Shown in pieces: positions 1 to 64,000 of a DNA stretch of 64,000 nucleotides. Location of the stretch: the NCBI RefSeq assembly GCF_026625605.1, contig NZ_CP113054.1:1984001-2048000 (forward strand), in the 5' to 3' direction. The position numbers were made by a program, and so were the translations under genes. The notes below the pieces were generated by a model that made no database searches, had not been told where the DNA came from, and saw only the letters and a list, made by a program, of their open reading frames with translations. Source of the stretch: Luteolibacter sp. SL250. Lineage in GTDB: Bacteria > Verrucomicrobiota > Verrucomicrobiia > Verrucomicrobiales > Akkermansiaceae. Position 1 is the first letter of the stretch; each line of letters opens with the position of its first letter.

Positions 1-348
1 GCCGTTGGTGGTGGAGCCACTGCCGTGGAGCGTGCCGCCGGAGATGTTTCCGGCGGTGAGGTAAAAGCCATTCGGCTGCACCCAGTTGATGGTGCCGGCG
101 GAATCGACGGTGCCGGTGATTCCCCCGCCCTGGAGAGTAATGGATCCATCGTTGGCGACTTCAGCAATGACGGTGCCGTTGGCGGTTTCCGGCTGGGTGA
201 CGGCTCCTTCAAGACGGATATAGGAGTAGCCGATGTAGGTGCCCTGATAGGCCGCCTGGCCGAATGAAGGGATACCCAGCGCGAACAGCAGGAAGGCGGT
301 CAATGCCAGGCGGATGGATGACAAGGGCGAGGTGGGATGGCGATGCAT
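1..348 (-). CDS. N-terminal part of a secreted protein (runs off left edge)
   Basis: An open minus-strand frame starts at ATG 348 and continues to the window edge without a stop (116 codons visible). The N-terminus is a clear signal peptide: a short basic start, a hydrophobic core (ALTAFLLFALGIPSF) and a likely cleavage site after GQA. The visible mature part is rich in G, T, S and V with short repeated strands such as ITGTVDSAGTINW, typical of beta-rich exported proteins. No family can be named from this fragment. It is divergent from the sensor kinase gene, and about 250 bp of apparently non-coding DNA lie between them. Confidence 0.75.
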   Translation of the reverse strand, partial: MHRHPTSPLSSIRLALTAFLLFALGIPSFGQAAYQGTYIGYSYIRLEGAVTQPETANGTVIAEVANDGSITLQGGGITGTVDSAGTINWVQPNGFYLTAGNISGGTLHGSGSTTNG

Positions 349-597
349 GGCTGGTCAGGTGTTCGGAGGTATTTCCTTGCTGGAAGGCCCCTTCGTAGGT
401 GGGGGCCGGAATGACCCGGGGACGTCTCCATTGCCATGCCGGGATCATGGTGCGGGAGACGGAATGTCGGTTTCCGGTTGTTGATGAATGGTCTGGGATG
501 ATACACATCCGGCCCCGGCGCGGAATCCCCTGAACGGAGGATGTTCATATTTCCAACACTCTGGGATACTCCCTCCCGATTTCCATATCATCCAGAC
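349..597. other. divergent intergenic region
   Basis: About 250 bp separate the left-edge secreted protein (minus) from the sensor kinase (plus), so both promoters should lie here. GGAGG at 536-540 touches an in-frame ATG at 541, which is too close to act as a ribosome binding site for it. I see no unambiguous promoter hexamers and no RNA gene. Confidence 0.4.
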
Positions 598-2775
598 ATG
601 ACTTCGCCTCCCCCTCCGTCCCTCCGTCCTGGTGGGCTGCCTCCGGTAGCTGTGATGTCGGCGGCGGTGGCGGTGGGGTTGGCGGTGATGGGGGTGGTGC
701 TCCTGCTGGCGCATGCGCAACCGTGGTTGGGCTTGTCCCTGCTGCCGGCGGCAGAAGGGGGAGTGGTCGTGGTGGAAAGCACCGGGCCGGCCGCCGGCAT
801 CCCGGAAGGTGTCAGAATCCGTGCGATTGCCGGGAATGACCACGAGATGGAACTGAAGGCCCTGGATCTCGTGATCGAGCCGGACGGGAGCATGGGCGAC
901 TACCAGACATACCGGGAGTTTCTGTCCCGGCAGGACCGGTTGGCGGAAATCCTGGCGTCCGGGGAGGTCCGCCTGACGAAAGCGGACGGCGGGGTGGTGC
1001 CATTGGTTCCCGACCAGCGGGGGCGTCCGTTCACCTCCTTTCCTGCGGTTTTTTGGGTGCAACTGGTGGTGGGGTTGGTGGCGTGGCTGGTGGCCGCCAC
1101 CGTGTTCGCCTTCCGCCCAAAGGATGCGGCGGCCCGCTACCTGTTGCTGAGCGGTGCGGCGACGCTGTTGTTTTCCCCTGCGGCGGCCATCTACAGCACG
1201 CGGGAGCTGGCCCTGGATGGCACCTTGTTCCATTGGGCCGGGGATCTGAATTTCTTCGGCGGCAGCCTGTTCATCGCCAGCTTCATCGCGCTGCTGCTGC
1301 ACTACCCGAGGCCCCTCGGCCCCAGGTGGGCGGGGTTGCTGGTGGTGGCGCTGTTTGTGGGCTGGTTCGTGGCCCAGCAAGTGGGGATTTTCGAGTCGAT
1401 GACCTTTGCCCGGCGTTTTCTGGTGGTGGTGGGTGCGGGCATGACCTTCATCCTCGCGGGCATCCACTGGTTCCGGACCAGCCGCACACCCGTCGAGCGG
1501 GCGGCGCTCCAGTGGTTCCTGCTGTCGTGGATGTTGGGAACCAGCGCGTTCGTCCTGTTCATCCTGCTTCCGCAGTTGTTCGGCGTGGATACCTCCCCGC
1601 TGCAGGGGTATGCGTTCCTGCTTTTCCTGCTGGTGTATGCCGGGCTGGCCTTCGGCATCCTGCGCTACCGCTTGTTCGAGTTGGGCATCTGGTGGCGGCG
1701 CATCGCGGTTTGGACGCTGACGGTGCTGCTGCTGGTCGTGCTGGACATGCTTTTCCTGTTAGGCCTGCGGATGTCGCCGGGCATGTCACTGAGTCTGACG
1801 CTGCTGGTCTGCGGCGTGGTCTGGCTGCCGCTGCGGACGTGGATGTGGCAGCGCATGCGGGGGACGCGGGATACCCACCCCGCGGAGTGGTTCGGGCGGG
1901 TGATGGACGTGGCCCTGGCCCCATCGGAAGATGCGCGCGACGACCGCTGGCGGAAGCTGCTGGAGGAGATCTTTTCGCCCCTGGGTATGGAAGCGGAGGA
2001 AAGGGGGCGGCCTGCGGTGGCGGTCGGGGATGACGGGCTTTCCATGTCGATGCCAGCCGTGGGGGGGCTGCCCTGCCTCAGGCTCAAATTCGCCGCCGCG
2101 GGACGGCGCCTGTTTTCACCAAAGGACGCCACCCTCGCCGGTGAGCTGGTGAGAAGCCTGGAACACGCCATCGCCAGCCGCTCCGCCTATGAGTCCGGTG
2201 TGGCGGAGGAGCGCAGCCGGATCGCCCGCGACATCCACGACAACATTGGGGCGCAACTGCTCGCCGCGCTGCACAGCGACAACACGGAGCGGAAGGACGC
2301 CAGGATCCGTGAATCCCTGGAGGATCTCCGCTCCGTCATCAACGATTTTCCTGCGGAGGCGCTCACCCTTGATGAAGCCTTCGGCGAACTCCGGGCGGAA
2401 TCCTCCGAGCGCCTCGCCGCCGCCGGGATCTCCCTACGGTGGGAAGGGAATGGCTGCGACCGGACCGTGCTTGAGTCTCCCACCGTCCACGCCCTGCGCT
2501 CGATCCTGCGGGAAGCGGTCAGCAACGTGATCCGGCACTCCGGAGCGCGTCACGCCTGTGTGACGGTGGCGCATGGGAGCAACTCGCTGCGTGTGAGCAT
2601 TGGCGATGACGGGGTGGGCAGCGGAGACTTCGACGATCACCGAGGCAACGGGCTTGCGAACATACGGGCGCGGCTGGCGCGTATGGGCGGCTCCCTGGAG
2701 ATCCGGCGGCCGGAGCGGGGGACGGAGCTGGTCATCCACATTCCTCTGGATCATGAAAGGAGGCGGACGGCGTGA
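598..2775 (+). CDS. multi-TM sensor histidine kinase, NarL/HisKA_3 type, with PDZ-like N-terminal loop
   Basis: Predicted 725-residue membrane sensor kinase that should phosphorylate the regulator encoded immediately downstream. A first membrane segment (about residues 15-38) leads into an extracytoplasmic stretch of about 100 residues containing a PDZ-like segment (VVVESTGPAAGIPEGVRIRA). Several hydrophobic segments follow (about 145-425). The C-terminus has the HisKA_3 dimerisation box ERSRIARDIHDNIGAQ with the likely phospho-acceptor His547, then an HATPase domain with the N-box Asn in REAVSNVIRHSG (Asn643) and G-boxes GDDGVGSGD and GNGLANIRAR. The start is uncertain: an in-frame ATG at 541 would add 19 residues. 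The last 4 bases overlap the regulator gene, so the pair is translationally coupled. The signal sensed is unknown. Confidence 0.9.
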   Translation: MTSPPPPSLRPGGLPPVAVMSAAVAVGLAVMGVVLLLAHAQPWLGLSLLPAAEGGVVVVESTGPAAGIPEGVRIRAIAGNDHEMELKALDLVIEPDGSMGDYQTYREFLSRQDRLAEILASGEVRLTKADGGVVPLVPDQRGRPFTSFPAVFWVQLVVGLVAWLVAATVFAFRPKDAAARYLLLSGAATLLFSPAAAIYSTRELALDGTLFHWAGDLNFFGGSLFIASFIALLLHYPRPLGPRWAGLLVVALFVGWFVAQQVGIFESMTFARRFLVVVGAGMTFILAGIHWFRTSRTPVERAALQWFLLSWMLGTSAFVLFILLPQLFGVDTSPLQGYAFLLFLLVYAGLAFGILRYRLFELGIWWRRIAVWTLTVLLLVVLDMLFLLGLRMSPGMSLSLTLLVCGVVWLPLRTWMWQRMRGTRDTHPAEWFGRVMDVALAPSEDARDDRWRKLLEEIFSPLGMEAEERGRPAVAVGDDGLSMSMPAVGGLPCLRLKFAAAGRRLFSPKDATLAGELVRSLEHAIASRSAYESGVAEERSRIARDIHDNIGAQLLAALHSDNTERKDARIRESLEDLRSVINDFPAEALTLDEAFGELRAESSERLAAAGISLRWEGNGCDRTVLESPTVHALRSILREAVSNVIRHSGARHACVTVAHGSNSLRVSIGDDGVGSGDFDDHRGNGLANIRARLARMGGSLEIRRPERGTELVIHIPLDHERRRTA

Positions 2776-3401
2776 AGCGGGTGCTCATTGTTGAAGACGT
2801 GGCGGAGACCCGGCGCTGGCTCTCCGGAGTGGTGCTGGCGGCGTTCAAGGACAGCACGATCCTGGAGGCCGCGACCGTGGACGCGGCGCGGGAGCTTTCC
2901 GGGCAGCATGTTTTCGACCTCGCGCTCATCGACCTGGGGCTGCCTGACGGGTCCGGGCTCGACGTGCTGCGCTCGCTGCGTGCGGTGTCACCGTCCACGC
3001 TTTGCGTCATCACCACCGCCATCGGGGAGGATTCCCACATCGTCGCGGCGCTGTCGGCGGGGGCGCAGGGATATCTGCTCAAGCAGCAGCCCGTGGGCCA
3101 GCTCAGCCGCCAGCTCGTCCAGCTTCATGAAGGTATCCCGGCACTTTCACCGTCCATCGCCCGCCGGATCATGGAACACTTCCGCATGACCGGGCCCGTC
3201 GCGGATGATGACGCCGGCCTGAGCGAGCGGGAAAAGCAGACCCTTGCCCTGATCTCCCGCGGGTTCCGCAATGTGGACGTCGCGGAGAACCTGGGAATCG
3301 CGGAGTCCACGGTGGCGTCTCACATCAAGGCGATCTACCGGAAGCTCGACATCTCCACCCGCGCGGAGGCCAGTTGGCACGCGACGCGCCTCGGATTGTG
3401 A
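2772..3401 (+). CDS. two-component response regulator, LuxR/NarL family
   Basis: 209-residue DNA-binding response regulator. The receiver domain shows the acidic pocket (Glu8, Asp9), the phospho-acceptor Asp54 in LALIDLGLPDGSG, the switch Thr82 and Lys104 (GYLLKQ). A GerE/LuxR helix-turn-helix fills the C-terminus, beginning LSEREKQTLALISRG and containing NLGIAESTVASHIKAIYRKL. The GTG start at 2772 lies inside the kinase stop (GTGA overlap), the usual arrangement for a cognate pair. Target genes cannot be deduced from the window. Confidence 0.95.
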   Translation: MKRVLIVEDVAETRRWLSGVVLAAFKDSTILEAATVDAARELSGQHVFDLALIDLGLPDGSGLDVLRSLRAVSPSTLCVITTAIGEDSHIVAALSAGAQGYLLKQQPVGQLSRQLVQLHEGIPALSPSIARRIMEHFRMTGPVADDDAGLSEREKQTLALISRGFRNVDVAENLGIAESTVASHIKAIYRKLDISTRAEASWHATRLGL

Positions 3402-3421
3402 GCGGGATTCCCGGTGGGCAT

Positions 3422-3610
3422 TCAGCGGAAGACCGCATCCCCGCAATGGTTGGAAAGGAAACCGACGACCAGCCGGTTGAGCTTGGTCCGGTCGCGGCTG
3501 GGCTTGATCTCTTCCAACGCTTTGGAAATCGCTTCATCGACCTGCTTTTCGGAGCAATCGGGGAAGCGTTTGCACATGCTGTTTCGGAAGTAGCGGAGGT
3601 CGGATTTCAT
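3422..3610 (-). CDS. small conserved-looking protein of unknown function
   Basis: 62-residue frame starting at ATG 3610; a TTG 27 bases upstream could extend it. The protein is charged and probably helical (DLRYFRNSMCKRFPDCSEKQ, then ALEEIKP and KLNRLVVGFLSN), with cysteines but no paired zinc-binding CxxC spacing. Its composition looks like real protein rather than antisense noise, and it fills a gap between convergent genes that would otherwise be empty. I do not recognise the family. Confidence 0.6.
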   Translation of the reverse strand: MKSDLRYFRNSMCKRFPDCSEKQVDEAISKALEEIKPSRDRTKLNRLVVGFLSNHCGDAVFR

Positions 3611-3767
3611 GGGCTGGAGGGTGTGATAGTCCGGCAACGGGATGGTTCCGGATGGGTTTCTCGCTAAATATCCATCCCCTCATGATAGGCCCATGGGAGA
3701 TAAAATGCAAACTGGAGGAGTTAGGAAATGCCGCCTGCCAGATAGATATACCGCGCATGGCTGCGGC

Positions 3768-4766
3768 TCAACCGGTTCCGGCGGCGGCGCGGAGGGCATC
3801 CAGCAGGGTGGAAGGCGTGGGAGGGAGGGTGCCGCGGAGTATGGCGGCGACGGCGGAAAGGATTGGGGCTTCCACCCGGCGGTCGCGGGCGGCCTGGAGA
3901 AAGGTGATGGTGGCGCGGACGCCCTCCGGGACATGGACGTCTCTGCGATGAAGGCCCTCCGGTGGCAGCCCGGCCGCTAGGTCCTGTCCGAGACGGCGGT
4001 TGTGGCTGCGGGGTGAGCAGCCGGTGGCGGTGAGGTCTCCCATGCCAGGCAGGCCGCGGACGGTTTCCGGACGGGCGTCCATGGCGGTGAGCAGACGCTC
4101 CATTTCCATGCTGCAGAGCGTCATCGCGCTGGCGGAGAGGTTGTGACCTTGGCCGCAGAGTCGCTCCAGCAGGCCGAGGAAAATGGCATACGAATTCTTC
4201 AGTATGCCTGCCAGCACGGCTCCCTCCAGATCCGTGGTGGTGCCGGGGATGAGGATGTCCCCGCGGATGATGGCGGCGGTTTCCTCCGCGGTGGTGCTGT
4301 GGCGCGCGGCGATGGTCACGAAGGTGGGGCAGCCGCCGGCGATCTCATCCGCCAGTGCGGGACCGGCAAGGTGGGCACAGTCGTGACCGGGCGCGATGGT
4401 GTGGAGCCACGCGGGAAGGATCGTCTTTCCGTCGGGGGCGAAGCCCTTGGCCACGTTGAGCAGGATGGCATCCGCCCGGAGGGAGGGCAGGAGTGGGAGG
4501 AGGACCCCCTCCACGAAAATGGAAGGGAGGCAGAGGATGACAAGGCGGACACCGTCCATGCACTCCGCCGCGCTGGTGTGTGGCTGGATGGCGGGGTGCA
4601 GGTCGATGCCGGGGAGATACCGCCGGTTCGTGCGGTCAGAGATGATTTCCGCGATGGTCTCCGGGAAGTGGTCCCAGATGGACACGGCGGCACCCTGGCT
4701 GGCGAGGGCGTGCGCGAGCGCACTGCCCATGTTCCCCGCACCGAGGATGGCGATCCGTTGGTTCAT
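3768..4766 (-). CDS. gpsA: NAD(P)H-dependent glycerol-3-phosphate dehydrogenase
   Basis: 332-residue cytosolic enzyme that reduces dihydroxyacetone phosphate to sn-glycerol 3-phosphate for phospholipid synthesis; the length is normal. The start is the ATG at 4766, which puts the Rossmann glycine motif at the N-terminus (MNQRIAILGAGNMGSALA). Other family features are NVAKGFAPDGKTILP, LAGPALADEIAGG and, in the C-terminal domain, ILKNSYAIFLGLLERL with the conserved Lys, and LPGMGDLTATGCSPRSHNRR. Some motifs differ slightly from textbook GpsA (LAGPALADE rather than the usual SGPSFAxE), so it may be a divergent paralog. It is transcribed away from the CotH-type gene across a 141 bp gap. Confidence 0.9.
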   Translation of the reverse strand: MNQRIAILGAGNMGSALAHALASQGAAVSIWDHFPETIAEIISDRTNRRYLPGIDLHPAIQPHTSAAECMDGVRLVILCLPSIFVEGVLLPLLPSLRADAILLNVAKGFAPDGKTILPAWLHTIAPGHDCAHLAGPALADEIAGGCPTFVTIAARHSTTAEETAAIIRGDILIPGTTTDLEGAVLAGILKNSYAIFLGLLERLCGQGHNLSASAMTLCSMEMERLLTAMDARPETVRGLPGMGDLTATGCSPRSHNRRLGQDLAAGLPPEGLHRRDVHVPEGVRATITFLQAARDRRVEAPILSAVAAILRGTLPPTPSTLLDALRAAAGTG

Positions 4767-4907
4767 GCGCGGAGGATTTACGCGAAAGAGGGAGGGGAGG
4801 CAAAGCAATGGTGGTCCGTGGAATGGTGGATCGCCGCAGTCACTTCGGAGCTTTCCTTTTCCGGCGGACACGGAAAGATCGGCTGATAAACCCATGATAA
4901 CCCCCTG

Positions 4908-7900
4908 ATGCGAGGCTCCCCCTTCCATTCATCCACGCTCTGCCTGCTTGCCATGATGCCATGCCTGACGGCGGCGCCTGTGGCGGTGACAGGCATGCAG
5001 CGCTCCGGCAACCAGATCCTGGGGCTGACGGTGAACGGCGCGAACATTTCACGGGATCGCCTGCAGACCGGCACGCTCACCTCATTCGCCGGGGCCACCG
5101 CTTCCGTGGTGCTGGCGGTGGATGGCAGCTCTACGGCCACCGGCGCGGCAGCGGAGGGATACCTGTCGGACTTCCTTTTCGACACGGGGCTGATCAATCC
5201 GGCGGTGGGGGAGGCAGCCGTCACGCTGGAGTCCTCCCCGGCCCTGGTGAACCGTCCCGGGCCGGACATCGTGCTGCTGGAGATCAATACCGGCGCCCCC
5301 GCGGACGGCTTCCAGGTGAGGATCAACGGCGTGACCCAGCAGGTGGCGGGCAGCGCATATGGCAGCACCGGCTACTCCACCTCCGGCGCGGATGTGCTGG
5401 ACACCCGGAACAGCGGGAACACCAGCGCTCTCACCGTGGCATCACTGGCGCAACTCCGCGCCGCGCCGCTGGCGGAGTCTTCCTCGAACATCTCCCAGCA
5501 GGTCTTCGGCGTGGCGCTCGACCTGTCGGACTTCGGCGTGGCGGATGGCGGCACGGTTTCCAGCATCCAACTTGGCTCGAATACGCTGGCGAACTTCGAC
5601 CCGGTGTTCGTGGCGGGCATCGTCCCCGCGCAGGTCATCACCAGCGGCCCCATCATCTCGGAATTCCTCACCGACAACGGCGAGGGCATCGAAGATGAGG
5701 ACGGGAACAAGCCGGACTGGATCGAGATCTACAACGGTACGGACACCCCGCTGGACCTCACCGGCTGGGCGCTGACCAACTCCGCGGCGACGCCGAAGCG
5801 GTGGCTGTTCCCCGCGGGGGCCATGCTCCAGCCGTATGAGTACAAGTTGATCTTCGCCTCGTCGAAGAACCGCACCGGGCCGGTGCTGCACACGAACTTC
5901 AACCTCGGGAAAGGTGGCGGCCATGTCGCTCTGGTGAGGCCGGATGCGACCACGGCCAGCTCCTACACCTACACCGCGCAGAGTGAGGACATCAGCTACG
6001 GCGTGATGGGCACCGCGCTGACGCAGGGCTTCCTCGCCACGCCGACTCCTGGCGTCGCGAATTTCGGCGTCCAGTCGCCGAACGGCCCTGCGGCGGATGT
6101 GGTGTTCAGCGCGGCCAGCGGGGTGATCAGCGCGCCGATCCAGCTCACGCTCTCGTTGCCCGCCGGGGCGTCCGGCACCATCCGCTACACCACGGATCTT
6201 TCGGAGCCGCTGGAGACATCCCCCATTTACACCGCGCCCGTCATCGTGACGAACAGCACGACGGTGCGTGCCCGCGTTTTCCGTCCGGATCATCTGCCGG
6301 GCTTCATCGGCAACCGCCATTTCATCCGCATGGGTGACAACGTGAAGGCGAACTACCGCTCCACCGGCCAGCCGTTCCAGTCGAACCTGCCGGTGCTGGT
6401 GCTGGATTCCTTCGGGGTGAACGTGGACTCCAACACCTCGCAGAGCGCCCCTTACCGGACCACGCTGGCGGCCATCTACGAGCCGGACCAGGTGACGGGA
6501 AAAACGTCGCTGGGAGCCACGCCGAACCAGGTCCTGCGCGGTGGCACCCATGTGCGGGGCCAGTCCTCCGCGGGCTTCCCGCAGAAGCAGTATGCGTGGG
6601 AACTGTGGCGCGACCACATCGACGAGGATGAGAAACTCCCCGTGCTGGGCATGCCGGAGGGCGCGGACTGGGTGCTGCACGCGCCGTGGAATGACAAGAG
6701 CCTCATGCGCAACGCGCTGGCCTACGGTCTGGCGCGGGACTGGGCTGGGCCGGGGGCGGGGATGCGCACCCGCTTCGTGGAGGTGTTCTTCAATCAGGCC
6801 GGAACCACGCTCGACCACGGCGACTACCGCGGGGTCTATGTGCTGGTGGAGAAGATCAAGCGGGATGAGGAACGGGTGGATGTGGAGGAACTCACGCCGC
6901 TGGCCACAGACATCACCGGCGGCTACATCTTCTCCAAGGACAAGCCGCCGTATGACAACGGCTTCACCACCACCACGTCCAGCGCGTGGGGAGGACAGCC
7001 GCTGGACATGGTGGAGCCGGGCACGCCGACCAGTGCCCAGATCGACTACCTGCGGACGTATATGAACGGCTTTGAGGCCGCGCTTTCCGGCAGCGGATTC
7101 GCCGATCCCGCGACCGGCTATGCCGCCTACATCGACGCGACTTCCTTCCAGGACTGGCATCTCATGGCGGAGTTCGCCCGGCAGACGGACGCCTACCAGA
7201 ACAGCAACTATTTCCACAAGAAGCGCGGGCAGAAGGTGAAGGCGCTGCCGGTGTGGGACTTCAACCTTTCCTTCGCGAACAACAGCGAGACGGAGAGCGG
7301 CGGCAGCGCGCAGCCGGGGCAGGGACCGGGGGAGGGCTGGCACTGGATCCGCCTGTTCGACGACTGGCTGTCGCAGAAAGGCCCGTCCCACTATCCGTGG
7401 TTCCCGCGCCTGTTCCAGGATCCGGAGTTCCGCCGCGGCTACTGGGACCGCTGGTGGGAAAAGCGCGCGGGCGTCCTGACGGATGAGGCCGTGGCGGCAC
7501 GGGTGGACGGCATGGCCGCGCAGCTCACCGCCGGTCTGTCCACTCCCGTGACGAATGGCACCGGAACCTGGCCGAACAGCACGCCCAGCGTGGAAAGTCC
7601 GGCGGGCCGCCACTTCGCCCGCTGGCAGATCCTCGGCACCTATGTCTGGACCACGCCCATCGGCTGGCAGGACCGCACCACCCACGCCCATGAGGTTTCA
7701 TTGCTGAAGCAGTGGCTGCAGGCGCGGCTCGAGTGGATGGACACACAGAGCATGGCCACCACGCCCACCACCGCGGCCGGGTCCGTGGCCAGCATCGTTG
7801 CCCGGCCTCCCCGCATCACTTTCTCCGGTGGGTCCGGCTTCGGTCTGGCCAACCCGAACCCGGATGCCGCGGAGGTGCTCTACACCATCGACGGGCCGGA

Positions 7901-9458
7901 CCCTCGCGAGCTGGGAGGCGCTGCCAGCCCGGCGGCGGTCACCACCTCCGCCGCGCAGATGAACCAGACGGAACTCCTGCCCGTGGGGGCTGCATGGAAA
8001 TTCTCCGCATCCTCCAGCCTGCCCGTCTCATGGAGCGGGGATGGCTTCGATGATTCCGGCTGGGCGGTGGTTTCCTCCGTGCGGGAGCAGACGCAGATGG
8101 GCACGACGTATTTCCGCAGGACCTTCAACGCCTCTGGCACCGGCTCGATGAATGCGGTGCGCTTCGACCTACTGGCGGATGACGGGGCGGTGGTGTGGCT
8201 CAACGGAGTGGAACTCCGGCGCGTGGGCATGCCGTTTTCCCCGACGCCCGTCGACCACGCCACATCCGCGACCGCGGTGATCGACAAGGGGCACGAAACA
8301 GAGTGGATGACATGGATCTCCCCGCCGGGCGTGCTGCGGGAGGGGAGCAACACCATCGCCATCCAGGTCCACCAATATACCCACGTGAATGGCGTGGCGA
8401 AGGCGAACGACCTTTCCTTCGATCTCCGTGTGCGCGCGCTCTCGCAGGTGGCGGGCACACCGGCATCCACGACACCGGGAATGCATGTCGTGCGCGCCCG
8501 GGTGCGGAACGGCACGCAGTGGAGCCCGCTGGCGCAGGCGACGCTGAATGTCTCCACCGTCCCCGCCGCGGCGGCGAACCTGGTGGTGACGGAGCTGATG
8601 TATCACCCGGCGGATCCGTCCACGCCGGAGGAGGCGGGGTACGTGGACAATGACTTCGAATACATCGAGCTGGCGAACATCGGCACGCAGACCATCGACC
8701 TGTCCGGCGTCACCCTGGCGGAGGCGGTCACGTTCTCCTTCGACAACGCGCCCGCCGGACTGCGCACGCTGGCCCCCGGCGGGCGGGTGCTGGTGGTGGC
8801 GAACACGGCGGCCTTCGCCGTGAGGTATCCTCCGCCGGGTGATATCACACCTCCTCCCGTCCTGCCGGTCGCCGGACAATATACGGGCAGCTTCAACAAC
8901 AGTACGGAGACGGTGAGCGTGCTGGACGCCACCGGTGCGGTGATCCGGCGTTTCACCTATCAGGATGCGGAACCATGGCCGGTGGATGCGGATGGAACAG
9001 GGGCCAGCATGGTGCTGAAAGCCGTGGCGGATCTGGACCACACCGTGCCGGGCAACTGGCATGCCAGCGCCGCGCTGAACGGCGGTCCCGGGAAAGGCGA
9101 CCACCTGCCCCCGGTGCTGGATCCGAATGGCGACAGCAACGGCGATGGCATGAGCAATTTCCTGGAAGCGGCCATCGGCGGGCGGACGTTGCCGCGGATG
9201 TCGGTCGCGCCTTTCACCCCGGAGGGCGGCACGGAGGAAGCGTATGCGCTCTTCACCTTCCGCCGCAGCCTCGCGGTGGCGGGGGTGGACTACATCGCGG
9301 AGAGCAGCCTGACCCTGGGCGATGACTGGGGTACCACGGATCTGATCCACGTCAGCACGCGGCGTCAGCCGGACGGCACCGCTGCCGTCACCTACCGCAG
9401 CGCCGTCCCGGCATCACAGATGCCCGCGAAGTGGTTCGCACGGCTGAGGGTGAAGTAA
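4908..9458 (+). CDS. exported CotH-kinase/lamin-tail domain protein
   Basis: 1516-residue secreted multidomain protein. An N-terminal signal peptide (LCLLAMMPCLTAAP) is followed by a first lamin-tail domain (about 245-345; ISEFLTDNGEG, DWIEIYNGTDTPLDLTGW), a chitobiase/HEX C-terminal-like beta domain (about 395-470; TIRYTTDLSEPLETSPIY), a CotH-type kinase domain (about 490-865; VRGQSSAGFPQKQYAWEL, YRGVYVLVEKIKRD, PVWDFNLSFANNSE), further beta domains, and a second lamin-tail domain (about 1224-1330; VVTELMYHPAD, FEYIELANIG). Near the C-terminus is an acidic EF-hand-like loop (DPNGDSNGDGMSNFLE). CotH proteins are atypical protein kinases, but the substrate here is unknown. The TAA stop is directly followed by a hairpin repeat. 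Confidence 0.9.
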   Translation: MRGSPFHSSTLCLLAMMPCLTAAPVAVTGMQRSGNQILGLTVNGANISRDRLQTGTLTSFAGATASVVLAVDGSSTATGAAAEGYLSDFLFDTGLINPAVGEAAVTLESSPALVNRPGPDIVLLEINTGAPADGFQVRINGVTQQVAGSAYGSTGYSTSGADVLDTRNSGNTSALTVASLAQLRAAPLAESSSNISQQVFGVALDLSDFGVADGGTVSSIQLGSNTLANFDPVFVAGIVPAQVITSGPIISEFLTDNGEGIEDEDGNKPDWIEIYNGTDTPLDLTGWALTNSAATPKRWLFPAGAMLQPYEYKLIFASSKNRTGPVLHTNFNLGKGGGHVALVRPDATTASSYTYTAQSEDISYGVMGTALTQGFLATPTPGVANFGVQSPNGPAADVVFSAASGVISAPIQLTLSLPAGASGTIRYTTDLSEPLETSPIYTAPVIVTNSTTVRARVFRPDHLPGFIGNRHFIRMGDNVKANYRSTGQPFQSNLPVLVLDSFGVNVDSNTSQSAPYRTTLAAIYEPDQVTGKTSLGATPNQVLRGGTHVRGQSSAGFPQKQYAWELWRDHIDEDEKLPVLGMPEGADWVLHAPWNDKSLMRNALAYGLARDWAGPGAGMRTRFVEVFFNQAGTTLDHGDYRGVYVLVEKIKRDEERVDVEELTPLATDITGGYIFSKDKPPYDNGFTTTTSSAWGGQPLDMVEPGTPTSAQIDYLRTYMNGFEAALSGSGFADPATGYAAYIDATSFQDWHLMAEFARQTDAYQNSNYFHKKRGQKVKALPVWDFNLSFANNSETESGGSAQPGQGPGEGWHWIRLFDDWLSQKGPSHYPWFPRLFQDPEFRRGYWDRWWEKRAGVLTDEAVAARVDGMAAQLTAGLSTPVTNGTGTWPNSTPSVESPAGRHFARWQILGTYVWTTPIGWQDRTTHAHEVSLLKQWLQARLEWMDTQSMATTPTTAAGSVASIVARPPRITFSGGSGFGLANPNPDAAEVLYTIDGPDPRELGGAASPAAVTTSAAQMNQTELLPVGAAWKFSASSSLPVSWSGDGFDDSGWAVVSSVREQTQMGTTYFRRTFNASGTGSMNAVRFDLLADDGAVVWLNGVELRRVGMPFSPTPVDHATSATAVIDKGHETEWMTWISPPGVLREGSNTIAIQVHQYTHVNGVAKANDLSFDLRVRALSQVAGTPASTTPGMHVVRARVRNGTQWSPLAQATLNVSTVPAAAANLVVTELMYHPADPSTPEEAGYVDNDFEYIELANIGTQTIDLSGVTLAEAVTFSFDNAPAGLRTLAPGGRVLVVANTAAFAVRYPPPGDITPPPVLPVAGQYTGSFNNSTETVSVLDATGAVIRRFTYQDAEPWPVDADGTGASMVLKAVADLDHTVPGNWHASAALNGGPGKGDHLPPVLDPNGDSNGDGMSNFLEAAIGGRTLPRMSVAPFTPEGGTEEAYALFTFRRSLAVAGVDYIAESSLTLGDDWGTTDLIHVSTRRQPDGTAAVTYRSAVPASQMPAKWFARLRVK

Positions 9459-9485
9459 GGAGGTGGGACACTCCTGTCCCACTTT
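9456..9485 (+). repeat. intergenic hairpin repeat, single copy (family with CTCC loop)
   Basis: Starting at the stop codon TAA of the CotH gene, TAAGGAGG leads into a perfect 8-bp hairpin: GTGGGACA (9463-9470), loop CTCC, TGTCCCAC (9475-9482). The same layout with a different but still complementary stem recurs at 13448, 39765 and 48423. It may act as an mRNA 3' end or terminator, although only a short T-rich stretch follows. Confidence 0.8.
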
Positions 9486-9504
9486 CTCATATCTCAGGCT
9501 CCCC

Positions 9505-10749
9505 TCAACCCACCTGCAGCTCCCCCAGCAGTTGGTCCAGCCGCGCGAGCGAATGGTCCGCCTGGAAGTCCGCATGCCGCAGCGCGAGCGGCCGGCCGTT
9601 CCGGTCCCGTCCCTCCCGCATGAGAGGGATGGCCTCCAGCGCCCGGTCCGCGTCTCCCTGCGGGATGGTCAGGCCGGTGCCGTAGGTTTCCACCCGGTAT
9701 CCCACGCACCCGCCGTCGCTGGCCAGGCAGGGGATGCGGAAAGCCGCCGCCTTTCCCAGCGTGTTGCTGCTGCCTTGGAAATTCTCATACGCTGCCCATG
9801 CGACGGAGAAGGTGGAGAACAGCGAGTTGAACTCCGCCTCCGTGGGGATGCGGCCCGCCTCCGGATCCAGGTGGAGATTTTCCAGTCCGCCGCCGGCCAG
9901 CTTCAGGATGCCCGCCCACTCTTCATCCGTGTATTCCTGGCGGAAAATGCGGCCGCCTCCCACGAAGTAGTACGGCAGATCCCGTAGCATCGCCAGCTCC
10001 GCCGTCCGCAGCAGGGTCAGCAGGCCTTTCCGTCGCTCCAGGCCGATCATGCCGACGATGGTGCGGCCTCCGGCCTTCGCCAGGATCTCCCGCGCCAGCG
10101 CGGAGGGTTCCTCCGGCAGCGTCGTGTCCGTGAAATCCGGGAACATCCGCACGGTCCTGCCGGTGAAGCGTTCCATTTCCGGAATAAAGCGTTCGTCCAG
10201 CACGCCGATGCCGCGGCAGGAGGCGGAGCGCAGGATAGCGTCCCCCTTTCCCATCATCACGACGGAGCGTTTCAGGGAGGGCGGCGCGGCATGGTGGTGG
10301 TTGCGCAGGTAGAGGCCCGCCCACGGCCTGCCCAGCAGGATCTCCGGGGCCAGGCTGACCGGAAGGAAGCGCAGGTAGGTGTCCAGATACGGGAAATAGA
10401 CCAGGTCCACCGGCCGGCCGTTGCGTGCCTCCGTCCGTGAAATCTCCCGCTGCACCTGCATCCAGCGCTGGGTGGTGCCCACCGGGTCGCCCTCGAAGCG
10501 GCCGTTGAGGAAGCTCCTCCGCGCGGGTTCGATCCGACCGATGGTCACGTGGCGGTCCAGATCCGCCGCGACCTCAGCGGACACCGCCGCCAGAATCTCC
10601 CGGCGGGCTTCCTCCGGTTCCGGGCACAGCGCGACCACGTGGGCGCCCAGCCGGACGAATGCCGCGGTGAACTGCGCGAGGTACATCGGGTGGTGGCCGA
10701 TCCAGATGGGATCCGCCACGACGATGAGCTTTCCGGTATGCGGTGACAT
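9505..10749 (-). CDS. glycosyltransferase (GT-B, GT4-like)
   Basis: 414-residue predicted cytoplasmic or membrane-associated sugar transferase. The start is ATG 10749, which gives a Rossmann-like N-terminus (KLIVVADPIWIGHHPMYLAQ) and leaves 11 bp after the preceding gene. In the C-terminal half, GRTIVGMIGLERRKGLLTLL and YENFQGSSNTLGKAAAFRIP resemble the nucleotide-sugar side of GT-B enzymes (known family features); donor and acceptor cannot be predicted. It is the last gene of a three-gene minus-strand polysaccharide cluster. Confidence 0.75.
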   Translation of the reverse strand: MSPHTGKLIVVADPIWIGHHPMYLAQFTAAFVRLGAHVVALCPEPEEARREILAAVSAEVAADLDRHVTIGRIEPARRSFLNGRFEGDPVGTTQRWMQVQREISRTEARNGRPVDLVYFPYLDTYLRFLPVSLAPEILLGRPWAGLYLRNHHHAAPPSLKRSVVMMGKGDAILRSASCRGIGVLDERFIPEMERFTGRTVRMFPDFTDTTLPEEPSALAREILAKAGGRTIVGMIGLERRKGLLTLLRTAELAMLRDLPYYFVGGGRIFRQEYTDEEWAGILKLAGGGLENLHLDPEAGRIPTEAEFNSLFSTFSVAWAAYENFQGSSNTLGKAAAFRIPCLASDGGCVGYRVETYGTGLTIPQGDADRALEAIPLMREGRDRNGRPLALRHADFQADHSLARLDQLLGELQVG

Positions 10750-10760
10750 GGGTGGGCTTT

Positions 10761-12170
10761 TCAGGAGGTGATGCTGCGGTGGATCCAGGATGCCCGTATG
10801 AAGAACGCCTGCAACATCCCCAGCATCATGCCGAACGTCATGCCCGCCAGGCGTTCGTTGAACGGATTCGACGTCAGCGTCTCGCTCAGCACACAGCAGG
10901 TGGCGATGAACGGCAGGAAAGCGAGCCATTGGTCAGGCCCCGGGTGGGACGCGTTCGCCCGCGCGGAACGGATACTGGTCACCAGCGTCCCGATGATGAG
11001 CGCGGAGTAGCCCGCGAGCGCGATGATGCCGCCGCTGAACAGCGCGTAGCTCCATGTCGAGTGGCCGATGGTCCAGACATCCACGCCCAGCTCGCTGTCC
11101 TCCGGAAAGACGAGGAAGATTTCCGGCATGTAGGCGGCATCCCAGTTGTAGGACGCGCCGATGCCCATGCCGTTGATGAAGTGGTGCGGCTCGTCCGCCA
11201 GGATCTTGGCGATCGAGTCCGCCTCCGCCTTCCGCGTCAGGTAGGAAATGTCCGCCGTGAGATTGCGGTCGTCCGCCAGGTGGAACAGCCGCTCGTTCCA
11301 CCTTTCGATCATGCGTGGTTGGAAAACCGCCGCCAGCCCCAGCAGACCCAGGCCGGCGACGCAGGCGATGGCCACGGGCAGCAGCCGCTTCACCAGGTCC
11401 ATCCACTCGAACTGGCGCCAGCGGACGGCCAGCAGGAAGCAGATGCCGCTGGCCAGCGCGGAGGCGAAGACCGGGAACAGCAACGAACGGGTGACCGTGA
11501 TGAAGACGCCGATGAACAGCACGCTGATGGCCACCAGCAGGCTCCAGTGGAACCGGCTGCGGAGCAGCAGCGCGCAGCCGATCCACGCCGCCAGCCAGTT
11601 GCCCGACGGGCTCTGCACCTCGATCCGGACCGTCTCCAGCGTCACCTCCTTGAACAGGAAGCCATGGATGATCCGCCAGATCACGTTGATGCACGCCGCG
11701 GCGAACACCGGCGCGACGATCCGCGAAGGACGGATGCCCGCACAACCGGCGATGTGGGCGTTCATGATCCCGGTGAACAGGAAGATCAGCGGCAGCACCA
11801 TGCGGAACCACCGGTCGAACGGAACGCCCTGGAGCACCGCGTTCCCGATCATGTAGGCCAGGAATCCTCCCCAGAGGAGGATGAACCAGGCGATGGGGCG
11901 GACGAGCAGGAACCTCCAGCCGAGCAGAAAGATGCACCCCGTGGACCCGGCCCATGCCAGCAGGAAAAGCATCTGGTCGATGCCCGCACCTCCGGTCCGC
12001 GTGTCGGACGCGCGGTAGTCGAAGGCGAAGGAAATCATGAACACCCACAGCAGCCGCTCGATCCACACCGCGCTCCACGTGCGGGGGATGGCTACGGTGT
12101 CGTCCTCCCCAACCGCTGGCCGGAGCCACCGTGGTAGCAAACCATGGTCTGCGAGGACGGAGAGCATCAC
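10761..12170 (-). CDS. O-antigen ligase/polymerase-like integral membrane protein
   Basis: 469-residue polytopic membrane protein with about ten hydrophobic segments (for example LAWAGSTGCIFLLGW and LVAISVLFIGVFITVTRSLL) and one larger soluble loop (about residues 285-375). This topology, the SGNWLAAWIGCALLL region and the position between two glycosyltransferase genes fit the Wzy/WaaL (O-antigen ligase) superfamily, which polymerises or attaches lipid-linked glycans at the outer face of the inner membrane. Sequence alone does not separate ligase from polymerase. The start overlaps the stop of the upstream glycosyltransferase by 4 bases. Confidence 0.75.
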   Translation of the reverse strand: MMLSVLADHGLLPRWLRPAVGEDDTVAIPRTWSAVWIERLLWVFMISFAFDYRASDTRTGGAGIDQMLFLLAWAGSTGCIFLLGWRFLLVRPIAWFILLWGGFLAYMIGNAVLQGVPFDRWFRMVLPLIFLFTGIMNAHIAGCAGIRPSRIVAPVFAAACINVIWRIIHGFLFKEVTLETVRIEVQSPSGNWLAAWIGCALLLRSRFHWSLLVAISVLFIGVFITVTRSLLFPVFASALASGICFLLAVRWRQFEWMDLVKRLLPVAIACVAGLGLLGLAAVFQPRMIERWNERLFHLADDRNLTADISYLTRKAEADSIAKILADEPHHFINGMGIGASYNWDAAYMPEIFLVFPEDSELGVDVWTIGHSTWSYALFSGGIIALAGYSALIIGTLVTSIRSARANASHPGPDQWLAFLPFIATCCVLSETLTSNPFNERLAGMTFGMMLGMLQAFFIRASWIHRSITS

Positions 12171-13366
12171 GCGGAAGTAAGTAGATCCTCGAAAGCCTGT
12201 GCGGTCCGCCCGATGGGGAAGGTCCGCTCCGCATAGGCGCGTGCGTTCCGGGCCAGCTCGCCGCGGCGCTCCGGGGAGTCCCGCAGGTAGGCGGCCTCCC
12301 GGACGAAGGCCCCGGTGTCATGCGGCGGGACGATCACCCCGGCATCATTCCGCCCGGTGATGCGGGCGGCCAGGTTTCCCGCCGGCATGGCCAGCAGAAG
12401 CGGACGCTCCGCGCAGAGGTAGGTGAGGGTCTTCGACGGGACGGAAAACTCGGCGGCTTCCGGCTCGAGAATGGCGGTGAGCACGTCTCCGGACGCCATC
12501 ACCGCGGGCAGGTCGCCGAAGGGTTGGTAGGGGAGCAGCACCAGGTTCGTCAGGTTTTCCTTCGCGGATTGCTCCCGCAGCCACTCGGAGCCGATGCCCT
12601 CGGACACCACCACCACCCTCACCTCCGGATCCGCCGCATAGTGGCGGGCCAGTTCCAGCAGCAGGCCGGGGTTGTGCTTCATGCCGATGGTGCCGGTGTA
12701 AAGGAAGACGAACTTGTCGTGCAGCCCATGTTTGCGGGACCAGTCATTGTCCTTCGGCAGGGACGGGATCTCATCGATCAGCGCCCAGTTCGGGATCACC
12801 GCAACGCGGGACGGATCCACGCCGAATTCCTGTGACAACACGGGCGCGAAATCCTCCGTGATGGCGATGACCGTGGAGCTGTCCCGGAACTGGCGGCGGT
12901 CGAGGTGCCGGTACCATGCGCCGATGGGGATGCCCACAAGCGGCAGTTTCTTCCGCACCAGCTTGTCCACCGCCAGGCTGTAGAAATCCTGGACCCAGTA
13001 GTGGAAGCGCGCGCCGCAGCCCACCGCCGCGCGGACGATGGGGCCCTGGGCCTCCGTCGGCGTGTTCCCGGAGATCACCGCGTCCGGTCGCCACTCACTG
13101 ATGAAGCGGGCGGCTTCCTTTCCGTAGGCGATCTCCATTTTCCTCCGCCGCAGGAAGGAATACTTGTAGCGGACATAGTCGCTGTCCATCGCCACCTCGC
13201 GGAAGGAAAGGGAGGACGGGTCTCCCTCACGCGTGCGGAGTTCCCCGCGCGGTGTCTGCAGGGAGCTGGCGAAGGCGTGGACGACCTCATGGCCGCGCGC
13301 CGCGAGCTCCCGGCTCAGCGATGGTGGGAAAGCGTGGCCTGCATAGTCGTGGACGACGATTCTCAT
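12167..13366 (-). CDS. glycosyltransferase, WbuB-like GT4 family
   Basis: 399-residue retaining-type glycosyltransferase of GT-B fold. N-terminal features are HDYAGHAFPPSLSRELAARG and HYWVQDFYSLAVDKLV. The C-terminal nucleotide-sugar half has FVFLYTGTIGMKHNPGLLLE, LVLLPYQPFGDLPAVMASGD and the acidic EPEAAEFSVPSKTLTYLCAE, which corresponds to the E-x7-E region of GT4 enzymes (family knowledge). It is the first gene of the cluster wbuB-like, ligase/polymerase, glycosyltransferase, probably for exopolysaccharide or surface glycan synthesis. Confidence 0.85.
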   Translation of the reverse strand: MRIVVHDYAGHAFPPSLSRELAARGHEVVHAFASSLQTPRGELRTREGDPSSLSFREVAMDSDYVRYKYSFLRRRKMEIAYGKEAARFISEWRPDAVISGNTPTEAQGPIVRAAVGCGARFHYWVQDFYSLAVDKLVRKKLPLVGIPIGAWYRHLDRRQFRDSSTVIAITEDFAPVLSQEFGVDPSRVAVIPNWALIDEIPSLPKDNDWSRKHGLHDKFVFLYTGTIGMKHNPGLLLELARHYAADPEVRVVVVSEGIGSEWLREQSAKENLTNLVLLPYQPFGDLPAVMASGDVLTAILEPEAAEFSVPSKTLTYLCAERPLLLAMPAGNLAARITGRNDAGVIVPPHDTGAFVREAAYLRDSPERRGELARNARAYAERTFPIGRTAQAFEDLLTSA

Positions 13367-13443
13367 GGGGGGATTCGTTAGCGTAGGGAACCAACTGCGC
13401 GCGTGTCAAAAGCGACGCGGCACGTGATCGCGTAGCCCATATG

Positions 13444-13583
13444 GGAGGGTGGACACTCCTGTCCACCGGCTGAAATGGTGATAAAAAGAAGGAGAGATTT
13501 AATGGTAGTCAGGTCTTTGCGACTTTGCGGTGAATCCTTGATAATTCGCCAATGCCGCCGGTGGACAGGAGTGTCCACCCTCC
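13444..13583. repeat. BIME-like paired hairpin repeat (copy A)
   Basis: Two 27-bp arms form a perfect inverted repeat: 13444-13470 and 13557-13583. Each arm contains its own hairpin with an 8-bp stem (GGTGGACA/TGTCCACC) and loop CTCC (GGAG on the other arm). The spacer carries a second conserved module, read on the minus strand as GGCGGCATTGGCGAAT then GATTCACCGCAAAG, that recurs at 41040-41095. The right arm directly abuts the TAA stop of yicC. Confidence 0.85.
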
Positions 13584-13584
13584 T

Positions 13585-14460
13585 TTACTCCACGTTCTGG
13601 ACCTGCTCGCGGATTTTCTCCAGCTCGGTCTTCGCCTCCACCACCGTCTGGGCGATGGACGAGTCATTCGCTTTCGAGCCGATGGTGTTGAACTCCCGGA
13701 ACAGTTCCTGGCAGAGGAAATCCAGCGGCCGTCCGGGTGGCTCCGCGCCGTCCAGGTATTCACGGAACTTCGCGAAGTGGGAGCCCAGCCGGGTGAGCTC
13801 CTCCGTGATGTCGCAGCGGTCCGCGTAGATCGACAGTTCCTTCAGCACCCGCTCATCGTTCAGATCGATCTCCAGTCCGGAGTCGCGCAGGCGTTTCTGG
13901 AGTTGTTCCAACTGACGCGCCGGGCGGCCCGGGGCTTCGAGTGCGATTCTTCCCGCCAGTGCGGCCAGCGTGCCCAGTCGGGTGAGGAAGTCCGCCTTCA
14001 GGTCATCCCCCTCGCGCAAACGCATGGTGGTGAGTTGGGAGAGAGCCTCCAGCAAGGCGGGCTCGACCGCCAGCCAGGCCGCCTCCACATCGACCTCCGT
14101 GCGGCCGGTGTTGAAGATGCCGGGCTGCCGGAGGAAGTCGGACGGCTCCGGCTTCAGCTCGCGGTCCAGCAGCTTGCCCAGCTCCCGGAAGGCGTTCTCG
14201 AATGCGAGCGCCTGCACGGTGTCGATGGTGATGGCATTTGCCGCCAGCCCCGGCTGGTCCAGCGTGATGGAGATCTGGACACGGCCGCGTGCCACGGCGG
14301 CCAGCGCGTGTTTCCGGATGCGGGCCTCCAGCTCGTTCAGGTCGCGGGGTGCCTGCACCACGATCTCCGCCTGCTTGCGGTTCACGGAGCTGATTTCAAC
14401 GGTGGCCAGCCAGGTGCCGCTGGTGGAGGAGCCGCGGCCGAAGCCGGTCATGGATTGCAT
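13585..14460 (-). CDS. yicC: YicC family endoribonuclease
   Basis: 291-residue protein, matching the usual size of YicC. Both conserved ends are present: the N-terminus MQSMTGFGRG, which fixes the start at ATG 14460, and the C-terminal DUF1732 part with LDFLCQELFREFNTIGSKAND and TELEKIREQVQNVE. In E. coli YicC is an RNA endonuclease involved in small-RNA decay; the same activity here is inferred from family membership. The gene is separated from the glycosyltransferase cluster by repeat copy A, so it is probably a separate transcription unit. Confidence 0.93.
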   Translation of the reverse strand: MQSMTGFGRGSSTSGTWLATVEISSVNRKQAEIVVQAPRDLNELEARIRKHALAAVARGRVQISITLDQPGLAANAITIDTVQALAFENAFRELGKLLDRELKPEPSDFLRQPGIFNTGRTEVDVEAAWLAVEPALLEALSQLTTMRLREGDDLKADFLTRLGTLAALAGRIALEAPGRPARQLEQLQKRLRDSGLEIDLNDERVLKELSIYADRCDITEELTRLGSHFAKFREYLDGAEPPGRPLDFLCQELFREFNTIGSKANDSSIAQTVVEAKTELEKIREQVQNVE

Positions 14461-14622
14461 GCGCGGAGTCTGCACGCTGCCGGGGGCGGAAGGGAACCGG
14501 AATTTCCGCCCTCCGGAATGAACATCACACGAATGGGGGATGCCGGATGATCCGGGATTTCTGGTAGAAATCACCGCAGTCGAGAGGCCTCCACTTTCCT
14601 CGAAAACCCACCTCTGTTCCTC

Positions 14623-15477
14623 ATGAAACGCTCCCCATGGTTCGGCACCGCCGCCGCCTTTCTGTGCCTTTCCGCAGTCTGCCCCGCCGCCATCACTTCC
14701 TATTTCGCGGATTTCAGCGGAGACGAGACTTCACTGACCTCTGCCTTCGCCGGAGCAAGTGATGCAGCGGTTCCGGGATGGACCTGGAATGGAACCGCGG
14801 GGGTGGGCGGGGGAGAGGGCATTCTGGTGGGATCGTCCTCCAGCAACAAATACTACCGCCCGACTCCGGGGGCGGACGCCACATCGGCCATTGACCTGGC
14901 GGCGCTTTCCAGTGGTCAGGGTTTCCGTTCCAGCGCGGATTTCCGCTGGTCGGATATCGAGGCAACGGATCTGACGGTGTTGAATTTCGGCTTCGTGACG
15001 ACCCAAGCCACGGCCATGTCGTCCACCAATTCGATGGGGGGCAGTATCATCAGGTCTGCCGGAGGCTCCGGCGTGACCCTCCGCCTCCGCAGCGGAACGT
15101 CCGATGTCGAGACGCTCTCGTTCAACCAGTCTCTGTTCACTGCCGGAAATTGGTACCGGCTGGTCTATGAGACCGTGAAGACCGACACGGCGAACACATT
15201 CGCTTCCGTTCTGACCCTCTACTCCATCGGTGCCGATGGAACCGCCACCCCGGTGGTCATGGATAATGTGGGAACTCCGCTCACCATCTCCAGCCAGATT
15301 GGTTCGTCAGTGCTCTATTCGGATTCCGCCGCCTTCGCCGCCTACGATGTCAGGAACACGAACGGCATCAGCGCGATGGACAACCTGCGGCTGGAGTTCA
15401 TCCCGGAACCTTCCGCCGCCGCGTTGCTGGCGGTGGGAATGGCCGGCATGGCGGTCCGCCGCCGGCGGGGTCTCTGA
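14623..15477 (+). CDS. PEP-CTERM sorted secreted protein
   Basis: 284-residue exported protein. It has a signal peptide (FLCLSAVCPAAIT), a beta-rich S/T/G body resembling a concanavalin-like fold, and a canonical C-terminal sorting tail: IPEPSAAALLAVGMAGMAV followed by RRRRGL. PEP-CTERM tails are recognised by exosortase (EpsH-type) and processed at the membrane. No exosortase gene is present in this window. The cargo function is unknown. Confidence 0.9.
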   Translation: MKRSPWFGTAAAFLCLSAVCPAAITSYFADFSGDETSLTSAFAGASDAAVPGWTWNGTAGVGGGEGILVGSSSSNKYYRPTPGADATSAIDLAALSSGQGFRSSADFRWSDIEATDLTVLNFGFVTTQATAMSSTNSMGGSIIRSAGGSGVTLRLRSGTSDVETLSFNQSLFTAGNWYRLVYETVKTDTANTFASVLTLYSIGADGTATPVVMDNVGTPLTISSQIGSSVLYSDSAAFAAYDVRNTNGISAMDNLRLEFIPEPSAAALLAVGMAGMAVRRRRGL

Positions 15478-15588
15478 AAATGTGGCTGGGCTATCTTGGC
15501 CCAGGCCGGTGCCGGGGCTTCCAACCCCGATCTTCTTTTTCCTCGATCCGACCTCCGGATTGGGAAAGATGGGCGAATCTGTCGTCCC

Positions 15589-16722
15589 ATGATCCGACTC
15601 ATCTCCATTTCCTTGTGGCACCGTTTGTCCGCGGGGCTGTTGGCTGCCTTTTCCTGCTGCATTGCCATTTCAGAGGCACAGGAAAATGGAGCTGTCCCTG
15701 CCAAGCCGCCCGGATGGTGGGCGGAGGAGTTTAAAGAACAGAGCCAGCCGCTGTGGGACAAGCTCCGTGAGGACGGAAAGATCACAACCGTCGAGCTGCT
15801 GGATCTGGCATACACCGGAAAGTCCATCGAAGATGGCGATGCTCCGGCTCTGGCCGCCAGGTTGCTGGGTCGCTGGCGGGAGGATCCCATTCCCGCGCTG
15901 CGTGGGATGATGGCGGAGAAGGAACCGGTGAAGCGTGCCTTCGCGGCCGCAACGGCGGGCCTGCTGGGGGACATCCGCCTTGAGCCGGATGTGGAGCGGT
16001 TGCTGGAGGACAAGGCAGCCCTGGGAGAGTTTCCCGGCGAGTGGTTCGCGGGAGATACCGTGGGTGAAGCGGCGGAGTCCGCGATGGAAAATCTGCTGGA
16101 AACCGATTCAGAGCGGCAGTTGGGGCGTGCGGCAAGGATCGGGGAAGCCCCATGGCTCACCCTCCGGCCTTCCCCGTCCCCGGAAATAAAGGCCGCGATC
16201 GAACAAGCTGACAAACGCTATGACGAAGCGTTGGAAAAAGCGGAGGCCGCCTACCGCAGGGATCTGGCGGAGGCGATTTCCCCAGCCATGGAGATCGAGG
16301 TTTTTCTCCTCTCAGGTATGGGAGAGGAGAAGGTGAAGTCCACAGATCGTGGTTGGCAGAAACGCCTGCCGAGGGATCGCTTTCCAATCGCCCCATACGG
16401 AAGCACTTCAAAGATCCTCCAGCGGAAGAGACTGTCTCCGGATGAGGTGAAGGCGCTCATGCCGTCATTGAAGGCCACGGTTGGCGCGTATCGCGCCAAT
16501 GGCATATTGTGCCACTATCCGATTCATGGCATCCGGGTCACCAATGGTGATGAGGTGATTTTCCAGACCAGCATCTGCTATCAGTGCATGAACTTCTATA
16601 TCGAGTATCCGGGCTGGAGCAGTGGCGCCTCATGGACGGGGCTTTCCTCAAAAGAGTTCCAGGAGGTGATGGAGCGGCTCATGCCCATTCCCAAATCCAA
16701 ACCAGACTCTCAGGCAAAGTGA
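15589..16722 (+). CDS. exported protein of unknown function
   Basis: 377-residue protein with a signal peptide (start ATG 15589; LSAGLLAAFSCCIAISEAQ). The middle is alpha-helical and HEAT-like (DAPALAARLLGRWREDP, AFAAATAGLLGDIRLEP), followed by a charged coiled segment (ADKRYDEALEKAEAAYRRDL). The C-terminal domain holds a Cys pair, HYPIHGIRVTNGDEVIFQTS then ICYQCMNFYI, suggesting a disulfide or metal site. I do not recognise a family. It lies 111 bp downstream of a PEP-CTERM gene and upstream of mnmA. Confidence 0.8.
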   Translation: MIRLISISLWHRLSAGLLAAFSCCIAISEAQENGAVPAKPPGWWAEEFKEQSQPLWDKLREDGKITTVELLDLAYTGKSIEDGDAPALAARLLGRWREDPIPALRGMMAEKEPVKRAFAAATAGLLGDIRLEPDVERLLEDKAALGEFPGEWFAGDTVGEAAESAMENLLETDSERQLGRAARIGEAPWLTLRPSPSPEIKAAIEQADKRYDEALEKAEAAYRRDLAEAISPAMEIEVFLLSGMGEEKVKSTDRGWQKRLPRDRFPIAPYGSTSKILQRKRLSPDEVKALMPSLKATVGAYRANGILCHYPIHGIRVTNGDEVIFQTSICYQCMNFYIEYPGWSSGASWTGLSSKEFQEVMERLMPIPKSKPDSQAK

Positions 16723-16810
16723 AAGTCATCTCCGGAGAGGTATGACGCCCTTGGGGCCGGGGGAAATCTCCACTTGCATCCCGGGCCGGGCATCCTGAAT
16801 CTCCCGCCGC

Positions 16811-17890
16811 ATGGCACGGGTTCTGGTAGGACTTTCAGGCGGGGTGGACAGCTCCGTGGCGGCGGCGTTGCTGCTGGAGCAGGGGCACGAGGTGGCCGCC
16901 GGCTACATGAAGAACTGGATCAATGAGGAGGGCATCCCCGGGGACTGCCCGTGGGAGCAGGACATCGAGGACGCGAAGGCTGTGGCGAAGACGCTGGGCA
17001 TCGAGTTCCGCGTCATCGACCTCATCGACTCCTACAAGGACCGCATCGTGGACTACCTGGTGGAGGGCTACCGCTCCGGCATCACGCCGAACCCGGACGT
17101 CTGGTGCAACCGGGAGATGAAGTTCGGCGTCTTTCTGGACTACGCCATCAGCCAAGGCTTCGAATTCGTGGGGACCGGCCACTACGCGCGGAAGCGCATC
17201 CTGCCGGACGGCCAGTCCGCCATCCTGCGCGGCGCGGACCCGAACAAGGACCAGAGCTACTTCCTTTCCCTGATGACGCAGTTCCAGGCGGCGCACGCGC
17301 TTTTTCCGACGGGGGAGATGCTGAAGCCGGAGGTGCGGGACGTTGCCCGCCGCTTCGGCCTGCCGGTGGCGGAGAAAAAGGACAGCCAGGGCATCTGCTT
17401 CCTGGGTCAGGTGAAGATGAGCGATTTCCTGCGCCACTACGTCGCGGACAATCCCGGCGATATCATCGATACGGACGGCCGCGTGATGGGCACTCACCAG
17501 GGCCTGCACCTCTATACGCTGGGACAGCGGAAAGGGCACGGCGTCGCGTCACCCCGGGAGGGCATGGCCTATGTCGTCGTCGGCAAGGTGCCGGAGAAAA
17601 ACCAGCTCGTCGTCGGCTGGGACCTGCCGGAGACCCACGGCCTGTATGCGAAGGAGTGTGTGGTCGGCACGCTGTCCGCGCTCAATGAACCCTTTGACAA
17701 AAAGCGCCTGGTGGACGCGCAGCCGCGCTACCGCTCAAAGGCGGAGCCCGCGGTGCTGGAGCCACTGGATGATGGCAAAGTCCGCCTCACCTTCCGCCAT
17801 CCCCAGCGGGCCGTGGTCCCCGGCCAGATCTGCGCGCTCTATGATGGCGGCAGGATGCTCGGCGGTGGGGTGTTCGAGACCGTGGCGTGA
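16811..17890 (+). CDS. mnmA: tRNA-specific 2-thiouridylase MnmA
   Basis: 359-residue cytosolic enzyme that thiolates U34 of tRNA-Glu, -Gln and -Lys using ATP and a sulfur relay. It carries the PP-loop SGGVDSS (residues 9-15), the first catalytic Cys99 in NPDVWCNREMKFG, DPNKDQSYFL, and the second catalytic Cys196 in KKDSQGICFLGQ, plus the C-terminal beta-barrel (ALYDGGRMLGGGVF). All key residues are present. The window also encodes tRNA-Glu(UUC), one of its substrates. Confidence 0.97.
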   Translation: MARVLVGLSGGVDSSVAAALLLEQGHEVAAGYMKNWINEEGIPGDCPWEQDIEDAKAVAKTLGIEFRVIDLIDSYKDRIVDYLVEGYRSGITPNPDVWCNREMKFGVFLDYAISQGFEFVGTGHYARKRILPDGQSAILRGADPNKDQSYFLSLMTQFQAAHALFPTGEMLKPEVRDVARRFGLPVAEKKDSQGICFLGQVKMSDFLRHYVADNPGDIIDTDGRVMGTHQGLHLYTLGQRKGHGVASPREGMAYVVVGKVPEKNQLVVGWDLPETHGLYAKECVVGTLSALNEPFDKKRLVDAQPRYRSKAEPAVLEPLDDGKVRLTFRHPQRAVVPGQICALYDGGRMLGGGVFETVA

Positions 17891-17908
17891 ACCATGAATT
17901 GCGGGAAC

Positions 17909-18058
17909 GGAGCGCGGACTTCAGTCCGCTTGGCTTCGCAAAGTCCGGATTCTCCGGGGCGGACTGGAAGTCCGCGCTCCAACAAGCTATCGATGACGGC
18001 GGGCTTCGCTGGTAACCCGCCAAACCATCGGAGATGCCGGTCTGAAGACCGGCGCTCC
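17909..18058. repeat. cluster of three related hairpin repeats downstream of mnmA
   Basis: Three hairpins with the pattern stem-(T)TC/GGA/GA-stem occur in 150 bp: GCGGACT-TC-AGTCCGC (arm starts 17914), GCGGACT-GGA-AGTCCGC (17959-17975), and GCCGGTCT-GA-AGACCGGC (18036-18053). The first two lie in opposite orientation and are bounded by GGAGC (17909) and GCTCC (17980), forming a larger nested inverted repeat; the third is bounded by GGAG and CTCC. They sit between the convergent ends of mnmA and a PEP-CTERM gene. Confidence 0.75.
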
Positions 18059-18065
18059 CAGCGCC

Positions 18066-18986
18066 TCAATGACGCGACCTTTTCCGCCGGATGGCGAGAC
18101 CGGCGAATGCCAGACCGCTGAGGGCGAGTGTGGATGCCTCCGGCACCGGCAGCACGGCCTCCAGCGTCGTGCCGTAGCGCAGCTCGTCGATGGTCCCGGA
18201 AGATGAAAGCGACAGGATGTGGAGGAAGTCCGCATTGTCGAAGCTGCCGTTGAAGGCTGATGTTGCGGACGCTGTGGCCCACGCCTCCGTTGCTCCCTGG
18301 CCGACCGTGAGTGACGCCAGATTCGACAGGCCGATGGTCCGGAGATTGAGGAACTGCGCCTGGCTCAGCACGTAGAGGCTTCCGGTGCCGCCAGCGGCGT
18401 TGCCCACATTCGTGAAGGAACTGATGACGATGAAAGTCTGGCCGGCGGGAATGGCGGTGCTTTCCGCTGTATGGTTGGCGGCATTGAACAAGGTCGAGTC
18501 ATAGCTGACCGCGGCGTAGTTGCTGGACCGGCTGTCCGCGAATGAGTTGAAATATCCGCTCGCCTGGGTGGCGGATGTGCCGTTGATCCTTGTCAACAGG
18601 CCCGACCCGGAATTGGTGGCGCTGGAAAAGCTCACCAGATAACTGGAATACAGTGTGTCGCCCGCGGCGACTCCCGCGTGGTTCATGGCGATGCCGGAAA
18701 GCCGGACATCATTTCCAGTGGTCAATGCTCCGCCGCTCGTCGCGAGACCGGAAAAGGTCAGGCCGGATGCCGTCAACTGGTGGCGATTCCCGTAGGATGA
18801 ACCATCCCAGCTACCGTTGAGGCCGATGCTTTGTGTGCTCGCCGCCTGGCCATTCAGTTCGCCCGCGTTGTAGCCGGTGAATCCCTCATAGACCAGCAGT
18901 GCGCCTTGGGAGAATGGTGCGGAAATGGACAGCACCGCCAGCAGGCGGAGCGCGGACGGGACGTTGCGGGAGGGCTTTTCGTACAT
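18066..18986 (-). CDS. PEP-CTERM-type secreted protein (variant VPEAS tail)
   Basis: 306-residue exported protein. The start ATG 18986 gives a signal peptide (SALRLLAVLSISAPFSQG). The body is Ser/Gly/Thr-rich and beta-like (LLVYEGFTGYNAGELNG, GDVRLSG-like region), similar in layout to autotransporter-adjacent concanavalin-like proteins. The C-terminus has the tripartite sorting signal VPEASTLALSGLAFAGLAI then RRKRSRH, but with Ala in place of the usual second Pro. It is divergent from another PEP-CTERM gene at 19212. Confidence 0.88.
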   Translation of the reverse strand: MYEKPSRNVPSALRLLAVLSISAPFSQGALLVYEGFTGYNAGELNGQAASTQSIGLNGSWDGSSYGNRHQLTASGLTFSGLATSGGALTTGNDVRLSGIAMNHAGVAAGDTLYSSYLVSFSSATNSGSGLLTRINGTSATQASGYFNSFADSRSSNYAAVSYDSTLFNAANHTAESTAIPAGQTFIVISSFTNVGNAAGGTGSLYVLSQAQFLNLRTIGLSNLASLTVGQGATEAWATASATSAFNGSFDNADFLHILSLSSSGTIDELRYGTTLEAVLPVPEASTLALSGLAFAGLAIRRKRSRH

Positions 18987-19211
18987 GGCGGAAGGTCGGT
19001 CCAAAAAAGAAGCAGGTGATCCTTCCGGATTTCTTTCATCCTGGCCATGCGGTGGTGTTACCACTTTCAGGGGGGGAGGTTCCGGGCCGATGTCTTGAAT
19101 CGGCGTCGATGATCAAGAAACGATGTCATTAAAGATTCATTGTTTTTCAGGGATGAAAAAATGCCGCTATGTGTTCTTCGTAAGGATCACTCCGTCAAAT
19201 AGTCATGCGCG
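18987..19211. other. divergent, relatively AT-rich intergenic region
   Basis: About 225 bp between two divergent PEP-CTERM genes. The part from about 19100 is clearly richer in A/T than its surroundings (ATTAAAGATTCATTGTTTTT). A small perfect hairpin, GTGGT-GTT-ACCAC, lies near 19052. It probably holds both promoters, but I cannot assign hexamers with confidence. Confidence 0.4.
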
Positions 19212-20024
19212 ATGAATTTTCTTCATGATTCCCGCCGCTTCCTCCGTTCGGTCGCTGTTTCCGCGTTGATCCTGCCATTTTCCACCGCCTCCGCCGCGCT
19301 GCTTCTGGATCCCGTCGGCGGGGTGATCCGGGCTTCCGGCTCCACCGGCCCGGCGGACAAGGATGAAGGGACTTTCGGCACCTATCCGTTCATCACCCCC
19401 TACTTCGGCAGCGAGCCGACGGCCGGGCCGACCATCACGCTCAACGGATTCATCCGCTTTGGCGATGCGGACGGGCCGACCGCAGACTACAATCTCCAGC
19501 CTCTCGGGATGTCCGGTGCGAGTCGTATCGCCCCGCTCTGGGTGGACCTGGAACTTGGCGCTTCCGGTCAGGTGCTCGAGCACGTCGGCGCGGGTGAGAG
19601 CTACTACGCGGTCACATGGCGGAACATGGTGAGCGTGGACCATCCGGGGAACCTCGCCACCTTCCAGGCGATCTTCTTCGAGGGTGCCACCACGCTCCAT
19701 GGCATCCAGTTCAATGCCGGGGACATCGCCTTCAGCTATGGGGACATGAGCATGTTTCCCGACCTCAATGAAGCCGTCATCGGCGTGGAGAGTGGCGGAA
19801 GCTTCGCCACCATCGGGCTGTTGGAAGATACCCACGGCGTGGTGATCCCCGGTGAGCTGGGGCATGGGGACTTCCCGGTCGGTGCCAACGAATACATCCA
19901 CTTCCGGGCGGACGGATCCGGCAACTACGACGTGACCATCGCTCCCATACCGGAGCCATCGTCGGCGTTGCTGGCGGCTGCCGGTGCGTGCATCGCCATG
20001 GTCCGGGGCAGAAGACGGCCCTGA
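19212..20024 (+). CDS. PEP-CTERM sorted secreted protein
   Basis: 270-residue exported protein with signal peptide (SVAVSALILPFSTASAAL), a beta-rich middle (ITLNGFIRFGDADG, FNAGDIAFSYGDMS) and a C-terminal exosortase signal IPEPSSALLAAAGACIAMV followed by RGRRRP. The gene converges with the zinc-ribbon gene at 20050. Function of the mature part is unknown. Confidence 0.88.
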   Translation: MNFLHDSRRFLRSVAVSALILPFSTASAALLLDPVGGVIRASGSTGPADKDEGTFGTYPFITPYFGSEPTAGPTITLNGFIRFGDADGPTADYNLQPLGMSGASRIAPLWVDLELGASGQVLEHVGAGESYYAVTWRNMVSVDHPGNLATFQAIFFEGATTLHGIQFNAGDIAFSYGDMSMFPDLNEAVIGVESGGSFATIGLLEDTHGVVIPGELGHGDFPVGANEYIHFRADGSGNYDVTIAPIPEPSSALLAAAGACIAMVRGRRRP

Positions 20025-20049
20025 GCCGGGATACCTCACCGCCTGGCCG

Positions 20050-20886
20050 TCATCCGGCATCACGCTTTTTCTTACGCTTCTTCCGGTGGAGTTCCCTGCA
20101 TGGCGGGCATCTGATGCAGTCCGCATTCACGTTGAACCGCAGCACCTCGAACCAGAACCGCTGCTCCTCGGCGAAGAAGATGAACGGCCGCGCGCAGTCC
20201 TCGCAGATTCTTTTCAGATCGTAGTAGATTCCATAGGGAAAACCGGCGTGGTTTTGCCGGTCAGGATCGGCCCGGATGGCGGTTCCGGGGATTCGGCTCT
20301 CCGGAGGACGAATCCAGCACAACATGGCGGTGTAGTTATCCTCCACCGGATCCCAACCTGTGAACCGTGGTCCCTTTCCGTACATGGGATGATCCACATA
20401 ATCCGCATACTCCGGAGGCACCTCCAGGACGACCGGTGGCAGCATGGGATCGGGCAGTTTCTGGTTCCGCCCCCAGCGCTTCGTCCACACTTCGATCAAG
20501 GCGCCGAAGTTTTCTTCGTCTTTGAAGGAAGGTTCGCAGCCCCAGGCATCCATGAATGCCTTCACGTCGCCCCAATCGAGGAAGTCCACGCAGGCTTTCT
20601 TCGATGACTCCAGTTGCAGGATCCGGTCGAAGAACCAGTGAGCGACCGCACTTCTCAAGCGGGCATCATCCGTATACCGCATCGACCAGCGGATGAAACC
20701 GTACGACCGCCTGAGGAAATCGGTGTCGCCGCGACGGTGCGCCGCATCCGTCATGTCCGCCAGTTCATCGCAGAGCATTTCAGCATCGCAGCAAATTGCG
20801 GCGTGGATCTCCGGAAAGCACCGCGCCGCGAGTTCCTTCCATGATGCGACATCGACCATCAGTGGTTCTGGGGCATCCCTTGGCAT
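20050..20886 (-). CDS. two-part protein with C-terminal zinc ribbon
   Basis: 278-residue protein. The first 100 residues are alpha-helical (WKELAARCFPEIHAAICC, LADMTDAAHRRGDTDFLRR) and resemble the small DUF7674-type domain; this assignment is tentative. The middle contains a YADYVDHPMYGKGPRFTGW segment. The C-terminus has two Cys pairs, CEDCARPF and CIRCPPCRE, about 25 residues apart, which fits a predicted zinc-ribbon domain, ending in a very basic tail (RKKRKKKRDAG). A start at MVDVASW, nine residues in, is equally possible. No pathway can be inferred. Confidence 0.75.
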   Translation of the reverse strand: MPRDAPEPLMVDVASWKELAARCFPEIHAAICCDAEMLCDELADMTDAAHRRGDTDFLRRSYGFIRWSMRYTDDARLRSAVAHWFFDRILQLESSKKACVDFLDWGDVKAFMDAWGCEPSFKDEENFGALIEVWTKRWGRNQKLPDPMLPPVVLEVPPEYADYVDHPMYGKGPRFTGWDPVEDNYTAMLCWIRPPESRIPGTAIRADPDRQNHAGFPYGIYYDLKRICEDCARPFIFFAEEQRFWFEVLRFNVNADCIRCPPCRELHRKKRKKKRDAG

Positions 20887-20977
20887 TCCGCCAGTTTAGC
20901 CAAATGCATGGATGCCGTCGATCCCTTTGGGACACAGGGCGAAAACATGCCCTTCAATCACGCTGCCACATAAAAAA

Positions 20978-21052
20978 TGGCGACCCGTAAGGGAGTCGAA
21001 CCCTTCTTGCCAGAATGAAAATCTGGAGTCCTAACCGATAGACGAACGGGTC
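20978..21052 (-). tRNA. tRNA-Glu (anticodon UUC)
   Basis: On the minus strand the sequence folds as a 75-nt cloverleaf including an encoded CCA end. The acceptor stem is GACCCGT/ACGGGTC, the D-arm contains GGTTAGGA, and the anticodon stem CCAGA/TCTGG encloses loop TTTTCAT with anticodon TTC (21017-21019). The T-arm holds GGTTCGA. A run of T follows the CCA on the transcribed strand (poly-A at about 20972-20977 on the plus strand). Confidence 0.95.
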
Positions 21053-21135
21053 GTTGTCGCGGTGCGGCGGAAAAGAATCCTACCGCGCGCCTGAGTGCAA
21101 GAGCTTAGTGACGGAAATTTTCCAAAGTCCGGAAA

Positions 21136-21600
21136 TCAGCCGATTTTTACGGACGATGGAGGGCGGGTCATCATGAAATGGGTGGTGGTTTCCGAGCAGG
21201 TAGTGAAGCCCATCCGTTCATAGAGGAAACGGGCGGGATTCACTTTCAGGACCTGCAGCCGAACGGGGAGGTTTCGTTCGCCCGCATCTTGCAGGATGGG
21301 GCGGATGATCCTGGTGCCGATCCCGCGATTCTGGCGGGAAGGGAGGATGGAGATCCGTGCGAGGAAAAGGTGGTCCGGATGGAGGTGGGTCTCCAGCACG
21401 CCGATGTCCCGGCCACCGCAGGTCAGGATCCGCAGGTGCTCCGGGGAGAAGGTTTTGTGGAAGTGGTCTCTCTGGAATGTCTCATCCCAGCCCCAGGTCC
21501 GCTCCACGTATCCCCGCATGGTCGCCACGTGGAGTTCCCATAGGAAAGCCATGTCATCCCAATCCGCCGGCCTCTGCCCGATTTCTGGCAATGTTTCCAT
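21136..21600 (-). CDS. GNAT family N-acetyltransferase
   Basis: 154-residue acetyl-CoA-dependent acyltransferase. The acetyl-CoA pyrophosphate-binding motif is ISILPSRQNRGIGTRIIRP (Q/R-x-x-G-x-G/A), preceded by the beta-4 strand LFLARISI and followed by VLKVNPARFLYERMGF, the usual helix and strand near the C-terminus. The substrate is unknown. It is the last gene of a loosely spaced minus-strand run with rnhC, HU, rlpA and a small membrane protein (gaps of 33-82 bp). Confidence 0.85.
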   Translation of the reverse strand: METLPEIGQRPADWDDMAFLWELHVATMRGYVERTWGWDETFQRDHFHKTFSPEHLRILTCGGRDIGVLETHLHPDHLFLARISILPSRQNRGIGTRIIRPILQDAGERNLPVRLQVLKVNPARFLYERMGFTTCSETTTHFMMTRPPSSVKIG

Positions 21601-21633
21601 TCTGGTAGTCTCCCTCCAAATGCCGCGTCCAGT

Positions 21634-21885
21634 CTAGATTCCCGGATGCCTCTGGCTGTCTCTCTCCGCCGAAGATAGCCGGGGGCTGCCAGCGGTTGGA
21701 GAGTCACCTTTGGGACGTCTTTTCCGGAAAAAGAAGAAATAAACCACGGGAAGCGCGAGGAGGATCAGGATGCATAGCCCATCAAGCCACGAAAACTCCA
21801 GTGCGTCGGAAAGCAGCGTGGCCATCAGAGGGCCCAAGAATGGGATGCCGATGATGATCAGGTTCGTGAGTGGATTTCCTTTCAT
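21634..21885 (-). CDS. small membrane protein, unknown
   Basis: 83-residue protein with two predicted membrane spans (LTNLIIIGIPFLGPLMATLL and LCILILLALPVVYFFFF) and a basic, polar C-terminal tail (RKRRPKGDS...). It starts at ATG 21885 and lies in the same orientation between the RlpA-like and GNAT genes. I do not recognise a family. Confidence 0.65.
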   Translation of the reverse strand: MKGNPLTNLIIIGIPFLGPLMATLLSDALEFSWLDGLCILILLALPVVYFFFFRKRRPKGDSPTAGSPRLSSAERDSQRHPGI

Positions 21886-21944
21886 GTGAACTTTCTGCAG
21901 TGCGGGATAGGCATGGTGGGAGGAGAGACCAAGTCAGGGCCTCA

Positions 21945-22466
21945 TCAGAAGAAGAACCAGCTCCGGCGCTTGCGCTTGTATTTTCCGTCACCGACGGAGA
22001 GCACCTTCATCTCCACGGTGGTGAGGCCTTGGTCGTAGAAGCCGAGCTTCTTCGCGGCGCGCGGTGAGACGTCGAGCATGCGGCCGTCGATGAACGGGCC
22101 GCGGTCGTTGATGCGGAGCTTCACGGACTTCCCGTTGCTGACGTTGGTGACCTTCACCACCGCAGGCAGGGGGAGCGTCTTGTGCGCACCGATGAGGTGC
22201 CACGGCATGACCTTTTCACCGAGGGAGGTGTTGCCGCGTTTCAGGCCCAGGAACTTCGACTCGTTGTACCAGGAACAGACGCCGGTTTCCTCGTAGTCGA
22301 GCGCCTGCTCGACGCTCATCGGCTGGTAGTGGCCGCCGCGGACGTTGTATGACCGGGTCTGGTAGCCCTCATACCCACTGGGGCGGGAGATGCAGGAGGG
22401 GAGTGCCAAAGGAAAGAGGACCGCGGCGAAAAGCGCGGTCCTCCTGGAAAGGGATGCTGCGGGCAT
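21945..22466 (-). CDS. septal ring lytic transglycosylase RlpA-like lipoprotein
   Basis: 173-residue predicted outer-membrane lipoprotein with a signal and lipobox (LFPLALPSC, Cys about residue 25). The double-psi beta-barrel domain has the RlpA hallmarks CSWYNESKFLGLKRGNTSLG and RINDRGPFIDGRMLDVSPRAAKKLGF; the conserved Asp in NDRGPF is required for activity in RlpA proteins (family knowledge). It probably cleaves naked glycan strands at the division site. No SPOR domain is present. The C-terminus is a basic and aromatic tail (KRKRRSWFFF). Confidence 0.88.
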   Translation of the reverse strand: MPAASLSRRTALFAAVLFPLALPSCISRPSGYEGYQTRSYNVRGGHYQPMSVEQALDYEETGVCSWYNESKFLGLKRGNTSLGEKVMPWHLIGAHKTLPLPAVVKVTNVSNGKSVKLRINDRGPFIDGRMLDVSPRAAKKLGFYDQGLTTVEMKVLSVGDGKYKRKRRSWFFF

Positions 22467-22515
22467 GGATGACCGCTAACAGAAAACGCCGGCGCAGGCC
22501 AGCGTTCCGTCAGGG

Positions 22516-22845
22516 TCACTTCTGTTCGCGGATGATCTGGAGGGTGGCGGCCACCTTTTCCTTCATCTCCTTGCCGGGCTTGAACTTCACGGCGGCACGG
22601 GCCGGGATCGGCACGTCCTTGCCCGGATCCTTCGGGTTGCGGCCGATCTTGGCGCGCATCTCGCGGACCTGGAAGGCACCGAAGTTCCGCATCACCACGG
22701 TGTCGCCGTGGGCCAGGGATTCGGTGATTTCATCGATCAAGGTTTGGACGACCTCAAAGACATTCTGTTGGGTGATTTCAATACCCTTGGCACCGAGTTG
22801 ATCAGTGATTTTGATGACGAGTTCTCGCTTTGTGATTGTGGCCAT
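22516..22845 (-). CDS. HU/IHF family DNA-binding protein
   Basis: 109-residue nucleoid protein. The start ATG 22845 gives MATITKRELVIKITDQLG, and the DNA-binding arm contains GAFQVREMRAKIGRNPKDPG (F-x-R-x-G-R-N-P signature with the intercalating Pro), followed by IPARAAVKFKPGKEMKE. The arm wording is closer to the IHF-type end of the family. It acts as a dimer that bends DNA. Confidence 0.95.
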   Translation of the reverse strand: MATITKRELVIKITDQLGAKGIEITQQNVFEVVQTLIDEITESLAHGDTVVMRNFGAFQVREMRAKIGRNPKDPGKDVPIPARAAVKFKPGKEMKEKVAATLQIIREQK

Positions 22846-22927
22846 GGGACTTGCGGAAGTGGATGGTTCGGGATGCGCGGTGATTTTAGACCAAATTATC
22901 GGTCGTATGTCCCGCAAAATCCGCAGC

Positions 22928-23887
22928 TTACGATGCGTTTTCCGTGCCATCCGGCGAGGAATCATCACCTGACGGTGGAGTTTTGCCCAAAACGACCGCA
23001 GAAGTGCGGAAATGGAGTTTCGCCACCTTGCCCAAGGCGGCCTCCCCATGACGGGCAATGACTTGCCGCGCCGCGGCAACGACGGAGTCGGACGCACCCA
23101 GCGGGAGTTCCACCCCACCGGCGTCGGAGGTTTTCTTCATCCAGTCCACGAACCTCTCCCGGGCGAGGATGGAGGCGGCGGCCACCGCGATGTCGGATTC
23201 GCCCTTGGTCCGTTGTTCCAGGGTCAGGGTGAGGCCCTTCGCCTTCAGCGCGCGCTGGAGGACTTCCGGGCGGGCGAACTGGTCGCTGAGGGCACGGGGG
23301 CAGTCCGGCCGCCGTTCCGCGAGCTTTTCGATGACCCGGGCGTGGCCCCACGCGAGCAGCCGGTTGAGATTGCCGAAGGAGGCGTGCATCTCGTTGTAGC
23401 GTTCCGGGCCGATGGAGACGACCTCATGCAGGCAGCCCGGCGTTTCACGGATGATCTGGGCCAGCTTGCGGATCTTCGCGGAGCTGGTGATGCGCTTCGA
23501 GTCCATGATGCCCGCATCCATCAGGTGGCGGGTGATGGCGGCGTCCGTGTAGACCCCGGCGATGACCAGCGGTCCGAAGAAGTCACCCTTGCCGCTCTCA
23601 TCCACGCCGAAGTGGGGGGAGAACATCTCCGGCTGGAGCACCTCCTCGTAGCCCAGCTTCGCCTCGCCGAGGATCTCCGGCTCCAGGGTGAAGCGGATGA
23701 AGTCCTCCGTTTCCTTTCCCTGGATGAGCACCTTCGGCCCCTTGCGGTACACCGTGACGTTGAGCTTCCCTTTCCGCGCGGAGTAGATGGCGTGTTCCTT
23801 CGGCTCGAAGTCGTAGCCGTCCCTCTCCAGCACCGTCCGCAGTTTCTCCGCCTGTTCCTGGGTGAGGGGGGCGGTGTGGCTGGTCAT
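22928..23887 (-). CDS. rnhC: ribonuclease HIII
   Basis: 319-residue endonuclease that cuts RNA in RNA-DNA hybrids. The N-terminal TBP-like substrate domain (about 1-85; NVTVYRKGPKVLIQGKE) precedes the type 2 RNase H domain with the HIII-specific active-site motif FGVDESGKGDFFGPLVIA (Asp-Glu of DEDD). Later come DSKRITSSAKIRKLA and GESDIAVAAASILARERFV. The ATG 23887 start is chosen because it gives a normal length. RNase HIII is unusual in Gram-negative bacteria but known in Chlamydiae and Verrucomicrobia. The gene lies 82 bp upstream of HU. Confidence 0.93.
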   Translation of the reverse strand: MTSHTAPLTQEQAEKLRTVLERDGYDFEPKEHAIYSARKGKLNVTVYRKGPKVLIQGKETEDFIRFTLEPEILGEAKLGYEEVLQPEMFSPHFGVDESGKGDFFGPLVIAGVYTDAAITRHLMDAGIMDSKRITSSAKIRKLAQIIRETPGCLHEVVSIGPERYNEMHASFGNLNRLLAWGHARVIEKLAERRPDCPRALSDQFARPEVLQRALKAKGLTLTLEQRTKGESDIAVAAASILARERFVDWMKKTSDAGGVELPLGASDSVVAAARQVIARHGEAALGKVAKLHFRTSAVVLGKTPPSGDDSSPDGTENAS

Positions 23888-23995
23888 GGAAAAAAGATTC
23901 ACGGCCCGCCGCCCGCTATGCAAGATCGGATGACCAACAGGCGTTTCAGCAAATCACTTGCGGCCCGCCCCGCGGATCCCTAACAAAAAACTCCA

Positions 23996-24928
23996 ATGAA
24001 GGCCATCCTACCAACCTGTCTGCTGGGCGCTGTCGCGCTCTTTGTCGTGGCGCAGAACCCCGCCGGTGAACAACCACCCGCCGGAGCCAGCGAGAAAATC
24101 GCCGCCGCGCTGCCCGCTGAAGCCTATGCCAAGCCGAAGAAGGCGCGGAAGGTCCTCGTCTTCTCGAAAACCGGCGGCTTCCGCCACGCCTCCATCGCCA
24201 CCGGAAAGCTCGCTTTCACGGAGATGGGGAAAAAGACCGGTGCCTTTGAAACGGTCGTCAGTGATGACCTCGGGAACTTCGAGGCCGACAAGCTCAAGCA
24301 GTTCGACGGCGTGATGTTCCTCAGCACCACGATGAATCCATTCCTGCCGTCGAAGGCGGAGCTGGAGAAGCTTTCCGAGGACGAGAAGAAAGCTGCCGTT
24401 GCCGCCGCGAAGGAGAAGGAAGGAAAGCTGCGTGAGAACCTGATGGCCTGGATCAAGGGCGGTGGCGCCTTCATCGGCATCCACGCCGCGACGGACACCT
24501 TCTATGACTGGGCGGAGTATGGTGAGATGGTGAACGGCTACTTCGACGGTCATCCGTGGAACGCCGGCACCCAGGTCAGCATCAAGGTGGAGCCGGGTCA
24601 GGAGAAGCACCCGCTGGTTGCCATGTTCGACGGCCAGAATGTCGATTTCAAGGAGGAGATCTACCAGCTCAAGGCCCCCTATGATTCCAGCAAGGTCCAC
24701 ATGCTCCTGCGCCTGGATCCGGAGAAGTCCGACATGAACGTCAAGGGCCTGAAGCGTGAGGACAAGGACTGGGGTGTCGCCTGGGCACGCCACTGGGGCA
24801 AGGGCCGCGTCTTCTACTGCTCGCTCGGCCACAACCATGACATGTACTGGCACCCGAAGGTGGTGCGCCACTATCTCGCCGGCATCCAGTGGGCGCTGGG
24901 CGACTACGAGGTCGAAGTGACCAAGTGA
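23996..24928 (+). CDS. exported ThuA-domain protein
   Basis: 310-residue protein with a signal peptide (ILPTCLLGAVALFVVAQ) and a ThuA-like (glutamine amidotransferase-like fold) domain: KVLVFSKTGGFRHASIATG, FDGVMFLSTTMNPFLPS, GGGAFIGIHAATDTFYDW, YFDGHPWNAGTQVSIKV, and RVFYCSLGHNHDMYWHPKV. Many planctomycete and verrucomicrobial homologues are exported and linked to carbohydrate use; the reaction is not established. An intrinsic terminator follows. Confidence 0.9.
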   Translation: MKAILPTCLLGAVALFVVAQNPAGEQPPAGASEKIAAALPAEAYAKPKKARKVLVFSKTGGFRHASIATGKLAFTEMGKKTGAFETVVSDDLGNFEADKLKQFDGVMFLSTTMNPFLPSKAELEKLSEDEKKAAVAAAKEKEGKLRENLMAWIKGGGAFIGIHAATDTFYDWAEYGEMVNGYFDGHPWNAGTQVSIKVEPGQEKHPLVAMFDGQNVDFKEEIYQLKAPYDSSKVHMLLRLDPEKSDMNVKGLKREDKDWGVAWARHWGKGRVFYCSLGHNHDMYWHPKVVRHYLAGIQWALGDYEVEVTK

Positions 24929-24966
24929 CCGTTACCGGGTGCAGCGTGATGGCTGCGCCAATTCCG

Positions 24967-24999
24967 GGTGGGGGGATCCATGGATCTCCCCGCCTTTTT
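24967..24999 (+). terminator. intrinsic terminator of the ThuA gene
   Basis: GGTGGGGGGATCC pairs with GGATCTCCCCGCC across a 2-nt centre (12 of 13 pairs if G-T wobble is allowed), directly followed by TTTTT at 24995-24999. It lies about 40 bp after the thuA-type stop codon. Confidence 0.75.
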
Positions 25000-25240
25000 G
25001 CTTTTAAGGAGAGACGCCGCTACAAGGGGTAGCGAAGGGTGGGAGACCTTCGGCTTGGGGGGAAGTCCGGGAGGGAACTGCGGGACCCTGCCTGAAGGAC
25101 GCTTTTTTTAAGCGCAGATTAAGAGGATTGAAGAGGGATTGCGCGGATTGAGGGATGGGGTTGCGGACCCGCGAGGGGTAGCGAACCTCTCACGAGGTTC
25201 GCTACGCCCAAGATCCGCTACTCTGGAGATTCGCTCCCTA
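25000..25240. repeat. intergenic region with CGCAGATTAAG-type repeat and a 12-bp hairpin
   Basis: No gene is visible. The stretch from about 25120 (GCGCAGATTAAGAGGATTG, then GGGATTGCGCGGATTGAG) resembles the degenerate CGCAGATTA/CGCGGATTG repeats common in planctomycete and verrucomicrobial intergenic DNA. A perfect hairpin of 12 bp follows: GTAGCGAACCTC (25178-25189), loop TCAC, GAGGTTCGCTAC (25194-25205). It sits just past the stop of the sialate esterase. Confidence 0.65.
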
Positions 25241-27229
25241 TCACTTCTGCGGCCCGTAGGCTTCGATCTCGGAAAGGAAGGCGAAGGCGGTTCCGAAGTC
25301 GTCCTGGGCCCCGTGATTGGCGATGAACGTCGCGCGGATGTAGCGGGCTTTCTTCGGAGCGAAGCGTGCCTCCGCCCTTGCCGCCTTCTTGGCCGGGAAA
25401 TCATTGCGGCCCACTTCGGTGAAGTTCGTGCCATCCTCGCTGATCGAGACTGCGACGGTCTTGGTGGCACCGATGGAGGGGGTCCCGTAGATGACGGCCT
25501 GGATGTCCTGCGCCGCTCCCAGGTCCACCGTGACGGTTTTCGGAAAGGTGTCGGAGGCATCCGTGGCGTAGGCCGTCGGGGCATGGGTGCCCCAGGTGCC
25601 GTCGGTCAGGCCCAGGTCCCAGCCGTAGGTGTTCGGGTGGCTGGACTTGTGTGGCTTTCCTTTCAGCAGGTTGGTGCCCAGGGCGGGATCGACCGGGTAG
25701 TGTGTGTAAAAGGCACCTGCGGGCAGGCCTTCCTTGTTCATCAGGTTCGGCGCGGCCACCTGGGACCAGGCGAAGCGGACACGGTCCGGCTTGGCGACCG
25801 CGGGGTTGTTGACGAGCAGGGTCTTGCCATCGGCGGAGATGGTCGCTTCCGCGGGCTGGAACTGGGCGTCCGCTCCGGCGATCTCGAAGAGGGTGGGCGC
25901 CTTGCCGTCACGGGTGGTCAGACCGCCGCCGGTGTGATCGAAGGAGATCTCGATGCCCTTGTCGGTGACCTTGTAGCCTTTGAAGAGCGGGCCGGAGTGG
26001 ACGAGGTCCTTCTTGCCATAGGTGTCCGCCATCGCCCACAGGAACAGACGGCGGGCGACCTCCATCTTTTCCTTCGGGTGGATGTCCTTCGGATTGCCGA
26101 TGTCGTTGGTCACGGCCATGCCGGAGTGGGGGACCTTGAGGAATGCTTGCTGCGCCCACCAGAACTGCGGGATGACCTTGTCCGCTCCCTCGTTGTAGAA
26201 ATACGGGGCGAGCTGCACGTAGAGGAACGGTGCTTCCGGCGCGCGGAACTGCCTCCGCCAGCCTGCCAGCAGGGCTTCTTGCTTCAGCGTGTAGGCCATG
26301 CCTTCACCGGAGTTCGACTCGCCTTGGTACCAGAGGAAGCCGCGGAGCGCGTAGGGCACCAGCGGATGGATCATCGCCTGGTAGGTGCCGGTCTCCGCTC
26401 CGGACCCGGCCTTCAGCAGTTCCGGACCGGCGGGCATGTCCGGGGCGGGGAAACCACCGTCCAGGGCCTTCTGCGCCGCGTCGCTCCACGCGCGCACGTC
26501 ACCGACGTATTTCTTGAAAGCATCGTCGTATTCCGGGAATCCCGGCTGCTTCTTGATCCGGTCGTTGTAGAGGTTCACCAGATCCGGCACCTCTTTCAGA
26601 CCTTCATCCGCCCACCATGGCTCGATCCGGGAACCGCCCCACGAGCTGTGGATGATGCCGACAGGCACTTTGAGTTCCTCCGTCAGGTATTTGCCGAAGA
26701 AGTAGCCGACGGCGGAAAAGTTGGTCGCGGTCTGGGGAGTCGCGTTCGTCCATTTCGCGTCCACGGTTTCCTGGCGCTTGTTGCTGACTTTCTTCGGCAC
26801 CTGGAACAGACGCAGCAGCGGGACGGAACCCTTCGCCGCCTCCGCCTTGTTCTCCGGAGTGGTGTTGCTGACCGTCCACTCCATGTTGGACTGGCCACTG
26901 CCCAGCCAGACCTCGCCGACGAGGATGTCCTTCACTTCCTTCGGCGCCAGACCGGTCTCGGTTACACTGAGCGGTCTGCCCTCCGCGCTGGTGGACAGTG
27001 GATCAAGGGCCACCTGCCACCTGCCGCTGGCGTCCGCTTTCGTGTTCTTTGTCTGGCCGGCGAAGGTCACCGTGACATCCTTTCCCGGAGTCGCCTTGCC
27101 CCACACGGGAGCGGGCTTTTCACGCTGGAGCACCGCGCCATCCTGGAACAGCGGGGCGAGGGTGATCTCGGCGGAGGCGACCGAGACGGAAAGGAGGGCC
27201 GCAAGCCCCCACGGAATGGTTTTTGACAT
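25241..27229 (-). CDS. sialate O-acetylesterase (SASA/SGNH family), exported
   Basis: 662-residue secreted esterase that removes O-acetyl groups from sialic acids or related polysaccharide sugars. The start ATG 27229 gives a signal peptide (GLAALLSVSVASAEI). The family blocks are LFQDGAVLQREKPAPVWG, GEVWLGSGQSNMEW (catalytic Ser in GQSNM), GFLWYQGESN and IGNPKDIHPKEKMEVA (catalytic Asp-x-x-His). The last 150 residues form a discoidin (F5/8 type C)-like carbohydrate-binding domain (KTVTVDLGAAQDIQAVI, ARYIRATFIANHG). True substrate not determined. Confidence 0.92.
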   Translation of the reverse strand: MSKTIPWGLAALLSVSVASAEITLAPLFQDGAVLQREKPAPVWGKATPGKDVTVTFAGQTKNTKADASGRWQVALDPLSTSAEGRPLSVTETGLAPKEVKDILVGEVWLGSGQSNMEWTVSNTTPENKAEAAKGSVPLLRLFQVPKKVSNKRQETVDAKWTNATPQTATNFSAVGYFFGKYLTEELKVPVGIIHSSWGGSRIEPWWADEGLKEVPDLVNLYNDRIKKQPGFPEYDDAFKKYVGDVRAWSDAAQKALDGGFPAPDMPAGPELLKAGSGAETGTYQAMIHPLVPYALRGFLWYQGESNSGEGMAYTLKQEALLAGWRRQFRAPEAPFLYVQLAPYFYNEGADKVIPQFWWAQQAFLKVPHSGMAVTNDIGNPKDIHPKEKMEVARRLFLWAMADTYGKKDLVHSGPLFKGYKVTDKGIEISFDHTGGGLTTRDGKAPTLFEIAGADAQFQPAEATISADGKTLLVNNPAVAKPDRVRFAWSQVAAPNLMNKEGLPAGAFYTHYPVDPALGTNLLKGKPHKSSHPNTYGWDLGLTDGTWGTHAPTAYATDASDTFPKTVTVDLGAAQDIQAVIYGTPSIGATKTVAVSISEDGTNFTEVGRNDFPAKKAARAEARFAPKKARYIRATFIANHGAQDDFGTAFAFLSEIEAYGPQK

Positions 27230-27601
27230 AGGACCGGGATACGGGACACCGACGGACGATCCTAGCAGGAAATGTCCCCACATGGGGATTCTCCCGGCGC
27301 ATTCCGGCGTGAGAGGGACGGACCAAGCATGGGCTCGATCCGTCCCGACACACACATATACACGAAAGCAGGTCTCCCGGGGGTTCTTCCGGTCAACCTG
27401 GGGAAAATTCTGGCAGATCCATTGCCGCTGGGAACCCACGCGATGCCGTGGGGGCGATGGTGGTCCGCTTCAGGTGAGGGCGGGCGATCTGCTCCGGACA
27501 GGTTGCGCAATCCACCTTCCCTGGATCGTGTAGTCTGATGGGGTGATCGCAAGTCATTCATTAATAGTCATTCATGTCGTTGGTCCGGTATCTGCGGAAC
27601 C
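27230..27601. other. intergenic region with hairpin and direct repeat
   Basis: A hairpin with an 8-bp stem (GGGACGGA 27315-27322 and TCCGTCCC 27339-27346) lies about 85 bp upstream of the sialate esterase start and would be in its leader if transcription begins further up. A direct repeat AGTCATTCAT occurs at 27552-27561 and 27566-27575, 14 bp apart, upstream of the small membrane protein. No gene is visible. Confidence 0.45.
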
Positions 27602-27736
27602 ATGTGCATGAACCGCAACCGCCCAGAGCAACCCGCGAAGCACCCGGAGAAAACCGGCGTCACCCTGTTCCTGATGGTCGGGGGATTCCTCCTCCTCATC
27701 ATGATCCTAGGCTGGATGATCGTCTCCAGCAGGTAA
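27602..27736 (+). CDS. 44-residue single-pass membrane protein
   Basis: A short frame from ATG 27602 (or ATG 27608) to TAA 27734-27736. The N-terminal half is polar and basic (MNRNRPEQPAKHPEKTG) and the C-terminal half is one strong membrane span, VTLFLMVGGFLLLIMILGWM, ending IVSSR. The pattern is typical of real bacterial small membrane proteins, and the frame lies in otherwise empty DNA. No strong Shine-Dalgarno sequence is visible, so expression is uncertain. Confidence 0.5.
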   Translation: MCMNRNRPEQPAKHPEKTGVTLFLMVGGFLLLIMILGWMIVSSR

Positions 27737-28111
27737 GCTCCACCATTAACCGTGAACCGGTTGAAGTGGTGTGGAATCCCCATGCGGGGTGGGGGAGGCG
27801 TGGTCACAGGATAGCGCGATCTAGATTGTTTAATCGGATACTTGACTAAAGGTAGTATTTTGGTACGATTTGCCCGCCGGAAGGTTTTTGACGTCCCCGA
27901 GGACGAGAGATCCTTCCCGGTCACCGAGCTTGAGGAAGCAGGTGCCCGCAATGGCGGCCGACGGTCCGTTTTGGACGCGTCAGGAAGGAAAGACCCGAGA
28001 AGGGATTTCCCGGAAGTGAATGGGGGTAAGGCGACGTGGCCAGCCCGTTGGAATGAAGCAAGCCGTCACCGGCTCAACGCGCCTTGATACCCTACCAATT
28101 TATCTATCTGC
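27737..28111. other. leader region of the five-gene operon
   Basis: About 375 bp without a convincing gene. It starts GC-poor (around 27810-27870) and becomes GC-rich. It includes a candidate promoter at 27842-27869. If that promoter is used, the operon has a leader of more than 200 nt. No riboswitch class was recognised. Confidence 0.4.
27842..27869 (+). promoter_or_regulatory. candidate sigma-70-type promoter for the LamG operon
   Basis: TTGACT (27842-27847) and TACGAT (27864-27869) are separated by 16 bp in a locally AT-rich stretch, on the strand of the downstream operon. It is a match by eye only. Confidence 0.3.
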
Positions 28112-31100
28112 ATGAAGAAGCATCGATTCCTCTATCTCGCGGCGGTATTTGCCGCCAGTTGGTCCGTTCCGGCATCGGCTGAGATCCTCGTCGGTCTGGA
28201 CCCCGCCACGTCTCTCTACGACAGTGAGGGGAAGGGGATCGTCAATGACGGGAACGTGCAGCCTCCCGGCAATCCATCCGGAGTTCCGTTGATCGACAAT
28301 GCGGGAACTTATCTCCACTCCTCCGGTTTCACCTTCAACGCCCGCTTCACCCCGGCGGCCTCTGACCTGACCGGCACGAAGCTGCTGGTGGAGATCGGCG
28401 GGAACTCCAGCGGCTCCGGTATCTATTTGATCGGCGGTGTGCCGACCTTGCTGAGCAAGCAAGGCGGGCAGACCACCACCCACCCGGACAGCCTGAATGA
28501 CGCGGCGCTGCCCAGCATTGCCCTGCAGAGTGCGATCGGCGTGCTGGAGGCTGGGCTGACCTACTCCTTTTCCGCCTCATGGAACCATGCCGGGACGCTG
28601 GAACTGCGGGTGAAGCCGGACGGTCAGGATGATGACATCTTCGACTCATTCGTCATCACCGGCCTGCCGGGCAACTGGTCCGGGAATGACACGCTGAGTG
28701 TCAGAACGATGAACACCGGCAACGCGGGTGGACTGGCGCGGGACACCGCCAACGGCATCGATCCGCGCTTCAACACGAATGTTGCCCAGGTCACCAGCTT
28801 CGCCGGAGTGGTGCACCGCGCCGTGTTCTGGAATGCGAACGACGTGACACCGGCGGTGCTTTCGGAGCCGGAGATCCGGGGATTCACCATCACCCGCCTG
28901 CCATCCACCGGAAAGCTGCGCTTCCACTGGAACCTTTCCGAAGGCGGCCTGCCGAACCCGACCACGGCGGAGATCCGCGAGGGGGAAACTCCGGGCGGTG
29001 CGGTCATCCACACCATCCCGGAAGGAGCGCTGACCGGCTTCATCGATCTGGATGCGTCGTCGTCGGCGTCATTCACCCTCACCGCCACCAACGCCACGGG
29101 GACCGTCCAGGCGACCGCGGCGCCGCAGGCGGAAACCGCGCATTCCGCGGCGATCCGTGGGTCGAACCCGCTGGCGTGGTACCGTTTCAACGAGGCCGCC
29201 GGTTCGCGGCACCTGGTGGACTCCGCGGAGAACACCATCCCCAACAACGGAACGGTCCGCGGTGAGACCATCGCGGGCGGTGGCGGTGTCATCGACGGCG
29301 CAGGCGTGTTCGCGGGCAGCACCACGGTGCTGAACCGGCAGATCCTCAATCCCGGATCGGCGGATCCCGAGGTGCCGAAGGGATTCTCCGTGGAGCTCAT
29401 CGTGAAGCATTCCGCCGGGGCGACGATCGACAACGTCATCATCTCCCAGCAGGACATCAACGGCACCGGCCGCCAGATCATCTCCGTGAGGCCGGACGGC
29501 ACGCTTTTCTCCGTGCTCGGCGGGACCGGTCATGACTCCGCCGCGAAGCTGGTGGCGGATGCCTGGAACCATGTCGTTTTTGTCGTCGATCCCGACGGCG
29601 GCCAGTTCCGTTGGTATCTGAACGGAAAGCTGGCGGACACCATCACTCCTTCCGGCGGCTTCACACTGGAGGGCACGGAGGGCGGATGGGTCATCGGCTC
29701 CGCGAAAAACCTGACGGGCAACCTGTTCAAGGGACAGATCGACGAGGTGGCCGTCTTCCGCGACCTGCTGGATGATCCTGACCGGAACGGGGACCCGGCG
29801 GACTCCAGGATCTCCGGCCATTACCAGGCGTGGTACCAGCTCACGAAAGGCATCATCCACTTCAAAGGTACGGCATCCGCCGTAGTCACCGGCACCCCGC
29901 TGGATCTGCTGGCGTTCGTCGGTGCGGATGTGACCTCCGTGTCGGTGGACAACGGCGTCGGGACGCTTGCCATCGGGGCGGACCGCACCGCCACCGCTGC
30001 GGGCGTGCAGCCCACCGCCTCCACCACCTACACGCTCACCGCGACGGGTGAGGGCGGCGCGACTTACACCTCTTCCTTCGACGTCATCTACAACCAGCTC
30101 ACCCCGCCGGTGATCCTCGGCTTCGAGGCGACCTCGCTGCCTTCGCCGGATGGCGTGGAGCCTGACAAAGTGCGGCTGCACTGGGCGGCGACGGCAGGCG
30201 ACTTTCCGACCGCGGTCGCGGGAACCCTGACCTACGGCAGCGGGGGACTGCTGGAATTCACCGACCTGCGCGGCTTCCACGACATCCCGGCCGCGGAGGC
30301 GACCGGCATCAAGCTCAGGCTCACCAACCTGGTCGGCGCGGATGAACTCGACGCGGTCCCGCCCGCACCGGACACCGCCCACTCCGCGGTCATCCGCGCG
30401 GCGAGGCCCGCCGCCTGGTACCGCTTCAACGAGGGCGTTTCCTCCGGCCTGGTCGTGGACTCCGCGGGCGGAGCCGCCCCCCATGACGGGGTGCTGCGCA
30501 ACTACATCGCGGTGAACCTGGGGGCCACCGGCTTCCTCGACGGCGCGGGCACCTTCAACGCCGCCGCCGCCGTCATCACGGACCGGATCATCGATCCGAA
30601 TGACGAGGATCTCGTCGGCTTCACCGTGGAAGCCATCATCGAGACCAACCCGGGCACCGGCACCACCAACCGCGTCATCGTCGCCCAGCAGGACACTTCC
30701 CCTTTCATCGGCCGCCAGATCCTGTCAGTGGATGACACCGGCACCGTCCGCGCGAACGTCGGCGGCGGCACGACGATTTCGTCAACCGGAAAAGTCCCCG
30801 CACGTGCCTGGAGCCACCTCGTCGGCGTGGTGGATGTCACGGCGAATGTGGTGAGCTGGTACATCGACGGCCGGCCCGCCGGCACCGGAACGCCCGCGGC
30901 TTTCTTCGAGCCGTCGCAGGGCGCGTGGGTGATCGGCGCGGCGAAGGATCTCGCCGGCAGCTTCTGGCGCGGAAAGATCGACGACCTCATCATCTACGAC
31001 AGGATCCTGGACCAGACGGAGGTCCTCGCGCACCGGAACGCCTGGTGGGACCGCACCACGGGCCTGCTCCATTCCTCCGTCGCCAGCGCCACCATCAATG

Positions 31101-31531
31101 CCGGGGAGAGCACGGAGCTTTCCCTGAAGCTGGGCAAGGACATCACCTCCGTCACCATCGACAACGGAGTTGGTGCGGTGGCCATCGTGGACGGAAACGC
31201 AGTGGTATCCCTCACGCCGTCGGTGACCACCACCTACACCATCACCCTGGACGGACCGAACGATCCGGTGACCCACACCGTCACCATCACGGTCAACGGC
31301 GGAGCCTTCGCGCTGGAGATCATCTCCCACGGCATCCACGGCGGCCAGTTCACCATCCAGTTCCGGGGGGCTCCGTCCACCACCTACGCGGTGAAAGGAT
31401 CCTCCGATCTCGTTTCCTTCGGCACGGACCTGGGGACCGCGGCCACGGACACGGCGGGCAACGGCACCGCCACTATCACCCTCGATCCGGCGAAGCCCGC
31501 CGAGTTCTACCGCATCGAGACCGCCCACTGA
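28112..31531 (+). CDS. exported LamG (laminin G-like/concanavalin) domain protein
   Basis: 1139-residue secreted protein, first gene of a five-gene operon. Signal peptide FLYLAAVFAASWSVPASA. Two similar LamG-like blocks follow: about residues 350-560 (NPLAWYRFNEAAGS, GFSVELIVKHSAG, WNHVVFVVDPDGGQFRWYLN, KGQIDEVAVFRDLLD) and about 755-985 (PAAWYRFNEGVSSG, VGFTVEAIIETNPG, WSHLVGVVDVTANVVSWYID, RGKIDDLIIYDRILD). Each is followed by an Ig-like segment (SVDNGVGTLAIG and TIDNGVGAVAIV), so the protein is built from an internal duplication. Such domains bind glycans or proteins at the cell surface. The next gene starts 19 bp downstream. Confidence 0.88.
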   Translation: MKKHRFLYLAAVFAASWSVPASAEILVGLDPATSLYDSEGKGIVNDGNVQPPGNPSGVPLIDNAGTYLHSSGFTFNARFTPAASDLTGTKLLVEIGGNSSGSGIYLIGGVPTLLSKQGGQTTTHPDSLNDAALPSIALQSAIGVLEAGLTYSFSASWNHAGTLELRVKPDGQDDDIFDSFVITGLPGNWSGNDTLSVRTMNTGNAGGLARDTANGIDPRFNTNVAQVTSFAGVVHRAVFWNANDVTPAVLSEPEIRGFTITRLPSTGKLRFHWNLSEGGLPNPTTAEIREGETPGGAVIHTIPEGALTGFIDLDASSSASFTLTATNATGTVQATAAPQAETAHSAAIRGSNPLAWYRFNEAAGSRHLVDSAENTIPNNGTVRGETIAGGGGVIDGAGVFAGSTTVLNRQILNPGSADPEVPKGFSVELIVKHSAGATIDNVIISQQDINGTGRQIISVRPDGTLFSVLGGTGHDSAAKLVADAWNHVVFVVDPDGGQFRWYLNGKLADTITPSGGFTLEGTEGGWVIGSAKNLTGNLFKGQIDEVAVFRDLLDDPDRNGDPADSRISGHYQAWYQLTKGIIHFKGTASAVVTGTPLDLLAFVGADVTSVSVDNGVGTLAIGADRTATAAGVQPTASTTYTLTATGEGGATYTSSFDVIYNQLTPPVILGFEATSLPSPDGVEPDKVRLHWAATAGDFPTAVAGTLTYGSGGLLEFTDLRGFHDIPAAEATGIKLRLTNLVGADELDAVPPAPDTAHSAVIRAARPAAWYRFNEGVSSGLVVDSAGGAAPHDGVLRNYIAVNLGATGFLDGAGTFNAAAAVITDRIIDPNDEDLVGFTVEAIIETNPGTGTTNRVIVAQQDTSPFIGRQILSVDDTGTVRANVGGGTTISSTGKVPARAWSHLVGVVDVTANVVSWYIDGRPAGTGTPAAFFEPSQGAWVIGAAKDLAGSFWRGKIDDLIIYDRILDQTEVLAHRNAWWDRTTGLLHSSVASATINAGESTELSLKLGKDITSVTIDNGVGAVAIVDGNAVVSLTPSVTTTYTITLDGPNDPVTHTVTITVNGGAFALEIISHGIHGGQFTIQFRGAPSTTYAVKGSSDLVSFGTDLGTAATDTAGNGTATITLDPAKPAEFYRIETAH

Positions 31532-31550
31532 GAACCCCACGGAAAGAAAG

Positions 31551-34500
31551 ATGCCATCCACCCTACACGGAACGGGACCGCGGAGAAAGCGCGGCGGGCG
31601 GGGATTCTCCCTCGTCGCGACGATCCTGATGCTGTCGCTGCTGATGCTGTTGGCGCTGGCCATGACCACGCTTTCCGCGGTGACGGTGCGCACCGCCGGG
31701 AATGACCGCGAGGTCCAGCGGGCCAGGGCGAACGCGCGGCTGGCGCTGCAGATGGCCATCGGCGAACTGCAGTCGCTGGCCGGGCAGGACCAGCGGGTGA
31801 CTGCTCCGTCGGAAGGGGAGGGCCTGGATGCCCGCCCGCACCTCACCGGCGTATGGGAGGGCTGGCGGTGGGATGGCCGCGGTGGCGCCCCGGATTGGGA
31901 GCGGGAGAAGAAGAACCGCTTCAAAGGCTGGCTCGTCTCCTCATCGGAGTACCAGGCGAACCGCAATGCGGATTTTGTGAGAACCCCTACGGAAGGCCGC
32001 ATGGTCCGGCTCGCTCCGCCGGTTGTCTCCGGTAAGCGAGCGGTGGAAGCCGGAATCGTGGAAATCGCTTCGGCCTCGCGCAAGGATGGCCGGAAAGACG
32101 GCTACGCATGGGCGGTCTTCGACCAGTCGCAGAAGATCGACATCTCCCTGCCAGCGGAGGATGAGGAGGAGAATGACTTCGCCCGCGGCATGGACCGCAT
32201 GTCCGCCGCCCATGAGCCGGGCTATGAGGCGGTGAAGGCGTTCGACTGGAAGCCGCTTTCCGAGCGCAGGGAGGAAAGGCGGAGGCTCGTCTCCCTCGGC
32301 CAGTCGCGGTTGATCGGGCTGAAGAAGGAGGATGCCTCGTTCCATGATGCGGCCGCCGGTTCCTTCGGCCTGCTCACCGACTCCGTCGGAGGTGGGTGGA
32401 AGACGGACCTGTCACAGCTTTTCCGGGAGGACAAGCTGCCCTCCAGCCACGCGGACCGCTTCCTGTATTCCGGGACAGACAGCCCGCTGGTGGCCCCACC
32501 GGCGCGGTTCCAGGGCGCGAATCCCTTTCCCTCGCCGGATCCATCCTGGGCGCTTCTTCACTCCCACTACCGTTCGTACCGGGATCTCACAGGTGGCACC
32601 AACCCATCGCACCCGGTGACGACGGCCACCGTCGTGGACCGGCCGGATCCCGCGGCCATCACCTCCACGGAGCAACTGCTCCGCCAGCCCGCGTTCAATG
32701 AACAGCAGATCGCGCCGGTCATCGCGAAGGCGCAGTTTGTCTTCAGCCTGGCCTTCGGCGTGAACCAGAAGACGCTCGACACCATGTGGGCGAACGGCGG
32801 GGCGCGGTCCACGCCCGCCAGCCAGCGGGACAACTACATCACCTGGCTGGTGATCGACCCGGTCATCGCGCTGTGGAATCCTTACAACGTCCCGCTGCAG
32901 TTCAGCGGTGCCACCATCGAACTCCACCGCGTGCCGATGGCGTTCCGCCTCTACAAGAACGGCACCCGGCTGGCGGAGAACTACACGCGCCTGACCGACG
33001 CCCACACACAGGCCGACTTCAAGAACCGTCAGAACCGCTTCTACCTGCTGAAGCTGCTGCCGGAGAAAGGCCAGGGGAGCCGGGTCATGGAACCGGGCGA
33101 GCATGTCGTCTTCACCGGCCATGAGTGGACGCTCCACGGCAGCCACCGCTACAATGTCCAGGGGCTCACCATGCGGCCGGGCTTCCATCCACCGGCGGGT
33201 GCCAGCAGCAGCAAGGACATCGGCGGGGTGACCACACAGAACCTTTTCGTCAGCCCTACAGGTGCCAGCACCGGCAGGGACTATGGAAAAACCATCCGCA
33301 CCGTAGCGGTGAAGGGTGGGGACAAGATCCAGGTGGAGGTGAAGCCGGAGCGTGCCGGTGCGGATGAACTGGCGGAGACGGGGAAACGCGAGGTCACCGG
33401 GTTCCTCAAATACTACGTCGGCATCGGCACCCGGATCCAGCGCCGCTTCATCGGCGGGATCGAGCTGGACTACGGCGACAAGGAGAAGGAGTACCTTCCC
33501 GAGTTCGGCCGGAACGAACTGCCCACCATCGTGGTGGATCCTTCGATCCCGAAGACCGCTCCCGGAAACACCGGCGTGGACCCGGACGAGGCGGGGGCGG
33601 ATGACGCCATCCGTTGGAAGGAGCCGTTCCTCATCGCCTCCTTCCAGCAGAAGACGGAGCGGGACTCGAAGTTCCCCTCCCGTTCCTGGATCAACAACAA
33701 CCCGGGGAACCTCTATGCCGCGGGCGGGCTGGACCAGACGGAGGACTTCGCCCACCACCAGTATGAATTCAAATGGGAGCCGATGACCGACTGGCCGCCG
33801 GACAGCCCGACCATCGAGCTGAGCAACGACGGCAACCGTGGCTACGGTGGATCCGGCGTCTATTCCCAGACCGGCTCGGAGTTCGCCTCCTTCTCCTCGC
33901 TGCCGCTGGAGCCCGCGCTTTCGCTGGGGCAGTTCACCCATGCTCCGCTGAATGCGGGTGGGCAGCTCCCGCTGGTGGCCCATCCGTTCGCGAACTCCTT
34001 CGCACCGGCGCTGATCCAGGCGGATGCGGTCACAGCCACCGCTGGAAGCAGGACCTACCTCGATCATTCCTACTTCGCCAACAACGCCCTGCTGGACTCC
34101 CACTTCCTTTCCGGGGCCGTGGATCATCCGGCGCGCTTCGGGGGGGCGGCATTGCACCGGGAGGCGCTGATCACCGAATTCCTCGCGGGCCGCGGCCACC
34201 TGCCGAACCTCCGGTTCGAGCGCTACACCGGGCGTGAAACCCCGTCCGCCGCCACCGACCGGCTGCTGTCCGACAAGGAGGCGCACGACCACATCGCCGC
34301 GAACCTGCTGGTGAAGGGCGCGTTCAACGTGAACTCCACGAGCGTGGCCGCATGGCAGGCGTTGCTCGCCTCCAACTTCAATGCGCCGCTGCCCCTGTCC
34401 GGCGGGGATGTCGCGGGTGGAGACGGCGTGCCGGTCTCCCGCAACGTGCCATCCGTCGGCGGCAACAACGCATCCCAGGGCGGCGGATCATCCGACCGTG

Positions 34501-35051
34501 AGAAATGGAGCGGCCACCGCCGCCTGTCGGCGGAGCAGGTCGGGGCACTCGCGGAAGCCCTGGTGGAGCAGGTGGAAAAGCGCGGGCCGTTCCTCTCGCT
34601 CGCGGAGTTCGTGAACCGCCGGCCCGGCGGGGATGAGCGACTGTCCTCCGCAGGAGCGGTCCAGGCGGCCATCGATGTGTCAGGCATCAATGATGGTATC
34701 ATCGACCGCAGCTTTGATTTCCATGTGGCGACGGGGGCGAACCAGACCGCTGGTTCCGGCAACACCGCGGATGGCGCGCCGGGCCTCATCACCCAGGCGG
34801 ACATCCTCACCCCGCTGCTGCCCCAGCTCACCGTCCGCGGAGACACCTTCGTCATCCGGACCTGCGGTGAAGCCGTGGACCGGGAGGGCCGGGTGGTCCG
34901 CGCCTGGTGCGAGGCGACCGTCCAGCGCTACCCGGACCACATCGATCCGAAGGACGACGCCTCCCTCAAGGCTTCCACGGACCTGAACAAGAAATTCGGC
35001 CGCCGGATCAGCATCGTCTCCTTCCGCTGGCTCACTCCATCCGAAATCTGA
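31551..35051 (+). CDS. Verru_Chthon cassette protein A-like giant pseudopilin
   Basis: 1166-residue protein with a type IV prepilin-like N-terminus: a basic leader ending in Gly18, then FSLVATILMLSLLMLLALAM and a long amphipathic helix (RARANARLALQMAIGELQSL). It lacks Glu at position 5 of the mature sequence, as in GspK/PilX-type minor pseudopilins. The body is large and soluble (NYITWLVIDPVIALWNPYN, EYLPEFGRNELPTIVVDPS). Near residues 993-1023, LSAEQVGALAEALVEQVEKR then GPFLSLAEFVNRR resembles the helical motif of GspK. The size and beginning match the Verru_Chthon cassette A family. The usual partner genes B-D are not adjacent. It is the second gene of the operon. Confidence 0.8.
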   Translation: MPSTLHGTGPRRKRGGRGFSLVATILMLSLLMLLALAMTTLSAVTVRTAGNDREVQRARANARLALQMAIGELQSLAGQDQRVTAPSEGEGLDARPHLTGVWEGWRWDGRGGAPDWEREKKNRFKGWLVSSSEYQANRNADFVRTPTEGRMVRLAPPVVSGKRAVEAGIVEIASASRKDGRKDGYAWAVFDQSQKIDISLPAEDEEENDFARGMDRMSAAHEPGYEAVKAFDWKPLSERREERRRLVSLGQSRLIGLKKEDASFHDAAAGSFGLLTDSVGGGWKTDLSQLFREDKLPSSHADRFLYSGTDSPLVAPPARFQGANPFPSPDPSWALLHSHYRSYRDLTGGTNPSHPVTTATVVDRPDPAAITSTEQLLRQPAFNEQQIAPVIAKAQFVFSLAFGVNQKTLDTMWANGGARSTPASQRDNYITWLVIDPVIALWNPYNVPLQFSGATIELHRVPMAFRLYKNGTRLAENYTRLTDAHTQADFKNRQNRFYLLKLLPEKGQGSRVMEPGEHVVFTGHEWTLHGSHRYNVQGLTMRPGFHPPAGASSSKDIGGVTTQNLFVSPTGASTGRDYGKTIRTVAVKGGDKIQVEVKPERAGADELAETGKREVTGFLKYYVGIGTRIQRRFIGGIELDYGDKEKEYLPEFGRNELPTIVVDPSIPKTAPGNTGVDPDEAGADDAIRWKEPFLIASFQQKTERDSKFPSRSWINNNPGNLYAAGGLDQTEDFAHHQYEFKWEPMTDWPPDSPTIELSNDGNRGYGGSGVYSQTGSEFASFSSLPLEPALSLGQFTHAPLNAGGQLPLVAHPFANSFAPALIQADAVTATAGSRTYLDHSYFANNALLDSHFLSGAVDHPARFGGAALHREALITEFLAGRGHLPNLRFERYTGRETPSAATDRLLSDKEAHDHIAANLLVKGAFNVNSTSVAAWQALLASNFNAPLPLSGGDVAGGDGVPVSRNVPSVGGNNASQGGGSSDREKWSGHRRLSAEQVGALAEALVEQVEKRGPFLSLAEFVNRRPGGDERLSSAGAVQAAIDVSGINDGIIDRSFDFHVATGANQTAGSGNTADGAPGLITQADILTPLLPQLTVRGDTFVIRTCGEAVDREGRVVRAWCEATVQRYPDHIDPKDDASLKASTDLNKKFGRRISIVSFRWLTPSEI

Positions 35052-35056
35052 ATCTT

Positions 35057-35764
35057 ATGAAACAACTGCTCCTGCTCCTCACCCTCGCTCTGCCGCTCCA
35101 GGCGGAATCCCGGAACGTCGCTGTTTCATTCTTCTGCCTCAAGTATGTCGCCGGGCAGGAGACCATCCATCTGGCGAAGGCATCCGGCTCCGAGCCGGTC
35201 CGCCTTTCCACCGCGAACATGACGGATCCGGTGACGATCCCCGTCGAGAGTGACCTGGCCGTCTTCCACCGCGCTCCGGCGGGGGACCCGAAGGCCCCGC
35301 CCGCTGCAGCCGCGAAGATCCGTATCCCGGCCACGGTGGACAAGGCGCTGATCATCCTGGTGCCGGCCGCCGCGGGCTCCGCGGAGCCTTACCAGGCGGT
35401 GCTGGTGGACCATGGCCCCCGCTTTTCCCTCGGCACCTACCGCGTCGTCAACTTCTCCCGAAAAGCCATCCGCGGCGCGGTCGGGCGCAGCTACGTGGAG
35501 GCGGCGTCAGGAGGCATGACGGACCTGGAGCTGAAGGGGGAGGCGGGCGCGGTGCAGGGCGTGCGCTTCGAGTTCCAGGACGAGGGTCGCTGGAACCGCC
35601 TGACGGAGACCCGCTGCGCCGTGCGCAAGGACCGCCGCTGGCTGCTCTGCGTCTATCAGGACCCCGTCACCCGCCGCATGAACATGAAGAGCATCCCGGA
35701 CCGCACGCTGCTGCTCCAGCCCGTCAGCGTCGAGGCATCTCCGGGTGAGACCGCCGCGAACTGA
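35057..35764 (+). CDS. small exported protein in the cassette A operon
   Basis: 235-residue protein starting 5 bp after the cassette A stop. Signal peptide MKQLLLLLTLALPLQAES. The mature part is beta-rich (VAVSFFCLKYVAGQETIHLA, PYQAVLVDHGPRFSLGTYRV, DRRWLLCVYQDPVTRR), with no recognised domain. Similar small exported proteins often accompany cassette A genes, so it may be an accessory or periplasmic partner (inference). Confidence 0.8.
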   Translation: MKQLLLLLTLALPLQAESRNVAVSFFCLKYVAGQETIHLAKASGSEPVRLSTANMTDPVTIPVESDLAVFHRAPAGDPKAPPAAAAKIRIPATVDKALIILVPAAAGSAEPYQAVLVDHGPRFSLGTYRVVNFSRKAIRGAVGRSYVEAASGGMTDLELKGEAGAVQGVRFEFQDEGRWNRLTETRCAVRKDRRWLLCVYQDPVTRRMNMKSIPDRTLLLQPVSVEASPGETAAN

Positions 35765-35792
35765 TCTTCCACCAGGAAACGCAACCCATCCC

Positions 35793-38372
35793 ATGAAGCG
35801 CCTGCTCATCCCGCTGGCTGCGGTGCTGCCTGCCGCCGTCGTCCATGCCTCGACGGATCCCGCGAAGCTCGAGTTCTTCGAGAAACGCATCCGTCCGATC
35901 CTCTCGGAGAACTGCTACAGCTGCCACGCCGCGGATACGAAGGCGGCGGGCGGCCTGCGGGTGGATGACCTGAACGGACTCCTCCAGGGAGGGGACGGCG
36001 GTGCCGCCGTCATCCGTGGGGATGCGAAGGGGAGCGCCCTCATCCGGCGCATCCGCCATGCGGAGGAACGGCGGCGCATGCCGAAGGACAGCGACGCGCT
36101 GGACGAGGCGGAGATCGCGGATCTGGAGAAATGGATCGACGACGGCGCGGTATGGCCGGCGGAGGAGATTCCTTCATACATCGGCAAGGACCGCACGAAG
36201 TACGAAAACCTCCGTAGATCCCACTGGGCCTGGCAGCCGCTCACGACGCCGACCACTCCAGCGGTGAAGGACGCCGCATGGCCGGCGGGGGAGGTGGACC
36301 GTTTCATCCTCGCGGAGCTGGAGGGTAGGGGGCTGTCACCCGTAGGGGATGCGGACCGTGCCACGCTCTTGCGCCGCGTGACTCATGACCTCACCGGCCT
36401 GCCGCCATCCCCGGAGGAGTTGCGCGCCTTCACGGAGGATGCCGCTACGGACGCGTATGAAAATGCGGTGGACCGCCTGCTTGCATCTCCTGCCTTCGGC
36501 GAGCGCTGGGGGCGGCATTGGCTGGACGTGGCGCGCTACGGCGAATCGACCGGACCGTCACGCAACATCCCTTATCCCCATGCGTGGAAGTACCGGGACT
36601 ATGTGATCGACTCCGTTTCCCGGGATGTCCCGTTCGACCGCTTCATCCGCGAGCAGATCGCGGGGGATCTGCTTCCCGGGGAGGATGGAAAGGAGCGCGA
36701 CCGCCTGCTCACGGCGACGGGCTTCCTCGCGCTCGGCGTGAAGGACGTGAACCAGCGTTTCAAGATCCGCTTCCAGATGGACAATGTCGATGAACAGATC
36801 GATACCGTGACCCGCTCCGTGCTCGGCCTCACGGTGAGCTGCGCCCGCTGCCATGACCACAAGACGGATCCGGTGCCGACGACGGAGTATTACTCGCTGG
36901 CGGGCATCTTCACCAGCACGGAGGACGGCGCGGGCGTCCGCAACAAGATGGGCGGTGGCGGCCTGGACTACTACGATGGGGAGAAGCTGGTCCGCCTTTC
37001 CACCGATAACGCCCCTCCGCCCGATCCCGTGAAGGCGGCGGAACTCCGGAGGAAAGCGGATGAGGCGAAGAAGGAATGGGATGAAATCCGTGGCACGCCG
37101 GAGGGCCTGAAGCGCAACGCCAACGGCCAGCCCGTCCAGCGTGCCTACCGGCTACGGTATGAAAAAGCACAGGCGGATCTCATGGACCTCACCGACCCCG
37201 CCGCGCGCGGCCTGGCGGTCCACGGGGTCCGGGAGGCGGCACAGGTTGCGGACACCCAGGTGCGGATCCGTGGCGAGGCGGAGCGCCTCGGGCCGGAGGT
37301 GCCGCGTGGCTTCCCACAGATCTTCGCGGTGCCCGGCGCGCCGGCCATCGATCCCGCGCAGAGCGGACGCCTGCAGCTCGCGGAGTGGCTCACCCATCCG
37401 GGGAATCCGCTCACGCCGCGAGTGGCGGTGAACCGGATCTGGAAGCACCTCTTCGGTGAAGGGCTGGTCACCACGGTGGACAACTTCGGCGTGACGGGTG
37501 ACACACCTTCCCATCCGGAACTGCTCGATCATCTTGCCAACCGCTTCGTCGCCGGTGGCTGGTCGGTGAAGAAGACCATCCGCGAGCTGGTCCTGAGCCG
37601 CACCTACCGCCTCGGCGGTGACGCCCCCGCCAATCTGGTTGGAGTCGATCCAGCGAACCGTCTGCTATGGCGGCATGCTCCGCGCCGCATGAGCGCGGAG
37701 GAGATCCGCGACACCATCCTGGCCGTCTCCGGAAAGCTCGACCGCCAGCCGCCGTCCGGCGCTCCCGTGGAAAAGCTGAAGATGATCGAGATGCGCGACA
37801 ACGGCCAGGAAGCGGCCACCGTCCACCGGAACGCGAACACTTCGCTGGGCCGCAGTGTCTATCTGCCGCTGCTCCGCGGTGTCACGCCGCGCGCGCTGGA
37901 GGCGTTCGATCCGGTGGGCCAGACGCTCGTCTCCGGCAGGCGTGAGGAGACCACGGTGCCGTCGCAGGCTCTGTTCATGCTGAACTCCTCCTTTGTCCGC
38001 GGACAGGCGCTGGCGCTTGCCGGTGGGCTGGTGGCAGGGGACGTGTCCGCGGAGGAACGCGTGCGCTCGGTCTTCCTCGGTGCGTATGGCCGTGAGCCTC
38101 AGAATGGTGAGATCTCCGCGGCGCTGGCGTTGCTCGATGAGTTCGAAAACGCACCCCATGAGACACTGCAGGCCCGGGCCGATGTGCAGGCACCGTCCGA
38201 TGCGGACCGCCCCATCGTCGCGGATGCCCAGGCCGCGAATCCGGACGACATCCCGCGGGACGACCAGACCACTGCCGAAGAGGTGGTGGAGGCTGGCGAC
38301 GCCCGCACCGCCGCGTGGATGACCTTTGTCCAAGGCGTCTTTGCCTCAGCTGAGTTCCGCTTCGTCCGTTGA
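35793..38372 (+). CDS. PSD1/planctomycete cytochrome c domain protein (DUF1549-DUF1553)
   Basis: 859-residue exported protein. After the signal peptide (LLIPLAAVLPAAVVHA) comes a planctomycete-type cytochrome c domain with a heme-binding CYSCH (Cys41, Cys44, His45). Next is DUF1549 (about 160-360; DRFILAELEGRGLSP, DLTGLPPSPEELRAF, FGERWGRHWLDVARYGES), which holds a second CxxCH (CARCHDHKTDP), and DUF1553 (about 560-830; GNPLTPRVAVNRIWKHLFGE, RRMSAEEIRDTILAVSGKLD). These genes typically pair with DUF1501 genes, as here 23 bp downstream. Their biochemical role is not established; a periplasmic redox function is likely from the heme motifs. Confidence 0.92.
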   Translation: MKRLLIPLAAVLPAAVVHASTDPAKLEFFEKRIRPILSENCYSCHAADTKAAGGLRVDDLNGLLQGGDGGAAVIRGDAKGSALIRRIRHAEERRRMPKDSDALDEAEIADLEKWIDDGAVWPAEEIPSYIGKDRTKYENLRRSHWAWQPLTTPTTPAVKDAAWPAGEVDRFILAELEGRGLSPVGDADRATLLRRVTHDLTGLPPSPEELRAFTEDAATDAYENAVDRLLASPAFGERWGRHWLDVARYGESTGPSRNIPYPHAWKYRDYVIDSVSRDVPFDRFIREQIAGDLLPGEDGKERDRLLTATGFLALGVKDVNQRFKIRFQMDNVDEQIDTVTRSVLGLTVSCARCHDHKTDPVPTTEYYSLAGIFTSTEDGAGVRNKMGGGGLDYYDGEKLVRLSTDNAPPPDPVKAAELRRKADEAKKEWDEIRGTPEGLKRNANGQPVQRAYRLRYEKAQADLMDLTDPAARGLAVHGVREAAQVADTQVRIRGEAERLGPEVPRGFPQIFAVPGAPAIDPAQSGRLQLAEWLTHPGNPLTPRVAVNRIWKHLFGEGLVTTVDNFGVTGDTPSHPELLDHLANRFVAGGWSVKKTIRELVLSRTYRLGGDAPANLVGVDPANRLLWRHAPRRMSAEEIRDTILAVSGKLDRQPPSGAPVEKLKMIEMRDNGQEAATVHRNANTSLGRSVYLPLLRGVTPRALEAFDPVGQTLVSGRREETTVPSQALFMLNSSFVRGQALALAGGLVAGDVSAEERVRSVFLGAYGREPQNGEISAALALLDEFENAPHETLQARADVQAPSDADRPIVADAQAANPDDIPRDDQTTAEEVVEAGDARTAAWMTFVQGVFASAEFRFVR

Positions 38373-38395
38373 AAACCTCTTTGGAAATCCATCCC

Positions 38396-39760
38396 ATGAA
38401 TCCCTATTCCCAGTTCTCCCGCAGATCCGTTCTCCGTTCCGCCGGCGCGGGTTTCGGATATTTCGCCCTCGCCGGATTGCTCGGCAAGGACGCTCTCCGC
38501 GCCGCACCCGCACCGGTGAATCCGCTCGCGCCGAAGAAGCCCCATTTCGAACCGAAGGCGAAGCGCATCATTTTTATCTTCATGGAGGGCGCGATGTCCG
38601 GGGTCGATACCATCGACTACAAGCCCGAGCTCCAGAAAAGCGACGGCAAGACATCCCCCGGCGGTGGCAAGCTGGTAGCGTCGAAGTTCGGCTTCAAGCA
38701 ATACGGCGAGACCGGGACGTGGTTCTCCGACCTGCTGCCGAACATCGCCTCCCACGCGGACAAGATGTGCTGGCTGCGCGGCCTCCACACGGACACCCCG
38801 GCCCACCCGCAGGCGGTGGTCCAGCTCCATACAGGCAGTGCGAACGCCGCGCTCACCCGGCCCAGCATGGGCTCGTGGTTGCTCTACGGGCTGGGCACGG
38901 ATAATGCGGACCTGCCCGGCTACATCACCATCAACCCATCGCCGAACTTCGGTGGCGCGGTGAACTATGGCAGCGCCTTCCTGCCCGCCCACTTTCAGGG
39001 CACCCGCATCACGGATCAGGGGTTCATGGCGAACCTGAAGGCTGCCGCCGTGGCGGAACGCCAGCGGAAGCAGCTCGATTTCATCCAGTCCCTCAACCGT
39101 GGCTATGCCGCCACTCCCGGCGCGCCGGATCCGGTCGATGGCATCATCGCCTCCTACGAACTGGGCTTCCGCATGCAGGACAAAGTGCCCGCCCTGCTGG
39201 ACATCTCAAAGGAGCCGGAACACGTGAAGGAAGCCTACGGCATCAAGGACGGTCCTGCGGGTGCCTTCGCCCGCCAGTGCCTCATGGTCCGCCGTCTCAG
39301 CGAGGCGGGCGTGCGCTTCGTCGAGATCTGCCAGCCGGGTTGGGACCACCACAACAACCTGCACAAGGGGCTGATCGAGCGGACCTCGAACGTGGACAAA
39401 CCCACGGCCGCGCTGCTGGAGGACCTGGACCAGCGCGGGCTGCTGGAGGACACGCTGGTCCTGTTCGGATCGGAGTTCGGCCGCCAGCCCGCGGCACAGG
39501 GCCAGGACGGGCGCGACCACAACATCACCGGCTACTCCATGTTCCTCGCCGGTGCCGGCGTGAAGAAAGGCTACACCCACGGAGCCACGGATGAACTCGG
39601 CATCAAGGCCATCGACGGCCGCATGCACACCAACGACCTCCACGCCACGCTGCTCGCGCTGATGGGCCTCGATCATGAGGAACTGACCTACCGCTACGCG
39701 GGCCGCGACTTCCGGTTGACGGATGTGGCAGGCAAGGTCGCGCGCGAGATCTTCGCCTAA
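38396..39760 (+). CDS. DUF1501 domain protein with Tat signal
   Basis: 454-residue protein with a twin-arginine signal (SRRSVLRSAGAGFGYFALAG), so it is exported folded. The DUF1501 body has an alkaline-phosphatase/sulfatase-like layout: IIFIFMEGAMSGVDTIDYKP, DLLPNIASHADKMCWLRGLH, FVEICQPGWDHHNNLHKGL, VLFGSEFGRQPAAQGQDGRD and the C-terminal GIKAIDGRMHTNDLHATLL. Partner of the PSD1 protein in many Planctomycetes and Verrucomicrobia. The Ser and His/Asp metal-type residues are present but no reaction is proven. It ends the operon; its TAA is the first base triplet of repeat copy B, with the IS element 16 bp further on. Confidence 0.92.
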   Translation: MNPYSQFSRRSVLRSAGAGFGYFALAGLLGKDALRAAPAPVNPLAPKKPHFEPKAKRIIFIFMEGAMSGVDTIDYKPELQKSDGKTSPGGGKLVASKFGFKQYGETGTWFSDLLPNIASHADKMCWLRGLHTDTPAHPQAVVQLHTGSANAALTRPSMGSWLLYGLGTDNADLPGYITINPSPNFGGAVNYGSAFLPAHFQGTRITDQGFMANLKAAAVAERQRKQLDFIQSLNRGYAATPGAPDPVDGIIASYELGFRMQDKVPALLDISKEPEHVKEAYGIKDGPAGAFARQCLMVRRLSEAGVRFVEICQPGWDHHNNLHKGLIERTSNVDKPTAALLEDLDQRGLLEDTLVLFGSEFGRQPAAQGQDGRDHNITGYSMFLAGAGVKKGYTHGATDELGIKAIDGRMHTNDLHATLLALMGLDHEELTYRYAGRDFRLTDVAGKVAREIFA

Positions 39761-39811
39761 GGAGGGAGGACACTCCTGAGGTGCAACCCTAAATTGGACC
39801 ACTGGTGTCCT

Positions 39812-40612
39812 TCATTTCTGTCTCTGGAATCGGGCTTCGAATTGGTTGGGACTGAGGTATCCGATCGACGAATGGAGCCGCCTCGGATTGTAGAAGGCAT
39901 CGATGTAGCTGAAGATCTTCTGCCGCGCCTCATCCAGATTCCTGAAGGTTTCCTCCTCCGCCATTTCCGCTTTGAGGGTACCCATGAAGGATTCGGTCCT
40001 GGCGTTGTCGTAGGGATTGGCCAGCCGCGACATGCTCTGTCGCAGGCCTGATCCGGCAAGCATCGCCCTGAACGCGGTGCTCGAATACTGGCTGCCCCGG
40101 TCGCTGTGGAAAATGGTGGAAACGATCTTCCTGCGGCTCTGGAGCGCCTGCCGCAGGGCATCGGTGACCAACGCGCGGTCGATGGAGCGTGACAGGCTCC
40201 AGCCGATGATCCGGCGTGACCACAGGTCGATGACCACGGCGAGGTAGAGCCAACCCTCACGGCTCGGGATTAAGGTGATGTCCCCGGCCCAGACCTGGTC
40301 GGGAGCCTGGGGTGGCGGCAGTTTGGCAAGCAGGTTGGCACAGGGATGGGAGGCCTTGCCATCGCTGGTCTTCGGGGTGAAGCGCCGGCGCTGGATGGCG
40401 TGGAGACCTTGCCGGCGCATCATCCTGCGCGCCCGCTGCCAGCCGCAGGAGACGCCACGATTGGCCAATTCGCAGGCGATCCGGCGGTAGCCGTAGCAGC
40501 GGCGGTTGGCGTGGAAGATGGTGCTGATGAGGGCGGCGAGTTCCTGATCCGGCCAGGGTTGCGCGGGAGGACGAGGCTTGTGGTGATAGGTGCTGCGCGG
40601 CAAACCCAGCAC
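39812..40612 (-). CDS. IS3-family transposase OrfB (DDE integrase domain)
   Basis: 266-residue frame beginning at a GTG, although the natural product is probably the OrfAB fusion entered by -1 frameshifting near 40711. It has an HTH_21-like start (RRCYGYRRIACELANRG) and an rve/DDE catalytic core with Asp in VWAGDITLI, Asp in TIFHSDRGSQYSS and Glu in NARTESFMGTLK, the full DDE triad. The C-terminus YNPRRLHSSIGYLSPNQFE is typical of IS3. Catalyses copy-paste transposition of the flanking element. Confidence 0.95.
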   Translation of the reverse strand: MLGLPRSTYHHKPRPPAQPWPDQELAALISTIFHANRRCYGYRRIACELANRGVSCGWQRARRMMRRQGLHAIQRRRFTPKTSDGKASHPCANLLAKLPPPQAPDQVWAGDITLIPSREGWLYLAVVIDLWSRRIIGWSLSRSIDRALVTDALRQALQSRRKIVSTIFHSDRGSQYSSTAFRAMLAGSGLRQSMSRLANPYDNARTESFMGTLKAEMAEEETFRNLDEARQKIFSYIDAFYNPRRLHSSIGYLSPNQFEARFQRQK

Positions 40613-40662
40613 CGAGCAGATCCTGCGCAGGCTGGCCCCGCTGCTTTCCCGCAGCTCCTTGA

Positions 40663-40959
40663 TCAGCGTTCTGGATCGGGTGGAACAGAGGAGCCCAGGA
40701 TCGCGGAGGCTTTTTTTAAAATGTCGTTCTCCTGGGTGAGGCGGGCCAGTTCGCGGCGGACCGCCTGCAACTCGGAAACCAAGGCGGCTTCCTTTTGCGG
40801 GGAGGTGGGACGCGGGGCGGGCTTCCGTGCCTTGTCGCGCCAGCGGTAGAGGGCGCTGCGCGCCACGCCGAGCTGGCGGGACACCTCGGTGACCGATCCA
40901 CAGGCGTCGATCAAGGCAACGGCACGGATCATGAACTCATCACTATACTGGGCACTCAT
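40663..40959 (-). CDS. IS3-family OrfA (helix-turn-helix DNA-binding subunit)
   Basis: 98-residue protein starting at ATG 40959. HTH_Tnp_1 domain (YSDEFMIRAVALIDACG, EVSRQLGVARSALYRWRDK) and a leucine-zipper-like C-terminal helix (SELQAVRRELARLTQENDIL). The run AAAAAAAG at 40710-40717 (minus strand) lies near the end; slipping back one base there fuses OrfA to OrfB (reading on as KKSLRDPGLLCSTRSRTL). Confidence 0.93.
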   Translation of the reverse strand: MSAQYSDEFMIRAVALIDACGSVTEVSRQLGVARSALYRWRDKARKPAPRPTSPQKEAALVSELQAVRRELARLTQENDILKKASAILGSSVPPDPER

Positions 40960-41199
40960 GGGGATGGTTGGTTCCGACTGTCCTCTATTCTCCGGGGACA
41001 AATGGTCCAACCATTTAACTCACCTCACTCCTGTCCTCCGGCGGCATTGGCGAATCAGAAAAGATTCACCGCAAAGGCGCGAAGGGCACGAAGCAACTAA
41101 GACGAATAGGGAAATCAGATCATCTGAGTCAAAATACTGAAAACCTCTCCTCCTTCATTCGCCGATGCCGCCGGGGCACAAGAGTGCCTCCCTCCTTAC

Positions 41200-41490
41200 T
41201 TCCTCCTACGCCGCCTTCCTGCGGTGCGGGCGGGCCGGGGAGACGGGGGCAGGGGCGGGACAAAGGGAATGGACGGCGGGCTGCTGTTTGACGATCCATC
41301 CTGCGCGGCGGACCAACAGCGGAATGATCGGACTTTTGAATTCGATGCCGTTCATGGTGGTGGGGTAAAAGCAATCAGCGGACCAATTCATCCGCCGTGT
41401 GGTGGATGACCGGCCGCGCCGTGATGTGGATCTTGATGGACGTGGATGGCGGCCCCCGATGGCCAATGGGTTGCCGCGGAGGGCGGGGGA
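41200..41490. other. GC-rich intergenic region downstream of sulfatase 1
   Basis: About 290 bp between repeat copy B and the sulfatase stop. A minus-strand frame (MNGIEFKSPIIPLLVRR...) is open here but has no ribosome binding site and an uninformative composition. Nothing else is recognised. Confidence 0.4.
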
Positions 41491-42918
41491 TCAATCTTCG
41501 CCGTCACCGCCGGCATTCTTCTTCCGGGCGCCCTTGCCCCGTCCCGCACCTTTGCCGGGGGCGCCACGGCCGTCGGTGTCGGTCAGGCCAGGTGCGTTCT
41601 TCTCCGGCAGCAGTGCGGCCAGTTCGTTTTTCAGCGCGGCGTGCTTCTCTTCCTTGGCGAGGTTCGTCCACTCATACGGATCTTCCCGGTGGTCGTAGAG
41701 TTCCTCGGTGCCGTCCGCGTAGCGGATGTAGCGCCAGTGTTCCGTGCGGATGGCGTGGTTGCCGCGCAGCCAGGTGCTGAGGGCGTGGCCCTTCCACTCC
41801 GCGGCGGGATCCGCGAGCAACGTGCGGATGCTTTCCCCCTCGACGTGCGCGGGCTTCGTGATGCCGGCCAGGTCGGTCAGCGTCGGGTAGAAGCTGCTGA
41901 AATCGACGGGCCGCGTGCTCACCACGCCGCCCTTGGTGACTCCCGGAGCGACCCAGATGTAGGGAGCGCGCGTCGCTTCCTCCCACAGGGCGAACTTCCG
42001 CCAATGCTCCTTCTCGCCGAAGTGCCAGCCATGGTCCCCCAGCAGCACGACGATGGTGTTGTCCTTGTGCTCGGATGCTTCCAGCGCATCGAGCAGTCGG
42101 CCGATCTCCGCGTCCGCATAGGAAACGGCAGCGAGATACGCCTGCACGGCTTCCTTCCAGCGGCCGGACTCCACGATCTTCGCGTGGTCGCCGTCCGGGC
42201 GGGCGAACTTCACGCCCGCGGCAGGGACATCGGAAAGGTCATCCGGCTTGGTGGGCGGCAGCTTGATGGACTCCAGCGGATGGAGATCGAAGTATCTCTT
42301 CGGCACGAACCATGGCATGTGCGGCTTGTGCAGGCCCACGGTGAGGAAGAACGGCTTGTCGTGCTTCTTCCCGAGCTGCTCGATGCCGTAGTTCACGATG
42401 CGGTGGTCGCTGAGATCGGAGTCCTCCGCCTCCACCACTCCGAAGCGGATGCCGCCGACGCCCTTGCTGCCTTCCGGTTCAGGGCCCAGCTTGCCTTCGT
42501 TCTTCAGGTAGTCGTCCCACTCCTCTTTCCGGTCGTAGCCGCCGTGGTAGAGTTTTCCGGAGCCCAGCGTGATATAGCCGGCCTTCCTGAAGGTTGAGAT
42601 GATGGTCTTTTCCTCCGGGACCACTTTGCGCCAGTCATCCGCGTTCCCATAGACGCCGGACGTGTAGGGGCGGATGCCGGACAGCAGGCTGGCGCGGGAT
42701 CCATTGCAGACTGGGACCGTCGCATGGGCGTTGGAGAAGCTGACACCGCGCGCGGAGAGGCGGTCGATGTTCGGCGTCTTCGTCTGCTTGTTGCGCCCGG
42801 TGTAGCCGACCCAGTGGTTGAGGTCGTCCGCGGCGATGATGAGGATGTTGGGTTTCCGCTCCGGCTGCGCCTGGAGAAAGGCGGTGGAGACGAGGAACAG
42901 GGTGAGGAAGCGTTTCAT
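41491..42918 (-). CDS. exported sulfatase (iduronate-2-sulfatase-like), variant CNGSR motif
   Basis: 475-residue S1-type sulfatase with signal peptide (LTLFLVSTAFLQAQ). Metal-binding Asp pair in NILIIAADDLNHW, catalytic segment VPVCNGSRASLLSG with Cys71 (to be converted to formylglycine), KLYHGGYDRK, LTVGLHKPHMPWFVPKRYFD and VLLGDHGWHFGEKEHW. The iduronate-2-sulfatase-like subgroup is inferred from the last two. The position normally occupied by Pro in C-x-P-x-R is Gly. The last 30 residues are Gly/Lys-rich (APGKGAGRGKGARKKNAGG). The next sulfatase gene lies 33 bp upstream in the same direction. Confidence 0.92.
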   Translation of the reverse strand: MKRFLTLFLVSTAFLQAQPERKPNILIIAADDLNHWVGYTGRNKQTKTPNIDRLSARGVSFSNAHATVPVCNGSRASLLSGIRPYTSGVYGNADDWRKVVPEEKTIISTFRKAGYITLGSGKLYHGGYDRKEEWDDYLKNEGKLGPEPEGSKGVGGIRFGVVEAEDSDLSDHRIVNYGIEQLGKKHDKPFFLTVGLHKPHMPWFVPKRYFDLHPLESIKLPPTKPDDLSDVPAAGVKFARPDGDHAKIVESGRWKEAVQAYLAAVSYADAEIGRLLDALEASEHKDNTIVVLLGDHGWHFGEKEHWRKFALWEEATRAPYIWVAPGVTKGGVVSTRPVDFSSFYPTLTDLAGITKPAHVEGESIRTLLADPAAEWKGHALSTWLRGNHAIRTEHWRYIRYADGTEELYDHREDPYEWTNLAKEEKHAALKNELAALLPEKNAPGLTDTDGRGAPGKGAGRGKGARKKNAGGDGED

Positions 42919-42951
42919 GGCGGAATGGGATTCGGGGAAAAGGATGGTGGA

Positions 42952-44418
42952 TCACTCGCCCCACACGGCGGGGGTCTTGAAATCACGTGGCTTCGGCCGG
43001 AGCTTCGGTGCGGCGGCCTCGGCGGACAGGGAGTCGTAGATGGCCTTCAACTCCTTCACCTTTTCCGGATGGGCGGTGGAAAGGTCGCTCTTTTCCGAAA
43101 CATCATCCGCCAGGTTGTAGAGTTCAACTTTCGCCGCGGCGGCGGGCGCGGGTTTCGCGTCTCCTTCCTCATCGTCGGTCCGGCCGTTCTTCACGACCAG
43201 CTTCCAGTCGCCGGAGCGGATCGCACCGGAGTTCGGCGAAACATTCAGCACGATCTCCCGCTCGGGGATCGTTCCGCCCTTCAGCACCGCGGAGATGTCC
43301 TTGCCATCAACCGGCAGCTTCTGTTCCCGCGGTGCGCCGGTCACGGCCAGCAGCGTGGGGTACCAGTCGGTGATGTGGATCGGCGTCTCCACCGTGGAAC
43401 CTGCGGCGATGGTGCCGGGCCAGGTGGCGAAGGCGACCACCCGCACGCCGCCCTCATGGACGGTGCCTTTGCCCGCGCGGAGCTTCCCGTTGTTGGACAG
43501 CTTGCCGGGATTCGGCCCACCGTTGTCGCTGGAGAAAATGATGAGCGTGTCATCGGAAAGCTTCTCGTCGGCGAGCGCCTTCACGATCTCACCCACGGCG
43601 TCATCCAGCGCGCTGATCATCGCCGCGTAGGTCTTCCGGTTGCCCTCGAACTGCGGGTAGAGGGAAAGGTAGCGCTCCGGCACCTGGTGGGGGCTGTGCA
43701 CGCCATTGAACGGCACATAGAGGAACAGCGGCTTCGATTTGTCCCGCCCGCGGATGCGGGTGGCGGCCTCCTTGCCGATGAGTTCGGTGCTGTAGCCTTC
43801 ATCGCCGCTGACCTTGTCATTGCGGTGCCAGTCGAATCCGTCGTCCCGGATGTGGGTGTAATAGTCGATCGCGCCGTTGTAGTGCCCATATTGGTGATCG
43901 AAGCCCCGCCGTGTCGGCAGATACTCCGGCTTGAAGTGGCCGAGATGCCACTTGCCGCTGATGGCCGTCTCATAGCCCGCCTCTTTCAGCGCCTGCGGGA
44001 GCAATCTTTCCTCCAGCGGCAGTCCATACCCCGCCCATGGCCGGACGACCCCGGTCTGGAATCCATAGCGCAGGGGATACCTGCCGGTGAGGAAGGCGGC
44101 GCGGGTAGGGGAGCAGACGGGCTGGACATAGTATTGGTCCAGCTTCGCACCGGAGGCGGCGAGCTTGTCGAGGTGGGGTGTCCTGATCTCCGGGTTCCGC
44201 CAGCCCACGTCATCGCCGCCCAGGTCATCCGCCAGCAGGTAGATGATGTTCGGTTGCTTCTTTTCCTCCGCCTTCTCCGGCGCGGCGGTGGCCACGGCGA
44301 ACAGCGCACCCCGGCCGGTGGGCGTGGCGCAGCAGGATTTCTCGGCAGCTCCGGATGTCGGAGAAAGAAACGCTATCAGGGCGGACAGCAGCGGGAGACG
44401 GAAGCGGGAAAGCGTCAT
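42952..44418 (-). CDS. exported sulfatase (arylsulfatase B-like)
   Basis: 488-residue S1 sulfatase starting at ATG 44418 with a signal peptide ([17 protein letters not shown]). It has the Asp-Asp metal site ([16 protein letters not shown]), a canonical CSPTR catalytic motif (Cys102-Arg106; [19 protein letters not shown]), [35 protein letters not shown] and [13 protein letters not shown]. It hydrolyses sulfate esters of polysaccharides after export; the substrate is unknown. Probably co-transcribed with sulfatase 1. No sulfatase-maturing enzyme is in the window. Confidence 0.94.
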
Positions 44419-44749
44419 GGAAACGTCGCGGCCGGTGGTGGATGGGCCGCATGGTTGAACCACGGCCGGGAAAGGAAGTTTCGGAACGACACCGCGGAAT
44501 GCAGATGCGGGAATGGTGGAGGAATTCATGGAGAATCGGAGTGGGCCGGTTCATCCAGTGAGTCTGGTCTTCCACGGTGCGGATACGCGGCCAGGTGCCG
44601 CTGCAGGATGCCGTCCGGACCGTTCCGCTGACGGGGTGTGGTCAGCCCTCAGGCATCCGCACGCTGGATACTAACCGCACACGCCGGACGCGTCAATCCG
44701 TAAATTTACTATATAAGGTAGTTTTGTAAGGATAAGCGGAGCCCGCCCC
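44419..44749. other. intergenic region upstream of the sulfatase pair
   Basis: About 330 bp. GC-rich except for a short AT-rich stretch (TAAATTTACTATATAAGG, 44700-44718) near the pyrD stop. It should hold the sulfatase promoter and the end of the pyrD transcript. No gene, tRNA or clear hairpin terminator is seen. Confidence 0.4.
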
Positions 44750-45775
44750 TCACAACGCCTGCGCAATCTCCCTGACCAGCTTCGGTCCCTGGTAGATGAA
44801 GGAGGTGTAGATCTGCACCAAGTCGGCACCGGCTGAGATCTTCGCCTTCGCATCCTCGACGGATGAAATGCCACCCACGCCGATGAGCGCGGCCTTTCCT
44901 TCCAGGTGGTGGGCGAAGGATGCCAGCACCCGCGTGCTTTTCTCCAGCACCGGTTTTCCGGAAAGCCCGCCCGCCTCGTTCGCATACGCATGTCCGGCCA
45001 CCGCGTGGCGGTCGAGCGTGGTGTTCGTGGCGATGACGCCGTCCAGCCCGCCGTCCACGAAGACGCGGGCCAGGTCCGCGATGTGCTGCTCCTCCAGATC
45101 CGGAGCCACCTTGAAAAGAAGCGGCACCTTCTTCCCATGCTCCGCCGCCAGCTTTTCCTGCTCCTTCTTCAGCAGGTCCAGAAGGCGGGCGCTGGCCTCC
45201 GCACCCTGCAGGTCACGCAGGCCGGGGGTGTTCGGAGAGGAAAGATTCACGGCGATGTAGTCCGCCACGGTGTAGGCGGCGCGCAGGCAGATCAAGTAGT
45301 CGTCCGCCGCGTTTTCGTTCGGCGTGTCCTTGTTCTTGCCGATGTTGAAACCGATGACGCCGCTGAATTTCCGCGACGCCTTCACGTTCGCCACCCCGGC
45401 GTCGATGCCAGGGTTGTTGAAGCCCATGCGGTTGATGATCGCTTCATGCGGGATCAGCCGGAAAAGCCGCGGCTTCGGGTTCCCGGCCTGCGGGCGCGGG
45501 GTGATGGTGCCGATCTCGACGAAACCGAATCCCAGGCGGCCCAGCGCGTCGATGGTGTTGCCTTCCTTGTCCAGTCCGGCCGCCAAGCCAACCTTGTTCG
45601 GGAACTTCAGCCCCATGACCTCCACCGGGCTGCCATAGTCATTCTGCGGGCAGGTGAGGGCCAGTGCGCCGGATTTCTCCGCCGCACGGAGCGATACGAG
45701 GCTCAGATGGTGGGCGGTTTCCGCATCCAGTTGGAAAAGGCCCGCGCGGAACAAGGGGTAAAGCGAGTCGAACAC
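44750..45775 (-). CDS. pyrD: dihydroorotate dehydrogenase (quinone), class 2
   Basis: 341-residue inner-membrane-associated flavoenzyme of pyrimidine synthesis, oxidising dihydroorotate to orotate with quinone. Features are an N-terminal membrane-association helix pair (SLYPLFRAGLFQLDAETAHH), FMN-binding NKVGLAAGLDKEGNTIDALG, MGFNNPGIDAGVANVK, the catalytic Ser segment AVNLSSPNTPGLRDLQG, LLFKVAPDLEEQHIADLA, GGLSGKPVLEKSTRVLA and GVGGISSVEDAKAKI. The N-terminal helices identify it as class 2. Length is normal. Confidence 0.97.
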   Translation of the reverse strand: MFDSLYPLFRAGLFQLDAETAHHLSLVSLRAAEKSGALALTCPQNDYGSPVEVMGLKFPNKVGLAAGLDKEGNTIDALGRLGFGFVEIGTITPRPQAGNPKPRLFRLIPHEAIINRMGFNNPGIDAGVANVKASRKFSGVIGFNIGKNKDTPNENAADDYLICLRAAYTVADYIAVNLSSPNTPGLRDLQGAEASARLLDLLKKEQEKLAAEHGKKVPLLFKVAPDLEEQHIADLARVFVDGGLDGVIATNTTLDRHAVAGHAYANEAGGLSGKPVLEKSTRVLASFAHHLEGKAALIGVGGISSVEDAKAKISAGADLVQIYTSFIYQGPKLVREIAQAL

Positions 45776-46148
45776 GGCCGGAAAGTGAGGGACCGCCGCC
45801 CGATTGTCGAAAACTTCCCGTTTGCGTTTGCTCCGGATGGGTTACTTTCACTGTGCGAAATTTGTCCATCAGGGTGCCAATCTGCCCGCCCGGTGGGACA
45901 TTTTGCACGGCTGGGACGGTGGGTCATTTTGACCGATTCGGGGAACTGCGCTGCTTTTAAGCGAGTTGTGGAAAAAGCGCAATAGGGCACGGAATTTGCG
46001 ATTAATAACCCAGCGATTCGTCGCTGGTGATCCCAAGAAGTGGCATGGATGTCCCCACAAAGTGGCTACCATGCAATTTTAATGAGATTATCGGAATAAA
46101 ATCCGGCCCAGCGACGCTTCACGTATGTAACTCCATCCAACTGATATT
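45776..46148. promoter_or_regulatory. regulatory region between pyrD and the sigma factor gene
   Basis: 373 bp between divergent genes. It contains a direct repeat GGTGGG(A/T)CATTTTG at 45892-45905 and 45918-45931 (26 bp period); the second copy ends in the palindrome GGTCA-TTT-TGACC. GTGCGAAATTTGTCC at about 45853-45867 is an inverted, slightly altered form of the first copy. A perfect 7-bp hairpin CCAGCGA-TTCG-TCGCTGG lies at 46010-46027, probably in the leader. The remainder is AT-rich (ATTTTAATGAGATTATCGG). Confidence 0.5.
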
Positions 46149-47009
46149 ATGGCTTACGAATCTGACAGCAGCCTGAAGATTTACCTGCGCGAGATCTCCA
46201 AGACTCCGCTCCTCACCGCCGAGGAGGAAGTCCAGCTCGCCGAACGGATCAAAGAAGGGGATCCGGAAGCAAGGGCTCACATGATCCGGGCCAATCTCCG
46301 CCTTGTGGTGAAGATCGCCCAGGACTATGCAGCCTATGGTCTTCCCGTCACCGACCTCATTTCCGAGGGTAACATCGGCCTGATGAAGGCGGTCGAACGC
46401 TTCGATCCTGAAAAGGGCGGCAAGCTTTCCACTTACGCCGCATGGTGGATCAAACAGTCCATCAAGCGCGCACTGGCCAACCAGTCGAAGACCATCCGCC
46501 TTCCCGTCCATATGGTGGACAAGATCGCGAAGATGCGCCGCATTTCCACCATGCTGGCTGAAGTGCTCGGCCGCGAACCCACCGACGAGGAACTGGCGGA
46601 CGAAGTCGGCCTTCCGCGCCGCAAGCTCGCGATGCTGAAGCAGGCTTCCCAGCGTCCGACCTCGCTTGATGCACCCATCAACGAAGGTGAGGCCACGGAA
46701 TATGGCGAGGTCATCGGCGACGAAAAAGCCGCGAACCCGCTGGACATGCTGTCCGACAAGAATCTCCACGGCGAGCTGGATGGCTTGCTTTCCGTCCTCG
46801 ATGACCGCGAACGCCGTATCATTGACGAGCGTTTCGGCCTCAACGGCAGGAAGCCGCTCACCTTGGAGGAAGTCGGTCGTGAGTTCGGCGTGACCCGCGA
46901 GCGGATCCGCCAGCTTCAGAACTCCGCCCTCACCAAAATGCGCCGCGCGCTCCGGAAGAAGGAAAAGCCTCTTCCGAAGCCGATCGCAGGCGGTCTGGCG
47001 GAAGCCTGA
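46149..47009 (+). CDS. RNA polymerase sigma-70 family factor (RpoD/SigA-like)
   Basis: 286-residue sigma factor with region 1.2 (LKIYLREISKTPLLTAEEEV), region 2 core-binding and -10 recognition (DLISEGNIGLMKAVERFDP, FSTYAAWWIKQSIKRAL-type helix), region 3 (VDKIAKMRRISTMLAEVLGR, EPTDEELADEVG) and region 4 with the -35 helix-turn-helix (TLEEVGREFGVTRERIRQLQ). It lacks region 1.1 and a long non-conserved insert, so it may be a short primary factor or a group 2 paralog; the region 2/4 sequences are close to primary factors. It is followed by a strong terminator and preceded by a repeat-containing leader. Confidence 0.93.
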   Translation: MAYESDSSLKIYLREISKTPLLTAEEEVQLAERIKEGDPEARAHMIRANLRLVVKIAQDYAAYGLPVTDLISEGNIGLMKAVERFDPEKGGKLSTYAAWWIKQSIKRALANQSKTIRLPVHMVDKIAKMRRISTMLAEVLGREPTDEELADEVGLPRRKLAMLKQASQRPTSLDAPINEGEATEYGEVIGDEKAANPLDMLSDKNLHGELDGLLSVLDDRERRIIDERFGLNGRKPLTLEEVGREFGVTRERIRQLQNSALTKMRRALRKKEKPLPKPIAGGLAEA

Positions 47010-47049
47010 GCGGACGATTCATTGTGTGTGTTTTGTAAATTGGCGATAG

Positions 47050-47079
47050 CCGCGGCGGGGAAACCCGCCGCGGTTTTTT
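47050..47079 (+). terminator. intrinsic terminator of the sigma factor gene
   Basis: A perfect 10-bp stem CCGCGGCGGG (47050-47059) and CCCGCCGCGG (47064-47073), loop GAAA, directly followed by six T (47074-47079). It lies 40 bp after the stop codon. Confidence 0.95.
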
Positions 47080-47852
47080 CATTTGGATGACTTCTCTGGT
47101 GATTTCACCACGCCATCGTGGTTATAGGTGACTGGAGATCCTTCGAATCGATAGGTGCGGCCCCGGTCCCTCACGTCATGCCACCAGTCGATCCATGCCG
47201 GGTGATGTTGGAGGCCGCCGGCGATCACTTCTACTTCCACGACTTTATTCCGCGGTACCGGAGGTTGTTGGAGCGGGAGGTAGTGGAGGGCGATCACCGC
47301 ATGCTCCGCAGCACTCATCGGCACATTGATCACATCAATGGGCTGGTTGGGGAAGCGTGTCTCCGCAGTCGCCCCCTTGGTGTCCTCCAGCATCCTGCCC
47401 AACACCCGGACGGTCTCGGGAGAGGGGAGAAGCGGCAGGATACGGTATAGGTCCACCCCGGCCAGATAAAGGTAGTTGAAGGCCTTGTGCCGCTCCAGAA
47501 CATCCGACCGGAGGGCTAGGAAATGGCGCTCTTGTGCCTCCGCATGGCCGGGAGTGCGCAGCAGGGCATCCCTCACCTTTGTCCGGAGAGGCGCTGCCTC
47601 TTGCTGCAATTCCCTTATCCGGTAGTCATTGGACGAAAGGAAATAGAGGTGCCTTCCCAGCTTGAGGAGCAGTTCATCATCGGCGCCGCGTTCCAGCGCC
47701 GCCAGATCCTCCCGGATGGCCACGAGGCGACGTTTCCCATTTTCCGTTCCTTCCTTCTGGATCCGCTCCAGCTTTTCCTTCACCGCTTCATCGGCAGGAC
47801 AGATCTCCGGTAGCACGGTGGCGATGCAGCAGATGAGGAGGAAGGTCTTCAT
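47079..47852 (-). CDS. exported protein of unknown function
   Basis: 257-residue protein with a short signal peptide (LLICCIATVLPEICPADE) and a helical, charged body (VKEKLERIQKEGTENGKRRL, FLSSNDYRIRELQQEAAPLR). No catalytic motif or known domain is seen. It converges with the sigma factor and its stop lies just beyond the terminator. The folK gene starts upstream on the same strand, 61 bp away. Confidence 0.75.
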   Translation of the reverse strand: MKTFLLICCIATVLPEICPADEAVKEKLERIQKEGTENGKRRLVAIREDLAALERGADDELLLKLGRHLYFLSSNDYRIRELQQEAAPLRTKVRDALLRTPGHAEAQERHFLALRSDVLERHKAFNYLYLAGVDLYRILPLLPSPETVRVLGRMLEDTKGATAETRFPNQPIDVINVPMSAAEHAVIALHYLPLQQPPVPRNKVVEVEVIAGGLQHHPAWIDWWHDVRDRGRTYRFEGSPVTYNHDGVVKSPEKSSK

Positions 47853-47913
47853 GGAACGTTCAACCTATTCCGCTCTCACCCATCCTTCAAGGCGCGAAGT
47901 GCCAGGTGCAACC

Positions 47914-48408
47914 TCACCACTCCCGCGCCGCCACCGGAAGTGCGGGTTCCGCGAGGTTTTCCAGATGCTCCGCGATGGTGAGCGTGTGCCCCGGCAGCAC
48001 CAGATCCGGGCGGAGGTCCGCCAGCGGACGCAGGACGAACTGCCGCAGCGCGATGCGCGGGTGGGGGAGTTCCAGCACCTCCGTTGAGATGATCTCCCCG
48101 CCGGAATAGAGCAGGTCGATGTCGATCACGCGCGGGGCGTTCCGCTCCACCGCCTCCGTGCGTCCGAGTTGGCGCTGGAATGCCTGTGTCATTTCCAAGA
48201 GCTCCGCAGGGGTGCCGTCATAGGAAATCTCCACCACCGTATTGAGAAAGTCCGGCGACCCCGGCGGGCAGTTCACCGGCTCCGTGAGATAGACCGGTGC
48301 GGCCAGCACCGGACCGGTGGAAATGGAGGCGAGCAACTCCTTCGCCCGCCGGAGATTCTCCACGCGGTCACCTAGATTGGAGCCGAGTGCGATGCCAGTG
48401 CGCGACAT
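47914..48408 (-). CDS. folK: 6-hydroxymethyl-7,8-dihydropterin pyrophosphokinase
   Basis: 164-residue cytosolic folate-pathway enzyme that transfers pyrophosphate from ATP to hydroxymethyl-dihydropterin. The start ATG 48408 gives MSRTGIALGSNLGDRVENLR, with the glycine loop, followed by FLNTVVEISYDGTPAELLE, the signature RVIDIDLLYSGGEII (two metal-binding Asp) and ELPHPRIALRQFVLRPLADL. Length is normal for FolK. Its coding start lies next to repeat copy C. Confidence 0.96.
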   Translation of the reverse strand: MSRTGIALGSNLGDRVENLRRAKELLASISTGPVLAAPVYLTEPVNCPPGSPDFLNTVVEISYDGTPAELLEMTQAFQRQLGRTEAVERNAPRVIDIDLLYSGGEIISTEVLELPHPRIALRQFVLRPLADLRPDLVLPGHTLTIAEHLENLAEPALPVAAREW

Positions 48409-48415
48409 GATGGAG

Positions 48416-48679
48416 TAAGGAGGGAGGACACTCCTGTCCTCCGGCTGCAATGGCAGACAGAGGAGGAGAGGTATTCAGTGTTCAGTTTTCAGAAAAGAAA
48501 GAAGGCAGACCGCGAATCTTACGAATCGAGCGAATGCCGATAACCCTTCATTCTCTTTGCGTATCTTGGCGTTCTCCGCGGCTTCGCGGTAGGTTTTTCA
48601 TGTTTCGCCGCTGCCGCCGGAGGACAGGAATGCGGGCGCAGCGGACATAGCGGCTCCGCCGCAATGTCCAGCCTCCTCA
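48416..48679. repeat. BIME-like paired hairpin repeat (copy C)
   Basis: Left arm: TAAGGAGGGAGGACACTCC with stem GGAGGACA (48423-48430), loop CTCC, TGTCCTCC (48435-48442). The spacer holds relatives of the widespread CTTTGCGTATCTTGGCG...GCGGT module (about 48555-48592) and a CCGCGAATCTTACGAATCG stretch (about 48511-48529). The opposite arm carries a larger hairpin, GGACAT-A-GCGGC-TCC-GCCGC-A-ATGTCC (48643-48669), inserted between GGAGGACAGGAATG and the terminal CCTCC. The arm ends at the TGA of the HtrA-like protease. Confidence 0.8.
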
Positions 48680-50176
48680 CTCCTCCAGGTTCGATAGCTG
48701 GTTGATGCCGTAGTTCTCCTGCACCCGCTGGTTGGCGGCCTCTACCTTGGCGGACGGGATCACGATCGGGCGGTTCGCGCCGAACAGCTCGATGACATGG
48801 AATTCCGGAGGGGTTTCCGGATGGAGCAGCTCGTTGGCATGCTTCAGGTCCTTCACTTCCGTGCCGTTGATCTTCTCCACGGCGAAGCCGTTGAAGTCGC
48901 CGAGCTGGCTGGTGACCGGATCGCTCTCGACCCGCGTCAGCACGACGACGTCCTTGTGCTTCTGGAACAGCCCCTTCGACACGTAGTCCGTGTAGAGGCG
49001 GCGCAGCGTCACGTCATTGAACTTCGCCGCGGCGAAAAGGTTCGTGTCCAGTGGTTGGAAAACGAGGCCTGCAAAGACCAGGTAGCGCGGGTTCTTCTCA
49101 TACTCGATGGCATACATCCGCGACCAGTGGAGCGGCTTGAGGGTGATCTCCACGTCGTTCCAGCCGCCGTCCCTCCTGAACCGCACGGCCACCTTGTCCC
49201 CGGCGAACTTCCGTTCGATGATCTCGTTGTAGTTCACCTTCTCCCCGTCCACCAGAACCATGCCGGCGCTGTCGACTTCCTTGCCATCGAGCGAAACCAG
49301 CACGTCGCCGCTTTTCAGCACGCCATCGGCGGAGCTGGTGGGGATGACATTGGTGACCAGCACGCCCACGCCGTCGTTCGGCAGGCCCAGCGCCTTGCGC
49401 ATGGCCGGGTTGTGCAGGGGGAACTCGTTCACGCCCAGTTCCGCGTAGTGGTCGTAGTTGCCGTCCTCGATGTCCTTCAGGAAGCGCTTCACGACCGGCG
49501 TGGGGATGATGTAACCGGTGTTGTCCGCGGCACGCAGGCCCTGGAAGGCCACGCCGACCACCTTGTTGTCCTGAATGACCGGACCGCCGGAGTTGCCCGG
49601 GTTGATCGCCGCGTCGATCTGCACCACCAGGTGGGAGTCCGCCCGCGAGTGGGAGTAAGGCTGGAAGTCGATCCGGGAAACCACGCCGCGCGTCACCGAC
49701 AGGCGGTCGCCGCCGACCGGGTAGCCGATCACCCGCACCTGGCTTTCCAGCGACGGGATGTCCCCGAAGCTGAACGTCGGGAAGGACTCGAAAGCGGAGA
49801 AATCCTCCACCGACAGCAGGGCCAGGTCACAGTCATGGGCGACGTGTTCCACCTTCGCCGGATATTTTTCCGGACTGCCGTGGATGGTGATGAGGATGCG
49901 CCGCTGGTTCGACACCACGTGCGCGTTGGTCAGGATCTTGTTTTTCCCGATGATGAAACCGGTGCCGATTCCGCCGCTGAAGCGGCCCGCATTCCACGGC
50001 GTGCCATAGTCGGGCACCTGGGTCGCCACCTCGATCCGGACGACGGAACGATAGACATCCGACGGGGCGGACGGCGTGCCTTTCGGCAGGGGGGGCGCGG
50101 TCGGGACGGGAAGCGGGGCGTCCTGCGCGGACAACGCCGCGACGGTGAGGAACAGGGCGGAAAGCGTGCGTAGCAT
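48677..50176 (-). CDS. HtrA/DegP-like serine protease with PDZ domains
   Basis: 499-residue exported protease with signal peptide (LSALFLTVAALSAQ). Trypsin-like domain with the full triad: His86 in LTNAHVVS, Asp117 in HDCDLALLS, Ser196 in NPGNSGGPV, plus IGTGFIIGKNKI. Two PDZ-like modules follow: GVGVLVTNVIPTSSADGVLK then SGDVLVSLDGKEVD, and a degenerate second module near QLGDFNGFAVEKINGTEV. Periplasmic quality control is the likely role. It lies 84 bp upstream of the GH5 gene's stop, in the same direction. Confidence 0.94.
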   Translation of the reverse strand: MLRTLSALFLTVAALSAQDAPLPVPTAPPLPKGTPSAPSDVYRSVVRIEVATQVPDYGTPWNAGRFSGGIGTGFIIGKNKILTNAHVVSNQRRILITIHGSPEKYPAKVEHVAHDCDLALLSVEDFSAFESFPTFSFGDIPSLESQVRVIGYPVGGDRLSVTRGVVSRIDFQPYSHSRADSHLVVQIDAAINPGNSGGPVIQDNKVVGVAFQGLRAADNTGYIIPTPVVKRFLKDIEDGNYDHYAELGVNEFPLHNPAMRKALGLPNDGVGVLVTNVIPTSSADGVLKSGDVLVSLDGKEVDSAGMVLVDGEKVNYNEIIERKFAGDKVAVRFRRDGGWNDVEITLKPLHWSRMYAIEYEKNPRYLVFAGLVFQPLDTNLFAAAKFNDVTLRRLYTDYVSKGLFQKHKDVVVLTRVESDPVTSQLGDFNGFAVEKINGTEVKDLKHANELLHPETPPEFHVIELFGANRPIVIPSAKVEAANQRVQENYGINQLSNLEE

Positions 50177-50260
50177 GGGACTGGCCGGAGGCTAGGGCAG
50201 GAATGGGGGGACGTCTAATGTTTTCGGGGCGGCAAGTGGCCGCCACGGTCCCATCCCGGC

Positions 50261-51928
50261 TCACTCGAAGATCGCTCCGCGCAGCAGCGGTTGCTGCGCC
50301 TTCTTGTCCCAGTAGGCGAATTTCGCCTTCCAGTCCCAGAGTGTCCACGGGATGCCGCGGGATTCGGCGGCCTCTTTCACGTCCTTCACATAGCGGGCGC
50401 GGCTGGCGGCGTCCGCGGCGTCGATGGCGCCGAACTCACCGAGGTGGATCGGCCGGCCGAAGTGGTCGGACCAGCGCTTCGCCGCGTCCAGCAGGAGCAG
50501 CATCTTCTGCGGAGAGGATGGGTTGTCGATGCCCTGGACCGTGTTGTAGCGTTGGATGAGGTCCGCCACCTGGCGGTTGCCCTTGAGGCTTTCCGGCAGG
50601 GAGACGGGGGTGGCGGGTGGACCGGGGTAGGTGATGTTTTTCAGATCCTTCAGGTAGGTCCAGGAGGAGTTCTGGTGGGTGAAGATGAACGGCTCATAGC
50701 AATGGACGGTCACCACCAGCTTGCCGTCGTCCGGTAGGATGAGCTTGTCCAGTTCCTCGATTTTGCCCCAGTCCCCGGTGCTCAGGAAAATGACGCGCTG
50801 CGGGTGGATGCCACGGATGGTGGCGATGGCCTCCGCCTGGATGGGGTTGAGAAGCTCGGTGGTCAGCTTGTCATGCGGCTCGTTGAGCAGCTCGAAGAAC
50901 AGGAGAGGGGAGGCGTCCTTGTAGTGGGTGGCGATGGTGTGCCAGCCTCTCACAAACTGCTGGCGGTGGCCGGTGGGGTCCTTGTCCAGCTCGTAGAAAT
51001 GGTGCCAGTCCAGCAGGATGTGGAGGTTCTTTTCGATCGCCCGCTGGATGACGGGGTCCAGCTCCGCGAGCAGGCCCGGCTTGATCTCGTAGGTGTCAGC
51101 GGCGGTCTTCGTCATGTGGTGGTGCCACGCGACGGGGATGCGGATGTGATCGAAGCCCTCCGCGGCGATCTTGTCGATGTCGTCCGGGGTATAGGGGACC
51201 TTCCATGAGAACGGCGGACCGACCTCCCAGCAGTTGCCCAGGTTCACGCCGCGCTTGATCTTCGCCGCCGCCTGATGGGCGGCGCTGTCCTTCGGGTAGG
51301 TCTTCGGCGCGACGTAGCCGGGCAGGTTCGCGGCCCGCGCCTGCAGGGTGATGGTGACGTGGTTGCCTTTCTTCACCTGGAGCGTCTGGGAGAGCATGCG
51401 GTTGTGCCATGAGGTGCCGACGGATTTCCCCTCGTGGGAGGCGGCACCCTCCAGAGGCCATTCCCCGACGCCGGGGTAGGTGCCCTGGCTGGTCCAGCCG
51501 TCCGGCACGGCGCCCGCGCGGGCCTCGAACCCACCGTTCATGATGGCGGTGCCGCTGGTCACCAGGCTGTCCCACAGGATTTCCTGACGGTAGATTTTCC
51601 CCGGCTGTTCCTGTTCCCACAGGCCTGCCAGCGACAGCTCCAACGGTCCGTCGTAGGTGGGCGTGAAGTTGATCCTGATCTCCTGCCACTCCCAGGACCG
51701 GATGCCGAAGCGGATGTCCTTCTGCCGCGCGGATTTCGCCGGGTCCTTTTCCCACAGCGCGTCCGTGGCGCTGCCCAGTGTGACGGAAACTCCGGTGAGA
51801 GGAGGCTGGTCCGCCGGTGTCTTCAGGAAAACCCGTCCCTCGCCGGCCTGGCGGAGCGTTTCGTTCTGGGCGGAGGCGGTGGCCGCGAGGGCGATGAATG
51901 TCGCGGCGAGGATGGGGAATGGCTTCAT
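50261..51928 (-). CDS. exported GH5-family glycoside hydrolase
   Basis: 555-residue secreted enzyme of the GH5 (cellulase) family. Start ATG 51928, signal peptide LAATFIALAATASA. Residues about 22-220 form a beta-rich carbohydrate-binding-like module (LSLAGLWEQEQPGKIYRQEI, GNHVTITLQARAANLPGYV). The TIM barrel (about 228-550) has KRGVNLGNCWE, HIRIPVAWHHH, the acid/base Glu350 in ELLNEPHDK, TVHCYEP and the nucleophile Glu498 in HLGEFGAIDA. It cleaves beta-linked glucan or mannan-type chains; specificity cannot be read off. It is divergent from the Dabb gene. Confidence 0.94.
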   Translation of the reverse strand: MKPFPILAATFIALAATASAQNETLRQAGEGRVFLKTPADQPPLTGVSVTLGSATDALWEKDPAKSARQKDIRFGIRSWEWQEIRINFTPTYDGPLELSLAGLWEQEQPGKIYRQEILWDSLVTSGTAIMNGGFEARAGAVPDGWTSQGTYPGVGEWPLEGAASHEGKSVGTSWHNRMLSQTLQVKKGNHVTITLQARAANLPGYVAPKTYPKDSAAHQAAAKIKRGVNLGNCWEVGPPFSWKVPYTPDDIDKIAAEGFDHIRIPVAWHHHMTKTAADTYEIKPGLLAELDPVIQRAIEKNLHILLDWHHFYELDKDPTGHRQQFVRGWHTIATHYKDASPLLFFELLNEPHDKLTTELLNPIQAEAIATIRGIHPQRVIFLSTGDWGKIEELDKLILPDDGKLVVTVHCYEPFIFTHQNSSWTYLKDLKNITYPGPPATPVSLPESLKGNRQVADLIQRYNTVQGIDNPSSPQKMLLLLDAAKRWSDHFGRPIHLGEFGAIDAADAASRARYVKDVKEAAESRGIPWTLWDWKAKFAYWDKKAQQPLLRGAIFE

Positions 51929-51998
51929 GGGGCGTGATCTGTTGGACAGGCTGTTACGGGCTTGCGGGCCGCACGCGGGGACGATAGGTCCATACGCC

Positions 51999-52298
51999 AT
52001 GGATCATCACGTTTATTTCTGGCTGAAGGAAGAACACAAGAACGCGGACGACCGCGCCACCTTTGAAAAGGGTCTCGACTCCCTCTTCAAACTGGACGGA
52101 GTGAAAGGTGGCCGCTGGGCCGTCCCGGCGAATGTCATGCCCCGCCCGGTCATCGACCAGTCATGGGACTACGCCCTGGTCATGCAATTCGACAGCATCG
52201 AGGCGCAGGACGCCTATCAGGTGGATCCGGACCACCACGTGTTCATCGACACCTGCAAGCACTTCTGGGACAAGGTGCAGGTGCGCGACCTCGCTTGA
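51999..52298 (+). CDS. Dabb (stress-responsive A/B barrel) domain protein
   Basis: 99-residue single-domain protein with the dimeric alpha/beta-barrel pattern: DHHVYFWLKEE, FEKGLDSLFKLDGVKGGRW, YALVMQFDSIEAQDAYQVD and DHHVFIDTCKHFWDKVQV. It probably forms a cytoplasmic dimer; substrates are unknown. Start ATG 51999. Confidence 0.9.
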   Translation: MDHHVYFWLKEEHKNADDRATFEKGLDSLFKLDGVKGGRWAVPANVMPRPVIDQSWDYALVMQFDSIEAQDAYQVDPDHHVFIDTCKHFWDKVQVRDLA

Positions 52299-52338
52299 AA
52301 AGCCCGTGGGGCATTGCGGCCCTGCCATCTTTTCATTC

Positions 52339-52932
52339 CTAGCAACCATCCGTTCCGGTCCGGTGCCGCAGCACCGTGCCGGATCTGCTCACCATCCAGC
52401 GGATGGTCGAGCTGCTGTCACATTCCTCCGAGCGGTTCCATTCAATCAGTGCGGTGCCGCCTTCCATCGACCGTATCACCCTCGGTTGGTAAAGGTCGGC
52501 GACGAAATCGAAGAATTTCCGCATGAACTTGTCCGGAACCTCCTTGATGTCGACCTTGCAGTCGACGACGGTCAGCCGGGCCAGGTCGTTCCAGAATTTT
52601 TCGGGGATGGGCACCTCCTTGCCGTCCCACACCAGGTGGAACTTCGTCAGGTAGGTCGATCCGGGCATGAAGTCGGCGGGCAGGCGGATGTTCTTCCACT
52701 GGTAGCCCGTCAACTCCCCGGCATCGTTGTGGGATTCGGTGACTTCCTTTTCCGGAGGCACGGTCAGTTCCACGGAAAGGACGATCCCGCGGTCCGGCGA
52801 ATAGGAGTCGAACTTGGCCAACGTCTCCGTCTTCCCCCACCAGGCCTCATAGGGAGGTTGTTCTTCGTCCGCCGCGACGGCGGCAGCGGGAGTGGCGAAT
52901 GCGGCGAGGCCGATGAATTTGCGCCTGTCCAT
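52339..52932 (-). CDS. exported protein with twin-arginine-like signal, unknown
   Basis: 197-residue protein beginning MDRRKFIGLAAFATPAAAVA, a Tat-like or Sec signal. The mature part is polar and beta-rich (WWGKTETLAKFDSYSPDRGI, LPADFMPGSTYLTKFHLVWD), without known motifs. It is the last gene of a minus-strand operon with the TPR-like lipoprotein, sulfatase 3 and the 120-residue protein; the gap to the upstream gene is 10 bp. Confidence 0.8.
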   Translation of the reverse strand: MDRRKFIGLAAFATPAAAVAADEEQPPYEAWWGKTETLAKFDSYSPDRGIVLSVELTVPPEKEVTESHNDAGELTGYQWKNIRLPADFMPGSTYLTKFHLVWDGKEVPIPEKFWNDLARLTVVDCKVDIKEVPDKFMRKFFDFVADLYQPRVIRSMEGGTALIEWNRSEECDSSSTIRWMVSRSGTVLRHRTGTDGC

Positions 52933-52942
52933 AGCGGACACG

Positions 52943-53305
52943 CTATTCCATCCCGTTTCCAAATGCAATCTGTCCTTCATCCTCCGGATCAGGCGGTTGC
53001 TCGTCCCGGGAAAAGGACACCCGGAAGGTGGAAACCATCCGCATCAGCGGAGCGTGGGGTTCCTCCCGGTAGAGGGCCTTCATGTGGCGGAACGCGGCCT
53101 GGAGATCATCCTCCGAGGCGTAGTCCACGATGAGCTGGAAATCCGGCAGATCCGGGAAGCTGGCCTTGTTCGTCAGGCGCAGCACCCGGTAGGAAAGCGC
53201 GTGGTTGTCCCGGATCTGGGTGGCCATGAAGGCATGCACCTGTGAAAGCAGGGCGTCATCCGGGATGCCATCCCGCGCGCTGAAGTGGACGTGGTAGGAG
53301 GTCAT
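52943..53305 (-). CDS. 120-residue DUF6614-like protein
   Basis: Short soluble protein: MTSYHVHFSARDGIPDDALL, LSYRVLRLTNKASFPDLPDF, QLIVDYASEDDLQAAFRHM. The pattern resembles ferredoxin-like/Dabb-type small proteins named DUF6614; this assignment is from memory of the family and tentative. Its start overlaps the stop of sulfatase 3 by 4 bases (translational coupling). Confidence 0.75.
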   Translation of the reverse strand: MTSYHVHFSARDGIPDDALLSQVHAFMATQIRDNHALSYRVLRLTNKASFPDLPDFQLIVDYASEDDLQAAFRHMKALYREEPHAPLMRMVSTFRVSFSRDEQPPDPEDEGQIAFGNGME

Positions 53306-54744
53306 TTCCGCGGTGCCTGCCGGCGGGAGCGCTTCTCACCCAGTGCCGGGCCATGGTCCGGTGGCAGGCTGTCGTGCCAGGCGGTCACGGCGCGGGTCAT
53401 CTTCTCCACTACCTCCGGATGGCGTCCTGCGAGGTTAGTCGCCTCTCCGGCATCGGCGGGCAGGTGGTAGAGCTGGGGCGCGGAGCCATCGTAGTTGCAG
53501 AGCAGTTTCCACTCTCCATCACGCATCGCCAGATCGGGCAGGAGGTTCTCCTCCGCGGTTCCTTTCCGGTCCGGCGGCCTGCGCCAGAAGATCGGTTTCT
53601 TGCGGGAATCCGTTCCCGTGCCGATGAGGGTGGGGGACAGATTCTCGCCATCGAAGGTGGTGTCTATCGGGGCGGTGCCACCGGAGAGCGCCAGCAGGGA
53701 GACAGTCAGATCGAACGCGGCGAAGACGGACGTCCCGTTCGTCTGCCCCGCCTTGCCCGCGGGGATCAACCCAGGCCCCCAGACGATGAGCGGCGAGCGC
53801 ACGCCGCCTTCATAGAGCGTGCCTTTCGCGCCTCGCAGTGGTCCTGCGGTACCCGCGCCCGGCTCATGGCCGTTGTCGGAGCAGAACACGATCAGCGTAC
53901 GGTCCTTCAGCGCGGGTGTGTCCCGCACATGGTCGAAAAGTTTCCCGAGCTGCTCGTCCATCGTCTCCAGCACGCCCCGGTAGAGCTCGCGCTTGCTGCC
54001 GTCCCCACGGCGGTCGGCTGGCGGAAAGAAGGGGGAGTGCACATCGTCCGGCCAGAGGTTGATGAAGAACGGACGCCCGTCCGCCTCTGCCTTGTTCATG
54101 AACTGGATGGCGGCTCCGACGAAACCCTCCGTGAGGTGCGTGCGGTCATACCAGATGACGGGCCCACGGCCGAGCTTCTCCGAGTTCAGCGAGTGCGGGC
54201 GCGGCGGCTTGCCATCATGCGCGTCCGCCATGCCCAGCAGGCGCGGCCCCAGTCCCTCGAAGTTCGTCAGGGATTCGTCGAAACCATACTCCGTGATCAT
54301 CGGTGCCTCGCCCACATCCCGCTGGCCGCCCATGTGCCACTTGCCGAAATGGCCGGAAGTGTAGCCGGCGGATTTGAGTGAGCGGGCCAGAGATGGCGCG
54401 GCGGGATCCAGCCACTGGGCCATGCCGCGGCGTTCGTTTTCCGCGCGGTTGCTCAGATAGGAGGTGATCTTCCACCGCTGCGGATACTGCCCGGTGGTCA
54501 GCGCCGTGCGCGATGGAGAACAGATGGGGGAGTTCACATAGAACTGGGTGAAGCGGAGGCCTTCCGCCGCCAGCCGGTCGATGTTCGGCGTCTTCGTCCC
54601 CTTGTTGCCGAAGGCTCCGAGATCCCCCCAGCCCATGTCATCCACCAGGATGAAAATGATGTTGGGCTTCTCCACCGCGGACCTTGCGGAGAGGAACGGG
54701 ACCAGCAGCAGGCAGAGGGTGATGGAAAAGCGCGGGAGCTTCAT
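53302..54744 (-). CDS. exported sulfatase (S1 family)
   Basis: 480-residue sulfatase starting at ATG 54744, signal peptide (ITLCLLLVPFLSARSA). Asp pair in IIFILVDDMGWGDLG, canonical CSPSR motif (Cys75; NSPICSPSRTALTTGQYPQR), FGKWHMGGQRDVGEAP, INLWPDDVHSPFFPPADRRG, IVFCSDNGHEPGAGTAGPLR. All core residues are present. It lies 19 bp after the lipoprotein gene and overlaps the next gene by 4 bp, so it is embedded in a four-gene operon rather than with the other two sulfatases. Confidence 0.94.
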   Translation of the reverse strand: MKLPRFSITLCLLLVPFLSARSAVEKPNIIFILVDDMGWGDLGAFGNKGTKTPNIDRLAAEGLRFTQFYVNSPICSPSRTALTTGQYPQRWKITSYLSNRAENERRGMAQWLDPAAPSLARSLKSAGYTSGHFGKWHMGGQRDVGEAPMITEYGFDESLTNFEGLGPRLLGMADAHDGKPPRPHSLNSEKLGRGPVIWYDRTHLTEGFVGAAIQFMNKAEADGRPFFINLWPDDVHSPFFPPADRRGDGSKRELYRGVLETMDEQLGKLFDHVRDTPALKDRTLIVFCSDNGHEPGAGTAGPLRGAKGTLYEGGVRSPLIVWGPGLIPAGKAGQTNGTSVFAAFDLTVSLLALSGGTAPIDTTFDGENLSPTLIGTGTDSRKKPIFWRRPPDRKGTAEENLLPDLAMRDGEWKLLCNYDGSAPQLYHLPADAGEATNLAGRHPEVVEKMTRAVTAWHDSLPPDHGPALGEKRSRRQAPRK

Positions 54745-54763
54745 GACGGGTTTGGGTTGATCC

Positions 54764-57430
54764 CTAGCGCTTGTTTTTCGGCATCGGGAGCGAGGGGATG
54801 TCATCCGCCTTGATGGGCTTTCTGGTGAGGTCGATGCCGCCGGGTTCCTCGGGCACCGGCAGCGGCAGGACATCCTCCACCATCGGCACGGGATCGAGCG
54901 GCGCGAGCGGATCGATGTTTCTGCCGTCGGGCGGCGGCAGGTCGAGCATCAGGCCGTCTTCCGTGACGGGCATCGCCTTTGGTGGAGAAGCCAGTTGGTG
55001 GATGGAAATTTTCAGCTCCGGCGGCCAGCCATCGGCCTTCGGTGGATCCGGCTCCGACCATGATGGATCGATCGCGGCGAGCTGTTCGAAGTAAATGGCG
55101 GCGTCCTCGCTGTAGCCGCATTCGGACGCGGCGATGGCGAGCATCGCCAGCGCCTTCTCACGCTTCTCCTCGGGAAAGCCGGTGTGTTCTCCGGCGGTGA
55201 GGTAGAGGTGGGCGCGGTCCCAGCGGGCGGTCAGCAGGGAGATCCATCCGGCACGGTAGGCATAGTCCGCATCCTCCGGGAAACGGTGGAGGCCGGTGTT
55301 GAGGATCTCCATCGCCTGGTCGCCATTGCCATTTTCAAAGGCGAGGTAGGCGGCCTCCGCGTAGTCGGATGAACGTTGTTCCTCCAGCGGCTGATCCGTG
55401 ATGAGGGAGATCCACGTTTCATGCGCCTTCTGATATAGCTCCAGGGTCGTGCATGCGGTCGCCTCCGCCCGCAGGCCGGGCACCGGTGGTGCGCCCAGCT
55501 CCCGCGCGCGGACGGAAAGCTCCAGCGCCAGCGCGGCGGTGTCCTTGTCCGTGGCCATGTCCTGTGCCGCCTTCAGGCAGGCTTCCGCATGCCGCGACCG
55601 ACCGATGCTCCTGGCTGTATCCGGGTCCAGCAGGCGTCCGGCCAGTGCCTTCTTCCGCTCCACCGAGGCGTCCGCAGGCAGCTCGAAGGTGGCCAGTTGC
55701 TGGTCGATGAGGATGAAATGCTCCGCGAACCGTGGGGTGAAGTCCACCGTCTCCCAACCGTCCCAGTCTTCCGAGCGGCGCACGGTTCTGAGGTCGGGGA
55801 AGCCATCCCGCCAGAGGGAGATCGCGCCCGCCTTGTTGCCCTCCAGCCAGGCGATGCGGGAGGCGGCCAGCTTCCGCAGCAGCGGAGGCAAGGGTGTTTT
55901 CCCCTCCGCAAAGGCAGAGATCCATTCCGGATGTTCCGCCTCCAGGGCCAGCGATAGCGCGGCGGCCGCGGCGGGGTCCTTCGCGGGGATCTCCCGGACG
56001 GCGGCGATGATGGCGGCGGAGTCACCCGTCCGGAAGATGGCCTGGATCTTCTCCACCGATGACGGCTCCGCCGAAGATGCCTCCGGTCCCAGCGCGAGAA
56101 AGCCGCGGCGTGTCTCACTGGCACGGGAGATCCGGTCATGCAGGAGGAAGGCGGCATCCGGCTGGCCGGTGGAGCAGGGCGTGGACAGGATGCCCTCCAC
56201 CACCGCGGAGAAATCCAGGCCCGGCAGGGCAACCGCGCCCGCCCCGCCGATCGCGGCGCGGCGTTCCTTCTCCGCCAGCAGGGTGAAGCTCCGCCTTTCC
56301 TCGTCGAACTTCAGTCCCGTCAGTCCTTCCGCGAGCAACGTGAGGGGGGCGAGCATGGACGGTTTGAAATGAATGGGACCCGCATCCCGGCCGGTGGTCT
56401 TCGCAGCAGGCAACAGCCGGTGGACGGTGATGCCGCCCTTCGCGGTGGCCGCTACCGCACGGCCGTCCTCCAGGGTGAAGGCGGTGATGGCCGCGCCGTC
56501 GCGGATGGGGGCCATCTTCGTCCCGGGAAATTCCGCGACATTCCCGTTGAGGGTGAAACCGTCCCCGGATTCCCGCGGCAGCGAGACGGCCGGGGAGGAA
56601 GCGATTTCCTCCACCGGAGAGACCGGGATCTTCAGATGGGTGCCATCCGCGTGGAGGATGTCCAGGTGCTGGCGGTCCAGCCGGGCGGACAGCGGGATGA
56701 CTGTCTTCGGTTGCTCATGGGAACGGATGATTTCACCCGTCGCCGCATCCGCGATCTGCCAGGTCAGCGTTCCGCTGTTCGCCTGCGGGTAGGCGATGAG
56801 CAAGCCGTCCGGGGAAAAGGTGGTGACCGCCGCGACGGAACAGCTTTCGGGATACCTGCCCAGGTTCCGGATGGGCTGCAGGTTCTCCGCATCGCACAGC
56901 ACGGAGATGAAATCCCCCGGCGTGCCGCGCTGGACGATGATCTTGCTCCGGTCCGGGGAAAGGAAAAGCGCCTGCGTCTGCTCCGCGGGGCGGGGAAAGA
57001 GGACCGCCTCCACCGCCGGGGTGGCCAAGTTCCAGCGGGCGGTCGCGTTCCACGTGCCCGGTTGGTAGCCACCGGAAACACCGGCCCAGAGGGAGGTGCC
57101 GGACAGCACCAGCTTCTCCACCGGCAGGCCCGCATCCATCCGTGCCGCGGGGTAGTGCCAGCGCGTCTCCGCCAGCAGCACGCGGAGCGACTGCAGCGCC
57201 TCCGTGTGGCCGGGGTCCGCCTTCAGAGCGGAGACCAGCAGCAGGAGCGCCTCATCCCGCCGGTTCTTCTCGAGTGCCGTCCTCGCCGCATCCAGCCGTG
57301 CGCCGGAAAGCTGGGTCGCCAGCGGGTTCGGCGGAGCCTCCGCGATCTGGACCGGCTGCTTTTCGCAGGCGGTGACCGCCAGGCACGCGCACGCCACCAA
57401 CAGGAGCACGCTGCTCCTGCGGAAATCCAT
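54764..57430 (-). CDS. large lipoprotein with WD40/beta-propeller-like and TPR-like regions
   Basis: 888-residue exported lipoprotein: signal with lipobox LAVTACEKQ (Cys about residue 22) starting at ATG 57430. The N-terminal region has a TPR-like helix pair (RTALEKNRRDEALLLLVSAL, KADPGHTEALQSLRVLLAET). Residues about 90-400 look like beta-propeller blades (QALFLSPDRSKIIVQRG, VTTFSPDGLLIAYPQ). The C-terminal half has TPR-like repeats (AYLAFENGNGDQAMEILNTG, DADYAYRAGWISLLTARWDR, ECGYSEDAAIYFEQLAAIDP) and a Pro-rich tail. Probably a scaffold in the periplasm or outer membrane; upstream of sulfatase 3 in one operon. Confidence 0.8.
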   Translation of the reverse strand: MDFRRSSVLLLVACACLAVTACEKQPVQIAEAPPNPLATQLSGARLDAARTALEKNRRDEALLLLVSALKADPGHTEALQSLRVLLAETRWHYPAARMDAGLPVEKLVLSGTSLWAGVSGGYQPGTWNATARWNLATPAVEAVLFPRPAEQTQALFLSPDRSKIIVQRGTPGDFISVLCDAENLQPIRNLGRYPESCSVAAVTTFSPDGLLIAYPQANSGTLTWQIADAATGEIIRSHEQPKTVIPLSARLDRQHLDILHADGTHLKIPVSPVEEIASSPAVSLPRESGDGFTLNGNVAEFPGTKMAPIRDGAAITAFTLEDGRAVAATAKGGITVHRLLPAAKTTGRDAGPIHFKPSMLAPLTLLAEGLTGLKFDEERRSFTLLAEKERRAAIGGAGAVALPGLDFSAVVEGILSTPCSTGQPDAAFLLHDRISRASETRRGFLALGPEASSAEPSSVEKIQAIFRTGDSAAIIAAVREIPAKDPAAAAALSLALEAEHPEWISAFAEGKTPLPPLLRKLAASRIAWLEGNKAGAISLWRDGFPDLRTVRRSEDWDGWETVDFTPRFAEHFILIDQQLATFELPADASVERKKALAGRLLDPDTARSIGRSRHAEACLKAAQDMATDKDTAALALELSVRARELGAPPVPGLRAEATACTTLELYQKAHETWISLITDQPLEEQRSSDYAEAAYLAFENGNGDQAMEILNTGLHRFPEDADYAYRAGWISLLTARWDRAHLYLTAGEHTGFPEEKREKALAMLAIAASECGYSEDAAIYFEQLAAIDPSWSEPDPPKADGWPPELKISIHQLASPPKAMPVTEDGLMLDLPPPDGRNIDPLAPLDPVPMVEDVLPLPVPEEPGGIDLTRKPIKADDIPSLPMPKNKR

Positions 57431-57560
57431 GGCGATGGGCCATGGCCGAGCTGTTTCCGGATCCGGCATTCGGTTTCCCTATTTAAAGCCGCTGGGGTGG
57501 GTTTGTGTCTGGGGGAATCTGCGGTGGATGGGAAGCCAAATGGCTTTGCCCGGCCACACC

Positions 57561-57983
57561 TCACGGCTTCGGATGATAGTCCGCGTCCGGGAACAGCCTT
57601 TTCAGTGTGGCCATGGTCGCGGGAGGCAGGCCGGACGAGGGGTCTCCGTAAATGGCGACCTCATCGACCTTTCCGTTGGTTTCCCACACCTGCACGCTGA
57701 ACCTCCCGGCGGCATTCCGGAACTGGTGCTCCACCATCTGGAACGGAACTTCATGGAGATCCATCCCGGCGAGTCCCCGCAGCCGGTTTTCCATGGACGT
57801 CGTCCGGACCCGGGTGCCGTTGAACTCCCGTTGCTCCACCGGCTCGATCCCCGGCAATCCTGCGAGCACCGCGACGTTGGCCTTCGACTTCGAGTAGTTC
57901 CTCGATTTCCAGGCCGATGAAACGGCCACGATGGCGGTGAGCAAAACCACCAGAGCTGCCAGCAACCACCACGCGCGTTTCAT
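57561..57983 (-). CDS. small membrane-anchored protein, unknown
   Basis: 140-residue protein with one N-terminal membrane span (WWLLAALVVLLTAIVAVSSA) and a periplasmic-type domain (EVPFQMVEHQFRNAAGRFSV, QVWETNGKVDEVAIYGDP, TMATLKRLFPDADYH). No family is recognised. It lies 130 bp upstream of the lipoprotein gene in the same direction. Confidence 0.75.
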   Translation of the reverse strand: MKRAWWLLAALVVLLTAIVAVSSAWKSRNYSKSKANVAVLAGLPGIEPVEQREFNGTRVRTTSMENRLRGLAGMDLHEVPFQMVEHQFRNAAGRFSVQVWETNGKVDEVAIYGDPSSGLPPATMATLKRLFPDADYHPKP

Positions 57984-58043
57984 GCGGGGTGGATTGAAGG
58001 GACTTCCGGAGGCGGAGGGAAGCACGTTCCCGGGGAAGGAAAT

Positions 58044-58070
58044 GGCTGCGCCGTACCGGACGGCGCAGCC
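58044..58070 (-). terminator. hairpin terminator-like structure downstream of a PEP-CTERM gene
   Basis: GGCTGCGCCGT (58044-58054) and ACGGCGCAGCC (58060-58070) form a perfect 11-bp stem with a 5-nt loop, 21 bp past the stop of the PEP-CTERM gene (minus strand). On the transcribed strand it is followed by ATTTCCTTCC, so the T-tract is weak. Confidence 0.6.
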
Positions 58071-58091
58071 CTGCTCTTCCTTTTCAATTCC

Positions 58092-58853
58092 TCACTTCCG
58101 CCTGCGGACGAGGAAAACACTTGCCGCCAGGCCGCAGAGGGCCGCGGCGGATGGCTCGGGCACGACCGCGATGTTGTCGAAGGTCATGTAGTTGTCGCCG
58201 TAGGCTTCGGTCGGGGATTTGGTCCACACGAACTTGATGTCGCCCAGGCCGTTGGTCGCGCCGTTGTAACCGGCGATGGTTCCGTTGACGGAGTTCGTTC
58301 CCAGCGAGTTGCCGTAGGTGAAGACGAAGTCGGAATTGTTGAATGACACGCCGATGTCGTAGTCCGCCGGTCCGGGGCTGAAGGTGCGGCCGGTGTAGAA
58401 GACATTTCCCGTGCCGATGGAGTAGCCGACCTCCCAGCGGGCCTCACCGCCGACGGAGACGGCCGGGGCGAAGACGATGGTCACCAACGCCGCGCCGGAA
58501 CCGTCCGTGATGCCGATGCTGAAGGTGTCACGGCCGGGATCGCTGGCGGAGCTGCCGTAGAGGGCGATCTCCATGGAAACACCGGCGACGGAGCTGAAGA
58601 TGCTGGAGGCCATGGTCAGCGTGACGGGGGAGGCGTTGCCCGGCACGTAGGCGCCGCCGAAGGCCCCCGTGTTGTTTTCCGTCCAGGCGATGAGGTGGCT
58701 GGTGTTGTTCGCCTCGGAGGCGGTCCAGCCTGGCAGGGTGGTGAGGGGGGTCTCATAGGCCAACCCGTCGAAGGTGGTGATGGCGGCCTGTGCCGTGCCC
58801 AAGGGCAGGAGTCCGGCGGTGAGGAGCAGCAGTGGATGTGTCAGTCGTTTCAT
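58092..58853 (-). CDS. PEP-CTERM sorted secreted protein
   Basis: 253-residue exported protein. Signal peptide LLLLTAGLLPLGTAQAAI, a beta-rich body (ITTFDGLAYETPLTTLPGW, GNVFYTGRTFSPGPADYDIG), and the sorting tail VVPEPSAAALCGLAASVFLV then RRRK. The gene follows the helical-repeat gene by 37 bp and is probably co-transcribed with it. Confidence 0.9.
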   Translation of the reverse strand: MKRLTHPLLLLTAGLLPLGTAQAAITTFDGLAYETPLTTLPGWTASEANNTSHLIAWTENNTGAFGGAYVPGNASPVTLTMASSIFSSVAGVSMEIALYGSSASDPGRDTFSIGITDGSGAALVTIVFAPAVSVGGEARWEVGYSIGTGNVFYTGRTFSPGPADYDIGVSFNNSDFVFTYGNSLGTNSVNGTIAGYNGATNGLGDIKFVWTKSPTEAYGDNYMTFDNIAVVPEPSAAALCGLAASVFLVRRRK

Positions 58854-58890
58854 GGTGGGAGCGGAGTCGGTGTGGAGATGGTTGGGGGAT

Positions 58891-60480
58891 TCAGTTTCCG
58901 GCCACCGCGTCGATCATGTCGCGGAGGCGTTCGGTGGTTTTCTCGGGGAGGGTGGTGGAGGCCAGGAGCGCGCTGGCTTCCGGGGTGTTCTCGATGACCA
59001 TGGTGGCGAAGGCGGCCTTCAGGGCGCGGAACTGGGCGTTCTCGTTCGAGATGCCCCGGGCGATCTCCCATGCCTTCTGCGGGGAACTCTGGCTGATGGC
59101 GGTGGCGGTCGCGGCGCGCACGCCGTCCGTTACTTCCGCCGGGGGCAGTTGCTCCATGAAGGTGATCGCCGCATCGGCATCCCCGCGGATGGCCCAGTTG
59201 TTGATGACGGTCTCCAGTGCCAGCGAACGCTGGTAGGGATCCTTGATGCTGAGCGCACCTTCCGCGGCGGCGGGGCTGTCCGAGATGGACCAGGAGGAGT
59301 AGAGGGACGCGTAGAGGTCGTTGTTGTAGGGGAAATGTTCGTTCAGGTAGGCCAGAGCGGCGTAGGGATCCGTCCGTGCCCAGCCCTCCAGCACGCCGGA
59401 GAGGCTCTTGAGCTTCAGGTAGTCCGTCTCCAGGTTGGCGGCCCACTCCACGGCGCCTGCCGGGTCGGACTCGGCCAGCTTTTCGCCAAGCACCTTGCCC
59501 GCGTCCGCCATCAGCTCCACGTCCGCGCTGTAGGGCAGGCTGATGTTGCCGGCGGCGAGCATCTCCTTGTAGGTCTCCGAATCCTCCGCCATGTCGGCTT
59601 CGGTGAGGCCCTTCGAGGTCAGATCCGCGTTGCGTTCGCGGACGTAGTCTTCATTGATCCGGCGGGCATGCCCCTCCAGCGACTGGGAAGCCATCACCGG
59701 ATCCTGCTGCGCGGCGACCAGGAGCGCGCCGTTGAGCGCCAGCCCGCGCTCGATGGAGTTCGGCAGGTTCCCCGCCCAGGTGAGCGCGGCGTTCATGTCC
59801 TGCGACGCCCAGACGATGGCGACGGCGGCGACGGCCTGGCCCCGGCGCACGGGTGACTTCATGTCCGCGATGACGGAGAGGGCGCGGTTGACGTCCGTCT
59901 TCGCAAGCGTGCGGGCCACCGCCACCAGGGCGTTCTCCTTCGCGTCGTTGAGCAGCCAGAGGTTCGCCCATTTCAGCGCGCGCGCCGGGTCCGTGTTGGC
60001 GAGGTGGGAGATCAGGCGCTGGACGATGACGTAGATCTCATCGGACGCGGCGGTGGCTTCATCCAGCTTGGTGAGGGAGTTCTGCAGGGCCTCCGCCAGC
60101 AGCGCCAGCTTGCCATCCGCGCCGTGGACTTCCAGGGCGGACCAGTATTTCGTGAAACCCTGCGCGTCTTCTGCGAGCCAGCGGTCCACGATGCCCTCGA
60201 TGACCTGTTTGCGCAGTTCCGTGTCGGAGAGGTTCATGGCTTCCTCCATCAGTGTCCTGAGGTCTTTCGCGGAGGTGTCAGAGATGCGTTCGAGCCATTC
60301 GGAGATGTTGTAGTTCGCACCAGCGGTCCATTCGACCTTGCGGCGGTTGCTGCCGGAACCGGCGGACTCTCCGTCCGCTCCGGTGGAGGATTCACCCGCC
60401 CGGTGGATGAGGATGCCGGCGGTGATGGCCGTGACGACAGCCGCGGCGATGGAGATCTTTCTGAGGGTGGAGGTTTCCAT
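58891..60480 (-). CDS. membrane-anchored helical-repeat protein
   Basis: 529-residue protein with an N-terminal anchor (ISIAAAVVTAITAGILIH), then a low-complexity linker and about eight degenerate helical repeats with a shared D/S-x-x-x-A-x-x-[WFA] core: DPARALKWANLW, DVNRALSVIADM, DMNAALTWAGNL, DPAGAVEWAANL, DPYAALAYLNEH, DADAAITFMEQL and SPQKAWEIARGI. These look like TPR/Sel1-type scaffolding repeats; no enzyme motif is present. It is followed by a PEP-CTERM gene. Confidence 0.8.
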   Translation of the reverse strand: METSTLRKISIAAAVVTAITAGILIHRAGESSTGADGESAGSGSNRRKVEWTAGANYNISEWLERISDTSAKDLRTLMEEAMNLSDTELRKQVIEGIVDRWLAEDAQGFTKYWSALEVHGADGKLALLAEALQNSLTKLDEATAASDEIYVIVQRLISHLANTDPARALKWANLWLLNDAKENALVAVARTLAKTDVNRALSVIADMKSPVRRGQAVAAVAIVWASQDMNAALTWAGNLPNSIERGLALNGALLVAAQQDPVMASQSLEGHARRINEDYVRERNADLTSKGLTEADMAEDSETYKEMLAAGNISLPYSADVELMADAGKVLGEKLAESDPAGAVEWAANLETDYLKLKSLSGVLEGWARTDPYAALAYLNEHFPYNNDLYASLYSSWSISDSPAAAEGALSIKDPYQRSLALETVINNWAIRGDADAAITFMEQLPPAEVTDGVRAATATAISQSSPQKAWEIARGISNENAQFRALKAAFATMVIENTPEASALLASTTLPEKTTERLRDMIDAVAGN

Positions 60481-60596
60481 GTGGGGAAGGTCGGAAGAAG
60501 GAAAAGGAAGAGACGGGAAGAGAGGGAAATGGGGGCCGCGGAGCGCGTGCTGCGGGGAGGATCACTCCGCGGCCACCCTGTGGTTCGCGGGATGGA

Positions 60597-62726
60597 TCAG
60601 AGCGTCACGTTGACCTTCGCGGAGGTCGCGTTGCCGGCCGGGTCAACGGCGAGCACCAGGACATCCACCGAGGTGGCGTTCGCGAGGAACACGTTGGCGG
60701 CGGCGTCTCCGGGCAGGACGGCGGTCCAGGTGTTGCCTTCGACAACCGCGGACACCAGCTGGCCGGCGAGGCTCACCTCCAGGCGGTCGATGCCGTTGGC
60801 ATCGGCCACCGTGCCGGAGAGGATCATCGTGTTGTTCCGTCCGTAGGTGGCGGTGGTGGAGGCGGTCAGGACCGGAGCCTTGAAGTCACGCACATAGGGC
60901 TTCTTCGCCTGGCGCTTGTAGTCGAACACCTCGCCGGAGATCGGCGGTGCGAGCGGCGGGGAGTAGCGGTGCTTCGTGACGGACTCATACGCCTTCGCGA
61001 TGGCCAGGACCTTCACGTCGTCGAACAGACGGCCGGTGATGTCCATGGTCAGCGGCTCGTCGCCCTCAGGCAGCGTGGAGGTCGCGGACTGGGTCAGCTT
61101 GCCGATGGGCACGGTGACGGACGGCAGGTGCATGAAGTTGACCAGGTCACGGCCGATGATCGAGCCGCTGGTGCGCGACTTGTTCGGCCACATCGGCCAA
61201 ACCACGGCGTCGAGCCCGGTGGAGTCCAGCCAGCCTTCGAAGGCGTTCTTCTGGAGCTTCCGAGCCTCGTAGTGCTCGCGGCCGGGGGCGGAGTCGAAGG
61301 AGATCGCCTCGCCGGGACCGTAAGTGCCGGTCTGCCCGTTGAGGAGATACATCATCGCCCGGCGGGTGGAGCTGATGTTGGACGTCAGGGCGGCGGTGGC
61401 GAGCACGGCTTCCGCGTTCTGGCTGTAGGTGTAGTCGGGACGGCTGATGGCCGCTTCGATCACGCTGCGGTAGACGTAGGAGGCGACGTGGTTGCTGTAG
61501 GCGCCGTTCAGCGCCAGCGTCGGGGCACCTTCACCCAGCGGGTAGGTGGTGCTGACCGCGGGCGGCATGTAGACGAAGTCGATCGATGCACCGGCGGCGC
61601 GCATGTCCACCATCATCTGGTCGATGAGGGCCTTGGTGGCCGGAGTGGTGGTCTGGACCGTGGTGGTGTTCGAGGTCGCGCCCATCCCCGGGTTCGGGTG
61701 CGGGAGTCCGACGTAGGTGCCGATGACGCCGATCTTTTTTCCGGCGAGCGTGGCGGTCTTCACCGCGGCGGTGTAGCCGGTCTCAGGCAGCTTGCGGCGG
61801 TCCTCGAGGATCGGCAGGATCGGCGCCCATGGGTCGGCCGGATCTTTCACGCCCACCACGTCACGGACGATGGCGTTGTCCAGGGCGCTGCGGGTCATCG
61901 GCCCGATGACGTCGCGCTCCGGGACGAGCGGGATGATCTTGTTCACGGAAATGGAGCCGCCGCTGACCTTGTAGGCCACCAGGCCGCTGCGGTCGCCCGG
62001 GTTGCGGATGGAACCACCCGTCTCACCACCGAAGGTGAAATTCGTGAGATAGGCGCCGGACGAAACACCGGAACCACCGGAGGAACCACCGGGAAGCGCA
62101 CCCTGCAGATAGGCGCTGCGCACCGAACCGGCGATCTGGGAGGTGGAGTTGGTCGCGGAGCTGGCCCAACTGTCCATGTTCGCATGGCCCATGACCACCG
62201 CGCCGGCCTGGCGCAGCTTCTCGACGCACCAGGCGTCGCCGTTGGAAATGACGTTCCGCCAGGCGGTCACACCGCCGGAGAGCGGCATGTCACGGATCGG
62301 GATGGAGCCCTTCACCAGGAACGGGATGCCATGGAGAGGTCCGAGGACGATCCCCTGCTTCCGCAGGCGGTCCGCCTGGGCCGCGTCCTCCAGCACGTCC
62401 GGGTTCAGGAAGAGCACGGAGTTCAGCGGGGCCACCGGGGAGATGGTGCTGGACTCGTTGTAGGCCTGCATCCGGCGCAGGTAGAGGTTCACCAGCTCCA
62501 CGGAGGTTAGGGAACCTTCCTTCATCGCGGTCTGGATGTCCTCGATGGTCGCGTTCTCAAGCTGGAACATGACCACGTCTTCGACCGGCGCATCCGAGGA
62601 CGGGGTGGTGGTGGGTGCCGCTTCACCCGTCGTCCGGCGGGCTTCAACTTGGGGAATGAGGGCAAGGCTGGCGAGACCTGCCATCAGCATGGGGCCGGAG
62701 CCCGGGAGTAGTTTCTTGATCTGCAT
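60597..62726 (-). CDS. exported amidase-signature enzyme with C-terminal Ig-like domain
   Basis: 709-residue exported amidase (hydrolysis of amide bonds). Start ATG 62726, signal peptide LMAGLASLALIPQVEA. The amidase signature is complete: Lys139 in FLVKGSIPIRDMP, the cis-Ser in LPGGSSGGSG (about 214) and the nucleophile Ser in FGGETGGSIRNPG (about 239), with a family-type LPSVTVPIGKL block. The C-terminal 100 residues are a secreted-type Ig/Big-like domain (MILSGTVADANGIDRLEVSL, DVLVLAVDPAGNATSAKVN). The substrate is not predictable. The leader is long and AT-rich, with two overlapping hairpins. Confidence 0.92.
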   Translation of the reverse strand: MQIKKLLPGSGPMLMAGLASLALIPQVEARRTTGEAAPTTTPSSDAPVEDVVMFQLENATIEDIQTAMKEGSLTSVELVNLYLRRMQAYNESSTISPVAPLNSVLFLNPDVLEDAAQADRLRKQGIVLGPLHGIPFLVKGSIPIRDMPLSGGVTAWRNVISNGDAWCVEKLRQAGAVVMGHANMDSWASSATNSTSQIAGSVRSAYLQGALPGGSSGGSGVSSGAYLTNFTFGGETGGSIRNPGDRSGLVAYKVSGGSISVNKIIPLVPERDVIGPMTRSALDNAIVRDVVGVKDPADPWAPILPILEDRRKLPETGYTAAVKTATLAGKKIGVIGTYVGLPHPNPGMGATSNTTTVQTTTPATKALIDQMMVDMRAAGASIDFVYMPPAVSTTYPLGEGAPTLALNGAYSNHVASYVYRSVIEAAISRPDYTYSQNAEAVLATAALTSNISSTRRAMMYLLNGQTGTYGPGEAISFDSAPGREHYEARKLQKNAFEGWLDSTGLDAVVWPMWPNKSRTSGSIIGRDLVNFMHLPSVTVPIGKLTQSATSTLPEGDEPLTMDITGRLFDDVKVLAIAKAYESVTKHRYSPPLAPPISGEVFDYKRQAKKPYVRDFKAPVLTASTTATYGRNNTMILSGTVADANGIDRLEVSLAGQLVSAVVEGNTWTAVLPGDAAANVFLANATSVDVLVLAVDPAGNATSAKVNVTL

Positions 62727-63469
62727 GGTAGTTGGTTTGTGGAGGCCCGGAGTGGCCTCTCCGTCAGTGACGGAAAGCCCGACCGGTTCGCCCGCAGCCC
62801 TTTGCATGCGTCATGCCATTCAACAGGGTTGAATGATGTGACATTGTGAATAGTTGTAACTGACTCTATTTTGATGATTTTTCCAAACCGCCGCAATTTC
62901 AATAGTGAAAAAAGACCGGAAAACGTACAAATGAATCGCTTCCAAAGGCATCGGTCTTCATACGCTACGAAGCGTGTGTTTGAATCTGTTGTTGTAACCC
63001 ATTGCCTATCAAATATGAAACATTATTGATTGGGTGCGCAGACAGATTTCGTGCCGAAGTCAAAAATTACGTATTTTTGCGTAGTAGTCGAAAAAAGTCG
63101 CAATTCGCTGATTTTGTGAAAATTGCAACAATGTTTGAAGCCATGAGGGGCCTTCATTTCCCGTTTGGAGACAAATTCAGCCCGATTCATGAATGCCCCG
63201 GATTGCCTGATCGCCTGCAAGAACCGGTCTCAACGTGAATTTGGAGGTAGTTGGGTCAAAAAATGGTGAAAATGAACTCATCCGGGCAGGCTCACCCGTC
63301 GTCTGGAGGGGGCCGGTCACTGTTGATCGGGCGGCAAAAGCTCGCCGAAGCCGATCAGGAGGTGAGGAAAGCCGCAGGAATGCCATCGTCACGCACCGGA
63401 GATGCGGGCGGCTGCAGGACGGCACGGGCCATCCGATGAAGTGACGCGGAGACCTTGGTCCGTAGGGCG
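62727..63469. promoter_or_regulatory. long AT-rich upstream region of the amidase gene
   Basis: 743 bp without a convincing gene. 62800-63230 is clearly richer in A/T than the neighbouring coding DNA. A perfect 8-bp inverted repeat CATTCAAC-AGG-GTTGAATG (62817-62835) could be an operator. Nearer the start, GGCCTCTCCGT (62754-62764) pairs with ACGGAAAGCCC (62770-62780). An alternative hairpin, GAGGCC-ACTCCG-GGCCTC as transcribed, uses the same GAGGCC, so the two cannot form together. From 63240 the DNA is GC-rich but uninformative. Confidence 0.5.
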
Positions 63470-64000
63470 TCACACCCCGCGCAGCGCGGTGGTGGCGTCC
63501 GCGAAGGAATGTTCCTTCACGCCGGCCTTCGCCAGCATGGACAGCCAGAGCGAGCAGAGCGGGGTCCCGGAGTCGAACTCCAGGTGGCGGCCGGTCTTGA
63601 TCTGGTTGCCGCCTTTTCCGGCCAGCACCACGGGCACGTTCTTCGGGTCGTGCGCGTTGCCGTCACGGATGGGTGAGCCGAACACGACCATGGAGTTGTC
63701 CAGCAGGTTGCCGTCGCCTTCCTTGATCTGCTTCATGCGGTCCAGCATGTAGGCGTATTGCTCGATGTGCCAGCGGTTGATCCGCTCGTACTGGTCGAGC
63801 TTCGCCGCATCGTTCGAGTGGTGGGAAAGGTCGTGGTGGCCTCCGTTCACACCATCGACGAAGGAGAAGTTCCGGCCGGTCACGTCGTTGCCGAACATGA
63901 AGGTGGAGACCCGGGTGCTGTCCGACCAGAAGCCGAGCACGATGAGATCCAGCATGATGCGGGAATGTTCGCCGTGGTCGAAGCGCGGCAGCGAGTGCAG
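63470..64000 (-). CDS. C-terminal part of a DUF1552 domain protein (runs off right edge)
   Basis: At least 176 residues in a frame that continues to the window edge. Recognisable DUF1552 blocks are FMFGNDVTGRNFSFVDGVNG, HHDLSHHSNDAAKLDQYER, NLLDNSMVVFGSPIRDGNAH, and DPKNVPVVLAGKGGNQIKTG then RHLEF. DUF1552 proteins are Tat-exported, of unknown activity, and usually paired with DUF1592 or PSD-type genes. The stop at 63470 is followed by the AT-rich region. Confidence 0.9.
   Translation of the reverse strand: MHSLPRFDHGEHSRIMLDLIVLGFWSDSTRVSTFMFGNDVTGRNFSFVDGVNGGHHDLSHHSNDAAKLDQYERINRWHIEQYAYMLDRMKQIKEGDGNLLDNSMVVFGSPIRDGNAHDPKNVPVVLAGKGGNQIKTGRHLEFDSGTPLCSLWLSMLAKAGVKEHSFADATTALRGV

Follow-up and report, generated by a model that had tools for sequence, protein, structure and literature searches.

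The gene at positions 31551-35051 of the window, the 64,000-nucleotide stretch of Luteolibacter sp. SL250 DNA analyzed here, encodes a giant prepilin that is very probably of the GspK type. The explanation that we favor, and consider somewhat probable, is that the protein is a GspK-like tip pseudopilin seated on a shared base, for which we infer the processing, the place at the tip, the docking, the exchange, and the ligand. The giant would be ordinary in kind, as a modular type IV filament subunit; what is unusual is its scale, its copy number, its partner, and its detachment from the base.

The giant has a prepilin N terminus without Glu5

Positions 31551-35051 (+ strand, as are all features of the window given below unless stated otherwise) form a single open frame of 1166 aa, with a Shine-Dalgarno-like GGAAAG ahead of the ATG. 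The translation begins with a class III prepilin leader (aa 1 to 18; 31551..31604), in which a basic RRKRGGRG leads into Gly18-Phe19-Ser-Leu-Val-Ala23 and an uncharged hydrophobic stretch; the leader ends in Gly18, and the +5 residue is Ala23 rather than Glu. The alpha-1 helix (aa 19 to 77; 31605..31781) is indicated by the AlphaFold2 model, the match to NF037980, and sequence identity. The model, built with 66 aligned sequences (mean pLDDT, 79; pTM, 0.85), contains a single helix at aa 20 to 77, as for pilin alpha-1. Conservation was assessed in 66 aligned full-length Verrucomicrobiota members that are 25 to 31% identical to the window giant, and mean identity to the window protein over aa 19 to 77 was 45%. 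Gly at -1 occurred in 66/66 members, Phe at +1 and Leu at +3 in 65/66 each, and the +5 residue was Val, Ile, Ala, or Leu in all of them and Glu in none (0/66). Given this conservation of G-1, F+1, and L+3 and the absence of Glu at +5, the prepilin site is not a chance resemblance. A leader ending in Gly18, an FSLV-type site, and Ala at +5 had been described in an earlier, sequence-only reading of this DNA and were confirmed by the frame and the alignment; the prepilin helix that it proposed was recovered by AlphaFold2.

Conserved ends flank a variable insert

Behind the helix, the N-terminal part of the pilin-like module (aa 81 to 290; 31791..32420; 23% identity among giants) carries a YAW(W)V.DE..K block, which reads YAWAVFDQSQK in the window giant and is common to the giants and members of TIGR02600 (hhalign P, 5e-5). 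A variable insert of low identity follows (aa 291 to 785; 32421..33905). It measures 377 to 582 aa among the 66 giants, typically about 490 aa, and is absent from seven short relatives. The C-terminal part of the module (aa 786 to 1166; 33906..35048) is modeled by AlphaFold2 as helices and then strands (1099-1109, 1115-1130, and 1151-1161) and holds collinear GspK matches. Within it lie the GAFNVNSTSVAAW block (aa 923 to 935; 34317..34355), the RGPFLSLAEFVNRR block (aa 1011 to 1024; 34581..34622), and the VRGDTFVIRT block (aa 1095 to 1104; 34833..34862). The RGPFLSLAEFVNRR block corresponds to the segment that the sequence-only reading had likened to a helical segment of GspK and placed at residues 993 to 1023; this segment, VGALAEALVEQVEKR-GPFLSLAEFVN, lies at about 997 to 1022 and belongs to the best-conserved parts of the protein (mean identity over aa 991 to 1050, 49%). 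Mean identity to the window giant is 45 to 52% for the helix and for the blocks conserved toward the C terminus, compared with 19 to 27% between conserved stretches and 14 to 15% in aa 291 to 780.

The large extra region anticipated from the sequence was thus found, as a big insert inside the pilin frame. Judged from these sequence patterns, the giant reads as a scaffold made from the two ends with a variable head made from the middle. Both ends are confident in the AlphaFold2 model and common to insert-free and insert-bearing relatives, and no pilin-fold match of the model was significant. Weak Foldseek matches were to jelly-roll and carbohydrate-binding domains (CBM35 and CBM6), and we take these matches of the model as a hint only.

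The giants are probable remote relatives of GspK

The top NCBIfam match of the giant was GspK (NF037980; E, 1.3e-4; 21.6 bits over aa 17 to 84 only, against a curated cutoff of 130 bits), followed by Verru_Chthon_A (TIGR02600; E, 2.8e-3; 15.6 bits over aa 18 to 79, against a cutoff of 332.3 bits). The sole Pfam match was PilX_N (PF14341; E, 0.055; 13.9 bits, against a gathering score of 25.5). The protein had been labeled as GspK/PilX type: GspK is indeed the nearest curated family, and neither the PilX label nor formal GspK membership can be kept. In profile-profile comparison, the N-helix of the giants matched GspK (P, 1e-6) and Verru_Chthon_A (P, 6e-13), the latter with two further blocks in common. 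With the helix removed, two collinear blocks were still common to the giants and GspK. GspK INVNTAS pairs with FNVNSTS of the giants (GAFNVNSTSVAAW in the window), and GspK S..F.RV.S.GE pairs with VRSDTF.IRAYGE (the VRGDTFVIRT block in the window). This collinear pair scored 58.7, whereas the best of 300 column shuffles reached 40.3 (0/300 as good), and the C-terminal hhalign probabilities against GspK were low when taken singly. The profile comparison suggested by the sequence-only reading leaned toward GspK, both in the helix and in the order of the C-terminal blocks. On these profiles, homology between the giants and GspK is likely and remote.

A Foldseek search of the giant's model against 350,542 PDB chains placed GspK chains at ranks 3, 11, 26, and 33 (3ci0_K at rank 3 and 5vtm_X at rank 11; also 9a1f_T and 6utu_C), with 5vtm_X having the highest probability among the matches listed, and none of the GspK chains was significant (best E, 0.14). 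A PDB sequence-profile search for GspK relatives returned none, its sole match being D-ornithine aminomutase (E, 0.54), which we took as chance. The GAE..YY motif of the GspK alpha-domain is absent from the window giant, and the pattern GAE..Y/F matches 4/66 giants; GAE and one Tyr are invariant in seven aligned GspK proteins. The same genome encodes a canonical 311-aa GspK (L222:8446-9381) in a T2SS operon (L222:7062-14395, at about 4.575 to 4.582 Mb) with H/I-, J-, K-, and L-like genes and the secretin GspD. This GspK also scores below the NF037980 cutoff, yet it reaches 67 over aa 9 to 242. The window giant lies outside the operon, and no gene for a prepilin of the Glu5 type occurs within 6 kb of it. 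We did not file the giant as a GspK because GAE..YY is missing and a canonical, separate GspK sits in the T2SS operon, and its score is far below the family cutoff. For these comparisons a hand-made GspK profile was used as the marker, since several PF03934 matches in this search were another, Tex-like HhH protein; PF03934 was rejected as a marker.

Compared with GspK/XcpX (NF037980, PF03934; PDB 3CI0 and 5VTM), the giants share a prepilin leader without Glu5, a long N-helix, INVNTA-like and then S..F.V..GE blocks, and short relatives that stand last in a pseudopilin cassette. They differ in their score, in the missing GAE..YY, in the insert of about 490 aa, in being multicopy, in having a partner gene, and in sharing their genome with a true GspK. 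With Verru_Chthon A (TIGR02600), the giants have in common the N-helix profile (P, 6e-13), the YAWWV.DE..K and L..RSDTF.I blocks, a similar length, and related B, C, and D proteins (TIGR02598, TIGR02599, and TIGR02596, respectively), whereas the middle of the giants is not alignable and most of the giants here stand apart from B-C-D and have the partner instead. Paralogue L010 adjoins a C-type gene, and another family has the full cassette. Membership in TIGR02600 was rejected on score (15.6 versus 332.3 bits); the giants of the window's genome score 15 to 28 bits against this model, no match exceeded the cutoff anywhere in that genome, and no B, C, or D genes lie near the window giant. The protein had also been called a cassette A protein, and of this label the homology to TIGR02600 stands, while the low score and the lack of a Glu5-type prepilin within 6 kb speak against it. 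Our literature search found no paper mentioning "Verru_Chthon."

Insert-free relatives occupy the GspK slot and lack the partner gene

The seven short relatives (411 to 446 aa; about 405 aa when mature) have no insert, all belong to one family of the class, and form the last gene of pseudopilin cassettes, i.e., the GspK slot. At L124, genes with GspG-, GspH/XpsH-, B/XpsI-, and C-type matches, in this order, are followed by the short member. Four insert-bearing members of the same family (962 to 1094 aa) also stand behind prepilin genes.

In the window, a partner gene for a 235-aa secreted tandem beta-sandwich protein (35057..35764) begins 5 bp past the giant's stop. The signal peptide was recognized by eye, neither Pfam nor NCBIfam gave a match, and the AlphaFold2 model is a confident tandem beta-sandwich (pLDDT, 89). 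Foldseek matched it significantly to the PepT1/PepT2 extracellular domain (E, 7e-9), a likeness of the model that indicates a fold class and implies no function. The partner is directly downstream in 95 of the 130 members with room for it, the 35 without a partner call including some lost to ORF calling. Conversely, the 23 partner genes listed for three genomes all follow a giant: 21 do so immediately, and the other 2 are second copies in tandem. The partner accompanies the insert, not the pilin module, given that it stands behind 4/4 insert-bearing cassette members and 0/7 insert-free ones, an association that comes from one family and small numbers. Across 54 giant-partner pairs, partner distances correlated with insert distances (rho, 0.39) and core distances (0.22); the partner-insert partial correlation beyond core distances was 0.37, which was reached in 0/1000 permutations of a Mantel-type test that removes shared ancestry only partly. 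No partner was found behind the giants of a small-genome genus, g2 (L136, L137, and L107-L121), which belongs to the same family as the window's genome and has genomes of 2.2 to 3.3 Mb and insert-bearing giants. One of the four giants in the window's genome also has no adjacent partner. This giant is preceded by the gene for a DNRLRE/LamG protein of 1850 aa, upstream of which lies a weak partner-like gene on the opposite strand (L009:17449-18381; E, 5e-11).

Giants outnumber the full-length J-type genes found and have no fixed neighbor upstream

The window's genome encodes a prepilin peptidase as well as ATPases of the GspE/PilB type (several of the PilB/PilT family, T2SSE). It contains four giants and two C-type (J-like) genes of full length. 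The first of these C genes adjoins giant paralogue L010; the second belongs to a D-B-C cassette in which no A gene occurs over the stretch read. This triplet lies at G000 C1:4293559-4295956 (L259:5559-7956), and its C protein shares 43% identity with the one beside L010. G198 has 12 giants and 1 full-length C gene, G203 has 10 giants plus a fragment and 1 C gene, and G021 has 3 giants and 1 C gene. Overall, there are 3 to 12 giants per genome versus one or two J-type base subunits of full length, the C counts being lower bounds because C genes that are too divergent would escape the search. In G198, G203, G212, and G021, the C gene is part of a D-B-C triplet, and neither an A gene nor a partner gene occurs within the 10 to 11 kb read; D-B-C without A was found in five genomes. 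In contrast, G078 has Verru_Chthon_A proteins above the cutoff; its partial C-type matches are many, and at least two of these adjoin A genes. Near most giant copies there is no Glu5-type pilin gene. A profile of the four paralogues matched 63 of 195 sampled genomes. One giant, L040, is on a 3.2-kb contig labeled Deltaproteobacteria (MAG UBA12015), which is perhaps misplaced, since the other titled matches are Verrucomicrobiota.

Upstream of the window giant by 19 bp is a gene for a secreted 1139-aa LamG (Laminin_G_3) protein (28112..31531; Pfam E, 1e-34), and directly past the partner are a PSCyt1/DUF1549/DUF1553 (cytochrome) gene and then a DUF1501 gene (35793-39760). The LamG, giant, partner, cytochrome/DUF1553, and DUF1501 genes likely form one transcription unit, given that all are on the + strand and that the LamG spacing is 19 bp. 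An IS3-type transposase-like ORF, recognized by eye, lies next to the cluster (39812-40612, - strand). The LamG gene is not conserved beside other giants. We rejected a pairing of giant and LamG cargo, since unrelated singletons prevail upstream of giants and a single cluster, of six genes, was formed. We likewise rejected a link to sulfatases or to the cytochrome/DUF1553 and DUF1501 genes downstream, none of which is a fixed neighbor.

Discussion

We propose that prepilin peptidase would cut the giant at Gly18/Phe19 and that the protein, without Glu5, would become the first (top) subunit of a type IV filament. It would dock on the H-I-J-type minor pseudopilin complex formed by D-B-C, a step that we infer from the gene order in another family and from the copy numbers. 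The insert of about 490 aa would then be located at the tip, where it would bind a ligand or exported cargo, and the secreted beta-sandwich partner would work with it. The giants could be exchangeable tips for one base, beside a T2SS with an ordinary GspK. We read them in this way because four giants are set against two C genes, one of which is in a D-B-C cassette without a K/A gene. The simplest reading of the copy numbers is that each base complex takes several K-type tips interchangeably, and we offer exchangeable tips on a shared base as a tentative idea, rather less than probable. A fuller version, "one base, many tips," in which one or two D-B-C complexes serve several to a dozen scattered giants with their own heads and usually a coevolving partner, and in which the cell, through expression of a different tip, changes what its type IV filament binds or exports, is plausible and falls a little short of probable.

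We considered that the giants could instead be T2SS cargo receptors that replace or supplement GspK at the pseudopilus tip, each for one class of exoprotein and with the partner as a periplasmic adaptor. The GspK-type module would suit this role, as would the T2SS operon in the same genome, the secreted LamG protein encoded 19 bp upstream in the window, and the DNRLRE/LamG protein just upstream of the L009 giant; the Pseudomonas aeruginosa tip complex has been described as critical for secretion-substrate binding (PMC6211770). This alternative is unlikely, given that no cargo gene is conserved among mostly unrelated upstream neighbors, that the T2SS has its own GspK, and that the K-slot relatives sit in separate cassettes.

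Large modules on pilins have precedents. Thermus ComZ has a pilin module with GspK as its nearest fold and a large domain, a DNA-binding beta-solenoid, inserted in the pilin sheet; it pairs with the pilin PilA2 and has been proposed as a tip receptor (PMC6561018). The giant likewise has a GspK-like pilin module that bears a large insert, and it differs in its insert, in its larger size, and in its secreted beta-sandwich partner. This common design (PMC6561018), the several PilB/PilT-family ATPases (T2SSE), and the weak Foldseek matches to jelly-roll domains, CBM35, and CBM6 would be consistent with a ComZ-like adhesin or receptor at the tip of a type IV pilus. We regard such a role as quite improbable, since PilX_N scored below its cutoff, no beta-solenoid was among the Foldseek matches listed, and the cassettes are nearer to T2SS-type pseudopilins (GspG/H) than to T4a minor pilins. 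In Streptococcus sanguinis PilB, also a modular pilin, a bulky functional module thought to be at the filament tip is placed after the pilin part (PMC8179133), whereas the giant carries its bulky module inside the pilin module and has no Glu5. A survey of modular pilins used the IPR012902 leader motif, and its most extreme case had 860 residues (PMC8179133); because the giants have no Glu5, they would probably escape pilin surveys that rely on the usual leader motif. An expansion of pseudopilins in Verrucomicrobiota has been reported for PulG-like proteins, with 67 copies in one genome (PMC13274419), and mentioned in general (PMC12487129). That the giant is a large exoprotein using a pilin-like N terminus merely as a membrane anchor, and no filament subunit, is very improbable: its very large size and the lack of a Glu5-type pilin gene near most copies would fit, whereas the conserved G-1 (66/66) and F+1 (65/66), the C-terminal blocks of the GspK type, and short forms within cassettes that amount to hardly more than a pilin module argue against it.

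In summary, we favor a GspK-like tip pseudopilin on a shared base. GspK is a small protein, present once per secretion system, and is thought to cap the bacterial secretion piston. What is new here are the insert-free relatives in the K slot, the partner linked to the insert, and the many giants set against one or two J-type subunits. Across Verrucomicrobiota, the GspK-like scaffold is a multicopy carrier of a large variable head, and its dedicated partner gene escapes Pfam and NCBIfam. If the tips are exchangeable, this family would show how one type IV machine serves many ligands or cargos.
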